Assembly (NCBI GenBank): GCA_021817565.1 | Contig: JAKAUP010000004.1 | Coordinates: 1-64,000, forward strand | Reading direction: 5' to 3' | From: Microcaldota archaeon | Lineage (GTDB): Archaea; Micrarchaeota; Micrarchaeia; Micrarchaeales; Micrarchaeaceae | Length of the DNA stretch: 64,000 bases | Shown: positions 1-64,000 of the stretch, in pieces | Position numbering within the stretch: the stretch's first letter is position 1 | How the letters are laid out: each line of letters begins with the position of its first letter | Notes under the pieces: generated by a model | The model's database searches: none | What the model saw: the letters and a program-made list of their open reading frames with translations, nothing else | What the model was told of the DNA's origin: nothing | Made by a program: the position numbers and the translations under genes

Positions 1-2
1 GA

Positions 3-188
3 TCTAAAATAAGGTATCCTATGGTCCTTTTCGCCAGGGCGTTTTTTGTACTTGATGACCCAGAACATACGAAAAAATCTACCACAATTAACAAGAGAAG
101 AGGCGTGTTAAACAATCTCTGTCTCACGGCCAGAGCCATTCCTGACGGCCGCTCTAAATACATGATTTGGAAGGAACATCATTCCTGA
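3..188 (+). CDS. Possible 3' end of a gene entering from the left
   Basis: One frame stays open from the first bases of the window to a TGA at 186-188, giving about 61 residues with no recognisable family. The window edge hides any true start; the only internal ATG is at 21. The codons look no different from those of nearby genes, and the frame ends 33 bases before the TATA box of the next gene. It could equally be chance open reading in non-coding DNA, so confidence is low. Two near-identical 15-base direct repeats fall in its last third. Confidence 0.25.
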   Translation, partial: SKIRYPMVLFARAFFVLDDPEHTKKSTTINKRRGVLNNLCLTARAIPDGRSKYMIWKEHHS

Positions 189-194
189 AGGCCG
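137..194. repeat. Pair of 15-bp direct repeats
   Basis: CATTCCTGACGGCCG at 137-151 recurs as CATTCCTGAAGGCCG at 180-194, with one mismatch and a 43-base period. The pair lies just upstream of the promoter of the gene at 251. Its function is unknown; it could be a regulator site or a small duplication. Confidence 0.45.
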
Positions 195-218
195 TCCGAT
201 AAGTTTCATCTTAACAAC

Positions 219-230
219 CATTAAATATCT
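219..230 (+). promoter_or_regulatory. TATA box of the gene at 251
   Basis: An archaeal TATA-like element, CATTAAATATCT, is centred near 225, 26 bases before the ATG at 251. With the usual TATA-to-start distance, transcription would begin at the ATG itself, so the mRNA is probably leaderless. Confidence 0.5.
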
Positions 231-250
231 GGAAAGCAGTAATAATACAA

Positions 251-1225
251 ATGGAGAAATTGCACGCCACAAAAATTAGGAAGGTTGCAGCCGCAGCAGT
301 GCTTTCTGCAGGAATCGCAATCAATCCTAATGTTGCCCATAACTCTTCTAAACCCCTTTTGCGTACAGATATTGCAGAGAGCATATCAAAACCTACTTTC
401 TCTTGCGTACTCCCTAAAGGGCAGGGATATATTTATTATAATAAAAAATTACCAAATCAGACAGAAGGTTTGGTCGGCTTCTTTAGGACAAATGGTTTTA
501 AGTCTTCCACATATCGCACAGAACAGACCGGAAACATGGAACCTCTAAAAAAGATAATAAAGGCTGCCGGTGTAAGCGCAGCATCAGTGCAATTGAATGT
601 TCCGATAGAAGCAAGAAAAACAAACGGTCGTATAGAAGATTTTTGGTTGCAGAACGCCCCAATAATTTTAGAAAAATTAAATGAATTTGCAGTGGTGCCG
701 CATTCACAAATATACAGGCTTTTTGGGAACGATGAGGTAAGATCTTTCAATAAAGGGGAAATAAGGGGCAATGGTTCAGTGGTGGCGCCCCATACTAATG
801 GAAACCCTAATACATACCAATACTCAAACAAAGCTTATATATTTTCTAATCGTAAACTTTCATTATTTCTTACGATTAGTGAGAAGATAACGTACCAAAA
901 CTTATATGTCACATTTGAAGTAAATAACAAAACCTTTGACAAGGTAGAAATACGCGGTCCATTCGCGTCTTCAGTTCTGACTTCAAGTAAAAACGTTCCA
1001 GTTCAGTTTGGGTTGGAAGGGATTGGTAATGGAGCCGCAGACGTTTTTGATAAATTAAGCCCAACCATATTTGCGGTTTTTGATATAGGATCTCACGGCA
1101 AACCGTATCCAATAAGGATGTCATTAAAAGGAAACAATGTAAGTGCAGAAGAATCTAACCTCATATACAAGAGAGGAGGGAACGGGATGTTTGCAATAGC
1201 AGAGATCCAACCATGCAAACCATAA
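251..1225 (+). CDS. Secreted or membrane-anchored orphan protein
   Basis: This 324-residue protein has a basic start (KIRK, about residues 8-11) followed by an Ala-rich hydrophobic segment (about 12-26), which looks like a signal peptide or signal anchor. The rest is a polar, beta-rich region rich in Asn, Ser and Lys, with two cysteines far apart (about 52 and 322) that could form a disulfide. I recognise no family. The ATG at 251 fits a TATA box 26 bases upstream. Its codons are visibly more AT-rich than those of the housekeeping genes further right, and it stands alone beside a gene-free AT-rich stretch, so a recently acquired or fast-evolving surface protein is plausible. Confidence 0.8.
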   Translation: MEKLHATKIRKVAAAAVLSAGIAINPNVAHNSSKPLLRTDIAESISKPTFSCVLPKGQGYIYYNKKLPNQTEGLVGFFRTNGFKSSTYRTEQTGNMEPLKKIIKAAGVSAASVQLNVPIEARKTNGRIEDFWLQNAPIILEKLNEFAVVPHSQIYRLFGNDEVRSFNKGEIRGNGSVVAPHTNGNPNTYQYSNKAYIFSNRKLSLFLTISEKITYQNLYVTFEVNNKTFDKVEIRGPFASSVLTSSKNVPVQFGLEGIGNGAADVFDKLSPTIFAVFDIGSHGKPYPIRMSLKGNNVSAEESNLIYKRGGNGMFAIAEIQPCKP

Positions 1226-1266
1226 TACTAATATTATATTAGTTATTCTAAATAATATTTAGTATT
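1224..1266 (+). terminator. AT-rich inverted repeat after the gene at 251
   Basis: AATACTAA-TATTAT just after the stop codon at 1225 can pair, with one gap, with ATAATATTTAGTATT at 1252-1266. An AT stem right after a stop may act as a 3' end signal, but the stem is weak and the region is AT-rich enough for a chance match. Confidence 0.25.
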
Positions 1267-1793
1267 CTTCTTATTTGCATTTTATTGCGTTGTATGGGCA
1301 GTTATGTATTCCGTGTGTATTTATCCTGTCGGCCTTCAAAAATCGCATAAAAACATGCAAATTATAGAGATTTTTTATCTCAAAAAAGCATTAAAGCAAA
1401 CGCTTTGTGTATTTAGGATTGGTTTTGCTATATTCCATATTTTTGGTTTACATACTAAAATGTTCCATAAAAACGGTATAAAAATGGCTCTCTGAGAAAA
1501 AGATCTTCTTTTCAGGTCTACTTTTTAAATAATATTGGTGGCTTAACCAAAAGGCCTATTTTTCCATAATTTTAAAATTAATCACTTTCTGGATCATGTT
1601 TTCCTTTTCAAATAAATGGAACCAATAGATTTCTAAGCTATAATAAACAGATTTTCAAATATATGGATAATTTTATATTCAAAAAGTATCAAATATAACA
1701 AAACTAATATAGAATTAGAATTTCTAATTAGATATTAGAAATAGTCTGACATATAACTAAAGAGATAAATTAATCCAATAAGCTTAAAATTAG
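1226..1793. other. AT-rich intergenic region, no gene seen
   Basis: About 570 bases without a convincing gene. The sequence is much richer in A and T than the rest of the window and contains only short chance frames, the longest being 63 codons of low-complexity composition at 1304-1495. It holds a short palindrome at 1713-1729 and several ATTAGAA words nearby. I found no tRNA, no CRISPR repeat and no origin-recognition-box-like element. Confidence 0.6.
1713..1729. repeat. 17-bp palindrome in AT-rich region
   Basis: AATTAGAA-T-TTCTAATT is a perfect inverted repeat around a single central T, and a third ATTAGAA copy follows at about 1734. It could be a regulator site, but no promoter or gene lies immediately beside it, and such palindromes are common in AT-rich DNA. 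Confidence 0.35.
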
Positions 1794-2042
1794 TTATTCA
1801 GGATGACCTGCTAATTTCCTCAATAACCTATTCCTCTCATTTTCCCTATCCCTAATTTTCTTTAGTTCCTCTATAGCATCTTTCTGTTGTTTGGGATTGC
1901 CTAATCTAAGAAGGGATTCTAATTTTTGAAATTTGTTATCTTCAACTTCTTCGTGCCATTTACGTTCATGATGTTTTCCCATTGCAGCTGAAAGATTATT
2001 TGGAATTATATTATTATCTTTAGTTATCATAAATATCAACAT
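1794..2042 (-). CDS. Small charged helical protein, unknown
   Basis: An 82-residue, highly charged protein, probably almost all alpha-helix after residue 20 (runs of Glu, Lys and Arg with heptad-like Leu spacing, such as ESLLRLGNPKQQKDAIEEL). No family recognised. A TATA-like CTTTAAATATC lies about 25 bases upstream of the first ATG at 2042, which supports a leaderless start there; the next in-frame Met is residue 5. It has its own promoter and is not obviously in an operon. It could be a nucleic-acid-associated or regulatory coiled-coil protein, but nothing in the sequence decides this. Confidence 0.55.
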   Translation of the reverse strand: MLIFMITKDNNIIPNNLSAAMGKHHERKWHEEVEDNKFQKLESLLRLGNPKQQKDAIEELKKIRDRENERNRLLRKLAGHPE

Positions 2043-2190
2043 TATATTTGTCTTTTATGATATTTAAAGGTTATTATGAAGTTTACGATTGCTTCAGCAA
2101 GTCTGGATAAAATCAGTTCTGTCCTAACAAAGAAGCTGTAGATCGCTTTCCAGTTTTTCTGTATTCAAAGAGGCTTACTCTAACTACTCT

Positions 2191-2913
2191 TCATTTGTCA
2201 AGAAAGCGTCCGCCTCCGTCAACAGGGATTACTGCCCCATCTACCCAATCCGAATCATCTGAACATAACCATCTTACAACAGCGGCCACGTCTTCCGGCG
2301 GACACTCCTTTGCCCCAAGCTTTCTCTCCTTTTTCCACTCCCTCCCTGGCTTAAAATCATGCTTCATTGAGAGCGGTGCTACTGCATTCACCCTTATTCC
2401 CAGTTTAACCAACTCTGATGCAAGCCCCTCTGCCAGGCGTGCAACAGCCGCCTTTGTGCTTGCATATGCAACCGAACCTTTTGATTCCTTCCATCTGCTA
2501 AGAACAGATGAGACAAGCACCACAGAAGAGCCAGACCGCATAAGATGCATCGTCGATCCAACAAGAAGCAATGGGGATTTGAAGTTCACAGAAAATAGGT
2601 AAGTGATCTCCTTATCAGAAATCTTATTGATATCAGTCGGCATATAATCACCTGCAGTTATTACCAGAGCGTCGATGTGCTTAAGGCATTCTGCAGCCTT
2701 TTTGGCAATAAGTATAGAGCCTTCTTCTAAAGAAGCATCCGCTACGACCGTATAAATCTTCCCGTACCGGTTCAGGCTACCCTTTATTATTTCCAGATGT
2801 CTCTTATTCCTTGATGATATGAGTACCTCATACCCGTCTGATAGCAGGAAGTAAGCAACAGCCGAACCCAAGCCGGGTCCTACACCTACCACCAATGCCC
2901 TCTTTGCCACCAT
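2191..2913 (-). CDS. Short-chain dehydrogenase/reductase
   Basis: A classical SDR of 240 residues, about the usual length. The N-terminal Rossmann motif GVGPGLG (about residues 11-17) binds NAD(P). The catalytic Ser is in LVSSVLS, and the YxxxK pair appears as YASTK (about 149-153). The segment VNAVAP and a C-terminal VIPVDGGG end are typical of SDRs of the 3-ketoacyl-ACP-reductase/glucose-dehydrogenase group. Substrate cannot be assigned. The Rossmann glycine pattern GVGPGLG differs slightly from the usual TGxxxGxG. The gene stands alone, divergent from the orphan gene at 3001. No fatty-acid synthesis genes lie nearby, so a sugar or small-alcohol substrate is as likely as an acyl chain. Confidence 0.9.
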   Translation of the reverse strand: MVAKRALVVGVGPGLGSAVAYFLLSDGYEVLISSRNKRHLEIIKGSLNRYGKIYTVVADASLEEGSILIAKKAAECLKHIDALVITAGDYMPTDINKISDKEITYLFSVNFKSPLLLVGSTMHLMRSGSSVVLVSSVLSRWKESKGSVAYASTKAAVARLAEGLASELVKLGIRVNAVAPLSMKHDFKPGREWKKERKLGAKECPPEDVAAVVRWLCSDDSDWVDGAVIPVDGGGRFLDK

Positions 2914-3000
2914 AAAGAATAATCAAACAAAGGTTTTATCTAATTTACTTTTTTGACTTTTGTGAATATATTTAAATATGATAAAAAAGAAAGATAACTG

Positions 3001-3705
3001 GTGTTTTTTTTGTGCAGGATGGTTGCAATAAGGACCAGGGACCCTGAATGCATAAAAAGAATGTGGGCTGCGCTGGGCAAGACGGCTGAGTGCGATAAAA
3101 TATATGCCCGTGTAGGGGAAGATACCCCCACACACAAAGACGGCCACAGCATCGTCGTTTGGCAGAGAAGCATGGATATGCCAATGATCTACAGTAGCAG
3201 AAAGCCAATATGGGAAACAAACTTCGTGTTTCCGAACCTTAGGTCTGATGAAGGGGAGATATTCGCTCTTATGCATGTGCGCCAGGATTGGTTCAACGCA
3301 GCTCTAGGCAAGATAAACCTCCCACTCCACTTTGCGATACCAAAATTTACAGTAAAAGCAGGCGAGCTTAATACGTCGCTTATACACAAATATGCAATCA
3401 CAAATGGTGCGGTCTTTACCGGACAGGAAGGGAGTTTGAAGCTTGATATGGGTTATAACTGCATGGTCCTACAGATAGACCGAGAAAAGCAGGAAGCCAA
3501 AATAGATTATCTTAGCACAAACATAATATTCAGAAAAGGCAAGACACGAGAACAGTACAGAGCAAAGCTCTTATATTATAAACTTTATAGGGCAGAAGAG
3601 GAAGACGGAAGCGTCATTGTTGGTTCATCGTCAGTTATGGAAAATGCAGATATAACAAAAGGGAGAAGGCGGGAAGTGGAGCTGCTTAGACGCTTGAGGC
3701 TTTGA
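3001..3705 (+). CDS. Conserved-looking protein of unknown function
   Basis: A protein of 228 to 234 residues, soluble, with mixed alpha/beta composition and no membrane segment or recognised motif. A TATA-like stretch (ATATTTAAATATG, about 2966-2978) is about 28 bases before a GTG at 3001, while an in-frame ATG at 3019 begins MVAIRTRDPE. Either start is possible; the ATG gives the more normal N-terminus. The C-terminus is strongly basic (KGRRREVELLRRLRL), which could bind nucleic acid. It ends 5 bases before the secreted orphan at 3710 and is probably co-transcribed with it. Confidence 0.7.
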   Translation: MFFLCRMVAIRTRDPECIKRMWAALGKTAECDKIYARVGEDTPTHKDGHSIVVWQRSMDMPMIYSSRKPIWETNFVFPNLRSDEGEIFALMHVRQDWFNAALGKINLPLHFAIPKFTVKAGELNTSLIHKYAITNGAVFTGQEGSLKLDMGYNCMVLQIDREKQEAKIDYLSTNIIFRKGKTREQYRAKLLYYKLYRAEEEDGSVIVGSSSVMENADITKGRRREVELLRRLRL

Positions 3706-3709
3706 TTTC

Positions 3710-4240
3710 ATGGTTCACACAAATGCAGGGAAGAGGGCGTGGACTGATACAAAGAATCTGCTTAGGCATGGCAGTAGTCTGGCAACTGTCGCCGCGCTTG
3801 CGCTTGCTACTGCATCTATGATTACCCCATCCGCCGCTGCACACCAGAAAAACAGCGACATGGATCCCATTTCCATTAAATATAAGCCTACGATCGATTT
3901 TAACCGCAAGGACCGCATCAACTTGAAATATGCAAAACATAAAATAGGGCACAAATTATTATACAAGAATTATATTACAGACGTACCGCAGCAGAACGCC
4001 ATCAGCGGATTCGTTACCACTCCACCAAACAACGTCTGCTTAAAAAGCGAGGTGGTGTATAGCTACCAGTGCACATACCAGTTCGACATAAACATAGTTG
4101 CCGGAATCAACGCAAGAGTTTCGGATAATACCTATGTTTTCGTGGAATTCATGCAGATAAAAACCGGTTTGCCCTTTATAGTAAAGAACGGGCAGGACGA
4201 TGTATATAACCTTCTTGTAGGGGCCCAGATAAAGTTCTGA
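3710..4240 (+). CDS. Secreted orphan protein
   Basis: A 176-residue protein with a basic N-terminus, an Ala-rich hydrophobic stretch (about residues 21-42) and a plausible signal-peptidase site after SAAA. The mature part is beta-rich, with a pair of cysteines (in NVCLKSE and SYQCTYQ) that may form a disulfide, and ends in alternating hydrophobic strands (YVFVEFMQIK, YNLLVGAQIKF). No family recognised. It follows the gene at 3001 after 4 bases, so the two are likely one transcript. The signal peptide resembles those of other orphan secreted proteins in this window. Confidence 0.75.
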   Translation: MVHTNAGKRAWTDTKNLLRHGSSLATVAALALATASMITPSAAAHQKNSDMDPISIKYKPTIDFNRKDRINLKYAKHKIGHKLLYKNYITDVPQQNAISGFVTTPPNNVCLKSEVVYSYQCTYQFDINIVAGINARVSDNTYVFVEFMQIKTGLPFIVKNGQDDVYNLLVGAQIKF

Positions 4241-4342
4241 TTTGATAATAGATATGTGCGTAACGCTGTCTAAACCCATACGTGTATTGCATTATGGCCC
4301 AATACCAACGCTCACAGCTAAGCGCCTGCACTTTGTTCCATT

Positions 4343-4687
4343 TTACTTCATTTCCAGTATATTTTCTATATAATCAATGTCCCTTGCCATGCTAAGCGCA
4401 TCGTTGGTAATTTTTCTTAGTCTTATTACCTGCCCTAATATCTTTGTAGGGTTTTCCTCACCCGAAGCATTCCTTATTATAATCTTATCCTTTCTCTTGG
4501 TAATCTTGACGTCGAGCCCCTCAAGACCTAGTTCCCTGGAGACCTCACTCCCTACCGTCCTGAGCAAGGTTCTATAATTCACGTCATTCGGCACTGGTAT
4601 TCTTACGAAGGCAGCCAATGAACCATCATTAAATTTTGCCAAAAGCTCTTCTCTCTCTTCGTTCTTTGCGATATAATACATCTGCAT
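4343..4687 (-). CDS. Small soluble protein of unknown function
   Basis: A 114-residue protein with an alpha/beta pattern: an N-terminal strand (MYYIAKNEE), a central segment with alternating strand character (LDVKITKRKDKIIIRNA) and a C-terminal helix. No family recognised. GGTG lies 8 bases before the ATG at 4687, which favours this start over the in-frame Met at residue 3. A TATA-like AAATATC lies further upstream. It is the last gene of the leftward run from 6299, separated by 53 bases and probably with its own promoter. Confidence 0.65.
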   Translation of the reverse strand: MQMYYIAKNEEREELLAKFNDGSLAAFVRIPVPNDVNYRTLLRTVGSEVSRELGLEGLDVKITKRKDKIIIRNASGEENPTKILGQVIRLRKITNDALSMARDIDYIENILEMK

Positions 4688-4740
4688 AATAACACCTATG
4701 CAGAAAAGTTTCGCCTAATGATATTTAAGCTTATCTGGGC

Positions 4741-5217
4741 TTAGTGCACAGCGCTTCCTTCTGCGAGTTCCCGGTCCGGGGATAAAAGAGCTACAACGTC
4801 TCCGTTTTCCGCAGCCAAGAGCATTCCATTCGATTCGACCCCAGCGATGTTTCTGGGTTTGAGGTTTGCGACAATAACAATCTCCCTTCCAACCAGTTCC
4901 TCCTTTGTGTAGTAGTCGCCTATGCCAGCCACTATGTTCCGCTCTCCTAGCTCGCCTACATCTAGTCTCAAACGATACATGTGTTTCCGTGCGCCTTTGT
5001 GTTCTGCAACATCAAGTATTCTCGCTACTCTAAGGTCGACCTTTTTAAACGTCTCAAAATTCAGGTATCCATCCTCATCTGCACGCTCATTTTTTGTTTC
5101 TCCATCACTATCGTTTGTCCCATCAGCCCTATTTCCATATGTGAGCCTCCTGTCTCGCTGTATGCGCTCAGATTCCTCAGAGTCCATCTGCTCTATTAAC
5201 TCATCAATGTTCTCCAA
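4741..5217 (-). CDS. tRNA-binding domain protein (EMAP II/Trbp111-like)
   Basis: 158 residues. Residues about 55-155 match the OB-fold tRNA-binding domain found in EMAP II, Trbp111, CsaA and the C-terminus or separate beta subunit of methionyl-tRNA synthetase: FKKVDLRVARILDVAEH, then LRLDVGE, IVAGIGDYY and VANLKPRNIAGVESNGMLLAA. Such domains bind the outside of the tRNA elbow and help aminoacylation, usually in trans with MetRS. Residues 1-50 are acidic and low-complexity (many Glu and Asp), probably a flexible arm. It follows two secreted orphans in the same direction with a 20-base gap. Whether it partners MetRS cannot be seen here. Confidence 0.88.
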   Translation of the reverse strand: MENIDELIEQMDSEESERIQRDRRLTYGNRADGTNDSDGETKNERADEDGYLNFETFKKVDLRVARILDVAEHKGARKHMYRLRLDVGELGERNIVAGIGDYYTKEELVGREIVIVANLKPRNIAGVESNGMLLAAENGDVVALLSPDRELAEGSAVH

Positions 5218-5237
5218 ATTACCATCTAATTTACTTC

Positions 5238-5789
5238 TTACTCTCTGATAGGTATTACTCTTCCGATGCTATTCTTGTAAAGCTCTAGCTTAGCCTGCTC
5301 TTTCGCCCTTATTTCGTTTTTCCCATCTTGCAACACGCTGTATTCATTTCCGTTTTTGGCAAAGAACTCGATAAACTGTCCGCTTTTCGATCCTCTCTGT
5401 TCCAGAAGATTATCATAAGAACTGGGCAGTTCTAGTTTTGGGCCGTTATAATTATTGGTTACGATCTGGAATATAGTAGTTAGAAACGGGTAAGGTTTTA
5501 GCCTTGGCTTCGATCCCTCGTAATTCAGCGTGAAATAATAGTTAGTTGTTTGTATTGCCCCTCCGACCCCATTCTTTACTACATCCCTCGGAACGCGCTG
5601 TGCATATACATTTTCTACAGTGCCATTTAACGCTTCTACTGGTTTTATGCTATATACCGTGGAGCATGCTGCCAATGAACCTACAAATAAGCCTACTGTC
5701 GCGATTCCACCAACTACCCTTCTGCCATTTCCCTCAGTTCTGAGTTTTCCTTCTATAACAGCTAAGCCTAATTTTTTCTCTGCTTCCAT
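5238..5789 (-). CDS. Putative lipoprotein or membrane-anchored orphan
   Basis: 183 residues. A 25-residue basic N-terminus (ending NGRR) is followed by a hydrophobic stretch and LAAC at residues 39-42, which fits a lipobox, so Cys42 may be lipid-modified after cleavage. The exported part is polar with no recognised domain. It lies between another signal-anchored orphan (10 bases upstream) and the tRNA-binding protein (20 bases downstream), probably one operon of three. A plain signal anchor is the alternative to lipoprotein processing. The n-region of more than 20 residues is long for a lipoprotein signal. Confidence 0.7.
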   Translation of the reverse strand: MEAEKKLGLAVIEGKLRTEGNGRRVVGGIATVGLFVGSLAACSTVYSIKPVEALNGTVENVYAQRVPRDVVKNGVGGAIQTTNYYFTLNYEGSKPRLKPYPFLTTIFQIVTNNYNGPKLELPSSYDNLLEQRGSKSGQFIEFFAKNGNEYSVLQDGKNEIRAKEQAKLELYKNSIGRVIPIRE

Positions 5790-5798
5790 ATAATTACC

Positions 5799-6299
5799 CT
5801 ATTTGTGCTCCAATCTGGCTTCTACTCCGTATGATTTCTTACTTCCGACTAGAAGCACTGCTTTTTGACCGGGAAGAAACCTTGCCTTGCCCACCTGCTC
5901 AACAACAAACTCCTTATTTCCAGCCTTTACCTTAATTCTCTCTCCAGGTACAGATCCTGCGATATGATTAACCACAAATGTCCTGCTCTGCCCCAATGTG
6001 CCAGCAAAGACTTCCATGTATCCTCCAAACTCGTCATTCAATGCAGTGCTGTAGACACTCTGCACACCAGGACCGCTTGGCACAATCGCGCCTCTCAGCA
6101 TATTTTTTGATATGTCCCTTTCCACGTATGTACTTCGCGAGTTCACTACATTAACATCAAGTTTGTGAATCTGTGCTGCAGCAGCATTATATCCAACAGC
6201 CCCGATAGCGGCGAACCCTCCAATCAAAGCCAATCTGAGCAATCCGCTGACCTTCTTCTCATCCTTCCTTTCCCTATTTCTCCCCATTTCCGCATCCAT
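5799..6299 (-). CDS. Signal-anchored orphan protein
   Basis: 166 residues. The first 17 residues are highly charged (RNRERKDEKK), followed by an Ala/Gly-rich membrane segment (about 19-42). The outer part is beta-rich and ends in a small domain (about 118-166) with short alternating strands (RIKVKAGNKEFVVEQV, KAVLLVGSKK) that looks OB- or barrel-like. No family recognised. It is the first gene of the operon with the genes at 5238 and 4741, and is divergent from hemE at 6391. Topology is predicted as N-terminus in the cytoplasm and C-terminus outside. Confidence 0.7.
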   Translation of the reverse strand: MDAEMGRNRERKDEKKVSGLLRLALIGGFAAIGAVGYNAAAAQIHKLDVNVVNSRSTYVERDISKNMLRGAIVPSGPGVQSVYSTALNDEFGGYMEVFAGTLGQSRTFVVNHIAGSVPGERIKVKAGNKEFVVEQVGKARFLPGQKAVLLVGSKKSYGVEARLEHK

Positions 6300-6390
6300 T
6301 TACTTACCGTATTAACACTCACAGCAAAAAGATTTAAACCTATCCAAATCTTTCTATTACCCTTATTAATTTTTCAGCGCAATTATACTT

Positions 6391-7422
6391 ATGGATCAAG
6401 AAAGCCTAATGCACAGGGCATGTTTTTTGAAAGAGGTTCCCAGGCATCCTGTCTGGTTTATGGGCCAAGCGGGAAGACACCTCAAAAATTATTCTTCGAT
6501 TCGGAACGGCAGAAGCATTATAGAACTCCAGACTGATTATCTGAGTTCTGCGCGCATCTCCACGGAGGCGGTTCTAGAAACTGGTTCAGACGCAGCAGTT
6601 ATATACGCAGATATAACAATTCCGATAATACGTTCCGGCTTCCCCCTACACATAGACGAACAAATCGGTCCGATATCAGACCGCGTGGTTTCGTCACACG
6701 AAGACATTTCCGAACTCAAGCATTTTGACCCTGCAAAAGATACGGACTTTATAATTAAGGAAATAAAGGCGATAAAGGAAGCTATGCCGGATGTACCAGT
6801 AATAGGTTTTGCCGGAGGCCCATTCACAACCTTATCATACCTTCTGGAAGGTAAGCCCTCTCGTTCCTTCGATAAATCCATAGCTATTATGGATTCATCA
6901 AAGCGCGATTTTAAAAGTATGATGGAAATTGTTGCCGATCTCACTATAAAATATCTGAAAGCACAAATATCTGCCGGTGCCGAAGTCATACAGCTTTTCG
7001 ACAGCTGGTCCGGCCTTCTAGGCCATACCATGTATCACGAACACATAAAGAAACATGTTCAAAATATTTTCAGTTCAATCCCATCAAGCATCCCAAAGAT
7101 ATATTTCTCTGTAAACAGCCGGGAATGTATAAGCGAGTTTACTGATATAGGGTGCAATGCGCTAAGTATAGATTCGAGCCTATCTACAAAGGAGGCAGAA
7201 AGTCTAACATCCCACAAGTTCTGCATACAGGGAAACCTAGCCCCAAAACTCCTTTTCGATGGAGGTAGCGCGATGGAGCGTGCCTCACTGGAGATACTTA
7301 GAGATATGGAATCATCCAACGCCTTTATCTTTAACCTTGCGGGTAGGGTGCTTCCGGATACAAAGCCATCAAACATGCTTGAGGTATCCACGCTTGTTAA
7401 GCGAACTAAACGTCATTTCTGA
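6391..7422 (+). CDS. hemE: Uroporphyrinogen decarboxylase homologue with altered active site
   Basis: 343 residues, normal length for UROD, which converts uroporphyrinogen III to coproporphyrinogen III. Family landmarks in order: PVWFMGQAGRH (20-30; family consensus MRQAGRY), YADITIP (72-78) with the catalytic Asp at 74, GGPFTTLSYLLEG (142-154) with the conserved Tyr at 150, and QLFDSWSG (201-208). Two residues held to be important in UROD are changed: the first Arg of the MRQAGR motif is Gly25, and the C-terminal NLGHG is NLAGR (315-319), which removes the conserved His. The second Arg (29), Asp74 and Tyr150 remain. The gene converges on the ferrochelatase gene with a 17-base 3' overlap. It may be a divergent UROD or may act on another tetrapyrrole. 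Confidence 0.85.
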   Translation: MDQESLMHRACFLKEVPRHPVWFMGQAGRHLKNYSSIRNGRSIIELQTDYLSSARISTEAVLETGSDAAVIYADITIPIIRSGFPLHIDEQIGPISDRVVSSHEDISELKHFDPAKDTDFIIKEIKAIKEAMPDVPVIGFAGGPFTTLSYLLEGKPSRSFDKSIAIMDSSKRDFKSMMEIVADLTIKYLKAQISAGAEVIQLFDSWSGLLGHTMYHEHIKKHVQNIFSSIPSSIPKIYFSVNSRECISEFTDIGCNALSIDSSLSTKEAESLTSHKFCIQGNLAPKLLFDGGSAMERASLEILRDMESSNAFIFNLAGRVLPDTKPSNMLEVSTLVKRTKRHF

Positions 7423-8299
7423 TCGTTTTATGGTAAGTGCTTGCGAGCGCCTCTATCAATCTTTCCGAATCATTTGGCATACCAGAAATCTTGCATTCCA
7501 CACCGATATTACTGCACAGTTTCCGGCAGACCGTGCCTATATCATAGATTGTCTCCAAATTATCTGTTATGAAACCTACTGGTATTATCATTATCTTCTC
7601 TACCCCATTTGATTTTAGGTCATTTATCTGCTTTTCGACATTTGGGCCTATCCAATTACCTTCAATCTCAGCCGCGCTCTGAAAACTTAGCGACCACTTA
7701 TTCCCAAATCTCTTCTGAATCGAATTGGATGTCTGGAGCAGCTGCTTTTTGTATGTACTTAAGTCATCAGCCTCTGTTATCGGGAGGCTGTGCGCCGTAA
7801 ATACCATCACATCAGCATCCTCAATCCCGGCTTCTCTTATCTTCTCATACCATGCGGATATCAGGCCCTCTTCCATGTTCCACGCATCAACTCTTCTTAT
7901 GGTGCCTTTATACCTCAAATTGCTTATCGCTGCATCTACGTGCCTGTAATAGCTTCCTGTGCCTATCTTTGAATAAAAAGGGGCAAGCGGCACGCATATC
8001 AACTCCTCTATCCCATCATTCGCAGCCTGCTTGACCGCCTCTTCTATGTAAGGGCTTGAGTATTTCATTCCATAATATACCTTAATCTTATCCCCTAGCA
8101 CGGCCTTTAATTTTCTTGCCTGAGATTCCGTAATCTCGAGCAGAGGGGATCTACCCCCTATTGCAGCATACCTTTTCTTAAGTTTCTCAACAAGCGTTCT
8201 CTCAAGCTGCTTACCCCCCATTATCCTAGAGTAATAACTTTCAACATCTTCTAATGATTTGGGTGTGCCGTAAGCCATGAGCAGTATGCCTTGCCTCAA
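7406..8299 (-). CDS. hemH: Ferrochelatase, coproporphyrin type
   Basis: 297 residues. Inserts ferrous iron into a porphyrin. The N-terminus LLMAYGTP (6-13) has Tyr10 where the Firmicutes coproporphyrin ferrochelatases (CpfC) have their proximal Tyr. The catalytic His is in FTAHSLP (His170), and the conserved Glu is in the segment FITDNLETIYDIG (Glu249). There is no C-terminal membrane extension, so the enzyme is soluble. Its start overlaps the stop of the HemQ-like gene by 4 bases (ATGA), so the two are translationally coupled, which fits iron insertion into coproporphyrin followed by decarboxylation. Protoporphyrin as substrate cannot be excluded from sequence alone. Confidence 0.92.
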   Translation of the reverse strand: MRQGILLMAYGTPKSLEDVESYYSRIMGGKQLERTLVEKLKKRYAAIGGRSPLLEITESQARKLKAVLGDKIKVYYGMKYSSPYIEEAVKQAANDGIEELICVPLAPFYSKIGTGSYYRHVDAAISNLRYKGTIRRVDAWNMEEGLISAWYEKIREAGIEDADVMVFTAHSLPITEADDLSTYKKQLLQTSNSIQKRFGNKWSLSFQSAAEIEGNWIGPNVEKQINDLKSNGVEKIMIIPVGFITDNLETIYDIGTVCRKLCSNIGVECKISGMPNDSERLIEALASTYHKTIRNDV

Positions 8300-8940
8300 A
8301 AGAAATCACCTGATTCGTATCTTATCCCGAGCAGTATCGGTGCCTCGTTCCTTATCCATCGCCTTGCCTCAGCGCCTCTCAATTCTTCTGTTACCTTAAC
8401 CCATTCCGGTATTCCGGCAAGCTCATATATTACCACAAATTCATTGTCACCAATACCAAAGGATTTCGTTGTGTAAGACACGGCTCCGTTATTGTTCTTG
8501 CTCTCTACAGCAATCCTGATGTGCTGAGCTGTTACCCTTTTCCTCTCTCCCTCATCCAATAAGTACCATTCGCGGTCTTTGCTTATTGGATAAGCCACAA
8601 AGTATATGTTGTCTCTTTGGGTCTCTTTCGTTGTATGGCTATCATAAACCGACATAAAACCATGCGACGCAAGCGCAAACGTTCCAATCATCTCCCCAAC
8701 CATCAACTTTGCCTTAACTAGGCTCTCCGGTTTCACTGCCATAAACCAGAATATCAGGTCAGAATCGGATCTGAGTGAGACGTACAACTCCCCCTTTTCT
8801 GCGTTTGCGTCAATTTTCCAGTCTTTTAGCCGCTTTACAAGCCCTTTGATTATCCTCTTCCTCTCACTCCTGCTCTTTCCCCACCACTCCCTGGAAAACC
8901 TTACAGAAAGAACCTCGGAGAAAAGCTGCTTACTGCCCAA
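8296..8940 (-). CDS. chdC: HemQ/ChdC-like coprohaem decarboxylase (chlorite dismutase fold)
   Basis: 214 residues, length typical of dimeric-ferredoxin-fold HemQ proteins. Residues AYPISKDREWYLL (116-128) match the YP-K-WY segment that holds the catalytic Tyr (here Tyr117). His140 in AQHIRIA is the expected proximal haem ligand, and the segment SYTTKSFGIGDNEFVV (155-170) is a family hallmark. HemQ/ChdC converts coprohaem to haem b with peroxide in the coproporphyrin-dependent route; homologues also exist in Thermoplasmata. The gene is first in a two-gene operon with the ferrochelatase (4-base overlap). Chlorite dismutase activity is less likely given this context. Confidence 0.88.
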   Translation of the reverse strand: MGSKQLFSEVLSVRFSREWWGKSRSERKRIIKGLVKRLKDWKIDANAEKGELYVSLRSDSDLIFWFMAVKPESLVKAKLMVGEMIGTFALASHGFMSVYDSHTTKETQRDNIYFVAYPISKDREWYLLDEGERKRVTAQHIRIAVESKNNNGAVSYTTKSFGIGDNEFVVIYELAGIPEWVKVTEELRGAEARRWIRNEAPILLGIRYESGDFF

Positions 8941-9001
8941 AATAACACCAATACAATTTTGCTACATCATATTTTTATACAAATGCACATCAAACTTTAT
9001 C

Positions 9002-9256
9002 ATGGATTATCAACTTTTAATAGGCATAATCGCAAGCATACTGGTAACTATAGCATACTTTCCAGAGGTTATACACGTAGTACGTACCAGAAGCACGCGC
9101 GACCTATCTTTATACTGGCTTATAACCCTCATCTTAGGCCTTGGATTATATTCAGTTTATGGGTTTTGGATAAACTCCCTACCTGTCATAATATCAAGCA
9201 ACGTCTCTCTTATATTGGTGCTGATAATCGCAGCATACAAGCTCAAGTACAAATGA
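9002..9256 (+). CDS. SemiSWEET/PQ-loop transporter half
   Basis: 84 residues with three membrane helices (about 4-22, 36-54 and 58-79), the single triple-helix bundle of SemiSWEET sugar transporters, which act as dimers. The first helix ends AYFPEVIHVVRTRSTRDLS, which matches the PQ-loop pattern with Glu in place of Gln. A TATA-like ATTTTTATAC centred near 8976 is 26 bases before the ATG at 9002, so a leaderless mRNA beginning here is likely; open sequence further upstream overlaps the chdC promoter and start and is not needed. Substrate unknown; sugars are usual for the family. Confidence 0.85.
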   Translation: MDYQLLIGIIASILVTIAYFPEVIHVVRTRSTRDLSLYWLITLILGLGLYSVYGFWINSLPVIISSNVSLILVLIIAAYKLKYK

Positions 9257-9288
9257 AGCATATAATTTCAAAAACATCTAACAGTCAA

Positions 9289-9729
9289 CTATCCGCTTGA
9301 ATTTATTGCCTTTATGGCGTTGTTCGCGCCTGACGCTGCTCCAGATATCCTTGAAGTTGCATTAGATATCACCGAAACCGTATTTCCTGCACTAGCAAAG
9401 AAATTGTATATGTCCTCAAGGAACGCAAGCGCGTCGTGTATCGAAAATGTTCCGGTTTTGAAGAAGTAATATGCGCTGGATAATATTATGGCTATTATAA
9501 TCAACAATAATACCAAGCTTATTATTGCCTTTGTGAACTTTATCGCCATTATTATTATGATTACAATCAGTACTATCCCGACAATGGCCCTATACTCAAC
9601 CGGTATCGTTGTGGTTGAGTTGTAAACTGACGAATTTGTGATTCCAGATGCGTTTACTGGAGATGCGAACGAAAGAACCAATAGCAGGGATAACACGAAA
9701 GCCGCAAATACGTATGGTAACTTTTTCAT
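9289..9729 (-). CDS. Small membrane protein with signal peptide
   Basis: 146 residues: a signal peptide (about 1-27, ending VNASG), a Ser/Thr-rich exposed segment with Asn-glycosylation sequons (NSSVYNSTT), then two closely spaced hydrophobic segments (about 47-67 and 69-91) and an Ala/Ser/Gly-rich C-terminal tail. No family recognised. The membrane segments are unusually rich in Ile and Val. It could be a small surface or pilin-like protein, but no class III prepilin motif is obvious. It stands alone between the SemiSWEET and flavin reductase genes. Confidence 0.65.
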   Translation of the reverse strand: MKKLPYVFAAFVLSLLLVLSFASPVNASGITNSSVYNSTTTIPVEYRAIVGIVLIVIIIIMAIKFTKAIISLVLLLIIIAIILSSAYYFFKTGTFSIHDALAFLEDIYNFFASAGNTVSVISNATSRISGAASGANNAIKAINSSG

Positions 9730-9784
9730 CTTATCATTTATAGATATAAGTTGAGGTTAAAATACCTTTCTGTTCTGCACCCAT

Positions 9785-10357
9785 CTAACCCTTCGAAATT
9801 CTTGCTGTCCACTTTGCCAAGCTCTCCATAAAATCCTTCAGCGCATTTACGGTGTGCTCTTCTGTAAAAACTCCATCACTTATTTTTTTGCTGGATTCAG
9901 TAACAAAAAGCATAGGCCTTTCTAATGGGTGCATGTTCAAGAAAGAGAATATTGTGCGCATATGGTACTGCGCCACTGCAGTTCCCACAAAACTCCCACC
10001 AGTCGCGCCCAATAGGCCTACAGGCTTGTCATCAAATGAATTATCCCCGTATGGCCTTGAAGCCCAGTCTATCGCATTTTTCAGCACTCCTGGTATAGAC
10101 CTATTGTACTCTGGCGTGGATATCAGAATGGCATCCGCCTCTCTTACCTTTCTCTTAAACTCAGAAACCGCTTTTGGAGGGTTGCCTTCATCATCTTGAT
10201 TATAAATCGGGATGCCGTTTAGATCAAATATCTCAACCTCCATGTTCTCCGGTGCCACCATCTTCGCCGTCTTTATCAAAGCCCTATTAAACGATTCAGT
10301 CCTAAGGCTGCCTGCAAAAGCTAAAACCCTTATTTTATCCATACGATCACGCAACAA
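9785..10357 (-). CDS. NADPH-dependent FMN reductase family protein
   Basis: 190 residues, flavodoxin-like fold. FAGSLRTESFNRAL (about 14-27) is the FMN-phosphate loop, and STPEYNRSIPGVLKNAIDW (about 80-98) is the second family signature, followed by GATGGSFVG. Members reduce quinones, azo dyes, chromate or free FMN with NAD(P)H, and act as homodimers or tetramers in the cytoplasm. An in-frame Met at residue 6 (MDKIRVLAFAGS) gives the more usual N-terminus and may be the real start at 10342. It has no co-directional close partner. Given the quinone cluster elsewhere in the window, quinone reduction is a reasonable guess only. Confidence 0.9.
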   Translation of the reverse strand: MLRDRMDKIRVLAFAGSLRTESFNRALIKTAKMVAPENMEVEIFDLNGIPIYNQDDEGNPPKAVSEFKRKVREADAILISTPEYNRSIPGVLKNAIDWASRPYGDNSFDDKPVGLLGATGGSFVGTAVAQYHMRTIFSFLNMHPLERPMLFVTESSKKISDGVFTEEHTVNALKDFMESLAKWTARISKG

Positions 10358-10425
10358 ATAGCCTACTCAACTATCACAACAAACTATTTTAATGCTACAA
10401 CGTAGAATTTTGATTTCTCTACAAA

Positions 10426-11166
10426 CTATGTCTTCTTCCTTAGGTATGCCCCAAGCGAACCAACCTTAAGACCATCCTCCTTTATCGTGCGCATCAGCAT
10501 CTTGAATTCTTTATACATGCCAGGATCCCAATGCATCAGTATTATCTCCCCTCCATGAAGTTTCTTCCCGTCATATGTCTCTAGCCTGAATGGTTCGTTA
10601 ATGTACCCATACCTATTTATCGGAACTTCGGCTGACCACATAACAAGATATCTCATGCCAGACTTAGCAGCATCGTCTAGCACATACTTATTGTAAGAAC
10701 CGTACGGCGGACGCAGCATATAAGGGCTGCTGCCTGTCACATCCTTTATCATATGCTTGTCGGTTTTTATCTGGTAAACTGCCTCCCTGTTACTTATCCT
10801 TGTCAAAAATGGGTGGTCAACTGTATGGTCCTGTATGCTTCCATATTTTGCGTACTCTTTCCAGAACTCTTTGTGTTCTCTGAGCGCATACCCTATAAGA
10901 AATGTTGTTGTAGGTATCCGCTCATCCTTTATAAGCTGAAGCACCTTATTGTTTGGAAACCAGCCGTCGTCTATAGTTATAAAAACATCGTTTTTGGATC
11001 TGATCAAAGAGACTACATCTATCTTTTTATGCTCAGTGCGCATTGCCGCATTCCCACCATGCAATGCGGTTGACTGTATGGCAACAGCCATACCGAAAGC
11101 AAGGGCAGCTGCGCTCTTCTTTATTTTGCTGTGTTCTCTTTCTGTTCCATCCACACCCATATGCAT
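10426..11166 (-). CDS. Exported polysaccharide deacetylase (NodB domain)
   Basis: 246 residues. A basic N-terminus and an Ala-rich hydrophobic segment (about 18-40) export or anchor it; the rest is a NodB/CE4 domain. Motif 1 is TIDDG (about 69-73), motif 2 is HTVDHP (about 118-123), motif 3 is RPPYG (about 152-156), and the late motif is ILMHW. These give the metal-binding Asp-His-His triad and catalytic residues, so it should be an active metal-dependent deacetylase of N-acetylated sugar polymers or glycans outside the cell. Its substrate in an archaeon without peptidoglycan is unknown; surface glycans or host polymers are possible. Confidence 0.9.
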   Translation of the reverse strand: MHMGVDGTEREHSKIKKSAAALAFGMAVAIQSTALHGGNAAMRTEHKKIDVVSLIRSKNDVFITIDDGWFPNNKVLQLIKDERIPTTTFLIGYALREHKEFWKEYAKYGSIQDHTVDHPFLTRISNREAVYQIKTDKHMIKDVTGSSPYMLRPPYGSYNKYVLDDAAKSGMRYLVMWSAEVPINRYGYINEPFRLETYDGKKLHGGEIILMHWDPGMYKEFKMLMRTIKEDGLKVGSLGAYLRKKT

Positions 11167-11197
11167 TAATTACCTGTACTGCTTTAAAATGGTTTCT

Positions 11198-11824
11198 TCA
11201 GACAAAGCCAAGCCACAATAAAAGTATCCCTATAAACTCCGAGTAATATAGGAATGCAGGGAACTGGACAATATAAAGCGTTCCTGCGACGCTTACGATT
11301 ATGACCCCTGCTATTATGGATAGCATCTTGTACGACCGCTTCTTTATGTAGCTCAATGCGGCAACCACTACAATTATAATCGCGGCAGGGAAAGTGGCCA
11401 TCGTAGAGGTTATAACAACCCATAACGGCAGAATACCATACACAACCCTGTTTACCAATATGTTACCTATGTTGTTGTATAAAAGCGAGATAAGAACCGC
11501 CGCAGTTATAAGTGCTACATACCCGAAATACGCCTTAAAAATCGACTTCCTTTTTACAAGCGTTAGCGAACCTATGGCGAGCGCCTCTACTATTAGGACC
11601 ACATCAACCAGGTAAAGATCCCCTAACACAAGGTTGTATACACCAAAGGCAAACAAGATCTCCAAAAGTACGCCAATTGCAAATAGCCACAGACCAGCAG
11701 ACCAGAATAGGAACTGAACTGCCCCGGATTTTCTGTATTTGTTGGTAAGCATAATTGCCAACGCCATAGTCAGAAAAAATATGAGCGCAACTGACACTTG
11801 TAAAAAAGTAATGCCCCCAGCCAT
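11198..11824 (-). CDS. Seven-helix membrane protein, unknown
   Basis: 208 residues with seven predicted membrane helices (about 5-24, 35-58, 68-90, 97-118, 128-156, 167-186 and 188-207) and short polar loops; almost no soluble part. I see no Schiff-base Lys context or other rhodopsin signature in the last helix, so it is not a rhodopsin by inspection. It is followed at a 31-base distance by the deacetylase gene in the same direction and preceded by the small membrane protein at 11856, suggesting a surface-related operon. Function not assignable. Confidence 0.75.
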   Translation of the reverse strand: MAGGITFLQVSVALIFFLTMALAIMLTNKYRKSGAVQFLFWSAGLWLFAIGVLLEILFAFGVYNLVLGDLYLVDVVLIVEALAIGSLTLVKRKSIFKAYFGYVALITAAVLISLLYNNIGNILVNRVVYGILPLWVVITSTMATFPAAIIIVVVAALSYIKKRSYKMLSIIAGVIIVSVAGTLYIVQFPAFLYYSEFIGILLLWLGFV

Positions 11825-11855
11825 GATAAAATCTACACAAACTAATTATTAAATC

Positions 11856-12146
11856 CTACCAAAGGGTTATCAGCAGGTTCTTCTTATTTGACTTTGCCTT
11901 CTTACTTTTTCCTCCCTTCTTTTTCTTAGAACTCTCGTATTTTGTGTGGAAGCTGCCAGCGCCATACAGGAACAACACAGTAACGATTACCGCCAATACT
12001 CCTGCCGCCCCAAAGAACTTTCCTATTATCGCGGCAGGCGTACCTATATAAAACAGGAATGACGTCCTATCCCACCCTAATTTTATTGTATTATAAATCT
12101 CATAAAGCCTGAAATGCTTGCCCATCTGAATCTCTCTCGTGAACAT
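11856..12146 (-). CDS. Small membrane protein with basic tail
   Basis: 96 residues with one long or two short hydrophobic segments (about 33-66) and a very basic C-terminus (KKKKGGKSKKAKSNKKN, about 75-91), which probably stays in the cytoplasm by the positive-inside rule. No family recognised. The ATG at 12146 follows directly on an in-frame TAA that ends an 11-codon mini-frame with a strong ribosome-binding site, and lies within an 8-bp inverted repeat. No ribosome-binding site precedes its own ATG, so translation may depend on re-initiation. Same direction as the 7-TM gene 31 bases downstream. Confidence 0.65.
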   Translation of the reverse strand: MFTREIQMGKHFRLYEIYNTIKLGWDRTSFLFYIGTPAAIIGKFFGAAGVLAVIVTVLFLYGAGSFHTKYESSKKKKGGKSKKAKSNKKNLLITLW

Positions 12147-12166
12147 TTACGCTTTTGACGTAAATG
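12144..12166. repeat. Inverted repeat over the start of the 96-residue gene
   Basis: CATTTACG (12144-12151) and CGTAAATG (12159-12166) form a perfect 8-bp inverted repeat around CTTTTGA. On the minus-strand mRNA it would fold the start codon of the gene at 11856-12146 into a hairpin. It could also be a regulator site. Confidence 0.45.
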
Positions 12167-12182
12167 AAGGTCGCATTTTCAT
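12147..12182 (-). other. Possible 11-codon leader peptide frame
   Basis: ATG AAA ATG ... GCG TAA on the minus strand encodes MKMRPSFTSKA and stops directly before, and in frame with, the ATG of the gene at 12146. GGGAGGT lies 8 bases upstream of its first ATG, the best ribosome-binding site in this neighbourhood. It could be a leader peptide that controls the next gene by coupled translation, or a chance frame. Confidence 0.35.
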
Positions 12183-12245
12183 ATGCTATACCTCCCTTTT
12201 AATACTTCTGTTTAATTATCTAAATGCGGAATAAACGGTGGGCTA

Positions 12246-13577
12246 ATGAGTAGAAGAGGGATAAGCGTTCCGGCAGCGACCGCGGTTGGCCTTGGCGCCA
12301 TAATAGGGGCTGGCATATTCATATTAAGCGGAACTGCTATATCTATAGCAGGCGCAGATTCCCTTCTTGCTTTTATAATCGTTGGATTTCTTGCCCTATC
12401 GATAGCCCTGCAACTTGGCGAACTTGGGTCCATAATGCCAAAGGAAACAGGCGCCTCCTATTCATTCGTCTACGAAGCGTTTGGAAGCGAACTAGGCTTC
12501 ATAACGGGCATACTCCTGTATTTTAGCTTCTCTACCGCTATCTCTGCTGTTGCCCTAGGATTGGGCTCGTATGCCGCGTCGCTGCTCGGAGTAAGCGCAC
12601 AACATGCTTCAGCATACGCGCTTATAATAGCCACAGGTGGCATCGTAGCTTTGGCCATAGTGAATCTTGACGGAATAAAAAAGGCCGCACGCTTCGATTT
12701 TGGCCTGGTTCTGGTAAAACTCGGCATACTGAGCATATTCATAGTCTCCGTACTGCTTATCGTACTTTTGAAGTCGCATATTCCCGTATCAAATTTCTCA
12801 ATATCAGCAAAGCAGGCAGGCCTAAGCGGCATATTCGCCGCCAGCATAGCGATATTCTTCGCGTATTCCGGGTTTTCAGCAATATCAACATTTACGTCAA
12901 AGGTTGAGGGAGGGGCAAGATCCGCGGCAAAGGCGATAGTGCTCTCAGTTTTGGTAAGTATCGTTTTTTACGTGCTTGTCGTCTTGGTCATGATTATGGC
13001 CGCACCAGCATCCTCATACACCATATCAGCCGACCCCCTCAGCTTTGCGCTGAGCTACATACATGCCCCAAAAGCGCTCGGCGTGATTGTTGATATAGGC
13101 GCAATCATAGCAACAGCATCAGCTACGCTTGCAATGATACTTATCTCCTCTAGGCTTGTAAGGCAGATAAGCAAGGACGGCCTTCTCCCATCAAAGCTTT
13201 CCAATTACAGCAGAAAAAGGGACACCGCGCCCGTTGGCATCCTCCTCTCATCAGGCGTAGGCATAGTCATGCTCTTTTCAGGCAATATATACATAATAGC
13301 CGCGATAAGCAACTTCGGACTTCTTTTCTCATACATACTCACGACTCTTGCGCTGGTTCACTTCCGCAGAAGAGGAAAGACCGGCAGCTTCAAATCCCCA
13401 ATGTACCCATACCTCCAGATCATTACCATCGTGCTGCTGCTCATGTTTATGCTAGGGATGCCTAAGGAGGTGCTTGAGATAGGTATAATATCGATACTCC
13501 TGCTTATCATCGCCTATTATACGCTTAACGAATTCGAATCGCAAAAACTCCCAAAAACCAGGCTGTTCAAGCCTTAG
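12246..13577 (+). CDS. APC-family amino acid permease
   Basis: 443 residues, about 12 membrane helices, the usual size for amino acid-polyamine-organocation transporters. The first helix carries GLGAIIGAGIFILSG (about 16-30), the unwound substrate-binding segment of the family. ETGASYSFVYEAFG (about 67-80) and the helix-6 region FFAYSGFSAISTFTSKVEGG (about 203-222) also match. Likely a proton-coupled importer or exchanger of amino acids or amines in the cytoplasmic membrane. GGTG lies 7 bases before the ATG at 12246. It converges on the ureohydrolase gene with an 11-base overlap; together they would fit arginine or agmatine use, but the substrate is not shown by sequence. Confidence 0.92.
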   Translation: MSRRGISVPAATAVGLGAIIGAGIFILSGTAISIAGADSLLAFIIVGFLALSIALQLGELGSIMPKETGASYSFVYEAFGSELGFITGILLYFSFSTAISAVALGLGSYAASLLGVSAQHASAYALIIATGGIVALAIVNLDGIKKAARFDFGLVLVKLGILSIFIVSVLLIVLLKSHIPVSNFSISAKQAGLSGIFAASIAIFFAYSGFSAISTFTSKVEGGARSAAKAIVLSVLVSIVFYVLVVLVMIMAAPASSYTISADPLSFALSYIHAPKALGVIVDIGAIIATASATLAMILISSRLVRQISKDGLLPSKLSNYSRKRDTAPVGILLSSGVGIVMLFSGNIYIIAAISNFGLLFSYILTTLALVHFRRRGKTGSFKSPMYPYLQIITIVLLLMFMLGMPKEVLEIGIISILLLIIAYYTLNEFESQKLPKTRLFKP

Positions 13578-14442
13578 CATTCGAATTTGATATTGAGTTT
13601 ATTGCATGCAGCAGAACCCTATATGCAAGGTACATTGTTATTCCGTCTCTATCGTATTTCGGCACTACCTCTGTAACATCAACCCCAAACGTCTTGCGCG
13701 AAGCGATTGACTCTATCAAGTAAATCAGCTGTGATGAGGAGATGCCTCCAGGCTCCGGTTCTGTGACTCCGGGCGCATATGCGGGGTCAACCACATCCAT
13801 ATCTATAGATATGTAGAATTTCTTGGTCATTATCTTCCTCATCTGCGCGGCAACACGATTAATCCCGTTCTTCTCTATGTCCTGTGGCGTTATGGTCCTT
13901 ATTCCAAGAGCCTCTATGTTCTCTATCTCCTCTTCTTCCGGAGTTCTTACCCCAATCAGGATACTTGATGAGGGATCAAACCCATCAAGCTTCGATACGT
14001 CATGCATTACAGAACCGAAGTATCTCCCCCTAGAACTTATAAAATCAGGGTGAGCATCAAAATAAACAATCCCCCATTTCCCTTCAGGCCTTGTCGCCTC
14101 AAGTATGTCGGCAGTAATCGAATGGTCTCCCCCGATCCCGACAATGACCTTCCCCTCCTTGGCGAAACGATTTAGCTTCTTTAGTCCCTTCCTCCTAAAA
14201 TTACCTGCGTCATGCACCTTTGCCGAGAACCTGCTCATCCCAGGCTCAAAAATGGACGCGCCATTTTTCAATACCACTCCTCCAATCTCGTTTGAATTGA
14301 CTGTTAAGCGTATCCCATCTGGCGCATCTCTGCTTCCCTTTCTGTAAGCGCTTCCAGAATCGTCCGGGACCCCAAAGACGACAAAATCCGACTCATTATA
14401 ACTGCCATTCCAAAATAAAAAAGCGCTTCGCTTTTGTTTCAT
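13567..14442 (-). CDS. Ureohydrolase (agmatinase/arginase family)
   Basis: 291 residues. The binuclear manganese site is complete: GGDHS (about 104-108), DAHPD (about 129-133) and SIDMDVVDP (about 210-218). Such enzymes hydrolyse arginine, agmatine or related guanidino compounds to urea and an amine. The C-terminal GVDVTEVVPKYD is also typical. A second, only distantly similar ureohydrolase lies at 21249-22121, so the two probably have different substrates. The start overlaps the end of the upstream propeller gene by 4 bases (ATGA). Arginase, agmatinase and formimidoglutamase cannot be told apart by eye. Confidence 0.9.
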   Translation of the reverse strand: MKQKRSAFLFWNGSYNESDFVVFGVPDDSGSAYRKGSRDAPDGIRLTVNSNEIGGVVLKNGASIFEPGMSRFSAKVHDAGNFRRKGLKKLNRFAKEGKVIVGIGGDHSITADILEATRPEGKWGIVYFDAHPDFISSRGRYFGSVMHDVSKLDGFDPSSSILIGVRTPEEEEIENIEALGIRTITPQDIEKNGINRVAAQMRKIMTKKFYISIDMDVVDPAYAPGVTEPEPGGISSSQLIYLIESIASRKTFGVDVTEVVPKYDRDGITMYLAYRVLLHAINSISNSNAKA

Positions 14443-15944
14443 GCATTTCCCCTTTTTCTTGTTGTGAACCAGATTAGCAGAGCGACTGCTATTATGACTA
14501 TTAGCACTATAAGAATTATTATTGCGCCGCTTGTTACCTTCTTATTCCCAATGGAATTTGATGTTGTGTTTGTCACATTTGACTGGTTCAGAGCTGATAT
14601 GAGTGTAGAATTTGATACGGACGTGTTAACAGAGTTATTTGAAGGCGGTTTGGACTTCGTCGAATTTGATATGGTTGAGTTTGTTGTGTTTAGGCTCGTA
14701 GTATTCTGGGTTTTTGTCTGGTTATTGCCTGTCCCTATGTTGTGGTTCGGTATGGTAGTGCTCTGCGTAGTCTGTGTAGTAAAATTGCTATTCGATAGTG
14801 TTGTAGGCGGCGCCGTCGCTCCCGTCTGGGATACTGTACTTGTGGAAGGCGATGTAGAAGATGACGTTGCAGTTGGTAATGACGAAAGATAATACATCTG
14901 CGCATAGTACGATGAATTTGTATTTACCAGCCCGCCAGATTCATTATAAGTTTGGCCTCCAATGCAATACATAGTTGTATTGTAGAGAGTTGCGTTATAC
15001 TCTACGCACTCCGGCTGGTACACTGGCATCGGATAAGACTCATTTGATTTATACCAATTTAGTACCCCGTCAGAATACGCAAATCCAAAATAGATGGAGT
15101 TGGTAACTCCATTATATGTTGTGACGCTTATCGAATTGGTTGTCGTGTCAAAGCTGACGTTAAGCCCAAACTCAAATCCGCCAACACAGTATGCGTCGCT
15201 TGTATTCGCCTCGATGCAGCTGTTCCCAATTACGCTTTCCGAGTAGTTTGCCGACTGTCGCCATCCATTTATCCCGCTTGCATTGACATAAGAGTAATAG
15301 CTTGAATTTGTGAATCCCCCTAAGCAATAAACAAAATTAGATCCGCCAAAACAGTCCGGTACGGCAGTCAGATTCACTGGGTAATTGCTGCTTTGAATCC
15401 AAGGACCCAACCCTGTGCTCGTAATATTCGCATAATAAGTCGAGTTGCTAGGCGCGTTCAAGTCTGCTCCCATTCCAATGCAGTACACATATCCAGATTG
15501 CGGCGTACACGATAACTCTGATATATTCACCAACGGGTAATTTGATGTCGGTCTCCAATTTTCTATCCCATTCTGGGTAAGGTTTGCAAAATACGTATCT
15601 TGGCCATCATTCAGGTATCCGATGCAGTAGATATGGTTTGCACCAGATACGCAATCATTACCCAGGAAATTGCCCGGATAGCTCGCTGTTTCTTTCCAGT
15701 TAGATATGCCATTGGCTGTTAGTTCAGCATAGTATGCAGGTTTGTTTGATAATGAATTGCCTGTAAGCGCATAGCCGCCAACGCAGTACACATAGCTTGA
15801 GTTGGTAACACAGCTGAAGCCTGTTGCGTTTGTCGGATAGCTTGCGGTTTGAAGAAATGGGGATACGCCGTACTGCGCTTGTGAAAGTGCAATAAGCGAA
15901 AAGAAGAAAATTATTGAGAGTAATAAACTCGACCTTCCCGACAA
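14439..15944 (-). CDS. Surface protein: Cys-stapled six-bladed propeller on a stalk
   Basis: 501 residues. A signal peptide (1-23, ending SQA) is followed by six repeats of about 50 residues (about 30-355), each with the pattern WxxxxxYP...C...YCxGG and then YYA. The Cys pairs are 45/54, 98/107, 146/155, 198/207, 243/253 and 313/327, so each blade can have its own disulfide. The repeats resemble Kelch-like beta-propeller blades. Residues about 358-465 are a Ser/Thr/Asn-rich stalk with many N-glycosylation sequons, and residues about 470-494 form a membrane anchor with a short basic tail. It is probably an abundant cell-surface adhesin or receptor. The next gene downstream is the ureohydrolase, overlapping by 4 bases. 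Confidence 0.8.
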   Translation of the reverse strand: MSGRSSLLLSIIFFFSLIALSQAQYGVSPFLQTASYPTNATGFSCVTNSSYVYCVGGYALTGNSLSNKPAYYAELTANGISNWKETASYPGNFLGNDCVSGANHIYCIGYLNDGQDTYFANLTQNGIENWRPTSNYPLVNISELSCTPQSGYVYCIGMGADLNAPSNSTYYANITSTGLGPWIQSSNYPVNLTAVPDCFGGSNFVYCLGGFTNSSYYSYVNASGINGWRQSANYSESVIGNSCIEANTSDAYCVGGFEFGLNVSFDTTTNSISVTTYNGVTNSIYFGFAYSDGVLNWYKSNESYPMPVYQPECVEYNATLYNTTMYCIGGQTYNESGGLVNTNSSYYAQMYYLSSLPTATSSSTSPSTSTVSQTGATAPPTTLSNSNFTTQTTQSTTIPNHNIGTGNNQTKTQNTTSLNTTNSTISNSTKSKPPSNNSVNTSVSNSTLISALNQSNVTNTTSNSIGNKKVTSGAIIILIVLIVIIAVALLIWFTTRKRGNA

Positions 15945-16011
15945 ATATATCCCGATATAAATTTCTATGGAATCTATTTAAATATTACCAATCAATCAGG
16001 ATAGATCCATC

Positions 16012-16890
16012 ATGAACGGGTATGTCGAAGAGGTTTTTGAGGCTTCTCTTATATTTGGACTCCTTGCATCGCTACTTGGGATAATCGCGGCATACCATTA
16101 CGGAGAAGTATTTCCCTTATATGCATTGCTTGCCTTAGTGGGTGTATTACTCGCGCAGATATCGGCCAATGTCTTGGATGACTACATAGACTACAAAAGC
16201 GGAATAGACAAGTATACTGCCAAAACCGGGCTTAATGGCGGAAGCAAGGTGCTTGTCGAAAAAAGGGCAAAGCCGGAGTATGTGCTAGCCATGGGGCTTA
16301 TCTCGTTTTTTGCGGCTTTGGCGATTGGCGCATACCTATCTATTCTCTACCCCCCAGTCATACCTTTCATAATCATCGGCGCAACATCGATATTGCTTTA
16401 CGCAAAGTACCTTGTAAAGGTTGCATTCCTATCTGAGTTCTCCATAGGGATAAGCTTCTTTTCCATATCGGTTGGTGTATTCTTAATATCAGGTATGTCA
16501 TACACGCATATTGCCAGCATAGCCATAGTGAGCATACTTGCAGGGATGATGGTCGGACTCGCAGGTTTTGTGAATGGAATAGCCGACAAGAAGGCAGACA
16601 AGCGCTGCGGCAGGAAAACATGTTCAACTTTTATGAGCAGGTGCGCAGGTTCATATTACTACCTCATAACCCTATTTTTAGGCTACGTGGCCCTATTAAT
16701 CGGAATATACTTTGGGTACGTTCCACAAGCAATGGCTATTACTCTGCTCCTTATACCTTTTATCTTATATGTGTTCTTCGGCGTAAAAAACTACAAAAAT
16801 CCCCTGAAATTTGGATCTAGAGTTAAGATGCACTTCATCATATACATAGCAATGCTGCTATTGATGATGTTATCATATCTGATTGCATGA
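16012..16890 (+). CDS. UbiA-family prenyltransferase
   Basis: 292 residues, about eight or nine membrane helices. The first Asp-rich motif is NVLDDYIDYKSGID (53-66), close to the MenA form, and the second is ADKKADKRCG (191-200) with Asp192 and Asp196; both hold magnesium-prenyl-diphosphate. UbiA enzymes move a prenyl chain to an aromatic or other acceptor: quinones, or digeranylgeranylglyceryl phosphate in archaeal lipids. The MenA-like motif and the UbiE methyltransferase three genes downstream favour a quinone route. A TATA-like CTATTTAAATATT lies about 33 bases upstream. The stop overlaps the next start by 4 bases (ATGA). Confidence 0.88.
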   Translation: MNGYVEEVFEASLIFGLLASLLGIIAAYHYGEVFPLYALLALVGVLLAQISANVLDDYIDYKSGIDKYTAKTGLNGGSKVLVEKRAKPEYVLAMGLISFFAALAIGAYLSILYPPVIPFIIIGATSILLYAKYLVKVAFLSEFSIGISFFSISVGVFLISGMSYTHIASIAIVSILAGMMVGLAGFVNGIADKKADKRCGRKTCSTFMSRCAGSYYYLITLFLGYVALLIGIYFGYVPQAMAITLLLIPFILYVFFGVKNYKNPLKFGSRVKMHFIIYIAMLLLMMLSYLIA

Positions 16891-17909
16891 AAGGAGTAAA
16901 ATTTGAGCGTTTTGGCGGGCCGGAGGTTCTTAAATTCTCTGAGATTGAAGAGCCTAAATCTGAGCAAGGTTATGCAATAGTGCGCATAAAGTATACATCA
17001 ACCAACAGGCTCGACACGCTCGTCAGAAAAGGTTATGTCCAAAACATCAGACTTCCGCATGTTCCGGGAAGCGATGTGTCTGGAGTTATTGAGTCTATAT
17101 CCGATAAGGACAAGAGTGGCTTTGTTGATGGGGACCGCGTCATTGCACATCCTTTGATAAGCTGCGGTTTATGCGTTGAATGCAGCTCTGGGAGGGAAGA
17201 TATCTGCAAGCGCTGGGGAGTAATAGGCAGGGAAGAAAATGGATCATATGCTGAACTGGTCAAGATAAGGACCGAACAGCTCTTCCATGCACCAAAAAAC
17301 ATGAGCCAAAAAGAGCTATCGTGCCTCCCGCTTGCGCTTACGGCCGCATGGCGCGGAATCATGTTGGCAGAGCCAATAGAGGGCAAGAAGATACTGATAA
17401 AGGGCGCATCTGGAAACGTCGGCATAATATCGACAATGATATGCAAGGCGCTTGGAATGCATGCTATAGCCATGACAAGGGGGGGCGGGAAAGCTGAAGG
17501 ACTTAAAAGAATCGGAGCAGCGTTTGTGGTCGATTCCACAATGCCGGAATGCGAAAACAGAATAATCGAGTACACTGAAGGAAATGGAGTTGACGCTGTC
17601 CTTGACTGCCTTGGGGACATTGGCAGTTCTTTGAATGTCCTGAAAACCGGCGGGAAAATAATATCATACGGGGTGCTAAAGAGCCAGAAATCTGAGATTG
17701 ACGTTAGCAAGCTCTACTTAAAATCAGGAAGCATAATCGGCACACACCTCTCCACCAGGAAGGAGTTTGGCGAGGCACTCAAGTTTATATCAGAAAATGG
17801 CATACATCCAATAATAGGCATGGAGATGGATATAAGCGAAGCCGATGAATCGCACAGGTTGCTAGAAGACTCAAAGCCGTTCGGTAAGATCCTGCTCTCC
17901 TTTGATTAA
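16887..17909 (+). CDS. MDR-superfamily zinc-type oxidoreductase
   Basis: 340 residues, medium-chain dehydrogenase/reductase. The structural zinc loop CGLCVECSSGREDIC (about 93-107) is complete. The N-terminal segment STNRLDTLVRKG resembles quinone oxidoreductases, with no catalytic-zinc Cys at the usual place after the first strand block, and GASGNVG (about 174-180) is the NAD(P)-binding loop. It may be an NADPH-dependent enone or quinone reductase rather than an alcohol dehydrogenase. It is coupled by a 4-base overlap to the UbiA gene, so a role in quinone or prenyl metabolism is a fair inference. Confidence 0.88.
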   Translation: MKGVKFERFGGPEVLKFSEIEEPKSEQGYAIVRIKYTSTNRLDTLVRKGYVQNIRLPHVPGSDVSGVIESISDKDKSGFVDGDRVIAHPLISCGLCVECSSGREDICKRWGVIGREENGSYAELVKIRTEQLFHAPKNMSQKELSCLPLALTAAWRGIMLAEPIEGKKILIKGASGNVGIISTMICKALGMHAIAMTRGGGKAEGLKRIGAAFVVDSTMPECENRIIEYTEGNGVDAVLDCLGDIGSSLNVLKTGGKIISYGVLKSQKSEIDVSKLYLKSGSIIGTHLSTRKEFGEALKFISENGIHPIIGMEMDISEADESHRLLEDSKPFGKILLSFD

Positions 17910-17925
17910 CGTGGTTGGTGATAAT

Positions 17926-18540
17926 ATGAACAACAAAGATTTGATACTGATCCTGCTGCCACTGCTGTTATGGCCAATCACTTTCATAGTCCTCAAAAGC
18001 ATATTCATATACTCAATGCTCGTCTCGACATTCATACTTTCCGTAATATCGCTGAAATGGCGTTCAAAGCTGATAAAGTGGAAGGGAAAAAACAGCCTAT
18101 TAACATCCGTATTTGTGGGGTTGTTCGGCGCTGCGATACTATACCTCATCTTTTATCTTGGGTGGTACGCAACCCTTTATCTCGGAATAAACTCGCTTGT
18201 CGGGAATGTCTACTCAATGATATACGCAGGCGTTCCAAAATTCCTGCTCGTTCCGATACTCGCGCTGATAGGGTTTTTCGAGGAAGTTTATTGGAGGGGC
18301 GCGTTGCAGGGTTACATGAGGAAAAGCAAGATTGGGTTTCTTAAGGCATTCCCATGGCTCGGAGCCGCCCTGTACTACTCCGCAGTCCATATATCCACAT
18401 TAAATTTCGTCCTTGTCATGTCTGCGTTCTTTGTAGGCATTGTTGCCAGTGCAATCGCAGAAAGGTATGGAATCGTATCATCAATGATAACGCATATAAT
18501 ATGGATAGAGCTCATAGTTGTGTTTATTCCATTGCTATAA
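17926..18540 (+). CDS. CPBP-family intramembrane protease (CAAX/Abi type)
   Basis: 204 residues with about seven membrane helices. The glutamate-metalloprotease motif EEVYWRG (about 119-125) is present, followed by YYSAVHIS (His about 148) and a third His in ITHIIW near the end. These residues form the metal-dependent active site of CAAX prenyl protease 2 and related CPBP proteins. The ATG at 17926 is preceded by GGTGATAAT and avoids overlap with the MDR gene; in-frame TTG (17902) and GTG (17911) codons lie upstream. It sits inside the UbiA-MDR-UbiE run. Its substrate is unknown. Confidence 0.88.
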   Translation: MNNKDLILILLPLLLWPITFIVLKSIFIYSMLVSTFILSVISLKWRSKLIKWKGKNSLLTSVFVGLFGAAILYLIFYLGWYATLYLGINSLVGNVYSMIYAGVPKFLLVPILALIGFFEEVYWRGALQGYMRKSKIGFLKAFPWLGAALYYSAVHISTLNFVLVMSAFFVGIVASAIAERYGIVSSMITHIIWIELIVVFIPLL

Positions 18541-18548
18541 GTGTTCAA

Positions 18549-19235
18549 ATGAGTGCTAAGATAGATAGATTATTCTCAAGGATACATAAAAGGTACGACA
18601 TAATGAATAGCGTCATGAGCGTGGGGCTTGACAGGATATGGAGAAGGGACGCAGCAGCAGAGATCGCATCTATCGGGAAAAACTGCAAAATACTGGATGT
18701 TGCGTGTGGCACTGGCGAATTTTCTATAACCATAACAAAGGCAATGGATAAAATAGGCCACAAGGCATTCATAGATGGGATTGACCTGAACAAGAAAATG
18801 CTTTCGATAGGCACAAAAAAGGTCTCTGGAAGATATGCTAACATAAAGCTCGGCGTAGGCGACGCTACGAAGATGCGAAAGCCTAGTTCGAATTATGACG
18901 TTGTTACTACCGCGTTCGCTATGAGGGATTTCGATAGCCTTGAACGTTTCGCCGCCGAGTCTTACCGCGTATTAAGGAAGGGCGGAAAGATAGTGGCGCT
19001 GGATATGGCCGAACCTGATACAAAATTCCAAAGAGGCTTCTTTGCGGTATACTCCAAATTAATGGTATTTGAAGGAAGCCTTGTAGACCGCAATGCCTAC
19101 GAGTTCCTTGTGCAGAGCATACATCGGTTTGACAAGAAAAGGCTCGTTAGTATATTAAAAAAGGCGGGATATAAGAACGTCAGGATCCAGAACCTCGCAA
19201 CCGGCGTAGCATTTATCGCAACGGGCAAAAAGTAA
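18549..19235 (+). CDS. UbiE/MenG-type quinone methyltransferase
   Basis: 228 residues from the ATG at 18549, the usual length for demethylmenaquinone/demethoxyubiquinone C-methyltransferase. IHKRYDIMNSVMSVGLDRIW (about 11-30) is the UbiE start signature, LDVACGTGEFSI binds S-adenosylmethionine, and TTAFAMRDF followed by EMAEPD-like ALDMAEPD are family motifs. An open frame continues 65 codons upstream but would overlap the CPBP gene, so the ATG 8 bases after that gene's stop is the better start. Clustered with UbiA, it supports synthesis of a methylated prenyl-naphthoquinone or similar quinone. Confidence 0.92.
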   Translation: MSAKIDRLFSRIHKRYDIMNSVMSVGLDRIWRRDAAAEIASIGKNCKILDVACGTGEFSITITKAMDKIGHKAFIDGIDLNKKMLSIGTKKVSGRYANIKLGVGDATKMRKPSSNYDVVTTAFAMRDFDSLERFAAESYRVLRKGGKIVALDMAEPDTKFQRGFFAVYSKLMVFEGSLVDRNAYEFLVQSIHRFDKKRLVSILKKAGYKNVRIQNLATGVAFIATGKK

Positions 19236-19283
19236 CCCAGTAGCTACCCTTTTATCCTTTAAGATTTATACTTTGTTGATTTT

Positions 19284-19952
19284 ATGAGCTTTAAACTAAC
19301 ATGGTTGGGGCACGCAGCCTGGCTACTGGAATCTGAAGAGATCAGAGTTTTGATCGATCCATTCATAACCGGCAATCCATCCTCCCGTGTAAAGGCGGAC
19401 GAGCTCAACAAGATAGATTACATAGCGGTCACGCACAATCATTCTGACCATCTTGGGGATACCGTCCGCATATCAAATAGGACCGGGGCCAAAGTGATAT
19501 CGATGTTCGAGAACATAAACATGATGTTCAAGGATGGGCTGAAGCAGGAGAACGGCATAGGCATGAACAAGGGAGGCGAACTCGTTGATGTAGGGAAGAT
19601 TAAAGTTGCGTTGGTGCAGGCGGTGCATTCCGGTAACGAGTGCGGCGTAGTTATAGAGCTGGGCGGAAAGATAATATACCATGCGGGAGACACAGCATTC
19701 TTTAGCGACATGTCCCTAATAGGAAAGCAGTTCAATATAGATATCGCAATGCTTCCGATAGGCGGATACTTCACAATGGGCCCAAAGCAGGCTGCGGAAG
19801 CCGCAGCAGTATTGAAGGCAAAGATTGTGATACCGATGCACTATAACACGTTCCCGCAGATAAGTCAGGATCCAAATTCATTTGTTAACGCGCTTAACCG
19901 TGCAGGTCAGAAGGGAATCGTTGCACTCCCTGGAAAGCCGATAGAGCTCTGA
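19284..19952 (+). CDS. UPF0173 metallo-beta-lactamase-fold hydrolase
   Basis: 222 residues, full length for the UPF0173 family. Metal ligands are THNHSDH (about 50-56, the HxHxDH motif), His in VQAVHSG, AGD at about 135-137 and a late His in PMHYNTFP. It starts with the family's KLTWLGHAAWLLE. Two metal ions and hydrolase activity are expected; the natural substrate of the family is not established. The HAD phosphatase gene begins 5 bases after its stop, so the pair is one operon. Confidence 0.92.
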   Translation: MSFKLTWLGHAAWLLESEEIRVLIDPFITGNPSSRVKADELNKIDYIAVTHNHSDHLGDTVRISNRTGAKVISMFENINMMFKDGLKQENGIGMNKGGELVDVGKIKVALVQAVHSGNECGVVIELGGKIIYHAGDTAFFSDMSLIGKQFNIDIAMLPIGGYFTMGPKQAAEAAAVLKAKIVIPMHYNTFPQISQDPNSFVNALNRAGQKGIVALPGKPIEL

Positions 19953-19957
19953 TTTTG

Positions 19958-20656
19958 ATGGCGCAGCACAAGCAGAACCTTGCAGAATTCAAAACATACA
20001 TCTTTGACTGGGATGGCACACTAAGCAAGTTGAGCGTCATATACTTTCTGAACAGGGCGATTAACCCGTATATGCTTTATAGGAAGCACAGGGCGTTCAA
20101 ATCAACCAGCAGTGCAGACCGTAGAGATATAGAAAAGGCGCTACGGAACGCGTATACGAACGGCCATACTCTAAGGAGAAAGCAGGATCGGTTCCTTGTT
20201 TCGATAATAGACCTGATACACAGATTCTCGAAGCCTCATGGCTATCCTGGCTCGGTCGAACTTCTCCGCGAACTGAAGAGGGAGGGAAAGTACGTTGCCG
20301 TATTTACCGATGGTAAGTTGGAGAGGGTGATAATGGAGGCTACCAAACTGCGGCTTATAAGGCATATAGACATTATTGTAAGCGCTCAGTCTTTCGGGAG
20401 ATTGAAGCCTGATCCAACAGGCATAGAAGCGATAATAAAGGCGGCGCATGCGGACAGGTCAGAATGCCTAATGATTGGGGATATGCTCGATGACATAGTT
20501 GCAGCAAGGCTTTCGAAAATAAAGGTGTGCTCAGTTGGCGGTGGATTTTCCAGCATGGGATATCTTGCAATGAACAACCCCGACTTTCTCGTATCAGGCA
20601 TAAAAGAGATACTCAATGAATTTAAAAGACCGACTCCAATCAAGCGCAATAAATAA
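19958..20656 (+). CDS. HAD-superfamily phosphatase
   Basis: 232 residues. Motif I is FDWDGT (about 17-22) with the nucleophile and acid Asp, motif II is VFTDGK, motif III Lys is in GRLKPDP (about 147-153), and motif IV is GDMLDD (about 173-178). The helical cap between motifs I and II (about 25-100) makes it a C1-type, Gph-like phosphatase; phosphoglycolate or a sugar phosphate is a typical substrate. A TTG directly precedes the ATG at 19958, which I take as the start. It follows the UPF0173 gene by 5 bases, and a strong hairpin terminator lies 16 bases after its stop. Confidence 0.9.
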   Translation: MAQHKQNLAEFKTYIFDWDGTLSKLSVIYFLNRAINPYMLYRKHRAFKSTSSADRRDIEKALRNAYTNGHTLRRKQDRFLVSIIDLIHRFSKPHGYPGSVELLRELKREGKYVAVFTDGKLERVIMEATKLRLIRHIDIIVSAQSFGRLKPDPTGIEAIIKAAHADRSECLMIGDMLDDIVAARLSKIKVCSVGGGFSSMGYLAMNNPDFLVSGIKEILNEFKRPTPIKRNK

Positions 20657-20671
20657 AAGTAAAAAGAAAAG

Positions 20672-20696
20672 TTAGGTTGGGATTTCCCCAACCTAA
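20672..20696. terminator. Hairpin between two convergent genes
   Basis: TTAGGTTGGG and CCCAACCTAA form a perfect 10-bp stem with a 5-base loop between the convergent stops at 20656 and 20704. It is likely a bidirectional 3' end signal. Confidence 0.6.
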
Positions 20697-20703
20697 AGGA
20701 GGT

Positions 20704-21078
20704 CTACATGCATGAGACTGCGACACCAAGCACCGCGAGCACGAACCCGAGTATTGTTACCCAAAGCCAGCTTGTCCCTGCAGTGAAGGCAACCAGTGCG
20801 AAGCCTGCCATCCATGCCGGTGCAAATGCGACCTTTCTCATCCCTATTCCACCGTTGAACAGGTTGGTAAAGCTCACCAAGAAGAGCAGTATCGAACCTA
20901 TTACCGCAGCTGAGTAAAGAATGGGCAGCCACAGGGCGCCTTGACCGCTTAGTACTGGGTTCCCTACGCCGTATCCACCGCTGCTTACCAAGTATACCAC
21001 TACGAGGTATATTAAACTCCCAAGCATCTCCAGTCCAAACGCGGCTGGATTTGTATGTGTATGTGATTTACTTGCCAT
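20704..21078 (-). CDS. Small four-helix membrane protein
   Basis: 124 residues from the ATG at 21078, with four hydrophobic segments (about 14-33, 47-68, 77-96 and 99-121) and a short His/Thr N-terminus (SHTHTN). No family recognised. An open frame extends 24 codons further upstream, but the basic, poorly conserved-looking sequence there and the normal membrane-protein N-terminus at 21078 favour the shorter form. A TATA-like element lies within the upstream extension. The final residues include a Cys near the end (VSCM). Possibly an energy-complex or channel subunit, but there is no evidence for either. Confidence 0.65.
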   Translation of the reverse strand: MASKSHTHTNPAAFGLEMLGSLIYLVVVYLVSSGGYGVGNPVLSGQGALWLPILYSAAVIGSILLFLVSFTNLFNGGIGMRKVAFAPAWMAGFALVAFTAGTSWLWVTILGFVLAVLGVAVSCM

Positions 21079-21248
21079 TTTAACCACTAAGATGGATTTC
21101 GATGCGAAAGCTTTTATACTGTGCATTAAACTTTCTAAAGAGTTCGTCAATCAACAAAGTCCGTTGAAAATCAAACTTTGAAGGTTTGTTGCAATCCGTT
21201 CGTGCCAGATAGAAAAGTGTATAAAAGTTATCTCCAAACCTCTTTATT

Positions 21249-22121
21249 ATGGGAGTCCTTAACCAGAGCCCGCCATACAATCTATTTGGATTGGAGTCGG
21301 ATTATAAGAGCGCGAGGATAGCTGTGCTACCGGTGCCGTATGAGGGTACTGTAAGCTATAGACCAGGCACTCGTTATGGGCCCAGGGCCATAATAGATGC
21401 GAGCAGGAATATCGAATTGTATAGCGAAGAGCTCGAGTTGGATGTCAGCAGAGCAGGCATATACACGCTTGAAGAGATGCTTCCAAATGTAGACTCCCCG
21501 GAAAAGATGATAACGGATGTTAAAAAGGAGACAGAGGTGATACTTAACGACGGGAAGATACCGCTGATTCTCGGTGGGGAGCACAGCATAAGCGTAGGTT
21601 CTATATCAGCGCTGGCGGATCGCGGGAAGGACTTCTCCGTGATACATTTCGATGCGCATTCTGATTCGAGAGATGTATTTATGGGGAGCAAGTATTCCCA
21701 CGCGTGTGTCATGAAACGGGTAGCTGACATGTCAGTTGACTACATGAGCGTAGGGGTTAGGAGCATAGACGAAGAAGGATACAAGCATAAGGAGCGAATA
21801 CTTTTCAGGAAGGAGATGCACAGCATCGGCGACAATGGAAAGATTGCGGATCTGATAACAAAAGGGACAAAGGATAACGTGTATCTAACATTCGATTTTG
21901 ACGTGATGGACCCCAGCGAGATGCCAAGTGTTGGTACGCCAGAGCCGGATGGGCTGCTTTTTTATGAAATATGCCATATCCTAAGAACGGTGCTCGCGCA
22001 AAAAAACCTCATAGGACTTGATTTTGTGGAATTATCCCCGATTCCTGGTTTTGCTGCTCCAGATTTTGTAGCGGCAAAGCTGATATACAACATAATAGGT
22101 TACGCATTCAGTAAAAAATAG
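21249..22121 (+). CDS. speB: Agmatinase
   Basis: 290 residues. Manganese motifs GGEHSIS (about 113-119), HFDAHSDSRD (about 136-145) and FDFDVMDP (about 217-224) are intact. The N-terminus, with LPVPYEGTVSYRPGTRYGP, is typical of archaeal agmatinases, which turn agmatine into putrescine and urea. A TATA box (GTATAAAAG, centred near 21222) is 26 bases before the ATG, so a leaderless start is expected. Archaeal agmatinase-like enzymes have also been linked to deoxyhypusine formation on aIF5A. It is the second ureohydrolase of the window and the more canonical agmatinase. Its stop abuts the convergent gene at 22122. Confidence 0.9.
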   Translation: MGVLNQSPPYNLFGLESDYKSARIAVLPVPYEGTVSYRPGTRYGPRAIIDASRNIELYSEELELDVSRAGIYTLEEMLPNVDSPEKMITDVKKETEVILNDGKIPLILGGEHSISVGSISALADRGKDFSVIHFDAHSDSRDVFMGSKYSHACVMKRVADMSVDYMSVGVRSIDEEGYKHKERILFRKEMHSIGDNGKIADLITKGTKDNVYLTFDFDVMDPSEMPSVGTPEPDGLLFYEICHILRTVLAQKNLIGLDFVELSPIPGFAAPDFVAAKLIYNIIGYAFSKK

Positions 22122-22718
22122 TCATTTTTTCTCTGACGTGTTGTGTACCAGCCCAAGCTTTTCTGCCGCGATAGTTATAGCGGCTTTTATGGCTGATATG
22201 TTTGGACCTTTTTTAATCTGAACGCTTAAATCTGGCACATTGATATAAATTTCTCCCATACTAACATTTAAACTTGGTTTATCTGTTCGTAGCAGTGTTT
22301 CCGAGCCAGATTTCTGCGCATTCTTAAGTTGCGCGATTTTCATCTTTATAATTTGCGCGAATTCCTTTTCCTCTTTTTGCAGCATATGCTCAAGAATAGC
22401 TATGTCGGTATTCTTACTCATTATAACATTGTACCTAACTAACTTGCTCTTATCATCTGCAAGATGTGACAGCGTTTCGGTCAACACGTTTTTGTGCTTT
22501 GGTATTGCCGCCCTTACTTTTTCAGATGGAGACGTTGATAGCCTGTCAAGTTCCTCTGGGCTTGCATTGTAATTTGTTGCGGCGATATACCCAATCATCT
22601 CGTACATCCCGGCAACGTTAACATCCTCCCTACTTTTGGAGTCGGCAACCTCCCTTCTAGTCGGATGCGGTTCGCCCTCTACAGTTTTCCCTCTATACGC
22701 AACCAATCTTAGCGCCAT
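22122..22718 (-). CDS. Protein with LRV/HEAT-like repeats, unknown
   Basis: 198 residues. Residues about 45-115 contain helical repeats of the leucine-rich-variant/DUF2336 kind (LSTSPSEKVRAAIPKH, LADDKSKLVRYNVIMSKN), which form a right-handed helical scaffold for protein or nucleic-acid binding. The C-terminal third is different, with short strands (EIYINVPDLSVQIKKG) and a final helix. No enzyme motif is visible. It is the only gene between the speB stop and the RNHCP gene and reads leftward. Most likely a small binding adaptor; partner unknown. Confidence 0.6.
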   Translation of the reverse strand: MALRLVAYRGKTVEGEPHPTRREVADSKSREDVNVAGMYEMIGYIAATNYNASPEELDRLSTSPSEKVRAAIPKHKNVLTETLSHLADDKSKLVRYNVIMSKNTDIAILEHMLQKEEKEFAQIIKMKIAQLKNAQKSGSETLLRTDKPSLNVSMGEIYINVPDLSVQIKKGPNISAIKAAITIAAEKLGLVHNTSEKK

Positions 22719-22772
22719 AAAATCATGATATTGGGTTTATCTTAAATATTAATATTTTTCCTTGTACTCCGT

Positions 22773-23123
22773 CTAAATCTGCCCCTTAACCATCAGGGAA
22801 GTCATCGTCTCTCTGTTGTCATTTGCTGCGGATCTTACCCTCCATTCCTTTCCGCAAACTAAGCATCTATAGTATATTATGAAATGGTCTCTCGAATAGA
22901 CTGTATAAATTGGTTTCATGAGACCGCCACAATCAGAAGCTCTGTCTCCTGGATTTATATCCACGTGCTTTCCGTTCAGGCATTTCGGGCAATGGTCTGT
23001 ATAGCCGTTTCCCTCTACCTTCTCACCACAAACATCGCACACGAAGTCCTCCCTTCTCCTCCTAAATCTTCCATTTTTCCCCAATTCTCTGTGTTCCGAG
23101 TTTTTCATTTTACCGCTAATCAA
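22773..23123 (-). CDS. RNHCP-domain zinc-binding protein
   Basis: 116 residues. A first CxxC (CDVCG, about 29-33), then DHCPKCLNGKHVDINPGDR (about 43-61), which matches the RNHCP motif with Asp replacing Asn-like variation at its start, then MKPIY and a second CxxC (CLVCG, about 87-91) and a final RSAANDN. Eight Cys/His residues suggest two zinc sites. The function of RNHCP proteins is not established; the domain resembles zinc ribbons of RNA- or DNA-associated proteins. The ATG at 23123 or the in-frame Met at residue 6 may be the start. Divergent from the dienelactone hydrolase gene. Confidence 0.85.
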   Translation of the reverse strand: MISGKMKNSEHRELGKNGRFRRRREDFVCDVCGEKVEGNGYTDHCPKCLNGKHVDINPGDRASDCGGLMKPIYTVYSRDHFIIYYRCLVCGKEWRVRSAANDNRETMTSLMVKGQI

Positions 23124-23173
23124 AATTTTAACAAAAAGATAAATTACTTTCTAGATATTTATATTCGATTTTT

Positions 23174-24001
23174 ATGGAGGTTATAACAAAGGATATAAAA
23201 TACGGCTCAGGAAGCGAGCATATCTCGGCTTACCATGTTTCTCCCGCAGCCCCTGGAAAATACCCGGGTATTATACTGATACACGAGATATTCGGGTTGG
23301 ATGATCACATAAGAGGGGTCGCAAGAAGGATAGCCGCAGAAGGGTATATTGTTCTGGCCCCTCACCTTTTCTCTAGTGAGAGTTTATCCAGTACACTGAA
23401 TTCGGAGAACATATCAGAGACGATGCGCTTTATGTTCTCTATACCACCGGAAAAACAGCGTGATCCTTCTTACAGAGATGAACAGATAAAAAAGTTGGAC
23501 AGCCAGAAAAGGGATGTGATAGAAAGTGTAAACAGGGTTCTTTTTGTGGATAGGCCTATAGAAAAGTTCGTCTCTTACATGTCTAGCGGTGTTGACTACC
23601 TAAGAAACGAACAGAATTGCGATGGAAAGATAGGGAGCGTAGGTTTTTGCTTCGGAGGAGGCATGTCAATAAACCTTGCCTGTACAAGCAAGACAGATGC
23701 GTCGGTAATATTCTACGGAGAGAATCCGAAGCCGATAAGCAAGGTATCTGGAGTAAAAGGAAGTGTGATGGGGATTTACGGCGGTGAAGACGCAAGGATA
23801 AACTCTGGTATAGGCGAACTATCCAGCGAGCTTGTAAAGAACAAGATACCATTTACCATAAGGGTATTCCCAGGGGTATTCCATGCGTTCTTCAACGACT
23901 CGCACAGGCAGACATACAACAAGAGAGCCGCAGAAGAGGCGTGGAAGATGCTGCTCGAGTTCTATCGCGAAAACCTAAAGGGCGGGTTAACCAATCCTTA
24001 A
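23174..24001 (+). CDS. Dienelactone hydrolase family protein
   Basis: 275 residues, alpha/beta hydrolase fold. HEIFGL (about 37-42) carries the conserved Glu, GFCFGGG (about 158-164) holds the nucleophile Cys, GGEDARI the Asp, and FPGVFHAFFND the His, so the Cys-Asp-His triad is complete. Family members open lactones in aromatic breakdown or act as general carboxyl esterases. Residues about 66-130 form a longer than usual, charged lid region. No aromatic degradation genes are nearby, so the substrate is open. It converges on the gene at 23987 with a 15-base overlap. Confidence 0.9.
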   Translation: MEVITKDIKYGSGSEHISAYHVSPAAPGKYPGIILIHEIFGLDDHIRGVARRIAAEGYIVLAPHLFSSESLSSTLNSENISETMRFMFSIPPEKQRDPSYRDEQIKKLDSQKRDVIESVNRVLFVDRPIEKFVSYMSSGVDYLRNEQNCDGKIGSVGFCFGGGMSINLACTSKTDASVIFYGENPKPISKVSGVKGSVMGIYGGEDARINSGIGELSSELVKNKIPFTIRVFPGVFHAFFNDSHRQTYNKRAAEEAWKMLLEFYRENLKGGLTNP

Positions 24002-24496
24002 GGTTGCATTTGTAGAAGAACCAGCGGCTCCTGTAGTAACGTTTATTACTTCATCAACCCTAAGTATGTACATCGGACATACAGTATATGCCGTGCAATA
24101 TGGCCTAGCAGAGCCTATTGCACTTATTGCATAATCCGTATTTGGGTAAAGGCTTGGATAAACTATTACTTCATAAGAATTGCCGGGATAGGCGACCGGA
24201 ATGGAGGTGGAATTTGTCTGTTGAGTGGAAGATATGGAGTTGGATGATGCTGTTGATTCTACAATGTAAGGTTGGTAAGGATGCAGTGTTACAGGGAAGC
24301 CGTAATGAATCCCCTTTCCAGATATTGAAAGGTTGAAGTTGTCTACAGTGCTTCCTCCAATCAACTCGAGCCGTATGTAAGCATCATGCTTAACAGCGTC
24401 CTGTCTGTGCAGGGGCGTAGTATGCGATAGCAGCATTGCGTATATGACTACAAACAAACCTGCTATCATCATTCCAATTATCTGTTTATCTTCCAT
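23987..24496 (-). CDS. Single-span membrane protein, unknown
   Basis: 169 residues with one N-terminal membrane helix (about 8-25) and an exported, beta-rich domain with many Ser, Thr, Asn and Tyr residues, several glycosylation sequons and two cysteines (CTAYTVC) that could form a disulfide. No family recognised. The outer domain, with strands such as YIRLELIGG and NFNLSISG, looks immunoglobulin-like by composition only. It lies downstream of the DUF192 gene region in the leftward direction but with a 78-base gap, so it may have its own promoter. Confidence 0.65.
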   Translation of the reverse strand: MEDKQIIGMMIAGLFVVIYAMLLSHTTPLHRQDAVKHDAYIRLELIGGSTVDNFNLSISGKGIHYGFPVTLHPYQPYIVESTASSNSISSTQQTNSTSIPVAYPGNSYEVIVYPSLYPNTDYAISAIGSARPYCTAYTVCPMYILRVDEVINVTTGAAGSSTNATLRIG

Positions 24497-24574
24497 AAAG
24501 TCATCTTATTTTTGCATCTTCGCTTTTAATATTTTTGTCTTCTTTTATCCCAAATGCCATCAGCCATCAGACAA

Positions 24575-25027
24575 TCATACAATTATCCTGACTGTTTGGT
24601 TCCTATTTATTTCTATCCCCTTCATCAATTCTAGCACTGTTGTACCTCTTGAGCATATGGAATTAGTGCTGTAAGGCGTCGCATTGTAAACGAACGATAC
24701 AGTATTCCCTTCTATCCATGCCTGTGTAAGCGGTTCCGGCGTATTTTTCATCCAGAAGCAGGATGGACTCGGCACATTAACGAATATCTCACCTGCTATT
24801 CCGTCTGCACTCAGGTTTGTATAGTTCATCAGCCCTTCTACCTGTTCTGCGTAGTTTTCAGCCACAAAAACCTTATAAGGAATGTTTGAAACGTAAACTG
24901 TGTCTATCAGGCTTCTTGATGGTACTGTTTCCGCTTGTTTGCCCTTATACGCGGAAAGCATAAGCAGAACCGCAATGACCAATATACCCGCAATTGCAAT
25001 AACTTTTGGTTTATGCATTTGCCCCAT
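24575..25027 (-). CDS. DUF192 domain protein with membrane anchor
   Basis: 150 residues: an N-terminal membrane helix (about 8-26) and an exported DUF192 domain (about 43-150), shown by VAENYAEQVEGLMNYTNL, then SCFWMKNTPEPLTQAWIE and a C-terminal VLELMKGIEI. DUF192 is a compact beta-barrel domain common in archaea and bacteria with no proven biochemical role. Two cysteines (in SPSCFWM and NSICSRG) could form a disulfide. Its start overlaps the end of the methyltransferase gene by 17 bases, placing it at the 3' end of the long leftward operon. Confidence 0.88.
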   Translation of the reverse strand: MGQMHKPKVIAIAGILVIAVLLMLSAYKGKQAETVPSRSLIDTVYVSNIPYKVFVAENYAEQVEGLMNYTNLSADGIAGEIFVNVPSPSCFWMKNTPEPLTQAWIEGNTVSFVYNATPYSTNSICSRGTTVLELMKGIEINRNQTVRIIV

Positions 25028-25616
25028 CCCTTCTGAAGCTGAACCTTACCATCTTACCGACTGCCTTTACCGAAGAGAGCTTTCCACCCCTTATATGCAT
25101 CCCCAAAACTTCCTCCTTCCTGACAGAGTGATGATTAAGCATTGCAGATAATAACCCCTTAGACACAGCAAACTCATATATCCTTAATTCTCCCCCCTTC
25201 TTAACAAACCCCAAAAGATACTCTATCGACTTTTCCTTATCGGCCCAGTGGTGGAATGATATGGAAGCGAATACGATGTCGAATTTCCCCTTTACCATCA
25301 AGGATCTGCTTGACCCCTGCCGAAAGCTTATCTTTAGACCTTCCCTGCGCGCTTTCTTTCTTGCTATCTTTAGCATGTGTGTGGATGGATCCACCCCAAC
25401 TATCTCCGCATTCTTCAATTTTGTCCCAAGCATTATAGGCACTATGCCAGGACCTGTCCCTATATCCATTATTCTCTTCGGCTTTGCCTCAATTATATCG
25501 TCAACCACAAACTCGTAGAATCTGCGCATTGTCCCAAATCTGGATATGTTTGTGTAAAGGCGCGAAGTTATTGGCCCAAATCTCTCCTCTCCACTCAGAT
25601 AATAATTATGAACCAT
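25011..25616 (-). CDS. Class I SAM-dependent methyltransferase
   Basis: 201 residues, Methyltransf_11/25 type. The S-adenosylmethionine loop is MDIGTGPGIVP (about 45-55), VGVDPS holds the acidic residue that binds the ribose (about 74-79), and FDIVFASISFHHW (about 108-120) is motif post-II. The substrate cannot be read from the sequence; small molecules, quinones or lipids are typical. It starts 32 bases after the 3' end of tRNA-Val, in the same direction, and overlaps the DUF192 gene. Transcription could read through from rnz and the tRNA. Confidence 0.85.
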   Translation of the reverse strand: MVHNYYLSGEERFGPITSRLYTNISRFGTMRRFYEFVVDDIIEAKPKRIMDIGTGPGIVPIMLGTKLKNAEIVGVDPSTHMLKIARKKARREGLKISFRQGSSRSLMVKGKFDIVFASISFHHWADKEKSIEYLLGFVKKGGELRIYEFAVSKGLLSAMLNHHSVRKEEVLGMHIRGGKLSSVKAVGKMVRFSFRRDGANA

Positions 25617-25647
25617 CAGATTTCCTCATTCGCTTCAACAAGATTTA

Positions 25648-25719
25648 TGGGCCCGCGGAGAATCGGACTCCGGCTCTCCTCCATGTCAAGGAGGCGTCTT
25701 ACCATTCGACTACGAGCCC
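25648..25719 (-). tRNA. tRNA-Val, anticodon GAC
   Basis: A 72-base cloverleaf on the minus strand: acceptor arms GGGCTCG and CGGGCCC pair over seven positions (one G-U), D arm GTC/GAC with GG in the loop, anticodon stem CCTCC/GGAGG with loop TTGACAT, and T stem CGGAG/CTCCG with loop TCCGATT. The anticodon GAC reads GUC and GUU. Discriminator base A; CCA is not encoded and there is no intron. Its 5' end is 6 bases after the rnz stop codon. Confidence 0.95.
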
Positions 25720-25725
25720 AAATAA

Positions 25726-26598
25726 CTAAATCACTATCTTAAACCCGTCTTTTGCAATATCGCAGTTCTTGAATACAGATCTTGCCTCTTTCAGATTATC
25801 TTCAGGCTCTTTATATCTTGTGCTTATATGTGTCAATATCAACCGCTTCACCCCTGCCTTTTTCGCAACCGTCGCAGCTTCTTCAGATGTCGAATGCATC
25901 CTCTCAACAGCCAGTTTCTTCTCGTTTTTTGAGTAGGTTGCTTCGTGTATTAGCAAATCTGCATCATTTGCTGCCCTTATGGTTGAAGGCGATGGCCTTG
26001 TGTCGAGCGCGTAAACGATCTTCCTTCCATTCTGGGTTGAGGAGACATCCTCCATTCTTATCTTCTTTCCATTGATATTAAGATAACCCTTCTTTTGTAT
26101 GTCTGCAAAAAGTTTCCCCCTGATTCCAAGCCTTTTTGCCTCGATTGTAAACTTTGGTTTTTTCTTCTCCTCAAATATATAGCCGTATGTCTCTACCGAG
26201 TGTCTCAGTTTGAACGCACTGACCTGCACCTTCTGATCCGAGTACACCTTTCCGCTCCCTACCTCAATTACCTCTACCTTGTATTTGAATATCGGATTAT
26301 CAAAATTTATGAGCATTGAGATCCCTTTTGCATATCCTTTGGGTATGTATATCCTGAGAGGGCTCGTTTTGCCGTAAAGGGAAAGCGTCCTTGCAATGCC
26401 AGCAATCCCTATAACGTGGTCGCCATGTATGTGCGTCAGGAATATGCCTTCTATTCTGTATATGTTAAGCCCAAGCTTAAGCATCTGCATCTGCGTTCCT
26501 TCCCCGCAATCCATTAAGAATATCTTTCCATCGTATCTTATCGCAGCAGACGATAGTCCCCTCTCCTTTGTCGGAGCCGACGCACTTGTCCCCAGCAT
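25726..26598 (-). CDS. rnz: Ribonuclease Z (tRNA 3' processing)
   Basis: 290 residues, short-form RNase Z, which cuts tRNA precursors just after the discriminator base. THIHGDH (about 56-62) is the HxHxDH zinc motif, LIHEATYS carries the conserved Glu-Ala context (about 214-221), and RMHSTSEEAA (about 234-243) and LTHIS hold later His ligands. The first ATG gives MLGTSASAPT, but the family's opening beta-strand (IEVFMLGT) is encoded in frame just upstream without ATG, GTG or TTG, so translation may begin at an ATT or ATA codon near 26610-26616. A tRNA gene follows its stop by 6 bases. It lies in the long leftward operon. Confidence 0.93.
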   Translation of the reverse strand: MLGTSASAPTKERGLSSAAIRYDGKIFLMDCGEGTQMQMLKLGLNIYRIEGIFLTHIHGDHVIGIAGIARTLSLYGKTSPLRIYIPKGYAKGISMLINFDNPIFKYKVEVIEVGSGKVYSDQKVQVSAFKLRHSVETYGYIFEEKKKPKFTIEAKRLGIRGKLFADIQKKGYLNINGKKIRMEDVSSTQNGRKIVYALDTRPSPSTIRAANDADLLIHEATYSKNEKKLAVERMHSTSEEAATVAKKAGVKRLILTHISTRYKEPEDNLKEARSVFKNCDIAKDGFKIVI

Positions 26599-26630
26599 AA
26601 AAACCTCAATGTCTATCAGATCAACACCAT

Positions 26631-27752
26631 TTACCCCATCTTCAGCCTTATTTTCTTGTTTTTTAGATCAACATCAATTATCTCAAGATCCGGAAACATC
26701 TCTTGCAGCTTCTCCCTTGTTATGTGCCTATCCTGCTGGGCCGCCTGTATTAGATTGTTTATTATGTGCATATTCTCGAATATCATCTCTCCGGCCCTTC
26801 TATTATTCTCTATCCCAGCCTCGATTCTTTTCAGCGACTCTTTTTGCCTTTGTATGCTTATCTCCAGCTCCTTTGCCTCTGGATTCTCACGTTCCTCAAC
26901 CTCTACCTTTTCGTTCTTGGAGTAGAAGTCCAATGCCTTGTGCAGCTTGTCGAAACGCACCGCCTCCGAATCTATCTTTCTTATATCCGAGACGCTGTAA
27001 TCCACAGGTTGTCCGTCCTTTGTGTATACCCTTGGCGATGGTGCTTTTATAACTTCCTCCAACGCCAGTATCCTGCTCCCAATTGCATTTATATCCTCCT
27101 GGTTGATCTCTTTCATAGGCTTTTTTAAGTCAATGCCGGCCTCCATTATCGCATTCTCCACATAAAGAGTGCCGATGTTCGTCGCGCCCACCACCGCCTT
27201 TATCACGCTCTCATTGCCTTTTGCAGAGCTTACTAATCCCTGCAGGTACTTGCTGGTTTCTTGAATACTGGTTATCCTGAGTCCATCATTCCTTGGAGGC
27301 ACGTATCTCTCTTTCGGGAATATCGCCCTGTCCTTGAACCTATGGTTTGAATAGGCTATGCTTATCTTATCGTCCATTCCAGTCATAATAAGATTCCCCT
27401 TTCCAAACATCTCGAATATGAGCTTTCCTTCCTCCTCTCCCTTCCTTATCCCAATGCATATTATCCTGTCGTCGTTTATCTGGCTTACATAAGCTATGCT
27501 AAAGTTGCTTATCCGCTTTCTCATTGCAACAGCGAAGTTCGTTGGTTTTTCCGATGCCTCTATGGTATCTGTTGGGTTGATGCGCTTGCAGAGTACACAT
27601 ACCAGCTCTACCTTCTTCCTCTCAGAGCTAAGCCTAAACCTAAATCTTCCGTTTCCTGTCTCATAAAACTTGTCGATTCTGTAACTCTTAAGCTCCTTAT
27701 CAAGCTCCTCTGAAAGGATGCGTATCTCGAGAGCGCATATCTGCCTCATCAA
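26631..27752 (-). CDS. NFACT-N domain protein lacking NFACT-R (Rqc2/RqcH-like)
   Basis: 373 residues. Residues 1-205 are the NFACT-N (FbpA) domain of the Rqc2/RqcH family: FYETGNGRFRFRL, FAVAMRKRISN, IIIGI-like ICIGIRKGEE, LIFEMFGKGNLIM and FPKERYVPP. A HhH-like middle (about 205-250) and a coiled coil (about 280-345) follow. The protein ends at DVDLKNKKIRLKMG, where full-length members of about 600 residues continue into the NFACT-R domain that holds the tRNA/ribosome-binding region. No frame downstream encodes it; RNase Z begins within 33 bases. It is either a split gene with the R domain elsewhere or a reduced form. Coupled closely to the GGGP synthase gene upstream. Confidence 0.85.
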   Translation of the reverse strand: MMRQICALEIRILSEELDKELKSYRIDKFYETGNGRFRFRLSSERKKVELVCVLCKRINPTDTIEASEKPTNFAVAMRKRISNFSIAYVSQINDDRIICIGIRKGEEEGKLIFEMFGKGNLIMTGMDDKISIAYSNHRFKDRAIFPKERYVPPRNDGLRITSIQETSKYLQGLVSSAKGNESVIKAVVGATNIGTLYVENAIMEAGIDLKKPMKEINQEDINAIGSRILALEEVIKAPSPRVYTKDGQPVDYSVSDIRKIDSEAVRFDKLHKALDFYSKNEKVEVEERENPEAKELEISIQRQKESLKRIEAGIENNRRAGEMIFENMHIINNLIQAAQQDRHITREKLQEMFPDLEIIDVDLKNKKIRLKMG

Positions 27753-27757
27753 CCCAC

Positions 27758-28546
27758 TTAGCCCTTATGCTTTCTCCCTTCTTCCCTTGCTGCGCTTGCC
27801 ATCATCTTCACCTTTTTGTATGTGTCCGCACTGCTCTCAAAAGCTGTGCCAATCTGTATTATGTCTGCGCCAGCGCTGTAAATACCTCTCAGCTCCTTTA
27901 TGCTCGATACGCCTCCTGCAACTATGTATGGGCATGACAAGGCTGCGCTTACCTCCCTTACAAATGCGGGCGGCAGAGGCCCGAAATTCATGAGCTTTGG
28001 GTTTGATCCGGAGTCGGTTATTATTATTCTGTGCCCTAAGTATTCGCCCGCAAGCGCCAGTGCCGCAGCTATTTTCGGCTTTTCCCTCGGAACTATATTT
28101 GCGTCACCTACCCATCCAACCGTCCCTCCAGGCTGTGTCACTATATATCCTACAGATAAGGGTTCCAATCCCATCCCTTTTATTATCGGAGCGGAAAGTG
28201 TCTGCGCCTGCGTTATCCAGTACGGGTTCCTTGCATTCAGCAATGACATAAAATATATCGCATCGGCGTACTTTGTTATAGTGCCGATGTTTCCCGGGAA
28301 AAGGATGAGCGGCACATTTATTTCATCTTTTATCCTGGAAGAAACGTAGTCTAGTAAATCCCCTTGTGCACCTATGCTTCCCCCAACGACAACAGCGTCA
28401 GCCCCGCCCTCTGCCATAGCGATTCCGTTCTTTACCGCTTCGTCCTTTGACTTGTAGTCTACAGGGTCTATTACAGTAAAAAGGAGCTTCCTTTTTTTGG
28501 CTATCTGTTCCGTTATATATCTCTCAGTTTTTCCGATTTTCATCAC
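27758..28546 (-). CDS. Geranylgeranylglyceryl phosphate synthase
   Basis: 262 residues, TIM barrel. It joins geranylgeranyl diphosphate to sn-glycerol-1-phosphate, the first step committed to archaeal membrane lipids. Visible motifs: FTVIDPVDY (about 23-31), GGADAVVVGGSIG (about 47-59), LFPGNI, TDSGSNP-like ITDSGSNPKLM, and VAGGVSSIKEL with GADIIQIGTAFES, forming the phosphate-binding end. Length and motifs match archaeal group II GGGPS. The ATG overlaps the end of the epimerase gene by 4 bases and the stop is 5 bases before the NFACT start. Its presence is strong evidence for an archaeal genome. Confidence 0.95.
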   Translation of the reverse strand: MMKIGKTERYITEQIAKKRKLLFTVIDPVDYKSKDEAVKNGIAMAEGGADAVVVGGSIGAQGDLLDYVSSRIKDEINVPLILFPGNIGTITKYADAIYFMSLLNARNPYWITQAQTLSAPIIKGMGLEPLSVGYIVTQPGGTVGWVGDANIVPREKPKIAAALALAGEYLGHRIIITDSGSNPKLMNFGPLPPAFVREVSAALSCPYIVAGGVSSIKELRGIYSAGADIIQIGTAFESSADTYKKVKMMASAAREEGRKHKG

Positions 28547-29568
28547 AATACCTTTCCATCTTTTCGCTCTTTTTCAAGGAACTCCCGTATCATAAGCTTT
28601 CCGTCCTCAAGTATATCGTGCGAAAACTTGAATCCCAGCTCCTTTTCTATCTTTTTGCTGCTTACTACTCTGTTGCTCGTTACAAATTCAAACTCGTCTA
28701 TGTTTATGTTTACGATTCTTCTTGTCATAAGACCTACCAGGTAAGGCACTTTTACTTTTGGTGCATCCGCCTTGAGCTCCTTTGAGGCATATTCCAAGAG
28801 CTTCTTTAGCGTAACTGACTTCTCCACTACGTTGTATACATCGGAAGTCGTGCTCTTTGATACAAGTACCATAGCCCGTGCTGCGTCCTCTACGTTCGTA
28901 AGTGTAAGATAATTTTCCCCATCTCCTATATACACCATCTTTCCGGATTTCAATATTCTAAAAACCTTAAAGAATGCACCTTTATACTTCCCACCGTAAA
29001 GCACCCCAAACCTCATTATGGAATATGTAAGCTCTTTGTTGACCGAGGCGAATGATCTCACCACTTCCTCCGCCAGCACCTTGCTCTGCGAGTACTTGCT
29101 TCCCGGCTTTAATTCTGAGTATTCGTCTAGCGTTTCCCCTTTTCTCCTATACCCATAAACCGTCACACTGCTTGCAAGCACAATATGTATCTTCCTTCCC
29201 CTGTTTGCCTTTACATATGCGTCTATGACGTTTTCCGTCCCCATGACGTTTATGCTTATTATCTCATCATACTTGTTCTTGTGATTGTATGAGGTACCGG
29301 CTATATGAAATAGTACATCTACGCCTGCGCATGCATCTATGAGTTGGTTCCTGTCGCTTTCTGTAGGGAGGCGAATGTCGGCCTTGTATGGTTTTACGTT
29401 CGGCGGCAACTCTTTCCAACTTGTGCCTGATGAAGGGTGCTCCCTTATGATTACCCTTACCTCATAGCCCTTGCTCAGCAATTGCCTTATGAGTTCTAAT
29501 CCAAGACCGCTTGTCGGACCTGTAACTAAACACACCTTTTTGGCTTCCTTTTTCGATGCGGCCTGCAT
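28543..29568 (-). CDS. NAD-dependent epimerase/dehydratase family protein
   Basis: 341 residues from the ATG at 29568. Extended SDR fold: TGPTSGLGLELI (about 15-26) is the NAD loop, with an LFHIAGTS (about 88-95) strand, an active-site Ser-Thr region VLASSVTVYG, and YSQSKVLAEE (Tyr and Lys, about 168-177). Such enzymes act on nucleotide sugars or, in some cases, sterol-like or terpenoid alcohols. GGTGAA just before this ATG supports the start; a longer frame would overlap the upstream gene by 38 bases. It is coupled to GGGP synthase, so a part in lipid or glycolipid synthesis is possible. Confidence 0.85.
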   Translation of the reverse strand: MQAASKKEAKKVCLVTGPTSGLGLELIRQLLSKGYEVRVIIREHPSSGTSWKELPPNVKPYKADIRLPTESDRNQLIDACAGVDVLFHIAGTSYNHKNKYDEIISINVMGTENVIDAYVKANRGRKIHIVLASSVTVYGYRRKGETLDEYSELKPGSKYSQSKVLAEEVVRSFASVNKELTYSIMRFGVLYGGKYKGAFFKVFRILKSGKMVYIGDGENYLTLTNVEDAARAMVLVSKSTTSDVYNVVEKSVTLKKLLEYASKELKADAPKVKVPYLVGLMTRRIVNINIDEFEFVTSNRVVSSKKIEKELGFKFSHDILEDGKLMIREFLEKERKDGKVL

Positions 29569-29578
29569 ATTCACCATC

Positions 29579-30451
29579 CTACCCTGGATGCCTGCCTTCA
29601 AGTATAAGCTTTGCAATCTTATGCCTCTTTCCTTCTGTAAGTCTGTTCACTGCGTATGGTATCCAGTCCTTTCCGTACGGCGTATAAATGTTCACATTGA
29701 TGCGCTCTCTGCCTATTTTTGCGAGCCTTTCCCTGCTGTAACCGAAGGGCAGCTCAAGTATTAAATCCTTTCTGTATTTGCTCCTTGATATGGCCTTTAT
29801 TCCGAAATGGTAATCGTGGGAAAGCAGTGTTGTAAAGGCGCCTGTGCCTGCTATTCTGTCTAGGCAGTTCGCATAACCCGATATTTTTACTTTCTTTGCC
29901 GCCTTTTCTTTTTTCTCTTTGGATTCTTCGTTCTCTTCACTTTCTTCCTTCCCATTTTCAATGTCTGGAACAACCTTTATCCTTTTAATCTTCTGGCCTA
30001 TCTTCGCTCCTGATTTCTCTGCAATTGAGTAGGGCAATTCGATACCTAAATTCTTCTCGTGCATGTCAAACAACTGGCCTGATTCGTTTTCATGCTCCGA
30101 CCATACCACGATATTGTGCTTCTCCGCGTAGCTCAGTATCTCTGACATGTGCTTCTCCGCCGCATTCTCGTCTATCCTGTACCCAAGCTGCGATGGCCTT
30201 ATTGATACTTCCGCCCTTATGTTCAATCTTGAAATCTGATGGAGTAGCTGCATGTAAGCGCTCTGGTTATATTTTGCCTTTGGCAAACTGTCAACATGAT
30301 CATTAAGGAACGTTATTGTCGCACCCATGCCCATGCCGTTTATTGTCATTGCGTTTTTTAGCGCCTTCGCTACAGTCGTACCCGCGATGTGCTTGCGTAC
30401 CAGTCTGAATGCGACATTTGCAAAAAAACTGTTCCCTTCCAAAATAACCAC
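29579..30451 (-). CDS. Divergent proline-dehydrogenase-like protein
   Basis: About 290 residues from a GTG at 30451 (a TTG at 30457 is the alternative; a TATA-like TTTTATATTC lies about 30 bases upstream). Monofunctional PRODH landmarks can be followed: VSIRPSQLGY with IDENAAEKHM in the first half, LLSHDYHFG near the middle, and INVNIYTPYGKDWIPYAVNRL near the end, matching the FAD-linked barrel of PRODH. Differences: the usual DMExS strand reads SEHENES, and an insert of about 25 residues made almost only of Glu and Lys interrupts the region before VKISGYA. PRODH oxidises proline to pyrroline-5-carboxylate; activity here is uncertain. It lies in a translation and lipid operon without other proline genes. 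Confidence 0.65.
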   Translation of the reverse strand: MVILEGNSFFANVAFRLVRKHIAGTTVAKALKNAMTINGMGMGATITFLNDHVDSLPKAKYNQSAYMQLLHQISRLNIRAEVSIRPSQLGYRIDENAAEKHMSEILSYAEKHNIVVWSEHENESGQLFDMHEKNLGIELPYSIAEKSGAKIGQKIKRIKVVPDIENGKEESEENEESKEKKEKAAKKVKISGYANCLDRIAGTGAFTTLLSHDYHFGIKAISRSKYRKDLILELPFGYSRERLAKIGRERINVNIYTPYGKDWIPYAVNRLTEGKRHKIAKLILEGRHPG

Positions 30452-30491
30452 TAGCAAAAGTAAGATTAATTCGCCTCTAGAATATAAAAGG

Positions 30492-31136
30492 CTATCTGGA
30501 ATGACTTCCGTTTGCCTTCCCGTAGGAGCATATCCTGGATATTGGACACTGTGCGCAGATTGGGTCTCTCTTGACGCACACGCTCTTCCCGAGTTCAACG
30601 AAGTAGGAGTGCATCTCCTTGTATAGTTCGGCGTTTCTGGTTGTCACCCCCTCAACCCACTCCTTTATCTTTCCGTAATCATACGGTTCTTCCCTCCCAT
30701 AGACCCTTGAGATAACTCTCCACGTATAGTTGTCCACTACAAAGGTCGGCTTATCTGCGCCGTAAAGTGCTATCGAGTCGGCTGTTTCCATCCCTACCCC
30801 TTTGAGCGAGATGAGTATATCGTAAAGCTCTTTTTGCGGAAGAGAAAAAACCCTTTTTACCCCGCCATTGTCCATAATTCTTTCTGAGGCTTCCTTGAGC
30901 CTTGTTGCCTTCTGTCTGTAGAATCCGGTCGGCCTTATCGCCCTTTCTATGCTTTGCAGATTCGCATCCGCAAGCCTGCTGATTGAGAGCATCCCCTCTC
31001 TTTTAAGATTCCGCATAGCCTTTTCTACGTTGCTCCATTGGGTCTGCTGTGTCAGAATCGCCCCTATTATTATCTCGTCCGGCGTATCTGCTTTCCACCA
31101 CTCATCCTTGTTGATTTGCTTGAGTATCAGATACAT
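30492..31136 (-). CDS. HhH-GPD DNA glycosylase (endonuclease III-like, MagIII-type)
   Basis: 214 residues from the ATG at 31136. HhH-GPD fold: LTQQTQWSNVEKAM, LKGVGMETADSIALYG (the helix-hairpin-helix), FVVDNYTWRVISR with the catalytic Asp, and a C-terminal [4Fe-4S] loop C-x6-C-x2-C-x5-C (CVKRDPICAQCPISRIC). The Lys that gives endonuclease III its lyase activity (GVGRKTA) is Glu here (GVGMETA), as in monofunctional 3-methyladenine glycosylases of the MagIII kind. So it probably removes alkylated bases without cutting the strand. The start avoids overlap with the L11 gene. Confidence 0.88.
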   Translation of the reverse strand: MYLILKQINKDEWWKADTPDEIIIGAILTQQTQWSNVEKAMRNLKREGMLSISRLADANLQSIERAIRPTGFYRQKATRLKEASERIMDNGGVKRVFSLPQKELYDILISLKGVGMETADSIALYGADKPTFVVDNYTWRVISRVYGREEPYDYGKIKEWVEGVTTRNAELYKEMHSYFVELGKSVCVKRDPICAQCPISRICSYGKANGSHSR

Positions 31137-31159
31137 TTGAAGAAGTTTACGATCCTTTA

Positions 31160-31627
31160 TCAGAGCTTTACCTCCCCTGAGTCTATCCTCTTTATGAACT
31201 CCTTTGCGCTTACGTTCTCGCAAGTTATCCCCATGCTCACACAGGTGCCCAGCACCTGCTTTACCTTCTCCTTCATGCCAGCCCCGTATAGCGCGCCAGC
31301 CTTGGCGTCTACTATCTTCTTTACCTGGTCCAAACTCACATTTCCCACTATCTCTCCTTTTGCCTTGGCTCCTTTCTGCGCCTTGACCTCCTTCAATAGG
31401 AGTGCGCTTGTTGGTGGCATACCCACTTCTATCCTGAACTTCTTGGTTGCTGTATCGACTATTACCTTCACCGGCACCTTTATGCCTTCAAAAGCCGCAG
31501 TTTTCTTGTTTATCTCCCCTATTACATCGTTAACATTTACCCCCATAGGACCCAGTGCTGGGCCTAGAGGCGGACCTGCAGTGGCCTTGCCCCCCTCGAT
31601 TAATCCCGCTATAGTGCTTTCACTCAT
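31160..31627 (-). CDS. rpl11: 50S ribosomal protein L11
   Basis: 155 residues, archaeal L11. The N-terminal domain has GGKATAGPPLGPALGPMGVN (about 12-31), the conserved region of the GTPase-associated centre, and the C-terminal domain has a VDAKAGALYGAGMKEKVKQV segment that contacts 23S rRNA. It binds the 23S rRNA stalk base and takes part in factor binding. It follows Spt5/NusG by 13 bases, the classical archaeal order. L1 and L10, which often follow, are replaced here by a DNA glycosylase gene. Confidence 0.97.
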   Translation of the reverse strand: MSESTIAGLIEGGKATAGPPLGPALGPMGVNVNDVIGEINKKTAAFEGIKVPVKVIVDTATKKFRIEVGMPPTSALLLKEVKAQKGAKAKGEIVGNVSLDQVKKIVDAKAGALYGAGMKEKVKQVLGTCVSMGITCENVSAKEFIKRIDSGEVKL

Positions 31628-31640
31628 AATACCATCTCAA

Positions 31641-32093
31641 TCATTCGGCGTTTTTAGCCCTCGTTATTACCTTCGCTGTATTTATCTTTGTTGTAACAGG
31701 TATTGGAACCACTACATCTATAAGCTCCACAGTTATCTCGCGCTTTGAGTCATCCACCTTCAGCACCTTCGCTTTGTAGCCCTTGAATGGACCTGAGGTG
31801 AACTCAACCACGTCGTTCTTTGATATCTCTTGCGCCGATACCCCGACTTTTGATATGAGCTTCTCGACTTCCTCTGGGCTTATCGGCTTGGGCAGTATGC
31901 CTCTAACGTTCCTTACCTTGCTCACGAAGTTTCTGCATGCCGATTCGTCTTCCGCCTCCACTATAAGATATCCTCGCATTCCATCCACAATTATTATGGA
32001 GTACACTGAACTATCGCTTTTCTCGCGCTTACTGCTGAGCATGTTTGCCGCTATGCGTTCCTGCCCAGAAGTCACTTTTACAACGAAATACAA
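31641..32093 (-). CDS. spt5: Transcription elongation factor Spt5 (NusG family)
   Basis: 150 residues: an NGN domain (1-85; FVVKVTSGQERIAANML, then MRGYLIVEAED, and VRGIL) and a KOW domain (about 92-140; NDVVEFTSGPFKGYKAKVLKVDDSKREITVEL). Archaeal Spt5 pairs with Spt4 and bridges the RNA polymerase clamp, raising processivity. Length matches archaeal Spt5. It is the first gene of the long leftward operon that runs through L11 to DUF192. The divergent Trm5-like gene starts 69 bases away, and both promoters lie in that AT-rich gap. Confidence 0.95.
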   Translation of the reverse strand: MYFVVKVTSGQERIAANMLSSKREKSDSSVYSIIIVDGMRGYLIVEAEDESACRNFVSKVRNVRGILPKPISPEEVEKLISKVGVSAQEISKNDVVEFTSGPFKGYKAKVLKVDDSKREITVELIDVVVPIPVTTKINTAKVITRAKNAE

Positions 32094-32162
32094 ATTATCA
32101 CATTTTCTTAATCATAACAAAGGTTAATAATTTTATATAATTACACTAAACCCGGGAGTCAT

Positions 32163-33158
32163 ATGTTATCCATAAAAGTCCGGAAGAAACGCGCTGAAAC
32201 GCTCAGAAAGAAACTAATAAAGCTTGGCCTCCTCAGAACAAAAGATAAAATCATACGCGATGAGACGTATGTATACCTGCCCCTTACTGATTATGCGGGG
32301 CAAAATATTAAAAGCCTTTCTAAACTTGGCGGAGTGCTTCACAAATCCGCTGTTGAGAAACGGCTTCGCGCCGCTGTTCCAAGCATAGGCTATGACCTGC
32401 TTGGTGACATAGCTGTGATAGACGCAAAGAGGAAGAGATTATCGCAAAAAGAGATACTGGTTGAAGGCAAAAGAATAATCTCATCCAATCCCAGGGTAAG
32501 CACAGTGCTATCAAAGGCTGGTCCGGTAAGCGGGAAATTTAGGACCAGGAAGTTCAGTTATGTGTGTGGGAAGCGCTCGTTCATCGCACATTACAAGGAG
32601 AACGGAGCATTCTTTGAGTTTGATGTTAGGAAGGTTTTCTTTTCATCAAGGTTGGCGTACGAACGCGCCCGTATAAGCTCTGTCGTGAAAAAAGGGGAGG
32701 TAGTTGCGGTTCCGTTTGCTGGCGTTGGCCCTTTCCCGATAGTGATAGCAAAGAACGCTGATCCAAAAACAGTAGTCGCAATAGAGCTTAACGCAGTTGC
32801 GTTTCGTTACCTTCTAAAAAACATAAAGGCCAACAAGGTGATGCGCATAAAGCCGGAACTCGGCGATTTTAGGAAGCTTGCAGATGATTACAAGGGAATT
32901 GCTGACAGGGTAATAATGCAGATGCCTACAAAGAGCACAGAGTTCATCGAGCCAATGCTTAAAATCTCGAAGCGCAGCGGAAAGTCGCACATATACCTTT
33001 TCTGCGATAAGGATAAGATTGACGACGTAAAATCTGAGATACGCAATAACCTGCTCTCTTACGGCTATACAACCAGGTTCACCTTTGAGAGAGTTGTCAG
33101 GAGCTATTCAAAAAGCGAAGTCGAGATGGTTTTTGATATATCTTTCAGGAAGCGCTAG
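32163..33158 (+). CDS. Trm5/TYW2-type tRNA methyltransferase family protein
   Basis: 331 residues. The Rossmann domain has FDVRKVFFSSRLAYERARI (about 157-175), the Trm5 linker, then PFAGVGPFPIVIAKN (about 188-202) binding S-adenosylmethionine, IELNAVAFRYLLKNI and the catalytic-pocket strand DRVIMQMP where Trm5 has NLP. Trm5 methylates N1 of G37 in tRNAs; related Taw enzymes build wyosine. The change at the NLP motif leaves the subtype open. A TATA box (TTTTATATAA, centred near 32136) is 26 bases before the ATG, suggesting a leaderless mRNA. Its stop shares a CTAG with the convergent helicase gene. Confidence 0.85.
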   Translation: MLSIKVRKKRAETLRKKLIKLGLLRTKDKIIRDETYVYLPLTDYAGQNIKSLSKLGGVLHKSAVEKRLRAAVPSIGYDLLGDIAVIDAKRKRLSQKEILVEGKRIISSNPRVSTVLSKAGPVSGKFRTRKFSYVCGKRSFIAHYKENGAFFEFDVRKVFFSSRLAYERARISSVVKKGEVVAVPFAGVGPFPIVIAKNADPKTVVAIELNAVAFRYLLKNIKANKVMRIKPELGDFRKLADDYKGIADRVIMQMPTKSTEFIEPMLKISKRSGKSHIYLFCDKDKIDDVKSEIRNNLLSYGYTTRFTFERVVRSYSKSEVEMVFDISFRKR

Positions 33159-35266
33159 AACTGCGCAAATATCCTCTCTGTTATCTCTTTTCCAAGTATG
33201 CTTTCAACCCGCGTCCTGCTCTCCCTTAGTTCTTTTACTGTCTTTATCCCGCTGTTAAAGAGCCTGCGCGCCCTTGCCCTACCAACCTGCTCAAGCCTGA
33301 CAAGGTCAAGCAGCTCGTCCTTTATCCCATACCTTATCCTGACCCTGTCGTCAACCAGAGGCCTGTAGTGCTTTCCCACGCTTTTCAGCAGCTCTATCCA
33401 CGAATATATTATCCAGTCAGCATTCGTTATCTTTGAGTATAGGGCGCCGGGCGTAGCATTGAAATCCTTCATTATCGCGTCCTCGTCTTTCTCCTCTATC
33501 CAGTCATGTATTGTCTTAGCCGTGGAATAAGCTCCGACCTCATCCTGGAAGCCATATGTCCTCTGGTACTTTGAGGGGTGCAATGTCCCATTATCTATCA
33601 ACTCTATGAACTCCTCTTCCATCTCCTCATATTTCTGCCTGGGAGGGCGTATGTGTGGCCTCATTTCTATTGTATTTGATATTGTGAAAAGGTTTGATAT
33701 CGGGCTTGATGGTTCATTGTCAAGCATCCACCTTGCAGACAATGGATCTATGTACAACTCGCTTACTCTCTTTCCCGTCTTTGTTGCGTGCAGCTTTCCC
33801 TTCAGGTAGTCAACAAATTCCCATTCTATGAGCTCTCTTAGTATATCTTCCACCACCATATCTATGTGCGATTGCTTCCTGTACTGATGCGCATAGAAGC
33901 TGCTATTCAAGAAATCCTTTATCGAGTCTGAGTTGTTCAGGAAATCTGAGGATATAAACGAGAGCACATGAGTTCTAAGCACGGGCGCCATCCCCAAAGC
34001 GGAATAAATAGGCTCTGGATTCGCAGATATGTACCTTTCTCTTGCCTCTTTCACCGATGCGTTCGGCCCTATCTGTACAAATGCCCGCCCCTCCTTGTCA
34101 TATTTTGGCCTCCCTGCCCTTCCGAAAAGCTGCACAACCTCGTTTACCCCTATCCTCTCTGCGCCAAATCCGTTATGCCTTACAAGGTCCCTGACAAGCA
34201 CAGTATGTGCAGGAAGGTTAACCCCCAAGCCAAGCGTCGTGGTGGAACATATCACCTTTATCAGGTTGTCCCTAAACCCATCCTCTATCATTTTTCTCTG
34301 TTGGTTTAGCAGACCTGAATGGTGGAACGCAGCTCCGCTCTTTACCAGTTCCGAAAGCTTTTCGCACTGCCTGGTCGGACGGTCAAGCACGTGTTCCACA
34401 TATGATGCAATCCTTACAAGATCGCCATTTCCAGACTTGTTATACTTTGCAAGGTATTCCGCAATCTTTGCTGCTCCGGATTCCGCATTTCTCTTGCTTG
34501 AATAGAATATGAGCAGCTGCTTGTGCCTTGACAGGGTATCGGCAAGCAGCGCAATCTCCGGGCTACCAGCCTTTTCGTTGGTAGGCAGCGCCTCCCTCTT
34601 CTCTTTTCCAGCCCCATATGTGTAGGCGAACCCGCCCTTTATTACACCTTTTACCAACTTTACCGGCCTGTAGTTGCTCTCGACGTAATCTGCATTCAGC
34701 CATCCGGCTATCTCCTTTGCGTTCCCTATCGTTGCGCTCAATGCCACTATCTGTATCGGCATGCCCCTCATTCTAGTCATCAGGAGTTCAAGCGTGGGTC
34801 CGCGACCTGCATCCCCTATCATATGCACCTCGTCAAAGACAACGCAGCCCATCTTGTCCAGCCAGGCTGCACCGTGCCTGATAAGGCTATCCAGCTTTTC
34901 GGTCGATACAAATAGCATATCATAATCGAATAGCCACATATCATTGGAATCAAGGTCGCCCATCGATATGGCCGTTCTTATATAAGGATAGTTTTCCTTG
35001 AACTCCTCATATTTCTCGCTTACCAGTGCCCTCATTGGCGCGACATATACGCTCTTCCTCCCTTCCAGTACGCTTCTTACGCATGATATTTCAGCTATCA
35101 ACGTTTTTCCGCTTGCGGTAGGTGCTGACACAACAATGTTTCTCCCTTCCAGCAAGCCCTTCCCGAGTGCCTGCTCTTGAGGAGGAGTAAGCCTCTCTAT
35201 GCCCCTATTCTGCACAGACTCTATTATCTCATTGTGCAACTTACCTTTCAATTCTGATATTAGCAT
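33155..35266 (-). CDS. hel308: Hel308-type ATP-dependent DNA helicase
   Basis: 703 residues, the Hel308 length. Motif I SAPTASGKT (about 49-57), motif II DEVH, motif III LSATIGN, motif IVa-V LGVNLPAHTVLV and motif VI QLFGRAGRPKYD are all present, followed by a winged helix and a ratchet domain, and a C-terminal helix-hairpin-helix (LEQVGRARARRLFNSGI, about 650-666). Hel308 unwinds lagging strands at stalled forks with 3'-5' polarity and aids repair. The N-terminus, LTPPQEQAL, is the Q-motif. It is transcribed leftward from a promoter with ATTTAAATATG near 35305 and converges on the Trm5-like gene. Confidence 0.93.
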   Translation of the reverse strand: MLISELKGKLHNEIIESVQNRGIERLTPPQEQALGKGLLEGRNIVVSAPTASGKTLIAEISCVRSVLEGRKSVYVAPMRALVSEKYEEFKENYPYIRTAISMGDLDSNDMWLFDYDMLFVSTEKLDSLIRHGAAWLDKMGCVVFDEVHMIGDAGRGPTLELLMTRMRGMPIQIVALSATIGNAKEIAGWLNADYVESNYRPVKLVKGVIKGGFAYTYGAGKEKREALPTNEKAGSPEIALLADTLSRHKQLLIFYSSKRNAESGAAKIAEYLAKYNKSGNGDLVRIASYVEHVLDRPTRQCEKLSELVKSGAAFHHSGLLNQQRKMIEDGFRDNLIKVICSTTTLGLGVNLPAHTVLVRDLVRHNGFGAERIGVNEVVQLFGRAGRPKYDKEGRAFVQIGPNASVKEARERYISANPEPIYSALGMAPVLRTHVLSFISSDFLNNSDSIKDFLNSSFYAHQYRKQSHIDMVVEDILRELIEWEFVDYLKGKLHATKTGKRVSELYIDPLSARWMLDNEPSSPISNLFTISNTIEMRPHIRPPRQKYEEMEEEFIELIDNGTLHPSKYQRTYGFQDEVGAYSTAKTIHDWIEEKDEDAIMKDFNATPGALYSKITNADWIIYSWIELLKSVGKHYRPLVDDRVRIRYGIKDELLDLVRLEQVGRARARRLFNSGIKTVKELRESRTRVESILGKEITERIFAQF

Positions 35267-35364
35267 GTTGGGGCACCGTAGCTCCGTTGATGGATGAACA
35301 TTTAAATATGTTTATTCTTATTAATCCTTAGCTTTTATTTATTTTTAGCTAATTAGGTGAACCT

Positions 35365-35787
35365 ATGATAACAAACTTTACAATGGACAAGATAGACGCG
35401 AAGATTGAGGATGTCAATCTTTTACAGACCCAGAGATACCCAAAGCTTAACATTTCTATAGACGATGTGGAGAGCAAGAATGATAAGGTTGTGATATCTT
35501 ACACGTTCCATGCTGACTACAAGGATGGGGACAGCGAGAAGGCGAAAAGCGTTGGCCACATAAAGCTGAACGGGATTGTCGAGGTCACAGAAGACAAGAC
35601 AAAACATTCAAAAATCGTGGAGCAGTGGAAGGAGAAAGGAAACCTGCCGATTGATGTGGCGGAGGAGGTCATAAACGGACTGAACTTTAGGTGCAGCGCT
35701 ACCGGCACGCTGGTTGCATACTCACTGGGTTTGATACCTCCGCTAGTAATAGGCCAGACCAAGATATCAGAGCCTGCGAAAAAGTAA
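35365..35787 (+). CDS. Small conserved-looking protein, possibly SecB-like fold
   Basis: 140 residues. Pattern: strand-rich first two thirds (LNISIDDVESK, KVVISYTFHADYKD, GHIKLNGIVEVTED), then a helix (DVAEEVINGLNFRCSATGTLVAYSLGLIPPL). The NFRC...PPL end is reminiscent of SecB-fold proteins, but the likeness is weak and I do not assign a chaperone function. GGTGA lies 6 bases before the ATG, a clear ribosome-binding site. A terminator-like hairpin follows its stop, so it is probably its own transcription unit between the helicase and polymerase genes. Confidence 0.6.
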   Translation: MITNFTMDKIDAKIEDVNLLQTQRYPKLNISIDDVESKNDKVVISYTFHADYKDGDSEKAKSVGHIKLNGIVEVTEDKTKHSKIVEQWKEKGNLPIDVAEEVINGLNFRCSATGTLVAYSLGLIPPLVIGQTKISEPAKK

Positions 35788-35801
35788 ATCCGTCCCTGTT
35801 T

Positions 35802-35821
35802 GGCTGGGAAAACGCCCAGCC
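35802..35821 (+). terminator. Hairpin after the gene at 35365
   Basis: GGCTGGG and CCCAGCC form a 7-bp stem with a 6-base loop, followed by a pyrimidine-rich run (TTCCTTCTTC). It sits 14 bases after a stop codon and before polB, so a 3' end signal is likely. Confidence 0.5.
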
Positions 35822-35852
35822 TTCCTTCTTCAACTAAGTTATTTGTGATTGT

Positions 35853-38267
35853 GTGAACCAGATAATAGGTTATCTTTTAGATGTTGACTATCTGATAAAC
35901 AACAATGTTGGTATTATACGACTGACTGTGAGGGGCGACGACGGGATACACGAGATATTCGACTCCTCTTTTTCCCCATACTTCTACCTCAGCCCAGATA
36001 AAAAATGCTCGGAAGAGAAATTGCTGTCCTGCTTTAATGGAATAAGAGTTAGGGAAATCTCAAGAGAAAAAAAGAGCATTTTCGGGAAGGATTTAGATAT
36101 GTACAAGATTGTACTCTACAACCCGAAGGATGTGCCAACTTCAAGCAGGCAGGCAGAAATATACGGCACTTCGTATGAATCCGATATACCATTTGCTAAG
36201 CGGTACCTTATCGACAAAGGCATAATCACGCTTAAGCCCTATATCTTCACCACCGAAGTGGAAGATAAATTAACAGTACTCAAAGGATTCGAAGAAAATA
36301 ACGATTCTGGACAGGTGGAAAACAACAAAATGAATGTACTTTGCTTCGACATCGAGACATACAATCCGCTCGGCGCCCCTCGCCCTGATAAGGACCCTGT
36401 GATAATGCTTAGCTACCATTACCTTTCAGCTGGCAAAACAGGCAGCGGCGTAATAACCTTCAAGAAGATAGACAGGGATTTTGTCAGATATGTAAATGAC
36501 GAGAAGGATCTCTTCAGAAACTTTGCAGAACTGCTTAACGAGCTTGACATCGACATTGTCTCTGGGTATAACTCAGCCAATTTTGACATACGCTATATGA
36601 TAGAGAGGGCACAGGCGCTGAAAATTGAGTTCAATATAAGCAGGTTCAATGGGGAGACGAAGATTGAGAGGCATGGACTTGTTGACAAGGTCAAGATCGG
36701 CGGGCGCGTGCATGTTGACATGTATGTAGTGGTAAAGTTTATATCAGTGGTGGGCGCTGCGGAGAGCATACTAAAGCTGAACAGCTACACCTTAAAGAAC
36801 GTGTACGAGGCAGTAAGCAATGGAAAGAAACGCATGGTTGACAAGCTTGGTATATATAAGCTCTGGGATGGTAGCGAAGATGACCTCAAGGAGCTCGCGG
36901 ATTACAACCTTAATGATTCGGAGGCATTGCACACAGTGTACGACTCGTTTATACCCATAATGATTGAGATGACCAAGATATCGGGAAATTCGCTTAGCGA
37001 TATATGCGTTTCTACCTCTGGGCAAATCGTCGAATTTTTGCTGATGCGGTATTCAAGAATGTTCGGAGAGATCATACCAAACAAACCGAACGAACTGGAG
37101 ATAAGGAAAAGAGTATCTGCGCCGATAGAGGGAGCGTATGTGAAGACACCCGAACCCGGAGTCTACGAAAACCTCGCAATCTTCGATTTTCGGAGCCTTT
37201 ATCCGTCAATTATAATATCGCACAACATAGACCCGTCATCGCTGTGCAATGATTGCATTGAATATTACGAGTCGCCTTTAGGCTATAAATTCTCAAAGAC
37301 GAGGAAATCCATAATCCCGACAATACTGAAGGTGATGCTTGACGCGCGCGCAGAAGTCAAAAAACTCTACAAGAGGAACAAGGATGACATTATGCTGGGT
37401 GCGAGATCGCAGGCGCTTAAGATAGTGTCAAACTCGTTTTACGGATATCTGGGTTATGCACGGTCGAGATGGTATTCGAGGGAGTGCGCATCAAGCACTA
37501 CTGCTTATGGGAGGAAGTACATACAGGAAACAATCGCAAGCGCAGAGGCTGCAGGCTTCAAGGTAATATATGGAGACACTGATTCGGTAGTTATGCTCCT
37601 GAACGATAAGAGCAAGGACGACGCAATAAGATTTGTTGAGGGATTTAACAGCAAGCTTCCGGAGTCAATGAACCTAGAGCTGGAGGATTTCTATAGGAGA
37701 GGGATATTCGTAGGCAAGAAGGTGGAGCAGAGCGTTACTGGCGCAAAGAAGAAATATGCGCTCGTTTCTTACGACGGCTATATAAAGATAAGGGGCTTTG
37801 AACTCGTGAGAAGGGATTGGTCAAGGGTAGCGCGCGACACGCAGAAAAGAGTGCTTGAAGCGATACTCAACGATGGCAGCAAGGAGAAGGCGCTTGGCAT
37901 AGTGAAGGAGATTATAGACAAGCTCAGAGCAGGACAGGTTCCGATAGAGGATCTTTCGATAAGGTCGCAGCTCAGGAAGAGCATAGAGAGCTATGATACA
38001 AAGTCTCCGGAAGTAATGGCTGCAAAGAAGGCAATAGAGGGCAAATTAAAGAAGAAGGACGAACTGGAACATGCTGTGATAAGCTATGTGATAACAAAGC
38101 ACGGAAGCACGATATCTGAGAAGGCTACACTGACAGAATTCGCAAAAGACTATGATGCCGAGTATTACATAAATAACCAACTTATACCTTCCATAATGCG
38201 CATCCTTAAAGAGATAGGGTTTAATGAGGATGAGGTTAAAGGATTAGGTAAACAGCAGAAATTGTAG
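35853..38267 (+). CDS. polB: Family B DNA polymerase
   Basis: 804 residues from a GTG start, a normal archaeal PolB size. The proofreading exonuclease is complete: Exo I FDIETY (about 168-173), Exo II GYNSANFDIRYM, Exo III YNLNDSEALH. Polymerase motif A is FRSLYPSIIISHN, motif B is KIVSNSFYGYLGYARSRW (about 525-542), and motif C is YGDTDSV (about 576-582). The C-terminal thumb follows. It is expected to be a main replicative or repair polymerase with 3'-5' proofreading. No intein is present. Methionine aminopeptidase follows by 12 bases, probably in one transcript. Confidence 0.97.
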   Translation: MNQIIGYLLDVDYLINNNVGIIRLTVRGDDGIHEIFDSSFSPYFYLSPDKKCSEEKLLSCFNGIRVREISREKKSIFGKDLDMYKIVLYNPKDVPTSSRQAEIYGTSYESDIPFAKRYLIDKGIITLKPYIFTTEVEDKLTVLKGFEENNDSGQVENNKMNVLCFDIETYNPLGAPRPDKDPVIMLSYHYLSAGKTGSGVITFKKIDRDFVRYVNDEKDLFRNFAELLNELDIDIVSGYNSANFDIRYMIERAQALKIEFNISRFNGETKIERHGLVDKVKIGGRVHVDMYVVVKFISVVGAAESILKLNSYTLKNVYEAVSNGKKRMVDKLGIYKLWDGSEDDLKELADYNLNDSEALHTVYDSFIPIMIEMTKISGNSLSDICVSTSGQIVEFLLMRYSRMFGEIIPNKPNELEIRKRVSAPIEGAYVKTPEPGVYENLAIFDFRSLYPSIIISHNIDPSSLCNDCIEYYESPLGYKFSKTRKSIIPTILKVMLDARAEVKKLYKRNKDDIMLGARSQALKIVSNSFYGYLGYARSRWYSRECASSTTAYGRKYIQETIASAEAAGFKVIYGDTDSVVMLLNDKSKDDAIRFVEGFNSKLPESMNLELEDFYRRGIFVGKKVEQSVTGAKKKYALVSYDGYIKIRGFELVRRDWSRVARDTQKRVLEAILNDGSKEKALGIVKEIIDKLRAGQVPIEDLSIRSQLRKSIESYDTKSPEVMAAKKAIEGKLKKKDELEHAVISYVITKHGSTISEKATLTEFAKDYDAEYYINNQLIPSIMRILKEIGFNEDEVKGLGKQQKL

Positions 38268-38279
38268 TTAGGTAATCTG

Positions 38280-39251
38280 ATGGAAGCGATAGACGATGGC
38301 GAGGAAACGACGCACGAGCATGAACACACCCACAATCATGCGCACGAGGAGATTAGTGCAGACGAAGAGTTGAAAATAAGGGAGGAAGTTGGAGCCTTTT
38401 CATTTAAGGCGCTTCATAAGGCCAAGGATCTGGTAAAGAATGGGGCTAAGCTCATAGACGTTGCGGAAGCGGTTGAAGCATATGTGAGGGAGAACGGCTT
38501 CGATATCGCGTTTCCGCTTAACCTCTCGATTGATTCGGAGGCTGCGCACTACACTCCGATGCTTTCAGATGAGAAGATCTTCAATGGGAATGTTGTTAAG
38601 ATAGACTTCGGTGTAGGAAAGAAGGGAATCCTTGGGGATTGCGCAACAACAGTCGACCTTTCAGGCAACTACCAGAAGCTTTTGGATGCGACAGAAGCTG
38701 CGCTCTCAGACGCAATCTCGTGCGTAAAGGCTGGCGTTCCGGTAAACCAGATAGGAAAATCAATCTCAGAAGCGATAACATCTAGGGGATTTTTGCCGAT
38801 AAAGAACCTTGGAGGGCACGGTGTGCGTGTGCACGACCTCCATTCCGATCCATTTATACCAAACTTTGACAATGGAGATACCACAAAGCTTGAGGAAGGG
38901 GATGTGATAGCCATAGAGCCTTTTGCAACACAGAAGGGCAGGGGCATGGTCGGAAATGGCGATGTTGTAGAGATATACAGCGTCAGATACCCGGCACAAA
39001 CAAGATCTAGCGTATCGCGCCTCATAATGGGGAGGATAATTGAAAAGGAAATGGTAGAACCTTTCGCTCTTAGATGGTTCAAGGACATGGTCAAGTCAAG
39101 ATTTGAGCTGCACGCCGCAATGAGAGAACTGGAGAAGGCTGGCGCAGTAGAGCCTCATCCGATGCTAGTAGAACTTGGAGGAGGTATAGTCTCACAGCAC
39201 GAAGCGGAGGTCGAAGTAGAGAAGGGAGGGTGCAAAGTGCTTACAAAGTAA
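38280..39251 (+). CDS. map: Methionine aminopeptidase, type II, with His-rich head
   Basis: 323 residues. The pita-bread domain carries the five metal ligands of MetAP: His in FPLNLSIDSEAAHY, KIDFGVGKKG (Asp), GDCATTVDLSG (Asp), LGGHGVRVHDLH (His), EPF (Glu) and a final Glu in QHEAEVEVEKGG. The type II insert is present. It removes the first Met from new proteins. The first 25 residues are unusual: HEHEHTHNHAHEE (about 12-24) contains six His and could bind zinc, cobalt or nickel, perhaps loading the active site. Follows polB by 12 bases and converges on the RNR gene. Confidence 0.95.
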   Translation: MEAIDDGEETTHEHEHTHNHAHEEISADEELKIREEVGAFSFKALHKAKDLVKNGAKLIDVAEAVEAYVRENGFDIAFPLNLSIDSEAAHYTPMLSDEKIFNGNVVKIDFGVGKKGILGDCATTVDLSGNYQKLLDATEAALSDAISCVKAGVPVNQIGKSISEAITSRGFLPIKNLGGHGVRVHDLHSDPFIPNFDNGDTTKLEEGDVIAIEPFATQKGRGMVGNGDVVEIYSVRYPAQTRSSVSRLIMGRIIEKEMVEPFALRWFKDMVKSRFELHAAMRELEKAGAVEPHPMLVELGGGIVSQHEAEVEVEKGGCKVLTK

Positions 39252-39253
39252 GC

Positions 39254-41518
39254 TTATCCGCACTTGCTGTAACCGCATGCGGTGCACGTGTAGCAACCTG
39301 ACTCTGCAATCATAGCAGCTGAGCATTCCGGACACCTTACCTCGCTTGGAACCGACAGAACGTAATTCCCTGCGCTTGTGCGTATCTCCTCAACGCTCAT
39401 CCTGCTCTCCTGCTTTGCTTCATGCTGTTCCTTTACGTCCGATATCCTGCTTTGGCGCTCAACCGGCTGTAGCACCTGCACGCTCTTGCTGCTGTCCCTG
39501 TATACAGTTATGCCCTTGCATCCAAGGTCGTATGCAAGCGTATACGCCTTCTCTATGTCCTGGGGCGTAGCCCAGCTCGGGAAGTTTATCGTCTTTGAGA
39601 CTGCATTGTCCGTATACTTCTGGAAGGCCGCCTGCATCTTCACGTGCCATTCAGGCTGTATGTCATAAGCTGTTACAAAGAGCTTTCTGACCTGCTCCGG
39701 TATCTCTGGTACGTCTTGTATGGATGTTCTGCCTGCAAGCTTTTTCATGAGCTCTTCCGAATAGAAACCGCTCTCCAGCGCCATCTTTTCAAACTCGTTG
39801 TCCACCTCTATTAGGTTGTAACCCAGGCTTGATTGCACATTCCTCATGTACACGACCGAGAATATGGGTTCAATGCCTTGGGACGCTCCTCCGGCGATTA
39901 TGCTTATCGTACCTGTGGGGGCTATTGTCGTCACTGTGGAGTTCCTCAAAGGTTTGTACCCCAACCTGTACCAGATGCTGTTCGTAAACTCTGGAAATGG
40001 ACCGCGCTCCTCTGCCAGTATCTCACTCATCTTTCTTGCCTTTTTCGTTATGAAAGACATTACCTGTTCTGCAAGCAGCACAGCCTCATTTGTATCATAC
40101 CTTATACCAATCTTTATCAGCATATCAGCCCAGCCCATTACGCCGAGGCCTATCCTCCTTATGGCTTTGCTTGTGCGCTCTATTTCTGGAAGCGGGTACC
40201 TGTTCGCATCTATCACATCGTCAAGAAACCTTACACCTATTTTTATTGTTTCTTCCAGCCTTTCCCAGTTTATCTCCGCGTACCCATCTTTCTCATCAAC
40301 CATCTGTGCCAGGTTTATTGAACCCAGGTTGCAGGAGTCGAACGGATAGAGCGGCTGCTCTCCACATGGGTTTGTTGATTCTATCGGGCCGTATGATGGC
40401 ACAGGATTCGCATAGCCTGAATTTATCCTGTCTATGAATATAACGCCTGGATCCCCTGTCTTCCATGCCATTGTGACAATCAGGTTCCAAACAACGCGTG
40501 CGTTTAACTTTCCCGTAATCTTCTTGGTATGTGGATTCAGAAGGTTATAATCCCCATTCCTCTTAAGCGCGTTCATGAACTCTTCTGTAACTGCTACAGA
40601 TATGTTGAAGTTCCTCAAAGTGCCCTCATGCTCCTTCAGCACTATGAAGTCGAGTATGTCTGGATGGTCTATCCGAAGTATGCCCATGTTTGCCCCTCTG
40701 CGCTTGCCACCCTGCTTTATCTGCTCTGTTGCTGAATCGAATACCTTCATGAACGAGACTGGACCTGATGCAACGCCCCCCGTGCTCCTCACAACGTCCA
40801 TCGCAGGCCTTAGCCTTGAAAATGCGAAGCCTGTGCCGCCGCCTGTCTGGTGCACTATTGCCGCGTTCTTCACCGCATCGAATATCTCCGGTATGGAATC
40901 ACCGACAGGTAGAACGAAACAGGCACTGAGCTGACCCAGTGGGCCGCCTGCATTCATTAGGGTTGGGGAATTTGGCATGAACCTGAAGCTTACCATCTGG
41001 TCGTAGAACGCCTGTTCTATCTTTTTTACCTCTTCTTCGTTCTTCCCATAATTCCGTTCTACGGCCGCAAGCGTCTTTGATACCCTTGTAAAGAGGTCTT
41101 TCGGGCCCTCTATTATGCCCCCGTTCTGATCTTTAAGCAGGTATCTTGCAGCAAGCACCATAATCGAGTTTATGGGCATCTTCAACCCATCGCTTTTTAT
41201 GCCTAATGATGACCTGAAATTTCTTATCTCGGCGCGTTTTTGCCTGTATAAAATATAAGATTTCGCCACGTTTGGATCTACGCCCATGAGTGCATGCTCA
41301 ACCATATCCTGTATCTGCTCTACGTGCAGATCGTTCTGGTTTACCGATCTTATTACCTCCGTCGCCTTGTCTGCCGCAAGCTTTGCCTCCTTCATGTTTA
41401 TCTCCGCCGACCTATGGAGATAAACGCTCTCGTAGGCCTTGAATATCGCATCCCTTATCTTCTCCTCCTCAAAAGGCACTAACCCCCCATCCCGTTTTAT
41501 AACCATAAGAGCAGCCAT
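39254..41518 (-). CDS. nrdJ: Adenosylcobalamin-dependent (class II) ribonucleotide reductase
   Basis: 754 residues. An ATP-cone begins at about residue 6 (VIKRDGGLVPFEEEKIRDAI), then the catalytic barrel with GQLSACFVLP, NPCGEQPLYPFDSCNLGSIN (about 375-394, active-site Cys and Glu), and LAPTGTISIIAGGASQGIEP-like TIAPTGTISI. The C-terminus is a zinc-ribbon-like CPECSAAMIAESGCYTCTACG tail whose cysteines can re-reduce the active site. It makes deoxyribonucleotides and needs vitamin B12, which this cell must make or import. A clear TATA box (41547-41558) and GGTGGTGAA before the ATG mark the start. No NrdR box was looked for in detail. Confidence 0.95.
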   Translation of the reverse strand: MAALMVIKRDGGLVPFEEEKIRDAIFKAYESVYLHRSAEINMKEAKLAADKATEVIRSVNQNDLHVEQIQDMVEHALMGVDPNVAKSYILYRQKRAEIRNFRSSLGIKSDGLKMPINSIMVLAARYLLKDQNGGIIEGPKDLFTRVSKTLAAVERNYGKNEEEVKKIEQAFYDQMVSFRFMPNSPTLMNAGGPLGQLSACFVLPVGDSIPEIFDAVKNAAIVHQTGGGTGFAFSRLRPAMDVVRSTGGVASGPVSFMKVFDSATEQIKQGGKRRGANMGILRIDHPDILDFIVLKEHEGTLRNFNISVAVTEEFMNALKRNGDYNLLNPHTKKITGKLNARVVWNLIVTMAWKTGDPGVIFIDRINSGYANPVPSYGPIESTNPCGEQPLYPFDSCNLGSINLAQMVDEKDGYAEINWERLEETIKIGVRFLDDVIDANRYPLPEIERTSKAIRRIGLGVMGWADMLIKIGIRYDTNEAVLLAEQVMSFITKKARKMSEILAEERGPFPEFTNSIWYRLGYKPLRNSTVTTIAPTGTISIIAGGASQGIEPIFSVVYMRNVQSSLGYNLIEVDNEFEKMALESGFYSEELMKKLAGRTSIQDVPEIPEQVRKLFVTAYDIQPEWHVKMQAAFQKYTDNAVSKTINFPSWATPQDIEKAYTLAYDLGCKGITVYRDSSKSVQVLQPVERQSRISDVKEQHEAKQESRMSVEEIRTSAGNYVLSVPSEVRCPECSAAMIAESGCYTCTACGYSKCG

Positions 41519-41546
41519 TTCACCACCACTATAGAATCGTAGTGCT

Positions 41547-41558
41547 GTTTTATAAATG
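41547..41558 (-). promoter_or_regulatory. TATA box of the ribonucleotide reductase gene
   Basis: GCATTTATAAAA on the minus strand is centred about 34 bases before the nrdJ ATG at 41518. The short leader that would result contains the ribosome-binding site GGTGGTGA, so this mRNA is not leaderless. Confidence 0.6.
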
Positions 41559-41683
41559 CTTCAAAACGTACTTTTTACATAAAGACAACTCCCACTTCCA
41601 CTAATATAAAAAGCTTGCTGTATGAGGACATACCGATGTTAATTCTTCGCCTTTTTTGATTAGCGGAATTTTATGAAGCGGGA

Positions 41684-42118
41684 TCATTTTTTTGCGCCAA
41701 ACTCTCGTTTGAGTGATACCCATGCGTGTTTATACGACTCATGCTCCTTCTTCGGGACATTGAAAAAGAGCCATCTGTAAAAAACAGAGTCGCTTATGTT
41801 CAAACTGGCAATCTCGCTTATGTCTGGTGCTCCAACATGCTTCCACCGCTCCCTTACTGCATACTCGTGCTCTGCCTTTACTTGCGGGGAATTTAGCTCG
41901 TCGGTTTGCATGGATATGCTCTTGTAGGTCTGCCAGGAGTAGGATGAGCTCATTGATGCTACAATGATTGCCACCAATTTTGTTGTATCTTCGTCCTTCC
42001 CGGCCGTCTTTGCCTTCCTATGTGCCTTCTCTACATTTCCGTTGACTGACAGCTTGTGGATTTTGTCTGCTAGAATATCAAACTTTGTTAGGTTGTACTT
42101 TATTGGCAAGGAGATCAC
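41684..42118 (-). CDS. Soluble protein of unknown function
   Basis: 144 residues, no membrane segment, mostly helical, with a Trp/Tyr-rich C-terminal half (SSYSWQTYKS, FYRWLFFNVP, YKHAWVSLKREFG). No family recognised. A middle segment, IVASMSSSYSWQTY, is moderately hydrophobic but too polar to span the membrane. It stands alone between nrdJ and the divergent CARDB-like gene at 42189. The final basic stretch (LKREFGAKK) might contact nucleic acid, but nothing decides this. Confidence 0.6.
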   Translation of the reverse strand: MISLPIKYNLTKFDILADKIHKLSVNGNVEKAHRKAKTAGKDEDTTKLVAIIVASMSSSYSWQTYKSISMQTDELNSPQVKAEHEYAVRERWKHVGAPDISEIASLNISDSVFYRWLFFNVPKKEHESYKHAWVSLKREFGAKK

Positions 42119-42188
42119 ACAAACAGACTGTCCATTATTTCTCAGGATAAATATAAAAGTATTTGTTAAGATTAATTATTGTGAGTTT

Positions 42189-42599
42189 ATGGTTGGGTTT
42201 AACATTTTCGGAAAGGGAAAAAAAGAGGGAGGGGATGGGCGCATGCCGTACCTGCTCTCATTCGAGCTGGTGCCTTACAAGCTCTACGCGGGTCGTAAGA
42301 GCTCAGCCACCATCTTCCTAAAGGTGAAGAATGTAAGCAAGGAGGAGCTCATGACATCTTTGTCAGTAGACCTTCCACAGAAATTAAACTTTGAGAATGT
42401 GGGCTTAAGCAGGGTCAAAGAGATAAGGCTTGGAAACTTGAAGCCGGGCGAAGTAAGGGAAGAAAAGGTTAATGTGATGAACAGCATAGATGCTGAAAAA
42501 GGAGACTATACGCTCACAATAACCGCAACTGCGCATTTCAGTGACTATGACCATGTGATGAATGCGATAAAGAAGAGATTCAGCATAAGCGTAGTATGA
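42189..42599 (+). CDS. Small CARDB-like beta-sandwich protein
   Basis: 136 residues from the ATG at 42189. After a basic N-terminus (NIFGKGKKEGG), residues about 25-136 form a beta-sandwich of the CARDB/Ig-like kind: FELVPYKLYAGRKSSATIFLKVKNVSKEEL, then IRLGNLKPGEVREEKVNV and GDYTLTITATAHFSDYD. The pattern of a strand, a charged turn, and LKPGE is typical of cell-adhesion-related sandwiches, yet there is no signal peptide, so it is probably cytoplasmic. A TATA-like ATATAAAAGT is about 35 bases upstream. A longer frame reading from 41964 overlaps the neighbouring gene and is not used. Confidence 0.7.
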   Translation: MVGFNIFGKGKKEGGDGRMPYLLSFELVPYKLYAGRKSSATIFLKVKNVSKEELMTSLSVDLPQKLNFENVGLSRVKEIRLGNLKPGEVREEKVNVMNSIDAEKGDYTLTITATAHFSDYDHVMNAIKKRFSISVV

Positions 42600-42679
42600 T
42601 TAAGGGACTGGCTATTTTGCCGCTTCCGCCTTGCTGGATTGCGGGGTTGCTTATATAATTGGAATTGAAGAATGGTGAC

Positions 42680-43810
42680 ATGACGGGGGAAATTGAACTC
42701 ATAAAGAGGGCGCCCACAGAGGAACTCCTAACAGAAGAAAGGATACTGGAGCATATCAGTTCCGGAAAAAGATTTAGGCATTATATAGGCTTTGAGATAT
42801 CCGGTTTTGTGCATTTGGGCGGGGTTATATCCATGCAGAAGGTTGCCGACTTTCAGGAGGCGGGTGCTGAGACAAACGTCTTTCTTGCGGATTACCACAC
42901 ATGGATAAACAAAAAACTTGGTGGCGACCTTACTGACATAAGGAGGATAGGAGGGACATATTTCAAAGAGTCGTTGAAGAGGTCGCTGGAGGCAGTAGGC
43001 GGAGATTCTGAGAAGCTTAACTTTGTGATGGGCTCTGAGCTTTATGCTAAATTGGGCTCGGAATATCTGGAGGACGTTATAAAGGTATCGAAGGGAATAT
43101 CTCTCGCAAGGGCAAAAAGAAGCATAACCATTGCCGGGAGGGGGGAAGGTGAATCCGTAAGCCTCGCTCAGCTCCTGTATGTACCTATGCAGGTAGCTGA
43201 CATATACAGCCAGAAGGTAACGCTTGCACATGCAGGAATGGATCAAAGAAAAGCACATGTAGTTGCGCTTGATGTCTCTAACGAATTTGAGTATAAGCCA
43301 GTCGCGGTGCACCATCATCTGCTTACCGGGATACATATAAGCGAAGGGCAGAGGGCAAGCATAATCGCAGCTAAGAAAGATAAGGATAAAGACCAACTGA
43401 ACCAGCAGCTCATAGATGTTAAAATGTCAAAGTCAAAGCCTGAGAGCGCAGTTTTTATACACGATACTGAAGCTGCGATAAGAAAGAAGATAGGCAGCGC
43501 GTTCTGCCCTATTAAGGAAACAGAGATCAATCCCATAATAGATATATCGAAGAACATAGTATTGCCGTATCTTGCAAGAAAGGGAATGGATTTTGAGATT
43601 GAAAACAAAAAATCAAAGGAAACCGGTTCCTACAAGGGTTACGAAGAGCTGGTACGTGCGTACCAGAATGGTGAAATACACCCTGTGGATATTAAGGAGG
43701 CAGTTGCAGGATACCTTGTTGAGATGTTTGCGCCGGCAAGGAAGTACTTCATTGACGGACCGGGGAAGAAATACCTAGAGGACCTTGAGAGCATAAAGAT
43801 AACCAGATAG
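42680..43810 (+). CDS. tyrS: Tyrosyl-tRNA synthetase, archaeal type
   Basis: 376 residues from the ATG at 42680. Class Ic synthetase: YIGFEISGFVHLGG holds the HIGH-equivalent, with Gly in the last place (usual archaeal form HLGH), LADYHTWINKKLGG follows, and KMSKSKPES is the second signature. The Gln/Asp tyrosine pocket region appears in VPMQVADIYSQ and MDQRKAHVVALD. It charges tRNA-Tyr in the cytoplasm. A TATA box (TTATATAATT, centred near 42655) is 25 bases before this ATG, supporting it over a TTG 7 codons upstream. TrpRS is the nearest alternative; the MDQRK motif favours TyrRS. Confidence 0.93.
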   Translation: MTGEIELIKRAPTEELLTEERILEHISSGKRFRHYIGFEISGFVHLGGVISMQKVADFQEAGAETNVFLADYHTWINKKLGGDLTDIRRIGGTYFKESLKRSLEAVGGDSEKLNFVMGSELYAKLGSEYLEDVIKVSKGISLARAKRSITIAGRGEGESVSLAQLLYVPMQVADIYSQKVTLAHAGMDQRKAHVVALDVSNEFEYKPVAVHHHLLTGIHISEGQRASIIAAKKDKDKDQLNQQLIDVKMSKSKPESAVFIHDTEAAIRKKIGSAFCPIKETEINPIIDISKNIVLPYLARKGMDFEIENKKSKETGSYKGYEELVRAYQNGEIHPVDIKEAVAGYLVEMFAPARKYFIDGPGKKYLEDLESIKITR

Positions 43811-43897
43811 CTCTGCGCAGCAGTAGGTGCATTGAGCCGTTCCACAAACAGCTTATATTTGTTTTTATATCTTTTTATCCTTGTTATTACTGATAAA

Positions 43898-44425
43898 ATG
43901 CTGGCTGAGAAGGATACTAGGAATCCAGATTTTAGGCTTATTTTCAAGCTTATGCGCAAGGATTACCTTGAAAAAGGAATCAGGCCAGAGCAAACTAGAT
44001 ATAAGGGAAAAAGAGCAATATCTGGGAGCGAATTCATCTACATGATGCTTAATGAGAACATACTTGATTTCTCAGGAGCCTACATCTATGATCTGAAATG
44101 CCTGGGGGCAAACCTAGAGCATATCAATCTCATGGGAACATGGATGAGCAATATAAACATACCTCACTCCAGTTTATCAAATGCCGACATGCGCTTTGCG
44201 CGCATTTCGGGAAACATGGTGCATGTTGACTTTAGCAACTCGATCATAGTCGATTCCAGACTAACGGGAGATTTCTCGTTCGCAAACTTTTTTGAATCTA
44301 ATATTGCCTGGTCGGTAATTATTGGGAAAATGACGAATGCTGATATGCAGCACATTCATATGATGGATAGCTATATAATAGAGAGCAAAGATTCGGAAAG
44401 GCTGAAAAGACTGCTCATTCATTGA
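43898..44425 (+). CDS. Pentapeptide-repeat protein
   Basis: 175 residues from the ATG at 43898. An N-terminal helical part (1-50) is followed by pentapeptide repeats of the A(D/N)LxX type over about residues 55-160: LDFSGAYIYDLKCLGANLEHINL, SLSNADMRFARISGNMVHVDFSNS, FSFANFFES and TNADMQHIHM. These form a right-handed quadrilateral beta-helix. Some members mimic DNA and bind gyrase; most are of unknown role. A TATA-like TTTTTATATC lies about 30 bases before the ATG. It converges on the topoisomerase VI subunit A gene, which is suggestive but may be chance. Confidence 0.82.
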   Translation: MLAEKDTRNPDFRLIFKLMRKDYLEKGIRPEQTRYKGKRAISGSEFIYMMLNENILDFSGAYIYDLKCLGANLEHINLMGTWMSNINIPHSSLSNADMRFARISGNMVHVDFSNSIIVDSRLTGDFSFANFFESNIAWSVIIGKMTNADMQHIHMMDSYIIESKDSERLKRLLIH

Positions 44426-44430
44426 TAAAC

Positions 44431-45543
44431 TTACGGGAGATACATCTTCCCGTTTATTTTCTCCTTTATATAATCGTCAACAAAGGTTAGCCTTGGTCCC
44501 TGCAACGAATCCTGCTCCAGCTTAAGCTTTGTCTTTATTACCAGCTTGAGCTCATTTACCCATTCCTTGTGCTGGTTTATCCATGGATAATTGAGCATTT
44601 CCTGCGCCCTCTTCAGGTCAAACTCAGTAGCCTTCATTGTCATGTTCTTCAGGAACTCGTACCTTTCTAGATCTGATATTGTGACTCCTAGGAAACGAGC
44701 TTCGGGCGTTGCTATATCCCTGCCGAGATAGGCGAGGTTCATGCTTCCTGTCTTTATCGTCCAGTATATGTACCACCCCCATACATCTCCGTCGTTGAAG
44801 ACATATATAGGCAAGCCCATGTCTGCAAACTTCCTTATCATCCGCCTTGCACCTCTTGCCGCCTGCCCTATTGTAGACATCAGTATGCAGTTCTCCTTTT
44901 TCCAGAATCCGTCCTCGTTAAGCCTCACCCACAGCGCATCCTTTTCAACAACAAGCACATATTTTGCCTTTATGTCTGTAAACTCTATGTCGTTATCCAC
45001 ATCGCTTGGTATCGCCCATCCGCTCCTCCCCATCTTGCTCATGTCTATCTCGGCACCTTCGCCGAACTTGTCTATCACGCGCATGTTTCCGACAAGCACG
45101 CCCTTCCTGTTCGCATTCAGGTTGAGCGACTCCCTTCGCGCTTTGAGAAGCACTTCGAGATCTTCGATAAGAGGATTTGATTCTGTCTGCTCATTAAACA
45201 GGTTCTCGTCTATATCCTCCCCTAGCGAGTATTTAAGCTGGTAAAAAAGACCCCTTATCGAGGTATGGAGATTTTGCTCTATGAAGCTGTGGCACTTCGC
45301 TGCGATCGCAATAGTCTGCATGAACCTTTTTGATTGGGATATGTTTATGAAAGAGTGGTCCTCAGTGTTCTTCCCCAGCTTGAGGAAGCCGGCCTTGCTG
45401 TCGTATATCACGTTCGACCTGGTTCTTGTGGTGACCCTGAAGCTTGGGTTCTTCAGAGCGCTTATGTCCTTAGTTATGCCCTGAGCCAGTTCCTCCAAGC
45501 TTTTCTTTACTGTATCTTGCCCTTCCGGCTCGGTGCCCGCCAC
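44431..45543 (-). CDS. top6A: DNA topoisomerase VI subunit A
   Basis: 370 residues, Spo11/Top6A family. The winged-helix DNA-cleavage domain has the active Tyr in RGLFYQLKY (about 101-109). The Toprim domain has its Glu in VVEKDALW (about 200-207) and the Asp pair in FNDGDVWGWYIY (about 250-261). Together with subunit B it relaxes and decatenates DNA with ATP. Subunit B, often adjacent in other archaea, is not next to it here. It follows lonB by 4 bases in the same direction, so the two are probably co-transcribed. Confidence 0.93.
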   Translation of the reverse strand: MAGTEPEGQDTVKKSLEELAQGITKDISALKNPSFRVTTRTRSNVIYDSKAGFLKLGKNTEDHSFINISQSKRFMQTIAIAAKCHSFIEQNLHTSIRGLFYQLKYSLGEDIDENLFNEQTESNPLIEDLEVLLKARRESLNLNANRKGVLVGNMRVIDKFGEGAEIDMSKMGRSGWAIPSDVDNDIEFTDIKAKYVLVVEKDALWVRLNEDGFWKKENCILMSTIGQAARGARRMIRKFADMGLPIYVFNDGDVWGWYIYWTIKTGSMNLAYLGRDIATPEARFLGVTISDLERYEFLKNMTMKATEFDLKRAQEMLNYPWINQHKEWVNELKLVIKTKLKLEQDSLQGPRLTFVDDYIKEKINGKMYLP

Positions 45544-45547
45544 ACAA

Positions 45548-47485
45548 TCACTTTTGGTTCCTTATCAGCTCGCGTATTATCTCGTCCCTGCGCTTCGATT
45601 TCTTTATTGCATACTTTATCACATCCGCAAAACTCTTCGCCGGGATTATTTTTATCTTGCGCATTGAGTCCTTGCCTATATACACATCCCCAAGATTTGA
45701 TGCAGGTATTATGACTTTCTTTATTCCGGCGTTTATCGCCGCTTCCACCTTGCTGGTTATCCCGCCAACAGGAAGCACCTCTCCTCTTATTGAGAGCGAG
45801 CCAGTCATTGCAACATTCTGGTCTATCGGAAGGTTTTCCATTGCAGAGAGTATGCTGATAGCAACGGATATGCTTGCGCTGTCGCCTTCCACGCCTTGAT
45901 ATGTCTGGAGGAATTGCACATGCATATCGAAGTTGGAGACGTCCTTACCCATATGCTTCTTTATTATCGCGCTGACGTTCTTCACCGCCTCGCTCGCTAT
46001 CTTGCCGAGCTTCCCTGTGGGTATGAATTTTCCCTCGTATTTTGAACTTGCCGGAGTGACTTCTGCTACTATGGGCAGTATTATGCCAGAGGCAGTTATG
46101 CTTCCCCCCAGCACTGCAAGCCCGTTGACTCTACCTACCCTGTAACCCTTATTGGTAAACACCTTGTAATCTTTTATGTTCTCAATTGCGCTACGCACAA
46201 CCTGCGTCTCTATGCTATCCGAAAGTGTCTTGGCCTTGATAACATCAGTCCTTGAGACAACCTTCTTTCCTTCTTCGACCGCTATGTCCCCGGCCGCCCT
46301 TACCAGCCCACCGAGGTCTCTGAGTATGAGCGATAATCTGCCCTTCCTTCCAGAGCGCCTCTTCGCCTCTTCTATTATCTCCTCTACCGCGGATTCATCA
46401 AAGTCTGGTATCTTCTTGTCCTTTTTTACTTCCTGCGCAACAAACTGCGCGAGAAGCTCCCTGTTCCGCTTGTTGTCCGGCATTGTAGATTCCATATAAA
46501 CCTCGTAACCGTATCCCCTTATTCTCGACCTGAGCGCAGGATGCATCCTTGTTAAGTCCTGCATGTTTCCTGCAGCTACCAGTATGAAATCGCATGGAAC
46601 TGGTTCAGTCCTTACAAGCGCCCCGGAGCTCATCTCGCTCTGACCAGTTATGGAATACCTCTTTTCCTGCATTGCTGTGAGTATTTCCTGCTGCGACCTT
46701 GGATCCATGCTGGCTATTTCGTCTATGAACAAGACTCCGTGGTTGGACTTGTGTATGCTCCCACTCTCTACCCTGAGGTGTGCAGGGGTTCCAAGACCAC
46801 CTGTCTGAAGAGGATCGTGTCTCACGTCGCCGAAAAGGGAGCCTGAGCGCGACCCTGTTGCATCTATGAATGGTGCGGTTTTTTTGTTTGTGTTATCAAC
46901 GATCAGCTTTGGCTCGTCCAATACTGTCCCGGGAAAGCCGCGTTTTGTCATAGTACTTACGAACAGCGCTGCAGAACCGAATACCATTATGCCCAAGAGA
47001 AGCGCTGAGAGCACAATCAGGTCATAGCCCTTTATCAGACCGCTGAATGAGAGTCCTATAATTATGATAGTTATTGCAATTATGATTGGGGTGACTATCG
47101 AGCCGGAGTTTCCAAAAGAGATACGGTTGTTCATCCTAGCCTTCTGAACCTCTTGTCTGCCCTGTCCATCCCCGCCCGCATTGAACGCCTCCTGCGTCGG
47201 ATATGTTTTTACCGCCTTTATTACAGGTACATTTTCATCGTTGGGGTTTCGGTAAACCAGTATATCCTCAAGCTCTGTGGCTGGCAATAGTTCAGCCATG
47301 GCCTGCGCGAGCATCGTCTTTCCTGTTCCAGGCACGCCTATCAGCAGCACGTTACGCCTCTGTTTCGCAGCCTTCCTTATTATCCTTACTGCGTTCTCCT
47401 GGCCAATTACCTGGTCTATCAGTTTATCCGGTATCTTTATCGATGCGGAAGTCTTCTCAGTTGGATGTTTTTTCTTTTCTGCCAT
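45548..47485 (-). CDS. lonB: Archaeal membrane-anchored Lon protease (LonB)
   Basis: 645 residues. Walker A GVPGTGKT (about 54-61), then two membrane helices inserted in the AAA+ domain (about 128-150 and 155-180), then Walker B VLFIDEI (about 248-254) and sensor regions, and a C-terminal serine protease domain with the catalytic Ser in [10 protein letters not shown] (about 540) and the Lys in [10 protein letters not shown] (about 583). The insert anchors the hexamer to the inner face of the cytoplasmic membrane, where it degrades damaged and membrane proteins. Length and layout are those of Thermococcus and Archaeoglobus LonB. It lies immediately upstream of top6A. Confidence 0.96.
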
Positions 47486-47590
47486 AAAACCATTAGAATC
47501 TCAATGATGAACTAATTACTTATTTATAGAAAGAGTTTTTAGCCCTTTAGTAAAAATGGAAGAAGGCAAACACTGAATGGAGGAATAGAA

Positions 47591-47617
47591 ATGCGGATAC
47601 GGGTTTGCGTACCGCAT
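47591..47617 (-). terminator. Hairpin after the glycine-zipper gene
   Basis: ATGCGGATACG and CGTACCGCAT pair in a 10-bp stem with one bulged A and a 6-base loop. It lies about 20 bases past the stop of the leftward gene at 47638 and before the lonB promoter, so it may end that transcript. Confidence 0.4.
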
Positions 47618-47637
47618 CCGTTGTTACTTTGACCAAT

Positions 47638-48324
47638 TCACTTTTTGTGGCCTTCACTCCGGAGCACATTCGTAAGCGAGTTACGTGACTCCATGCATAC
47701 TCCGCCCCTCCTGAGAAGGGCAAGCTTTACTGCTTCGCCAACCTCAAATGAGTGAATGTTGTTTTTATGGATGCTTGAGCTTCCGACTTTGAATGTTCCC
47801 TTTGGCGTCTTGACTGTATAAACTGGGTTGTATGCGCTTCCCGTATTGGGGTTTAGTGAAGTTAGATTTCGGGGTGTTTTGTTTTGAGGATTGTCAAGAA
47901 GAAAACCTCCAATTCCGCCAAATGCTGCCCCTTCTTCTGCACCTCTGTATGTCCTTGTTAAAACATTACCTATCAGCCCTCCGAAGACTGAACCGATTCC
48001 TGCGCTCTCGTAAGAGTTTAGTCTGTTCTGGTTCTTGATGTTGTTTAACTCTTGCTGCTGCTGTATTCTCAACTGGTTCATGCGGGCAATGTATTCTTCC
48101 TTTTGAAGCGCTGTCCTTGCCCGGTTAACTGTCATTCTGCTTCCCTGCACAGGTACCATGGTAATACCAGTTACTGTGCCATTTATGGAAGATTTTTGCT
48201 CTGTTCTTGGTGGGCAAGATAACGAAACATTCGTATATGCATTTGCATTTGCGCTAAATCCCAAAAAAACTGTAAAAGCCGCAGCTGCAGTAAATCCAAC
48301 TTTTTTATTCTTTACCTTCTGCAT
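47638..48324 (-). CDS. Secreted protein with glycine-zipper segment
   Basis: 228 residues from the ATG at 48324. A signal peptide (1-30, cleavage after ANA) is followed by a coiled-coil part rich in Gln and Asn (about 78-100, RIQQQQELNNIKNQNRL), then a glycine-zipper segment (AGIGSVFGGLIGNVLTRTYRGAEEGAAFGGIGGFLLD, given here only as positions about 107-143) like those in the Rickettsia 17-kDa antigen and 2TM glycine-zipper proteins. The C-terminal part has two Cys. The zipper could oligomerise in a membrane. TTG lies one codon upstream of the ATG. Own promoter with AATATATATC; ends in a hairpin. Confidence 0.75.
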   Translation of the reverse strand: MQKVKNKKVGFTAAAAFTVFLGFSANANAYTNVSLSCPPRTEQKSSINGTVTGITMVPVQGSRMTVNRARTALQKEEYIARMNQLRIQQQQELNNIKNQNRLNSYESAGIGSVFGGLIGNVLTRTYRGAEEGAAFGGIGGFLLDNPQNKTPRNLTSLNPNTGSAYNPVYTVKTPKGTFKVGSSSIHKNNIHSFEVGEAVKLALLRRGGVCMESRNSLTNVLRSEGHKK

Positions 48325-48418
48325 CAAATCACACTTAAATTATGTGTTTTTTGATATATATTTGTTTTGTTGTGGTTTTGATGTATCCGTTTCTGATTTT
48401 AATTAATTGATTGTCATT

Positions 48419-51280
48419 TTACCATACAATCTCTATAGCGGGTCTGTCTGGAAGCGCAAGATGCGCCCTTTCCGAATTCGATTCTGTTTCATACGCCACA
48501 TTTACCTCGAATCCAGCTGTTTCCGATAGATAATTCTCTGCCCCTTTCAATGCCTCTGCCATGCCTTTTTGGTCCCTTCTTGTTATGGGCCTTAGCTGCT
48601 GCAACTTCTTCCCGAACTGAGATATGAACTTTGATACCTCCTCCCTGCTTGCGCCTTCGTACTCCTTCTCTATCGCTTCTCGGATATTTCTTGTTGAAGC
48701 AAGGTTGTTGTACGCATCAAGCTTCCACTGTGCCGCAACTATTACCTTTGCGCATTTTGGCACAGCTCCGTTCCTTGCCTTCCCGGTAAGGCTTACTAAT
48801 CCTTGGATGTCAGATGCCAACGCGATTATCGTATCCTCGATTTCACTGTAGGATTCGTCCATCATTGATTCGTCTGGGGTCGGCCATCTTTCTCTCTCTA
48901 TGAAATCTTCATGCCCTAACATGCTCCATATCTCCTCTGCAAAATGGGGCATAGGTGGCGATAGCATTATTGCCAACTTCTCCAAGAACTCATGAACGAC
49001 TGCCTGGTTATTCCCTCCGCGCTTTCTGTAATACTTAAGCTCGTTTATCGAATCGTAGTATATGCGCACATACGCATCCCTGAATGACAGCCTCCCCATA
49101 TCTTTTGTTGCCTCCCTTATCTTTGTATTAAGCTTTAGATATAACCAGTAATCTATGCCAGTTAGACCTGAACCTTCCATATGCTTCAGCTCCTCTACAA
49201 ACCCGACAAGCGATTCGTTCTTCAGCTTCACGCTGTTCGAAGCTGCCAGTGTGAACCCGCACTCTGCACCTATGTCTGATGACGTCCCTACTATGAACCT
49301 GAGTATGTCTGCCCCTATATTTTTTATGCCCTCTTTTATAGGAACGATGTTTCCCTCGCTTTTGCTCATTTTCTTCCCTTCATAGCTCAAGAGGCCATTT
49401 GCGACTATCTGCTTGGGCCAGAGCGTCCTTGATAAGAGTCCGACGTGATTGAACATGTACATTGTTAGGTGGTTGTAGATGAGGTCTGACCCAGAATGCC
49501 TTGATGTGAATGCATACCAGTATTCCAGCTCCTCCTTGCATTTTCTTAATGTTGGGACATCTATGCCTGTTTCCTCGCTTACCTCCTCCGCTTCTATGCC
49601 CCCAACGTACATATAATCGAAGAATGTCGGCTTTAGCTGCTCTGCCTTTATACCTCTCGCGTTTAGTATGTGGATGTAGGTGTAAAGCGTAGTGTATATC
49701 GTGGAGTCGGATAGTGATTCTATTATGTAATTCTTATTGAATGGGAAGCGCGTTCCTAGCCCCTGGGCCCTCTCCGCAGGTTTTAAGTTTAGCCAGTCAA
49801 TCACATAATCAATCGCGTTTTCCGCACTCTTTGGTATTATGCTCATCTCCTTGAAATGCCTCTTTACCATCTCCTTCCATGCCGGATCCCCGTAGTTTAT
49901 AAACCACTGGTCATCTACAAGCTTTGGGACAACCTTTGTGCCACATCTGCAGTATACCGAGCCGTAGTTTCTTACAACGTTTATCCTCGTTATGCTATCC
50001 TTCTTCTCCAGCTCATTTGTTATCGCTGCTCTTGCTTCCGGCACTCGCATTCCATCGTGCATGCCATCCCTCATTACCCCGAACTTTTCTTCCTCCAGAT
50101 ATTCCTGCCTTGTGGCTTCCTCAATCTGCTCTTCAGAAGCTTCAACCCCACTTCCAAACCTCTTTAGATACATTAGGGCCGGCAAATCCATTTCTGATTG
50201 ATTGGGCATGGTACTGCCCTCGCCAGTGTTTTTCTGATCTGCTTTTATCTCGAGTACCCGTTTATACCTAATCTCATTGCCTATACTTCCTTCCCTATTC
50301 AATCTCTCTAGTTCCACATAGTCGAAAGGAGCATGGGCCGGCACAGACATAACAACCCCGGTGCCAAAATCCGGCTTGACGAATGAACCGTTTAGTACCA
50401 ATACCGCACTTCCGTTCAGTGGATTTATTGCCTTGTGTTTGATAAGCTCTGCGCCCACTATCGAGCCTTCCTCGCTTATCTCCCTCTGCAACTTCAATAT
50501 CTCAAATGCAGCTCTTGATATGTAGGCTTTCTTATTGTCAAAGCCTGCTATTACATACTCCGCCTCCGCTTTTATGAAGAGATTTGATACACCGGATATT
50601 GTTTCTGGCCTGTATGTCGCACATGGATAGTATATCCCTGTGGATTCGTCCTCGAACTCTACGACTACCATCTCTTCTATCTCTGGGCTCGTATCCCCCT
50701 TGGTATCGTGCTGCCCGACCGCGTTCATCTCGTTAGTGCACCATCCTATCACATATTTTCCCGTAACAAGGTACCCCTTCTCCTTAAGCTTTAGAAACTG
50801 CCATTCAATCATCTTGCTGTACTTATCGTCTATCGAGGTAAAAGTTCTTCTCCAATCTATGCCTAAACCAGCTCTTTTGAAGTCATCTTTTACCATAGAA
50901 TCGAAATGGTCTACCACCAGCTCTGGAGTCGTGAGCATCCTCGCTTCCTCCTCCGGCACCCCGTACAATTTAAGCGTCTCGAATATCTCTGGGTCATTTG
51001 CGTTTATCCTTTTTGCTATTGCGAGCGTTGGGGTGCCTGTCTTGTGGCGCCCCATCGGATATATTGCGTTCTTTCCTGCAAATCTAAGATATCGCGCATA
51101 CATGTCTGCTAAGCAATACGTTCTGAGATGGCCGATATGTAGGGGCATGTTCAGGTATGGGAATGCGGCCGTTATCAGACATCCTTCCTTATCATTCGGG
51201 TCAATTTCAAAGAGTCCGGCGTCTTCCCATCGCTTCTGCCACTTTTTCTCGATCTCGCTATAATTTATCATAATGACCAT
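48419..51280 (-). CDS. leuS: Leucyl-tRNA synthetase, archaeal type
   Basis: 953 residues. Class Ia synthetase with HIGH as PLHIGHLRTY (about 41-50) and KMSKS as KKMSKSEGNIV (about 640-650). The large CP1 editing domain lies between (about 160-480), with TYRPETISGVSNLFI in its core. The archaeal/eukaryotic arrangement, with CP1 inserted as in cytosolic LeuRS and a C-terminal anticodon and extension domain, is seen. It charges and proofreads leucine. In-frame Met residues 1 and 4 are both possible starts. It stands in opposite direction to the prepilin-peptidase gene, sharing a short AT-rich promoter gap. Confidence 0.96.
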   Translation of the reverse strand: MVIMINYSEIEKKWQKRWEDAGLFEIDPNDKEGCLITAAFPYLNMPLHIGHLRTYCLADMYARYLRFAGKNAIYPMGRHKTGTPTLAIAKRINANDPEIFETLKLYGVPEEEARMLTTPELVVDHFDSMVKDDFKRAGLGIDWRRTFTSIDDKYSKMIEWQFLKLKEKGYLVTGKYVIGWCTNEMNAVGQHDTKGDTSPEIEEMVVVEFEDESTGIYYPCATYRPETISGVSNLFIKAEAEYVIAGFDNKKAYISRAAFEILKLQREISEEGSIVGAELIKHKAINPLNGSAVLVLNGSFVKPDFGTGVVMSVPAHAPFDYVELERLNREGSIGNEIRYKRVLEIKADQKNTGEGSTMPNQSEMDLPALMYLKRFGSGVEASEEQIEEATRQEYLEEEKFGVMRDGMHDGMRVPEARAAITNELEKKDSITRINVVRNYGSVYCRCGTKVVPKLVDDQWFINYGDPAWKEMVKRHFKEMSIIPKSAENAIDYVIDWLNLKPAERAQGLGTRFPFNKNYIIESLSDSTIYTTLYTYIHILNARGIKAEQLKPTFFDYMYVGGIEAEEVSEETGIDVPTLRKCKEELEYWYAFTSRHSGSDLIYNHLTMYMFNHVGLLSRTLWPKQIVANGLLSYEGKKMSKSEGNIVPIKEGIKNIGADILRFIVGTSSDIGAECGFTLAASNSVKLKNESLVGFVEELKHMEGSGLTGIDYWLYLKLNTKIREATKDMGRLSFRDAYVRIYYDSINELKYYRKRGGNNQAVVHEFLEKLAIMLSPPMPHFAEEIWSMLGHEDFIERERWPTPDESMMDESYSEIEDTIIALASDIQGLVSLTGKARNGAVPKCAKVIVAAQWKLDAYNNLASTRNIREAIEKEYEGASREEVSKFISQFGKKLQQLRPITRRDQKGMAEALKGAENYLSETAGFEVNVAYETESNSERAHLALPDRPAIEIVW

Positions 51281-51350
51281 TGACGCTTCTTGATGTAAAG
51301 GTTATATAAAGTATACTTAATAAAAGTATTTGCATAGGGTAGATTCTTTT

Positions 51351-52232
51351 ATGGAGCTTGCTTATATAAGGTTAGCCAGCGTTTTGGTCATAGCCTTTGT
51401 GTACATGGTTTTTGATATTTTCAACAACAGAAACATACCAACCGTATTCGTATATTCAACGCTGGCGTATGGTGCGCTCCTAACAATACTTTATCTCGAA
51501 ACTTACATAATATTGGAAAGCCTTGCGATAGCCGCGGCAATCCTTTCAATCGGATACGTGCTGTACAGGATAGGACAGTTAGGCGCGGCCGATGTGGTTG
51601 AGATTGCCGCCATATCCCTGATACTCCCCATACAAAACATATTACCTGTGCATGTCCAGTTGTTTCAACTACTCCCGTTTGCACTTTCAGTAGTTGTAAA
51701 TAGCGGGATTGTAGCCCTGATTATTGTGCCGCTTTATTATGTCCCGAAATCTTACCTCATCCTGCGCCATGAATTCTTGTCAAAAGTGGATCGTAAAGAC
51801 GTATACAGGGGCGTTATATCCACAGTCGCTTATTCGCTGTTTTTCTTGTTCCTTATATACTATGGAATAAGCTTTCTTGGATTCGTGATAATGTGTTTGG
51901 CAATAATATGCATAGCGGTAATAACCCTTTTTGAGAAGCCTATGACCATGTCCATGGTCTCTTACCAAAAACCAGAAAGGATATACGAGGAGGACATCAT
52001 AGCGCTTAACCTTATGAACAATGAGACGGTCTCAAAGGTAAAAAGAAGCGTGCCTGAATTCGGCAGGCTTATGACAGGCGATATATTGAATAAGCTTAGG
52101 GAGAAAGAACCGGATACGAGGTTGCCTGTATACCGCAATGCCATACCTTTCGCATTGCCGATATTCATAGGAATCGTTCTCGCTCTTTTTGTCGGTAATG
52201 TTCTTGCATATATAGTCCCATTCGGGATTTGA
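51351..52232 (+). CDS. Prepilin-peptidase-like (A24) membrane protease
   Basis: 293 residues from the ATG at 51351, about eight membrane helices with a cytoplasmic insert (about 205-255). The first catalytic Asp is in MVFDIFNNRNIP (about 21) and the second in QLGAADVVEIAAISLILP, where the family's GxGD reads GAAD (about 85). That makes it an archaeal preflagellin/prepilin peptidase relative, cutting class III signal peptides of pilins and archaellins at the membrane. A TATA-like AATAAAAGTATT is about 26 bases before this ATG; a TTG start at 51330 is the alternative. No pilin gene lies next to it. Confidence 0.78.
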   Translation: MELAYIRLASVLVIAFVYMVFDIFNNRNIPTVFVYSTLAYGALLTILYLETYIILESLAIAAAILSIGYVLYRIGQLGAADVVEIAAISLILPIQNILPVHVQLFQLLPFALSVVVNSGIVALIIVPLYYVPKSYLILRHEFLSKVDRKDVYRGVISTVAYSLFFLFLIYYGISFLGFVIMCLAIICIAVITLFEKPMTMSMVSYQKPERIYEEDIIALNLMNNETVSKVKRSVPEFGRLMTGDILNKLREKEPDTRLPVYRNAIPFALPIFIGIVLALFVGNVLAYIVPFGI

Positions 52233-52238
52233 GCATGG

Positions 52239-53138
52239 TCACTTTGCGCTCTTGATGCTTCCTGAAGCGAAAACTCTAGGTACCTGTGTTCTTGCAAGCA
52301 TCATGTAGTCGCCTTCCCTAACTGAGAGCGCCTTGTCCAATTTTAAGCTGATTGTATTGCCATTGAACGCCTTGACGTATGCAGTAGTATAAGAAAAATT
52401 TGACACAAACAGATACGCCTTCCCTATTGCTATCTCTTCAGGATGTATCTTTATCGTGTTTATCTCCGCCTCGATCTCTGCTGAAGGCACCTTCTTTTCT
52501 TTGGTGAGCAGGTCGCCTTTTTCCGCGTCCGCCCCATCGATCCCTTTTACCGCAAGTCCGACCCTTGTTCCGCCCTCTGCTATCTGCACGTCAACGTCGT
52601 TTGACTGTATTGACCTTATAGTAACCTCCTTTCCGGACGAACTTAGAATCAGCTTATCGTGGACGGAAACAGACCCTGAAGTTACTATACCTAGGAGTAC
52701 CGCACCAACTCCCTTTACTGTGAATGACTTGTCTATATCAACTCTTGTAGGACCTCCTCTCTCCGGTCTCATTTCCGTTATTATTGATTGCAGATTCTCC
52801 TGCTCCGCAACGATTTCTCCGGAGATTGATATCCCTTTTGTCAGGTCTGATATGTCATTGTGGCTGGTTAGTATTACACGCTTTTTAGTCGTAGAGCAGG
52901 CTAACAACGCTTCCGCCATGTACTTGTCCACTTTCTTTGTGGATACTATGACCACATCAGACAGCATTATGCATTCGCATAGCGCATGTATCTTGTCCTC
53001 TACGCTGCCGGGAGCCAGAGCGGTTATATGATTGCCTGAATAGACGCCGTTGTAGTATATGATGCTGTTCTCGCTCCCTTTCTTGCCCAATACCCTGCCT
53101 AGTTCTGGATCCAGGAGTACAGAAACCACAAAGTTCAT
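52239..53138 (-). CDS. EF-Tu/SelB-like protein without a GTPase site
   Basis: 299 residues. The N-terminal 110 residues fall where the GTPase domain of SelB/EF-Tu should be but have no P-loop GxxxxGK[ST], no DxxG and no NKxD; only a Rossmann-like strand pattern remains (VVIVSTKKVDKYM, RVILTSHND). From about residue 128 a good translation-factor domain II follows (DKSFTVKGVGAVLLGIVTSG, then LSSSGKEVTIRSIQSND and GTRVGLAVKGID), and domain III follows that. Such GTPase-dead paralogues of SelB are known in archaea but have no agreed role. Convergent with the prepilin-peptidase-like gene. Confidence 0.8.
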   Translation of the reverse strand: MNFVVSVLLDPELGRVLGKKGSENSIIYYNGVYSGNHITALAPGSVEDKIHALCECIMLSDVVIVSTKKVDKYMAEALLACSTTKKRVILTSHNDISDLTKGISISGEIVAEQENLQSIITEMRPERGGPTRVDIDKSFTVKGVGAVLLGIVTSGSVSVHDKLILSSSGKEVTIRSIQSNDVDVQIAEGGTRVGLAVKGIDGADAEKGDLLTKEKKVPSAEIEAEINTIKIHPEEIAIGKAYLFVSNFSYTTAYVKAFNGNTISLKLDKALSVREGDYMMLARTQVPRVFASGSIKSAK

Positions 53139-53218
53139 AAAACCACCAAATAGCTAAACGGAAATGACCAGTAAACTATATATATCTGATACGATTCATG
53201 GTAAACTGGGCGCATTAA

Positions 53219-53548
53219 ATGGAGAATGAAAGTATTAGAGAAGTGAGTTTTAAGGAAGCTGTTGAAATCAGCGAGAAAGGAAAACGCCAGATTATATGGC
53301 TGGGCAGGGAACCCGCTAGCTATATATCAGATATTCTGGGATTAGAATCAGGTAGTATCTCAAAAAAGAATCCTGAAGAGATAGTATATATGGAAAAGAG
53401 CGAGCTTAAGGACCTCGAAAAATCCGTTTTGCTCTGTTACCATGGAAACACTTCCGGATTTATAAGCAAGTTTCTGATGAAGCAGCATGCGATAGAGACG
53501 TACAGCCTCAAGGGAGGAATAACCGCAATTGTCGGTGAGATATTCTAA
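53219..53548 (+). CDS. Rhodanese-like protein
   Basis: 109 residues, a single short rhodanese domain. VLLCYHGNTSGFISKFLMKQ (about 70-89) has the active-site Cys (about 73) with a CxxGxxS loop, and YSLKGGITAIVG (about 94-105) is the LxGG end strand. Rhodaneses carry sulfur on a persulfide Cys. The first strand block (IREVSFKEAVEISE) replaces the usual SVxELKE start, so it is divergent. A TATA-like CTATATATAT lies about 38 bases before the ATG. It is directly upstream of the regulator-CysD-CysN block, and sulfur handling would be a common theme. Confidence 0.75.
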   Translation: MENESIREVSFKEAVEISEKGKRQIIWLGREPASYISDILGLESGSISKKNPEEIVYMEKSELKDLEKSVLLCYHGNTSGFISKFLMKQHAIETYSLKGGITAIVGEIF

Positions 53549-53632
53549 TTTTACCCCAACCTGTAAACGGAAACATATAGCCGTTGCTCTAATGGGATAC
53601 CTTGTATCCTTGGATCATAGATGGCATAAAGA

Positions 53633-53672
53633 TTTATATATCTTTCATGTAATATAATGTTATAACATTATA
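53633..53672 (+). promoter_or_regulatory. Promoter with a 20-bp palindromic operator
   Basis: TTTATATA at 53633-53640 is a TATA box, itself between the arms AAAGAT and ATCTTT. TATAATGTTA followed by TAACATTATA at 53653-53672 is a perfect 20-bp palindrome. The expected start of transcription, about 26 bases after the TATA centre, falls in its middle. The ribbon-helix-helix gene starts 14 bases further on, so this is a likely operator for that protein. Confidence 0.6.
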
Positions 53673-53686
53673 ATATATGTGATGGC

Positions 53687-53926
53687 TTGGATTTCAGACG
53701 AAGCAAGAGAAAATATACCACTATAACTATACCTTCAGCCCTCTTCTCAAAGGTGAAGGAAAGGATAGAAGGCACCGGGTTTTCATCAGTATCCGATTAC
53801 GTCACTTACATACTCAGAGAAACAATAACTGACATGGAGATCTCAAAAAATAAGGGCAGGAAGGCTGATGACGTAACGGTAATCGAGAGGCTTAAGGCAT
53901 TGGGTTACATTAATAATGACAAGTGA
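53687..53926 (+). CDS. Ribbon-helix-helix DNA-binding regulator
   Basis: 79 residues from a TTG at 53687. KRKYTTITIPSALFSKVKERIEGTGFSSVSDYVTYILRE (about 6-44) follows the ribbon-helix-helix pattern: a strand with alternating polar residues, then two helices with the S-S-DYV turn. Such proteins bind palindromic DNA as dimers or dimer pairs. A perfect 20-bp palindrome lies just upstream, so self-regulation is likely. No ATG is in frame near the start; TGATGG precedes the TTG. It overlaps the next gene by 11 bases, so it is the first gene of the CysD-CysN operon. Confidence 0.8.
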   Translation: MDFRRSKRKYTTITIPSALFSKVKERIEGTGFSSVSDYVTYILRETITDMEISKNKGRKADDVTVIERLKALGYINNDK

Positions 53927-54230
53927 GTTCATGGCTGCAATCAATAGAAATGCGTTATCGGACATAGAGAAAATATTGCATGAAAACCCGTCCAAGAAGA
54001 ACTGGGAAAGGGTTCAAAGCGCTTTGAAGCAATCTGGAGCGAAATATTATGAGGTTGTTTATGCTGTAGGGGGTATAAAAAGGGAGGATGACCTTAGAAA
54101 GTCTATCGTCAGAATTTTTGATTCGAAACGGAAGCTGTTGGGAGAGCTCCCTGTTTTTTCCAGCGAGAAAAAGGATTTTGACGGGGCACTCTATTACCTG
54201 AGAAAACTTGTGCAAAGGCCTCGTGCCTGA
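53916..54230 (+). CDS. Small protein of unknown function in the CysD-CysN operon
   Basis: 104 residues, helical N-terminal half (FMAAINRNALSDIEKILHE) and an alpha/beta C-terminal half (KYYEVVYAVGGIKREDDLRKSIVRIFDSK). No family recognised and no Cys at all. The ATG at 53916 overlaps the end of the regulator gene; an in-frame Met at residue 6 is the alternative. It may be a partner or adaptor for the CysD-like protein, whose gene begins 16 bases later, but there is no direct evidence. Confidence 0.65.
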   Translation: MTSEFMAAINRNALSDIEKILHENPSKKNWERVQSALKQSGAKYYEVVYAVGGIKREDDLRKSIVRIFDSKRKLLGELPVFSSEKKDFDGALYYLRKLVQRPRA

Positions 54231-54246
54231 ATGTATTGGTGTTCCT

Positions 54247-55035
54247 ATGATAAAACAAAATGTAGACCAGCTTGAGGAGAAAAGCGTATATGTGATAAGG
54301 GAAGCGGCATCACGCTTCAAGAAGATTGCGGCCTTGTGGAGCATGGGAAAGGATTCTACCGCTATGCTTGCAATAGCCAGGAAGGCATTCCTGGGAAAGG
54401 TACCATTTCCTGTGATTCACATAGACAATGGAATAGACTTTCCGGAAAGTTATAAATTCAGGGACGATCTTGCAGAGAAGTGGGGGATGGAGGTGATAGT
54501 TGCAAAAAGCAAGATAAAGCCAGAGATATCGGGCTATAGCTGCTGCGGTTCAAACAAGACCGTGGCTCTCAAAAAGGTGCTCGCTGAATATGGCTTTGAG
54601 GCCCTCATAGTATCGATAAGGAGGGATGAACATGCTGTTCGTGCAAAGGAGAGATATATAAGCCCCAGAGACAGAGACTTCAAATGGGACTACAAGAACC
54701 AGCCGGCAGAGGTATGGAACAGCTACTCTTCCAAGCTTGACAACAAGGGCCACTTGAGGGTGCACCCGCTGCTTGACTGGAACGAGATAGACATATGGTC
54801 ATACATAAAGAAAAACAAGGTTCCCATAAATCCCCTTTATTATTCAAACAACGGCTATAGGTATAGAAGCTTAGGTTGCACTCACTGCACAGTGCCAATA
54901 AAGTCAAACGCGAAAAGCATAGATGCGATAATTAAGGAACTGGAGTCCACAAAGGTGGAAGAGAGGTCTGGAAGAGAGCAGGACAAAGAAAAGGCTTATA
55001 TCATGGAAAAGCTTAGGTCACTTGGTTACATGTGA
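54247..55035 (+). CDS. CysD-like ATP sulfurylase subunit with CC and CxxC motifs
   Basis: 262 residues from the ATG at 54247. PP-loop ATPase of the PAPS-reductase/CysD group: WSMGKDSTAML (31-41), RRDEHAVRAKERYISPRDRDF (125-145), HPLLDWNEIDIWSYI (173-187) and the C-terminal SGREQDKEKA...GYM that matches the end of bacterial CysD. CysD with CysN makes adenylyl sulfate from ATP and sulfate. Unlike bacterial CysD, it has CysCys at 99-100 and CTHC at 211-214, a CC...CxxC set like the [4Fe-4S] ligands of APS reductases. The reductase's C-terminal catalytic Cys is absent. Followed by the CysN-like gene after 10 bases. Confidence 0.82.
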   Translation: MIKQNVDQLEEKSVYVIREAASRFKKIAALWSMGKDSTAMLAIARKAFLGKVPFPVIHIDNGIDFPESYKFRDDLAEKWGMEVIVAKSKIKPEISGYSCCGSNKTVALKKVLAEYGFEALIVSIRRDEHAVRAKERYISPRDRDFKWDYKNQPAEVWNSYSSKLDNKGHLRVHPLLDWNEIDIWSYIKKNKVPINPLYYSNNGYRYRSLGCTHCTVPIKSNAKSIDAIIKELESTKVEERSGREQDKEKAYIMEKLRSLGYM

Positions 55036-55045
55036 GTGTGGTTTG

Positions 55046-56260
55046 ATGATAATAAGAGAAGTGACGCTGCTGGGTCACAAGGATCATGGAAAATCCACGC
55101 TTATAGGAAATATGCTCATACTGACTAAGACTGTTACAAAAGATAGAATCGATAGTGCAAAAAGGATGAGCGAGAGGCTTGGCAGGGCTTTTGAACCTGG
55201 TTTCCTGCTTGACAGCTTTGAGGAGGAACAGGAGGACGCGATGACCATAGACACTACTCGCGCACAAATAATGCACGGAGGTAAGGCGTTCGAATTTATA
55301 GACGTGCCAGGGCATGAGGAGCTTATAAAGAACATGATAAGCGGTGCATCTCATGCACGCTTCGCAATACTGGTCGTATCAGCTAAGAGCAGGGAGGGGA
55401 TAAGGACGCAGACAAAGAGACATCTCTTCATAGCGAAGATGATGGGTATAGAGAAGGTAGTTGTGTGCGTTAACAAAATGGACACTGTGGGATACAGCCA
55501 GATTCGGTTCGTAAAGATATCTAATGAACTCAAGGAGTTTTTGGAAAGGATAGGCTTTGGGCGCAACTCAGTCTTTTTTGTGCCGGTTTCCGCTTACAAC
55601 GGGGATAACATACTCAAGCTTTCTGATAAGATGGAGTGGTATAAAGGAAAACCTCTGCTGGATGCGCTCTCATCCCTCTCGCCAAAAAAGCCCGATAACA
55701 AGAGACCTTTGAGATTTATTTTTCAGGGAAGTATTGAGTCGGGTAAGAAGAGTTTGTGTATAGGTAACGTTGCAAGCGGGTTGCTGAAGAATGGTTCTGA
55801 GATTGTGGTTTCTCCAAACCTGATGGAATACTCAGTAGGAGAGATATTCACAAAAGGAAAAAGAGTTGGAAGTGCAAAGGCCGGGGAGAATGCCGCATTG
55901 CTTCTTCACCCAGAGCCAAAGGAGGATCTGAGGGGGATGGTAGGATCTGGGAAGGAGAGCGTTGTACTGGGCAAAAGGGAGTTCAACGCACTCGTGTTCA
56001 GCACCGAGACAATCCCAAAAGAGGCAAAGATAAGGATTAACGGCATGGATCACGAATGTGCGATAGAAATAATGGAAGAGATTGATACTTCCACAGGTAT
56101 GCGCAAGAAGAGCAGTGTGATAAGGCCGTTGGAGGCAGGGATGGCGCACTTCAGGGTCAGTAGTCCGGTTTGCGTAGAACCTTTCTCCGTATCAGAGCAG
56201 ATTGGGCGGTTTACAATATACAAAAAGGAACAGTTTGTGGGACTCGGGGTAGTACAGTGA
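55046..56260 (+). CDS. CysN-like EF-Tu-family GTPase
   Basis: 404 residues from the ATG at 55046. All GTPase motifs are intact: P-loop GHKDHGKS (10-17), the switch I Thr in AMTIDTT, DVPGH (86-90) and NKMD (143-146). EEEQEDAMTID and GASHARFAILVVSAKSREG fit the CysN/EF-1A branch. Domains II and III follow (about 210-404). CysN drives APS formation by CysD through GTP hydrolysis. It is shorter than bacterial CysN (about 475) and lacks a C-terminal APS-kinase part. Immediately after the CysD-like gene and 4 bases before the phosphohydrolase gene. An EF-1A paralogue with another partner is the alternative. Confidence 0.8.
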   Translation: MIIREVTLLGHKDHGKSTLIGNMLILTKTVTKDRIDSAKRMSERLGRAFEPGFLLDSFEEEQEDAMTIDTTRAQIMHGGKAFEFIDVPGHEELIKNMISGASHARFAILVVSAKSREGIRTQTKRHLFIAKMMGIEKVVVCVNKMDTVGYSQIRFVKISNELKEFLERIGFGRNSVFFVPVSAYNGDNILKLSDKMEWYKGKPLLDALSSLSPKKPDNKRPLRFIFQGSIESGKKSLCIGNVASGLLKNGSEIVVSPNLMEYSVGEIFTKGKRVGSAKAGENAALLLHPEPKEDLRGMVGSGKESVVLGKREFNALVFSTETIPKEAKIRINGMDHECAIEIMEEIDTSTGMRKKSSVIRPLEAGMAHFRVSSPVCVEPFSVSEQIGRFTIYKKEQFVGLGVVQ

Positions 56261-56264
56261 TCGT

Positions 56265-57803
56265 ATGGCTTTGACAAAAAACAGAAAATTATATCTTATA
56301 GGCATAGATGCAGCACCATTGTGGATTATCAAAGAGAACTATAAGAAGTACAAGATGGATGGTTTCGCAAGGTTCTTCGATGAGGGGATACTGACCGAAT
56401 TGGAGTCTACCCTTCCGCCAATGACTGGTCCTTCCTGGCCGAGTATGTATACCGGTGTAAGGCCCGGTGTCCATGGGATCCCTGATTTCTTCACATTAAA
56501 GTCGAACTATACAAAGGAGGTTGCTTACTACGACCCGGAGATAATAGAACCCTTTTGGGAACGGCTCGGAAAGGACGGGATCAGGTCGCTCTTGATAACA
56601 CCCGCAATGGCGGTAAGGCTTCCGAAGAGTGAGAATGTTGATATGATGACGGGTTTTCCGCTTCCGCCCCGCTTCAGTTCCGAGGAGATAAGGCGCGCAG
56701 CCAAGAAGTATGGCTTCGAAGGCGAACCTAACATAGAAAAGATGATAAAAAGCAAGGAGATGAGTCTTGCCGAGGCCTCAAAGAGGTATGTAGAAAGCAT
56801 AAAGAAAAGGGGAGAACTGGCGAAGCACCTCATGCTCAGGAATAACTACGAGCTGTCATTCATCTGCTTTACCGAGACCGACAGGATACAGCATTTTTCC
56901 CTAAACCTTCCAGAATGGAAGAGTTATGTGCTCCCGCTTTATCAGGAGATATCGAAATTCCTAGAATGGACTGTAGAGAATGCAGAAAAAGAAGGAGCAA
57001 GAATCATGCTTGTCTCAGACCACGGCGCACAGCCGATAAAGAGCAAGTTTTTGATGAACGCCTGGCTTATAAATAACGGTTATGCGAGGCTGAAGCAGGA
57101 GATAGAGGAGCAGAATAAAAAGACTGGCGGCAACAGCAGCAATTTGAAGTATACTGTAAGGGAGAAGATAATAAGAAGCAGGCTAAGAAAAGTCTATGAT
57201 AAACTCCCGAATATGGGGAAGAGCGTGGCGAAGGACGTTTTGGGAAACTTGCTTGTTGCGTCTTCTGGGGAGGATTACACACGCATACACGACTTTGATT
57301 TTGATATGAAAAGAACTGTCGCATTCAGCAGCATATCAAACTGGACCGTGTGCTCCATATATATAAATGACAGCCGCTTTGACGAAGGCGTTGTAAGCGT
57401 TACGAAGAAGCGGGCAATCAAAAACGAGCTAATACGCAAACTCATGCTGGTAAATGACGAGAATGGAAACAAGCTGATGGTAAGGGCTTTCGATGCTGAC
57501 AAGTATTATGAAGGGACGCAGATGTTTATTGCGCCAGACGTGATGGTTGAGATAAAGAAGGGTTACTTCATAGATGTTTTTGGCTACCTTAAAAGCGGGG
57601 GGCTGTTCATGAAGCCGGAAATGGCAAAACGCGGGGATCACACCAATGAAGGCATATTCGGCGCTATCAGCTACGGTGACGGGGGGCGCAAGACTACGAA
57701 GCATCCTGCAAGCAATCCTTCAGTCTACCAGATAAACCCAACCGTGCTCTCCTACTTCGGGATACCACCCGAGAATGACCGCAGGTACAGGAAGATTCTC
57801 TAA
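56265..57803 (+). CDS. Alkaline-phosphatase-superfamily phosphohydrolase/phosphomutase
   Basis: 512 residues. Metal and active-site residues of the type I phosphodiesterase/AP superfamily are seen: GIDAAP (about 9-14), LPPMTGPSWPSMYTG with the nucleophile Thr (about 48-62), TETDRIQHF (about 203-211), SDHGAQP (about 251-257) and GDHTNEGIFG (about 465-474). It resembles the archaeal predicted phosphohydrolase/phosphomutase group (COG3379). Substrates could be phosphodiesters, pyrophosphates or sulfate-linked nucleotides. Its place after CysD and CysN suggests it acts on the product or by-product of sulfate activation; that is inference. Its stop shares CTAA with the convergent membrane-protein gene. 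Confidence 0.85.
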   Translation: MALTKNRKLYLIGIDAAPLWIIKENYKKYKMDGFARFFDEGILTELESTLPPMTGPSWPSMYTGVRPGVHGIPDFFTLKSNYTKEVAYYDPEIIEPFWERLGKDGIRSLLITPAMAVRLPKSENVDMMTGFPLPPRFSSEEIRRAAKKYGFEGEPNIEKMIKSKEMSLAEASKRYVESIKKRGELAKHLMLRNNYELSFICFTETDRIQHFSLNLPEWKSYVLPLYQEISKFLEWTVENAEKEGARIMLVSDHGAQPIKSKFLMNAWLINNGYARLKQEIEEQNKKTGGNSSNLKYTVREKIIRSRLRKVYDKLPNMGKSVAKDVLGNLLVASSGEDYTRIHDFDFDMKRTVAFSSISNWTVCSIYINDSRFDEGVVSVTKKRAIKNELIRKLMLVNDENGNKLMVRAFDADKYYEGTQMFIAPDVMVEIKKGYFIDVFGYLKSGGLFMKPEMAKRGDHTNEGIFGAISYGDGGRKTTKHPASNPSVYQINPTVLSYFGIPPENDRRYRKIL

Positions 57804-59335
57804 CCCGCCGATGCTGTTGCATTTTCGGTAAGGTTCTTGTATATGGAGGAGAGGTATCCAATGCCGTATGTGAAGAATGCGCTGTGCTTCACTATCCCTG
57901 TAAAGTTGTACTCCATAACCTCTCTTGTTGAGGATATAGCCCCATTGTACGATTCGTTAAAGAGCAGGCTTACCGCGCTGCTGTTTTCTGAGACGAATGC
58001 GATTTCTGCACATGTGTCATTGAGGTAGATGGAGAAATTTCCTGACTTTTGGCCTATTGCGCTTGAGTTTGCGAACCTCTCAAAGCTATGCATGTATGAG
58101 CTGTAATTGTCTGTGGCGTTGTACATTGCAAGGTCATATCCTCTTCGCGTATCAAACATAAAGGAACTGATCGGCGTGTAATCTACAAAGCTTACGCGAA
58201 CGCTTGTTCCTTGCGAATATCCGCACACGGGCTGGAATTGCGCGTATGGAGATATGCTTATATTCTCCTTTGTTTGCTCCTTTATCTTCCCTTCGAATGT
58301 GTAATACACTGTATCATTCCTGAAAACCTTTCCGTTTGTTTCTAAATTTCCTGCCTGGCCTGTCACTGATTTTGTTTTGTCGGGATATGAGCCACGCATT
58401 TGTCCTAGATATCCCCCATATGACTGGTTTATCGGAAAAAGGTAGAGTCTTAGGTTTAGCGTATTCGATGTTGGGCTCGCGTTGATGTATGATAGAATAT
58501 GGGTGTTGGTTGAATTGAACCTTGCTGATTGTGATATATATGATTTGATAAGGCCTGCTTGGTATGTCCTGTTACTGTATCCGAGCCTTATGTTAGTTAG
58601 GTTTGTGTTTAAGTATTCCACGTATTTACTTACATTCACGTATATTGAGTAGTTGCCTGGTCCTGAGTAGTTGCTGATGCTTATTGGTATGTAAGGTAGC
58701 TGGTTTCCAATAATTATGTTTGCGGGCCATATCGGAAGAATAAGCATTACTAAAGCGCACATAGAGAGCGTAAATGCAAGGTACTGGTATACCCCCTGCA
58801 CGCTCTCCCTTATCATCTTGATTGGTCTTTCAAAGTAATCTGATCTTTTAAGCACCACGATAATAATCAGGGCAAAGAGTGCGTAGTAGCCAGCTATGGC
58901 TATGTTAATTGATATCACCTGACTCAGCTGAATGCCTGCAACATAGGCGATGGCTGGGCTCAATGCCCCAACATTCAATGCTATGTATTCGAAAAAACCC
59001 ACATTTTTGTGATATTTCAACATGATTATCATAAGGATTAGTACGGCTATCAGGTAGTATGTGAATATGCCTTGCAGCACCTTAGTATATGCCAATGCGC
59101 CGGTGATTATCGATATTATCGAGAACGCAAAAATGTATTTGCTAATTCGGTCATATAGAAGGCCTAATGGAACAATTGCAAGGAATGCAAGAAATGAATA
59201 GAATATGAATGGCTTGCTATTGAGGATTATGAAGTAGGCCAGAAAAAGCGCGATGACCAAACCGCATAGCACAGCGGCTATCGCATAAATAATCCTGTTG
59301 ACTGTTTTTTCTTTTATTGGAACGGCATTAACCAT
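57800..59335 (-). CDS. Large membrane protein with glycosylated outer domain
   Basis: 511 residues. Seven or eight helices in the first 215 residues (from about 14), then an outer region of about 270 residues rich in Asn, Ser and Tyr with many NxS/T sequons (NYSGPGNYSIYVNVS, NLTNIRLGYSNRTYQ), containing two Cys. No family recognised. A large exported part after a multi-helix bundle is seen in oligosaccharyltransferases, but no WWDYG-like motif is present, so I do not assign that role. It begins 1 base after the aIF2-gamma stop, so it is co-transcribed at the end of the VAT-S6e-aIF2-gamma operon. Confidence 0.75.
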   Translation of the reverse strand: MVNAVPIKEKTVNRIIYAIAAVLCGLVIALFLAYFIILNSKPFIFYSFLAFLAIVPLGLLYDRISKYIFAFSIISIITGALAYTKVLQGIFTYYLIAVLILMIIMLKYHKNVGFFEYIALNVGALSPAIAYVAGIQLSQVISINIAIAGYYALFALIIIVVLKRSDYFERPIKMIRESVQGVYQYLAFTLSMCALVMLILPIWPANIIIGNQLPYIPISISNYSGPGNYSIYVNVSKYVEYLNTNLTNIRLGYSNRTYQAGLIKSYISQSARFNSTNTHILSYINASPTSNTLNLRLYLFPINQSYGGYLGQMRGSYPDKTKSVTGQAGNLETNGKVFRNDTVYYTFEGKIKEQTKENISISPYAQFQPVCGYSQGTSVRVSFVDYTPISSFMFDTRRGYDLAMYNATDNYSSYMHSFERFANSSAIGQKSGNFSIYLNDTCAEIAFVSENSSAVSLLFNESYNGAISSTREVMEYNFTGIVKHSAFFTYGIGYLSSIYKNLTENATASAG

Positions 59336-60547
59336 CTAGCTCAACACTATGTATCCTGTGAGCCTGAGCCTTTGGTTTATTCTCCTCATCACTGCCATCT
59401 TTACCCCTTTTTCTACCGGCATCGGATGGCTGAGTCTTATATTTACATTATTCCTTTTTGATGAAACGACATATGATACGATTGTTGCTGTGCCCAAGCT
59501 CAATGCAATCGGTTCGTTCTTGGAAAACCCAGTCATTTGGATGTCTTTTCGCTCCAGCTGCGTATATATTGCGCTGAATTCCTCCAGCTGCTTTGGCATT
59601 TTTCCCTTATGACCCAACACCATGCCAACAAGCGAGTCTGCCTTTGTCAACCCTGGATCCATGCCGGTAGCTATTCCAATAAGTCCGCCCGGCTTTGCCT
59701 CCTCTATCTCGTCGGTTCCAGTGTTTATGCCGACTACTTTGGTAAGTATCTCCGAATAAGTTGAATGCTTACCCTTCTTCTTGTTAATCCCTGGAAGTAT
59801 ACATACGGTATCCCCGACCCTTATCCTGCCCCTTACGATTGTACCTCCGACTACTCCCCCTTTAAGCTTTGATATCTGCGTTCCTGGCTTGTTTACGTCA
59901 AAAGAACGTGCGATGTACATGAACGGATCGGCATCCGGATCAAATTTTGGGCGCTCCATTTCTGATATCAGTTCCAATACTACGTCGATATTTATGTTCC
60001 TGTTTGGAACTGTTGGTATTATTCTGGCATTCTCTATTGCACTCCCTTTTATGAAGTTCTTTATCTGGTTGTAATGTTCCAGCGCCTTTTCCTTTCCGGC
60101 CAAGTCAACCTTTGTCTGTATAATTATTACGTTCTTTATCCCGAGCAGATTTATTATCATCAGGTGTTCCCTTGTCTGCTGCATTGGGCACGGCTCATTC
60201 GCTGCTATTATAAATAGTATCCCATTGATTATGTTTGCTCCAGATATTGCTGTTGCCATAAGCGTTTCGTGCCCCGGCGCATCAAGTATGGAAAACCTGA
60301 GTACTGGCTTTGCCTCCGAGCCGCATTGCCTGCACACCTTATCTATCGTATAAGCAGAGGCACCCTTGCACTTCTCGCATTTCCTGATTATTGCGTCTGC
60401 ATACCCCAACTTTATTGTCATGTTCCTCTTTATGCTCTCGCTGTGCCTGTCTGTCCATATGTTTGTAAGCGATTTTACCACTGTTGTCTTTCCGTGGTCT
60501 ATGTGACCCAATGTGCCTATGTTGATTTGGCTCTGCTTTATCTCCAT
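59336..60547 (-). CDS. Translation initiation factor aIF2 subunit gamma
   Basis: 403 residues. P-loop GHIDHGKTT (about 14-22), switch region RNMTIKLGYADA, a zinc knuckle CEKC...CRQC (about 56-74), LDAPGHETLM (about 89-98) and QTKVD (G4, normally QNKID) are present, followed by domains II and III. The gamma subunit binds initiator Met-tRNA and GTP and carries it to the small ribosomal subunit. Length is normal. Operon with S6e (17 bases upstream) and VAT. The Thr in place of Asn in the G4 motif is a mild oddity. Confidence 0.96.
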   Translation of the reverse strand: MEIKQSQINIGTLGHIDHGKTTVVKSLTNIWTDRHSESIKRNMTIKLGYADAIIRKCEKCKGASAYTIDKVCRQCGSEAKPVLRFSILDAPGHETLMATAISGANIINGILFIIAANEPCPMQQTREHLMIINLLGIKNVIIIQTKVDLAGKEKALEHYNQIKNFIKGSAIENARIIPTVPNRNINIDVVLELISEMERPKFDPDADPFMYIARSFDVNKPGTQISKLKGGVVGGTIVRGRIRVGDTVCILPGINKKKGKHSTYSEILTKVVGINTGTDEIEEAKPGGLIGIATGMDPGLTKADSLVGMVLGHKGKMPKQLEEFSAIYTQLERKDIQMTGFSKNEPIALSLGTATIVSYVVSSKRNNVNIRLSHPMPVEKGVKMAVMRRINQRLRLTGYIVLS

Positions 60548-60564
60548 TTAATTCTCACGTTTAC

Positions 60565-60984
60565 CTATTTTGACTCTTCCGACTTTTTCTTCTCCTTTAT
60601 TGGGAATACCTCCTCTGCAGGCTTAGAGCCATATTCGACCACAGCAGTATTGACCTGTGCGGTTGTTACACCTATCATTCCCCCGACAACTGTCTTTCTC
60701 CTTATGGTTTTGCTTCCCTTCTTTTTGGACTCGCCGAGAACTCCTGTTTTGACATACCCCTGCACGTATTTGTACATAGGAAAGCCGCTGTTGTCAGACC
60801 CTCCGGTTATCTGCAGCCTGTATCCGCTTAAACCGATTACCTCCCCTTCAAGCGTATCTCCAACCTTCTTTCCGTACAGCGTGGCCGCTATGTCCTGGCT
60901 CAGCTCTGCCTGGGCTGTGCGCCCTGTCTTCTTGTCTGAAAAAACTATTTTCATAAAACTACCTTTTAGATTAGAATTGCTCAT
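60565..60984 (-). CDS. rps6e: 30S ribosomal protein S6e
   Basis: 139 residues. KIVFSDKKTGRTAQAELS followed by LYGKKVGDTLEGEVIGLSGYRLQITGGSDNSGFPM is the archaeal S6e signature, and KKKGSKTIRRKTVVGGMIG contacts rRNA. The first eight residues before MKIVFSD (SNSNLKGS) are extra; an internal Met at about residue 11 is the usual family start and may be the true one. It overlaps the VAT stop by 4 bases if the upstream start is used. The C-terminal tail is rich in Lys and Glu. Gene order S6e then aIF2-gamma is common in archaea. Confidence 0.95.
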   Translation of the reverse strand: MSNSNLKGSFMKIVFSDKKTGRTAQAELSQDIAATLYGKKVGDTLEGEVIGLSGYRLQITGGSDNSGFPMYKYVQGYVKTGVLGESKKKGSKTIRRKTVVGGMIGVTTAQVNTAVVEYGSKPAEEVFPIKEKKKSEESK

Positions 60985-63137
60985 CTATACATGTATTCCG
61001 GTTCCTCCTTGAACCTCTTTATCTTCTCTGCTAGCTCTTTGGGTATTGCCGGCTTTACCTCAGTGAGGGCAAAATCGAAGTCTGCCTTGCTAACCGTTTT
61101 CTTTGAGTTACGTATGGCATTCATGCCAGCTTCCCTGCACAAGTTCTCAAGCTCAGCGCCTGTGTAATTCTCGGTTGCTTTTGCTATCTCTGTCAGATTT
61201 ACGTTCTTTGCTAGCGGCATGTTCTTCGCATGCACTTTTATTATATCTAGCCTTGATTCTTCTCCAGGCATCGGTATCTCTATTATCTTGTCAAATCTGC
61301 CTGGCCTCAGCATTGCCGGGTCAACATTGTCAGGCCTGTTTGTCGCCGCTATGACCACTATGTTCTTCATCGACTGCAGTCCATCCATCTCGGTAAGGAG
61401 TGTGTCGACAACCCGCTCCGTAACTATCGAGTCAGACGTATCTACATCTCTTGCCTGTGCTATGCTGTCTATCTCGTCTATGAAGATGATGCACGGTGCT
61501 GCCATCTTCGCTTTCCTGAAAAGTTCCCTTATGGAGCGTTCGCTTTCTCCCACGTATTTGTTTAGAATCTCAGGCCCTTTTATTGAGATGAAATTGGCCT
61601 CCCGTTCTGTTGCAACTGCCTTCGCAAGCAGCGTTTTTCCAGTACCTGGTGCACCTACAAGCAGTACGCCTTTTATAGGCCTTATACCCATTTCTTGGAA
61701 TATCTCCGGTTTCTTAAGCGGTAGCTCTACCGCTTCCTTAAGCTGCACCTTTACAGATTCCAAGCCGCCGACATCGGTCCATCTTATGTTTGGCTTCTCT
61801 ACGAATACCTCACGCAACGCGCTCGGTTGTACATTTCCGAACGCCTCCTGGAAGTTGTCCTTTGATACCACCAGTTTTGCAAGCATTTCGTTCGGGACTG
61901 ATTTCTTGTTTATAACTTCTGGTATTACTTTCCTCACGCATGCCATTGCTGCCTCGCGTACCAGCGCGCTTATGTCTGCACCCGTGTAGCCGTGAGTAAT
62001 GTTTGCAAGTTCGTCTATTACCACGTCATCTGAAAGGGGCATGTTTCTTGTATGTATAAGCAGAATCTCCTTTCTAGTGTTTCTATCAGGCACGCCTATC
62101 TCTATCTCCCTGTCGAATCTTCCCGGTCTTCTCAATGCAGGGTCTATTGCATTGGGCCTGTTTGTAGCCCCTATCACTATTACCTGTCCTCTTGATCTTA
62201 TGCCGTCCATAAGTGTGAGTAGCTGTGAGACCATCCTTCGCTCAACCTCGTTTGTTGCCTCTTCCCTCTTCGGCGCTATTGCGTCTATCTCATCCATGAA
62301 GATTATGGTAGGGGCATTCTCATTCGCCTCAGCAAATATCGACCTGAGTCTCTCTTCGCTTTCTCCGACGTATTTGCTGACAAGTTCCGGTCCAGATATG
62401 TTTATGAAATGCGCATCACTTTCGTTTGCCACCGCCTTCGCAAGCAGCGTTTTGCCGGTTCCTGGGGCACCATAAAGCAGCACGCCCTTCGGAGGATCTA
62501 TGCCAAGTCTCTCAAAAAGCTCCGGGTACCTTATCGGCATTTCCACCATTTCCCTTATCTTCTGTATCTCGTTCTTTAATCCCCCTATATCCTCGTAATG
62601 TATCTCGCCTACCTTGAATTCGTGTTCGGACACCGGCTCAGATTTTACGATAACTTCGGTGTCGCGCGATATCTTTACAATACCATGCGGGGTAGTCTGC
62701 GCAACCACGTAATAGAACACGTAGTTGAACATTGGCACAGGCACCAGGTCCCCCCTGGTTATTGGCTTATTTTCAAGCTTTTGTTTTATGAATTGGGAAA
62801 AGTCAGGCGTGACGTTTGTCCTCTGGTTCTGCGGAGGGGCTAATACGACCTTTGTTGCCTCTTTTGGCTCGGCCTTTGTTATAAAAACCTTGTCCTCTAT
62901 ACCCACCCCTATATTCTGGCGCGTATGCCCGTCTATCCTTATAAGATTAAGTCCTTCATCCTGGGGGTGAGCCTGCCATACTACTGCAGCGGTAGATCTG
63001 TTCCGTCCCTTTATCTCTATTATGTCTCCAGAGACAACCCCTATCATACCTCTTGCTTTAGAATCAATCCTAGCTATGCCGCGGCCGTCATCGGTAACCA
63101 AGGCGCTTGCTACGGTCAATTCTATGCCCTCTACCAA
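60981..63137 (-). CDS. Cdc48/VAT AAA+ unfoldase
   Basis: 718 residues. N-domain with a double-psi barrel (1-170), then D1 with GAPGTGKT (about 224-231) and D2 with GAPGTGKT (about 496-503); both Walker B motifs (FMDEIDA and FIDEIDS) and Arg fingers ([20 protein letters not shown]) are intact. It unfolds proteins with ATP. The last three residues are MYR, a hydrophobic-Tyr-X tail, which in archaeal proteasome ATPases docks into the 20S ring, so it may feed the proteasome. First gene of the operon with S6e and aIF2-gamma. Confidence 0.97.
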
Positions 63138-63224
63138 AATATCACCATTAAAAGCAAAGCAGATACAAGATGTAAATGCTCAGTATAATTAATAAACCTT
63201 ATTTATAAAGTTGTCGCTTTGAAC

Positions 63225-63242
63225 AGGGTTGCCGACAGCCCT
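63225..63242 (-). terminator. Hairpin after the acidic microprotein gene
   Basis: AGGGTTG and CAGCCCT form a 7-bp stem (one G-U) with a 4-base loop, 39 bases past the stop of the leftward gene at 63281 and before the VAT promoter. A 3' end signal is plausible. Confidence 0.35.
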
Positions 63243-63280
63243 AATATAAATTAAAAATTAAAAATAAAAGAAATTGCTGT

Positions 63281-63424
63281 TTACTCCTCCCAATCTTCTA
63301 TGTCATCTTCTTCGTCTCCTTCTTCCTCTTCCTCTTCTTCCTCATCGCCTTCCTCATAGCTGCCATCATCATCGTCATCTTTCGGGGGTTTGTTCCTATC
63401 ATTTTTTGGCATAGTATTCACCAT
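63281..63424 (-). CDS. Acidic 47-residue microprotein
   Basis: A frame of 47 codons begins ATG GTG AAT ACT ATG CCA at 63424 and ends TAA at 63281. The first 15 residues are basic and Pro-containing (MPKNDRNKPPK); the rest is nearly all Asp and Glu with a few Gly, Tyr and Trp, ending DDIEDWEE. It is short but well supported: TATTTATATATTA is centred 26 bases before the ATG, matching the leaderless pattern of other genes here, and a hairpin follows the stop. It could mimic nucleic acid, bind cations or act as a chaperone tail. No family is recognised. Confidence 0.6.
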   Translation of the reverse strand: MVNTMPKNDRNKPPKDDDDDGSYEEGDEEEEEEEEGDEEDDIEDWEE

Positions 63425-63444
63425 TTCAGCAATATGAAATCCGT

Positions 63445-63457
63445 AATATATAAATAC
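63445..63457 (-). promoter_or_regulatory. TATA box of the acidic microprotein
   Basis: GTATTTATATATT on the minus strand is centred near 63450, 26 bases before the ATG at 63424. This spacing predicts transcription starting at the ATG. Confidence 0.55.
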
Positions 63458-63475
63458 CTTTTTATTTCGCCTGGT

Positions 63476-63595
63476 TTATTGCATTTTCCAGAGAGCGTAC
63501 CTGTGGTTTTGTATCGGGTTTGCCATAAAACCTATCAGAAACCCAGCAAATACACCGAGGTAATGGGCATATATCTTAATGAGTTTTGTAGCACT
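63476..63595 (-). pseudogene. Remnant of a rhomboid-like membrane protein gene
   Basis: Thirty-nine codons between two in-frame stops encode KIYAHYLGVFAGFLIGFMAN and a short basic tail. AHxxGxxxGxxxG is the pattern of the last catalytic helix of rhomboid proteases, where the His pairs with the Ser nucleophile of an earlier helix. There is no start codon before the helix and no room for the earlier helices, because rtcB ends 38 bases away. It therefore looks like the 3' scrap of a lost gene. A chance hydrophobic frame is possible. Confidence 0.4.
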
Positions 63596-63633
63596 TTACA
63601 TTTTTATCTTGCGTTGCGCGGTTTAGACGACCC

Positions 63634-64000
63634 TTAACCTTTTGCTACACCCATTGGTGCCATCCTTGCAACAGTAGTCGATATCTTAGCGCCTTCCACG
63701 CTCGATACCACATCATCCACATCCTTGTAAGCCCATATGGCCTCTTCGCTTATCAGCTTCGTGCTCCTTACCCTAAACTCTATTCCTTTGCTTTTTAGGT
63801 CTGATATCGTCTTTGAGGCAGGAATATCGCGTATCGCCTGGTGCCTTGACATTGTTCTCCCTGAACCGTGGCATGACGATCCAAAGCTTTCATCTGAAGA
63901 CTCATCCCTCCCGGACAGTACATAGCTTGCAGTGCCCATGCTTCCGGGTATTATTACAGGCTGTCCCAAACCCCTGTATGTTTTCGGCACCTCCTTCCTG
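63634..64000 (-). CDS. rtcB: RNA-splicing ligase RtcB, C-terminal part
   Basis: The gene continues past the right edge of the window; about 122 C-terminal residues are seen. VPKTYRGLGQPVIIPGSMGT and SYVLSGRD, followed by SSCHGSGRTMSRHQA, where the His-Gly-Ser-Gly-Arg loop holds the GMP-linked His of the family, and the end MAPMGVAKG identify RtcB. It joins RNA 2',3'-cyclic phosphate or 3'-phosphate ends to 5'-OH with GTP and manganese, and in archaea seals tRNA exons. The N-terminal metal-binding residues lie outside the window. Confidence 0.95.
   Translation of the reverse strand, partial: RKEVPKTYRGLGQPVIIPGSMGTASYVLSGRDESSDESFGSSCHGSGRTMSRHQAIRDIPASKTISDLKSKGIEFRVRSTKLISEEAIWAYKDVDDVVSSVEGAKISTTVARMAPMGVAKG

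Follow-up and report, generated by a model that had tools for sequence, protein, structure and literature searches.

Here, we describe five adjacent genes of a 775-kb, 97% complete Micrarchaeota genome that, on balance, probably form an autoregulated sulfate-activation module, whose adenosine 5′-phosphosulfate (APS) would go into decorating a glycan or glycolipid of the cell surface with sulfur instead of into cysteine. CysD, helped by the GTPase CysN, would turn ATP and sulfate into APS, and the alkaline-phosphatase-superfamily (AP) enzyme would most likely transfer or trim groups on a glycan built with the linked glycosyltransferase. The genes lie in the window, the whole 64,000-nucleotide stretch analysed, as follows:

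53655..53670, unstranded: predicted RHH operator TAATGTTATAACATTA, a perfect palindrome (extended palindrome about 53649-53676)
53687..53926, + strand: RHH (CopG-like) regulator, 79 aa, TTG start; operon head or divergent in most loci
53879..53911, + strand: RHH C-terminal tail VIERLKALGYI, in common with CysD, counted below by a strict pattern in RHH ORFs
53916..54230, + strand: orphan small protein, 104 aa, between RHH and CysD, without a family match
54208..55035, + strand: CysD-type PP-loop ATP sulfurylase subunit; start possibly near 54238
54541..54546, + strand: CysD Cys-Cys, first half of the predicted [4Fe-4S] ligand set
54877..54888, + strand: CysD Cys-x-x-Cys, second half of the predicted [4Fe-4S] ligand set
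55000..55032, + strand: CysD C-terminal tail IMEKLRSLGYM, in common with RHH
55022..56260, + strand: CysN-type GTPase, 412 aa, without an APS-kinase domain; start possibly 55046
56265..57803, + strand: AP enzyme, PF01663, candidate metal ligands and nucleophile invariant

All five genes of the cluster reported in the initial annotation are present at these coordinates, as co-directional + strand ORFs that overlap or are separated by 5–20 bp. CysD occurs in 94 of 196 Micrarchaeota genomes, and the core order RHH-orphan-CysD-CysN, which that annotation had proposed to look for in relatives, is kept in nearly all of about 70 micrarchaeal loci; it has not been lost in all relatives and, being so widely kept, is not due to chance. 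Variants of the operon are also found in other DPANN phyla. The orphan protein keeps its place between RHH and CysD across Micrarchaeota; it has no match in Pfam or among known families, and a fold search with its AlphaFold model (pLDDT 79) gave no significant match. The suggestion that the module moves sulfur in concert with the rhodanese-like gene just upstream did not survive the comparison. Indeed, this gene is not conserved with the operon: among the loci examined it is confined to the source genus, its only other copy being that of the sister genome, where intervening genes separate it from the operon.

Which enzymes could consume the APS? CysH, siroheme sulfite reductase (PF01077) and sulfotransferases of the Pfam families PF13469 and PF00685 were not found in 46 CysD-positive genomes, nor was a credible APS kinase in 28 such genomes. 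Weak APS-kinase matches (≤23 bits) were taken as P-loop cross-matches, since true APS kinases score near 200. The same searches gave matches in most control genomes. Among the searched families, we identified no sulfotransferase or other APS-consuming enzyme. The lack of downstream sulfate genes, first noticed around the operon, thus extends genome-wide for these families, and a complete sulfate assimilation pathway did not turn up elsewhere in the genome. The earlier reading that the module makes APS for an unusual product remains the best one.

The RHH protein has no Pfam match, but its sequence follows the RHH pattern and matches NikR weakly. At its promoter sits the palindrome TAATGT-N4-ACATTA, whose window copy has no mismatch. 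In 1.05 Mb of sequence, matches with at most one mismatch number 52 against 3.5 expected, and 48 of the 52 lie at RHH promoters. With two mismatches allowed, the window has 3 matches against 3.6 expected, which is uninformative, and the case for the operator rests on the perfect window site and on conservation across loci. One locus (L106) has a perfect copy upstream of a second operon, with AP and UDP-sulfoquinovose synthase genes. By binding the palindrome at 53655-53670, the RHH protein would probably act as a repressor of its own promoter. Moreover, it ends, like CysD, in a tail of the form L[RK]xLGY. The strict pattern was found in 73 of 78 RHH ORFs, with close variants in 4 of the other 5, and in 3 of 4,653 unrelated ORFs. 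Since this tail copies that of CysD, it probably docks at the site of the CysD tail, on CysN or in the CysD active site, so that transcription could follow the state of the enzyme. In RelB/RelE, an RHH repressor has a partner-binding tail and the partner acts as co-repressor (PMC2812701). The likeness would lie in a putative RHH DNA-binding protein with a partner in the role of co-repressor; the micrarchaeal tail, however, copies a metabolic enzyme of the same operon, and a toxin is not evident.

CysD passes PF01507 (135 versus 22.5 bits) and the NCBIfam CysD model NF003587 (302 bits, cut-off 195) and falls below the narrower TIGR02039 cut-off (223 versus 397). Its PP-loop, SMGKDS, is intact, and residues are conserved with the Pseudomonas CysDN structure (1zun), whose PP-loop CysD and EF-1alpha-like GTPase CysN share an operon, as do CysD and the CysN-like GTPase here. 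Compared with that system, the micrarchaeal CysD is shorter, with no CysC fusion and a dedicated RHH regulator, in a genome without CysH, APS kinase or Pfam sulfotransferase among our search results. It also carries a CC...CxxC quartet, present in 72 of 72 distinct micrarchaeal CysDs and absent from the bacterial CysDs compared, in which CC and CxxC align with those of a CysH-family reductase (7lhr). The ligand pattern and the fold family are those of the assimilatory APS reductase CysH, and the quartet probably binds a [4Fe-4S] cluster. Unlike CysH, CysD has a partner GTPase and lacks the catalytic C-terminal ECGxH, which is present in the true CysH of another locus (L179) and is replaced here by LRSLGYM.

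These features invite a bolder version of the model, which we hold only tentatively and consider unlikely as a whole: a decoration free of PAPS, in which APS itself would be the donor, either reduced on an Fe-S CysD or with its sulfuryl group moved by the AP enzyme, and in which the repressor would sense the enzyme through the copied tail. The first route supposes a bifunctional CysD that makes APS and reduces it to sulfite at the [4Fe-4S] site, for a UDP-sulfoquinovose synthase, an enzyme that uses sulfite (PMC4388408), to form a sulfonated sugar. We judge it doubtful. In its favour are the invariance of the four cysteines in Micrarchaeota, the failure to find CysH or a credible APS kinase in the CysD-positive genomes searched, and a UDP-sulfoquinovose synthase gene beside the operon in 6 of the 37 loci with full flanks. 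Another DPANN genome (L169), a related one where a clear CysH was not found, has the module divergent to genes for AP, UDP-sulfoquinovose synthase, a thioredoxin-like protein and an epimerase, with the thioredoxin-like gene following that of the synthase. However, the catalytic motif is missing, certain DPANN CysDs retain only two or three of the four cysteines, and four-cysteine CysDs also occur beside APS-kinase-like and sulfotransferase-like genes (L170, L176). Furthermore, the synthase was not found in the source genome or in most CysD-positive relatives; we rejected it as the general product gene, as only 4 of 46 CysD-positive genomes have it, and so do 5 genomes in which CysD gave no match. 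Its link to the operon is one of local adjacency.

The second route makes the AP enzyme a PAPS-free sulfotransferase, with APS as sulfuryl donor and the glycan as acceptor. The protein passes PF01663, and its invariant residues comprise, by analogy to the family, the candidate metal ligands D15, D206, H210, D252, H253 and H459 and the nucleophile T54. The AP gene lies within 10 kb of CysD in 14 of 31 genomes (binomial P ~1e-15), which bears out the placing of a hydrolase in the module. This linkage extends to several DPANN groups, with overlapping genes in two loci (L102, L105) and in some cases with CysN not nearby (L171-L175); together with the intact active site with its Thr nucleophile and the Pfam sulfotransferases not found in the CysD-positive genomes searched, it makes the transfer conceivable. 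Yet we know of no member of the AP family that uses APS. Plain hydrolysis is equally likely, since a low-confidence model (pLDDT 70), too weak for us to assign a substrate from it, comes closest in fold to phosphonoacetate hydrolase and nucleotide pyrophosphatases. Moreover, only some relatives have AP next to CysN, and AP is absent from about one third of the CysD-positive genomes. This route, too, is therefore doubtful. AP genes distant from CysD sit with glycosyltransferases and have no operator, so that AP may be only loosely linked to the module; we dropped it as an obligate member of the RHH regulon, the sole operator match among 20 further AP loci lying at an RHH promoter (L203).

The preferred reading, surface decoration from APS, draws on the gene neighbourhood. 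Among the 37 loci with full flanks, an AP-superfamily gene is close by in 22 and a GT4 glycosyltransferase in 15, whereas 13 have no glycan or AP neighbour; next to the operon of the source window, we noted no glycosyltransferase. The UDP-sulfoquinovose synthase gene beside 6 of these loci and the gene arrangements of L106 and L169 also speak for this reading. The linkage to glycan genes and the dedicated regulator suggest an internal product and argue against a partial pathway through which intermediates would be traded with a host archaeon, as suggested for DPANN of acid mine drainage (PMC12153355). Micrarchaeota are thought to be host-dependent, and some contigs that binning places in Thermoplasmata, to which the hosts belong, carry related orphan-CysD-CysN genes (L079, L080, L086). 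But APS is a labile, charged molecule, and the micrarchaeal operon has no conserved exporter gene at its side, which leaves such exchange improbable.

CysN passes PF00009 with intact G motifs (GHKDHGKST, DVPGHE, NKMD), falls below the TIGR02034 cut-off (217 versus 336) and scores higher with EF-1alpha models than with CysN models. As this GTPase is no closer to CysN than to EF-1alpha, and the extra CysD cysteines are like those found in other sulfur enzymes with a PP-loop, the pair could have lost sulfate activation and been repurposed, for example to adenylylate or thiolate another substrate; the residues conserved with 1zun and the close sequence relation to CysDs in a sulfation context (L170, L176, L178) make this quite improbable. 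Finally, sulfate assimilation in many bacteria usually starts with CysDN, but since CysH, siroheme sulfite reductase and a credible APS kinase were not found in the nearly complete genomes searched, and most controls matched, we give almost no credence to an ordinary first step with the rest encoded elsewhere, which is largely refuted and would need non-homologous replacements.

Among the closest known parallels to an APS-making module of this kind is the cluster for sulfate activation in Pyrococcus yayanosii, CopG-Sat-DHH pApase-PF01663-APS kinase with TauE adjacent (PMC8268124). Both have a CopG/RHH-like gene, an ATP sulfurylase and a PF01663 enzyme, and TauE occurs in some DPANN relatives. 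The Pyrococcus cluster, however, has Sat where the micrarchaeal operon has CysDN, and here a pApase was not seen in the operon and a credible APS kinase was not found in the genomes searched.

Earlier accounts of DPANN sulfate adenylyltransferase genes either recorded them as parts of incomplete pathways or assigned them to sulfur metabolism. New here are the four-cysteine quartet of CysD, the predicted palindromic operator and the tail common to RHH and CysD; the initial annotation had none of these, nor the glycosyltransferase and UDP-sulfoquinovose synthase context. In our analysis, the sulfate adenylyltransferase genes appear as a conserved, dedicated module, under regulation and likely to serve the cell surface, and this bears on how tiny symbiotic archaea build their envelope. 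Because the micrarchaeal CysD has the cluster ligands of APS reductase, our results also suggest that an Fe-S protein may have been the ancestor of bacterial CysD. If the proposed docking is true, a regulator bearing the enzyme's own tail would be a simple feedback route from enzyme to transcription.

The five operon genes reported in the initial annotation are real, lie on the same strand and are closely spaced, in a micrarchaeotal genome of 775 kb (8 contigs, 97% complete). CysD and the hydrolase are firm members of their respective families, and CysN, with its GTPase motifs intact, gives model scores between those of EF-1alpha and CysN. Neither the RHH gene nor the orphan matches a Pfam family, and the small alpha/beta structure predicted for the orphan matched no known fold. 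Three features precede the operon:

52239-53138, minus strand: SelB/EF-1alpha-like protein, matching in the domain-2 region only, with no recognisable GTPase domain
53219-53548: short GlpE-like rhodanese with a CYHGNTS loop
53655-53670, upstream of the RHH gene: perfect palindrome TAATGT-N4-ACATTA, the predicted operator

Of 196 genomes sampled from the phylum, 94 encode a CysD (53-92% identity). When gene order was compared in 79 loci from named genomes, RHH-orphan-CysD-CysN proved usual in Micrarchaeota (70 loci): CysN follows CysD in 68, the orphan is kept in 64, and RHH is present in 59, 45 times in line and 14 times divergent. Other DPANN archaea (record titles Pacearchaeota, Nanoarchaeota, Aenigmatarchaeota, Diapherotrites and others) have RHH-CysD-CysN flanked on one side or the other by an AP-superfamily gene, and sometimes an inserted TauE or HIT-family gene. 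This conservation across Micrarchaeota and other DPANN indicates that the operon order is under selection.

Several variants were seen. A TauE/SafE-type transporter gene separates CysD from CysN in several DPANN loci (L099:8601-9536, L103:6121-6864, L168:10122-10931), and a HIT-family gene lies within or beside the operon in others (L100:4555-4998, L105:3968-4411, L168:8861-9307); HIT proteins can use AMP conjugates, APS among them, as substrates. Loci L171-L175 carry CysD and AP, mostly with a sulfatase-like gene, and CysN is absent from their fetched flanks; in some DPANN an adjacent CysN may not be needed for CysD to work. Thermoplasmata-binned contigs (L079, L080 and L086, one of 257 kb) read orphan-CysD-CysN-sulfatase without RHH, and the two of their CysDs placed in our tree nest inside the micrarchaeal clade; gene transfer between symbiont and host groups, or misbinning, could explain them.

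The nearest published arrangement is the Pyrococcus cluster CopG-Sat-pApase-PF01663-APS kinase, with TauE adjacent (PMC8268124). Surveys have read DPANN sulfate adenylyltransferase as part of an incomplete pathway or as sulfur metabolism (PMC12153355, PMC8091004). The CysDN module has two uncommon features, and we found no mention of its cysteines, operator or shared tail in the open-access literature searched.

With at most one mismatch, the palindrome occurs 52 times in the 79 loci against 3.5 expected, and 48 of these matches are at RHH promoters. For 14 divergently oriented RHH genes the palindrome is a related, AT-rich one. One of the four remaining matches, a perfect site in locus L106, precedes a second operon (AP, UDP-sulfoquinovose synthase, epimerase); AP genes distant from CysD lack the palindrome.

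The regulator and CysD also share a C-terminal tail, [LIVM][RKEQSN]x[LM]GY, which ends 73 of 78 RHH ORFs and 88 of 109 CysD-family ORFs; within the window it is found in these two alone. The exceptions are mostly near-variants (LHALGYI, LRAFGYM), truncated ends, bacterial CysDs, which end in a related KKxxGYF, or CysH proteins. Outside the tested families it ends 3 of 4,653 ORFs, two of them tiny ORFs near CysD (L173, L175). In CysH the catalytic cysteine sits on the equivalent C-terminal end. From these sequences, we infer that the CysD tail would close over an active site or the interface with CysN, and that RHH would dock through its own copy at the place the CysD tail covers.

CysD carries a CC pair at residues 102-103 and a CxxC at 214-217 (counted from 54238). 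The set is complete in all 72 distinct micrarchaeal CysDs and in 15 of 25 other DPANN sequences, is absent from the compared bacterial CysDs L107, L109, L178, L183, L184 and L186, and is partial in bacterial L110, which retains CxxC. The four cysteines align with those of the CysH-family reductase 7lhr, and their pattern suggests that they bind an Fe-S cluster. A true CysH (L179:5203-5937, minus strand), from a Pacearchaeota genome that also has AP-CysD-TauE-CysN, shares them but adds the catalytic ECGIH, which CysD lacks. A maximum-likelihood tree, whose root and inner branches are uncertain, places bacterial CysD among archaeal four-cysteine sequences, a position that fits bacterial loss of the site. 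The site alone does not imply APS reduction, because four-cysteine CysD adjoins APS-kinase-like and sulfotransferase-like genes, recognised by sequence only, in two DPANN modules that read CysQ-like, CysD, CysN, APS-kinase-like, sulfotransferase-like (L170:8313-13260, L176:4224-10567).

How would the APS be used? CysD is the sole PF01507 protein above threshold in the window's genome, and 46 CysD-positive genomes yielded no further strong one (a single weak extra match, in genome G065). Nor did these 46 contain a siroheme sulfite reductase or a sulfotransferase of family PF13469 or PF00685. In 28 of them, APS-kinase searches gave only weak cross-matches that did not exceed 23 bits; true APS kinases score about 197-200. 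Sulfite-reductase and APS-kinase controls were positive in 11 of 14 known genomes, and those for the two sulfotransferase families searched, PF13469 and PF00685, in only 2 of 14. The lack of downstream sulfate genes noted initially extends genome-wide for the searched families (CysH, sulfite reductase, APS kinase, PF13469/PF00685), which makes ordinary sulfate assimilation and standard PAPS sulfation unlikely. Among the roles first suggested for the module, synthesis of APS for an unusual product is the best supported, and partnership with the rhodanese gains no support, the rhodanese gene being seen, among the loci examined, in this genus only.

In the 37 micrarchaeal loci whose flanks are complete, AP-superfamily genes (PF01663 or sulfatase-type) occur in 22, GT4 glycosyltransferases in 15 and UDP-sulfoquinovose synthase in six. 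In a related DPANN genome, locus L169 places the module beside genes for AP, UDP-sulfoquinovose synthase, a thioredoxin-like protein and an epimerase. Of the 46 CysD-positive genomes 31 have AP, two of them with weak matches; of the 34 others 3 have it, and G189, one of these three, probably does carry CysD. The association is partly phylogenetic, with a Fisher P of 1e-7 over all genomes and 0.04 inside the two main families. AP and GT4 are often paired, even at a distance from CysD. The use of APS with the best support is in decorating a surface glycan or glycolipid.
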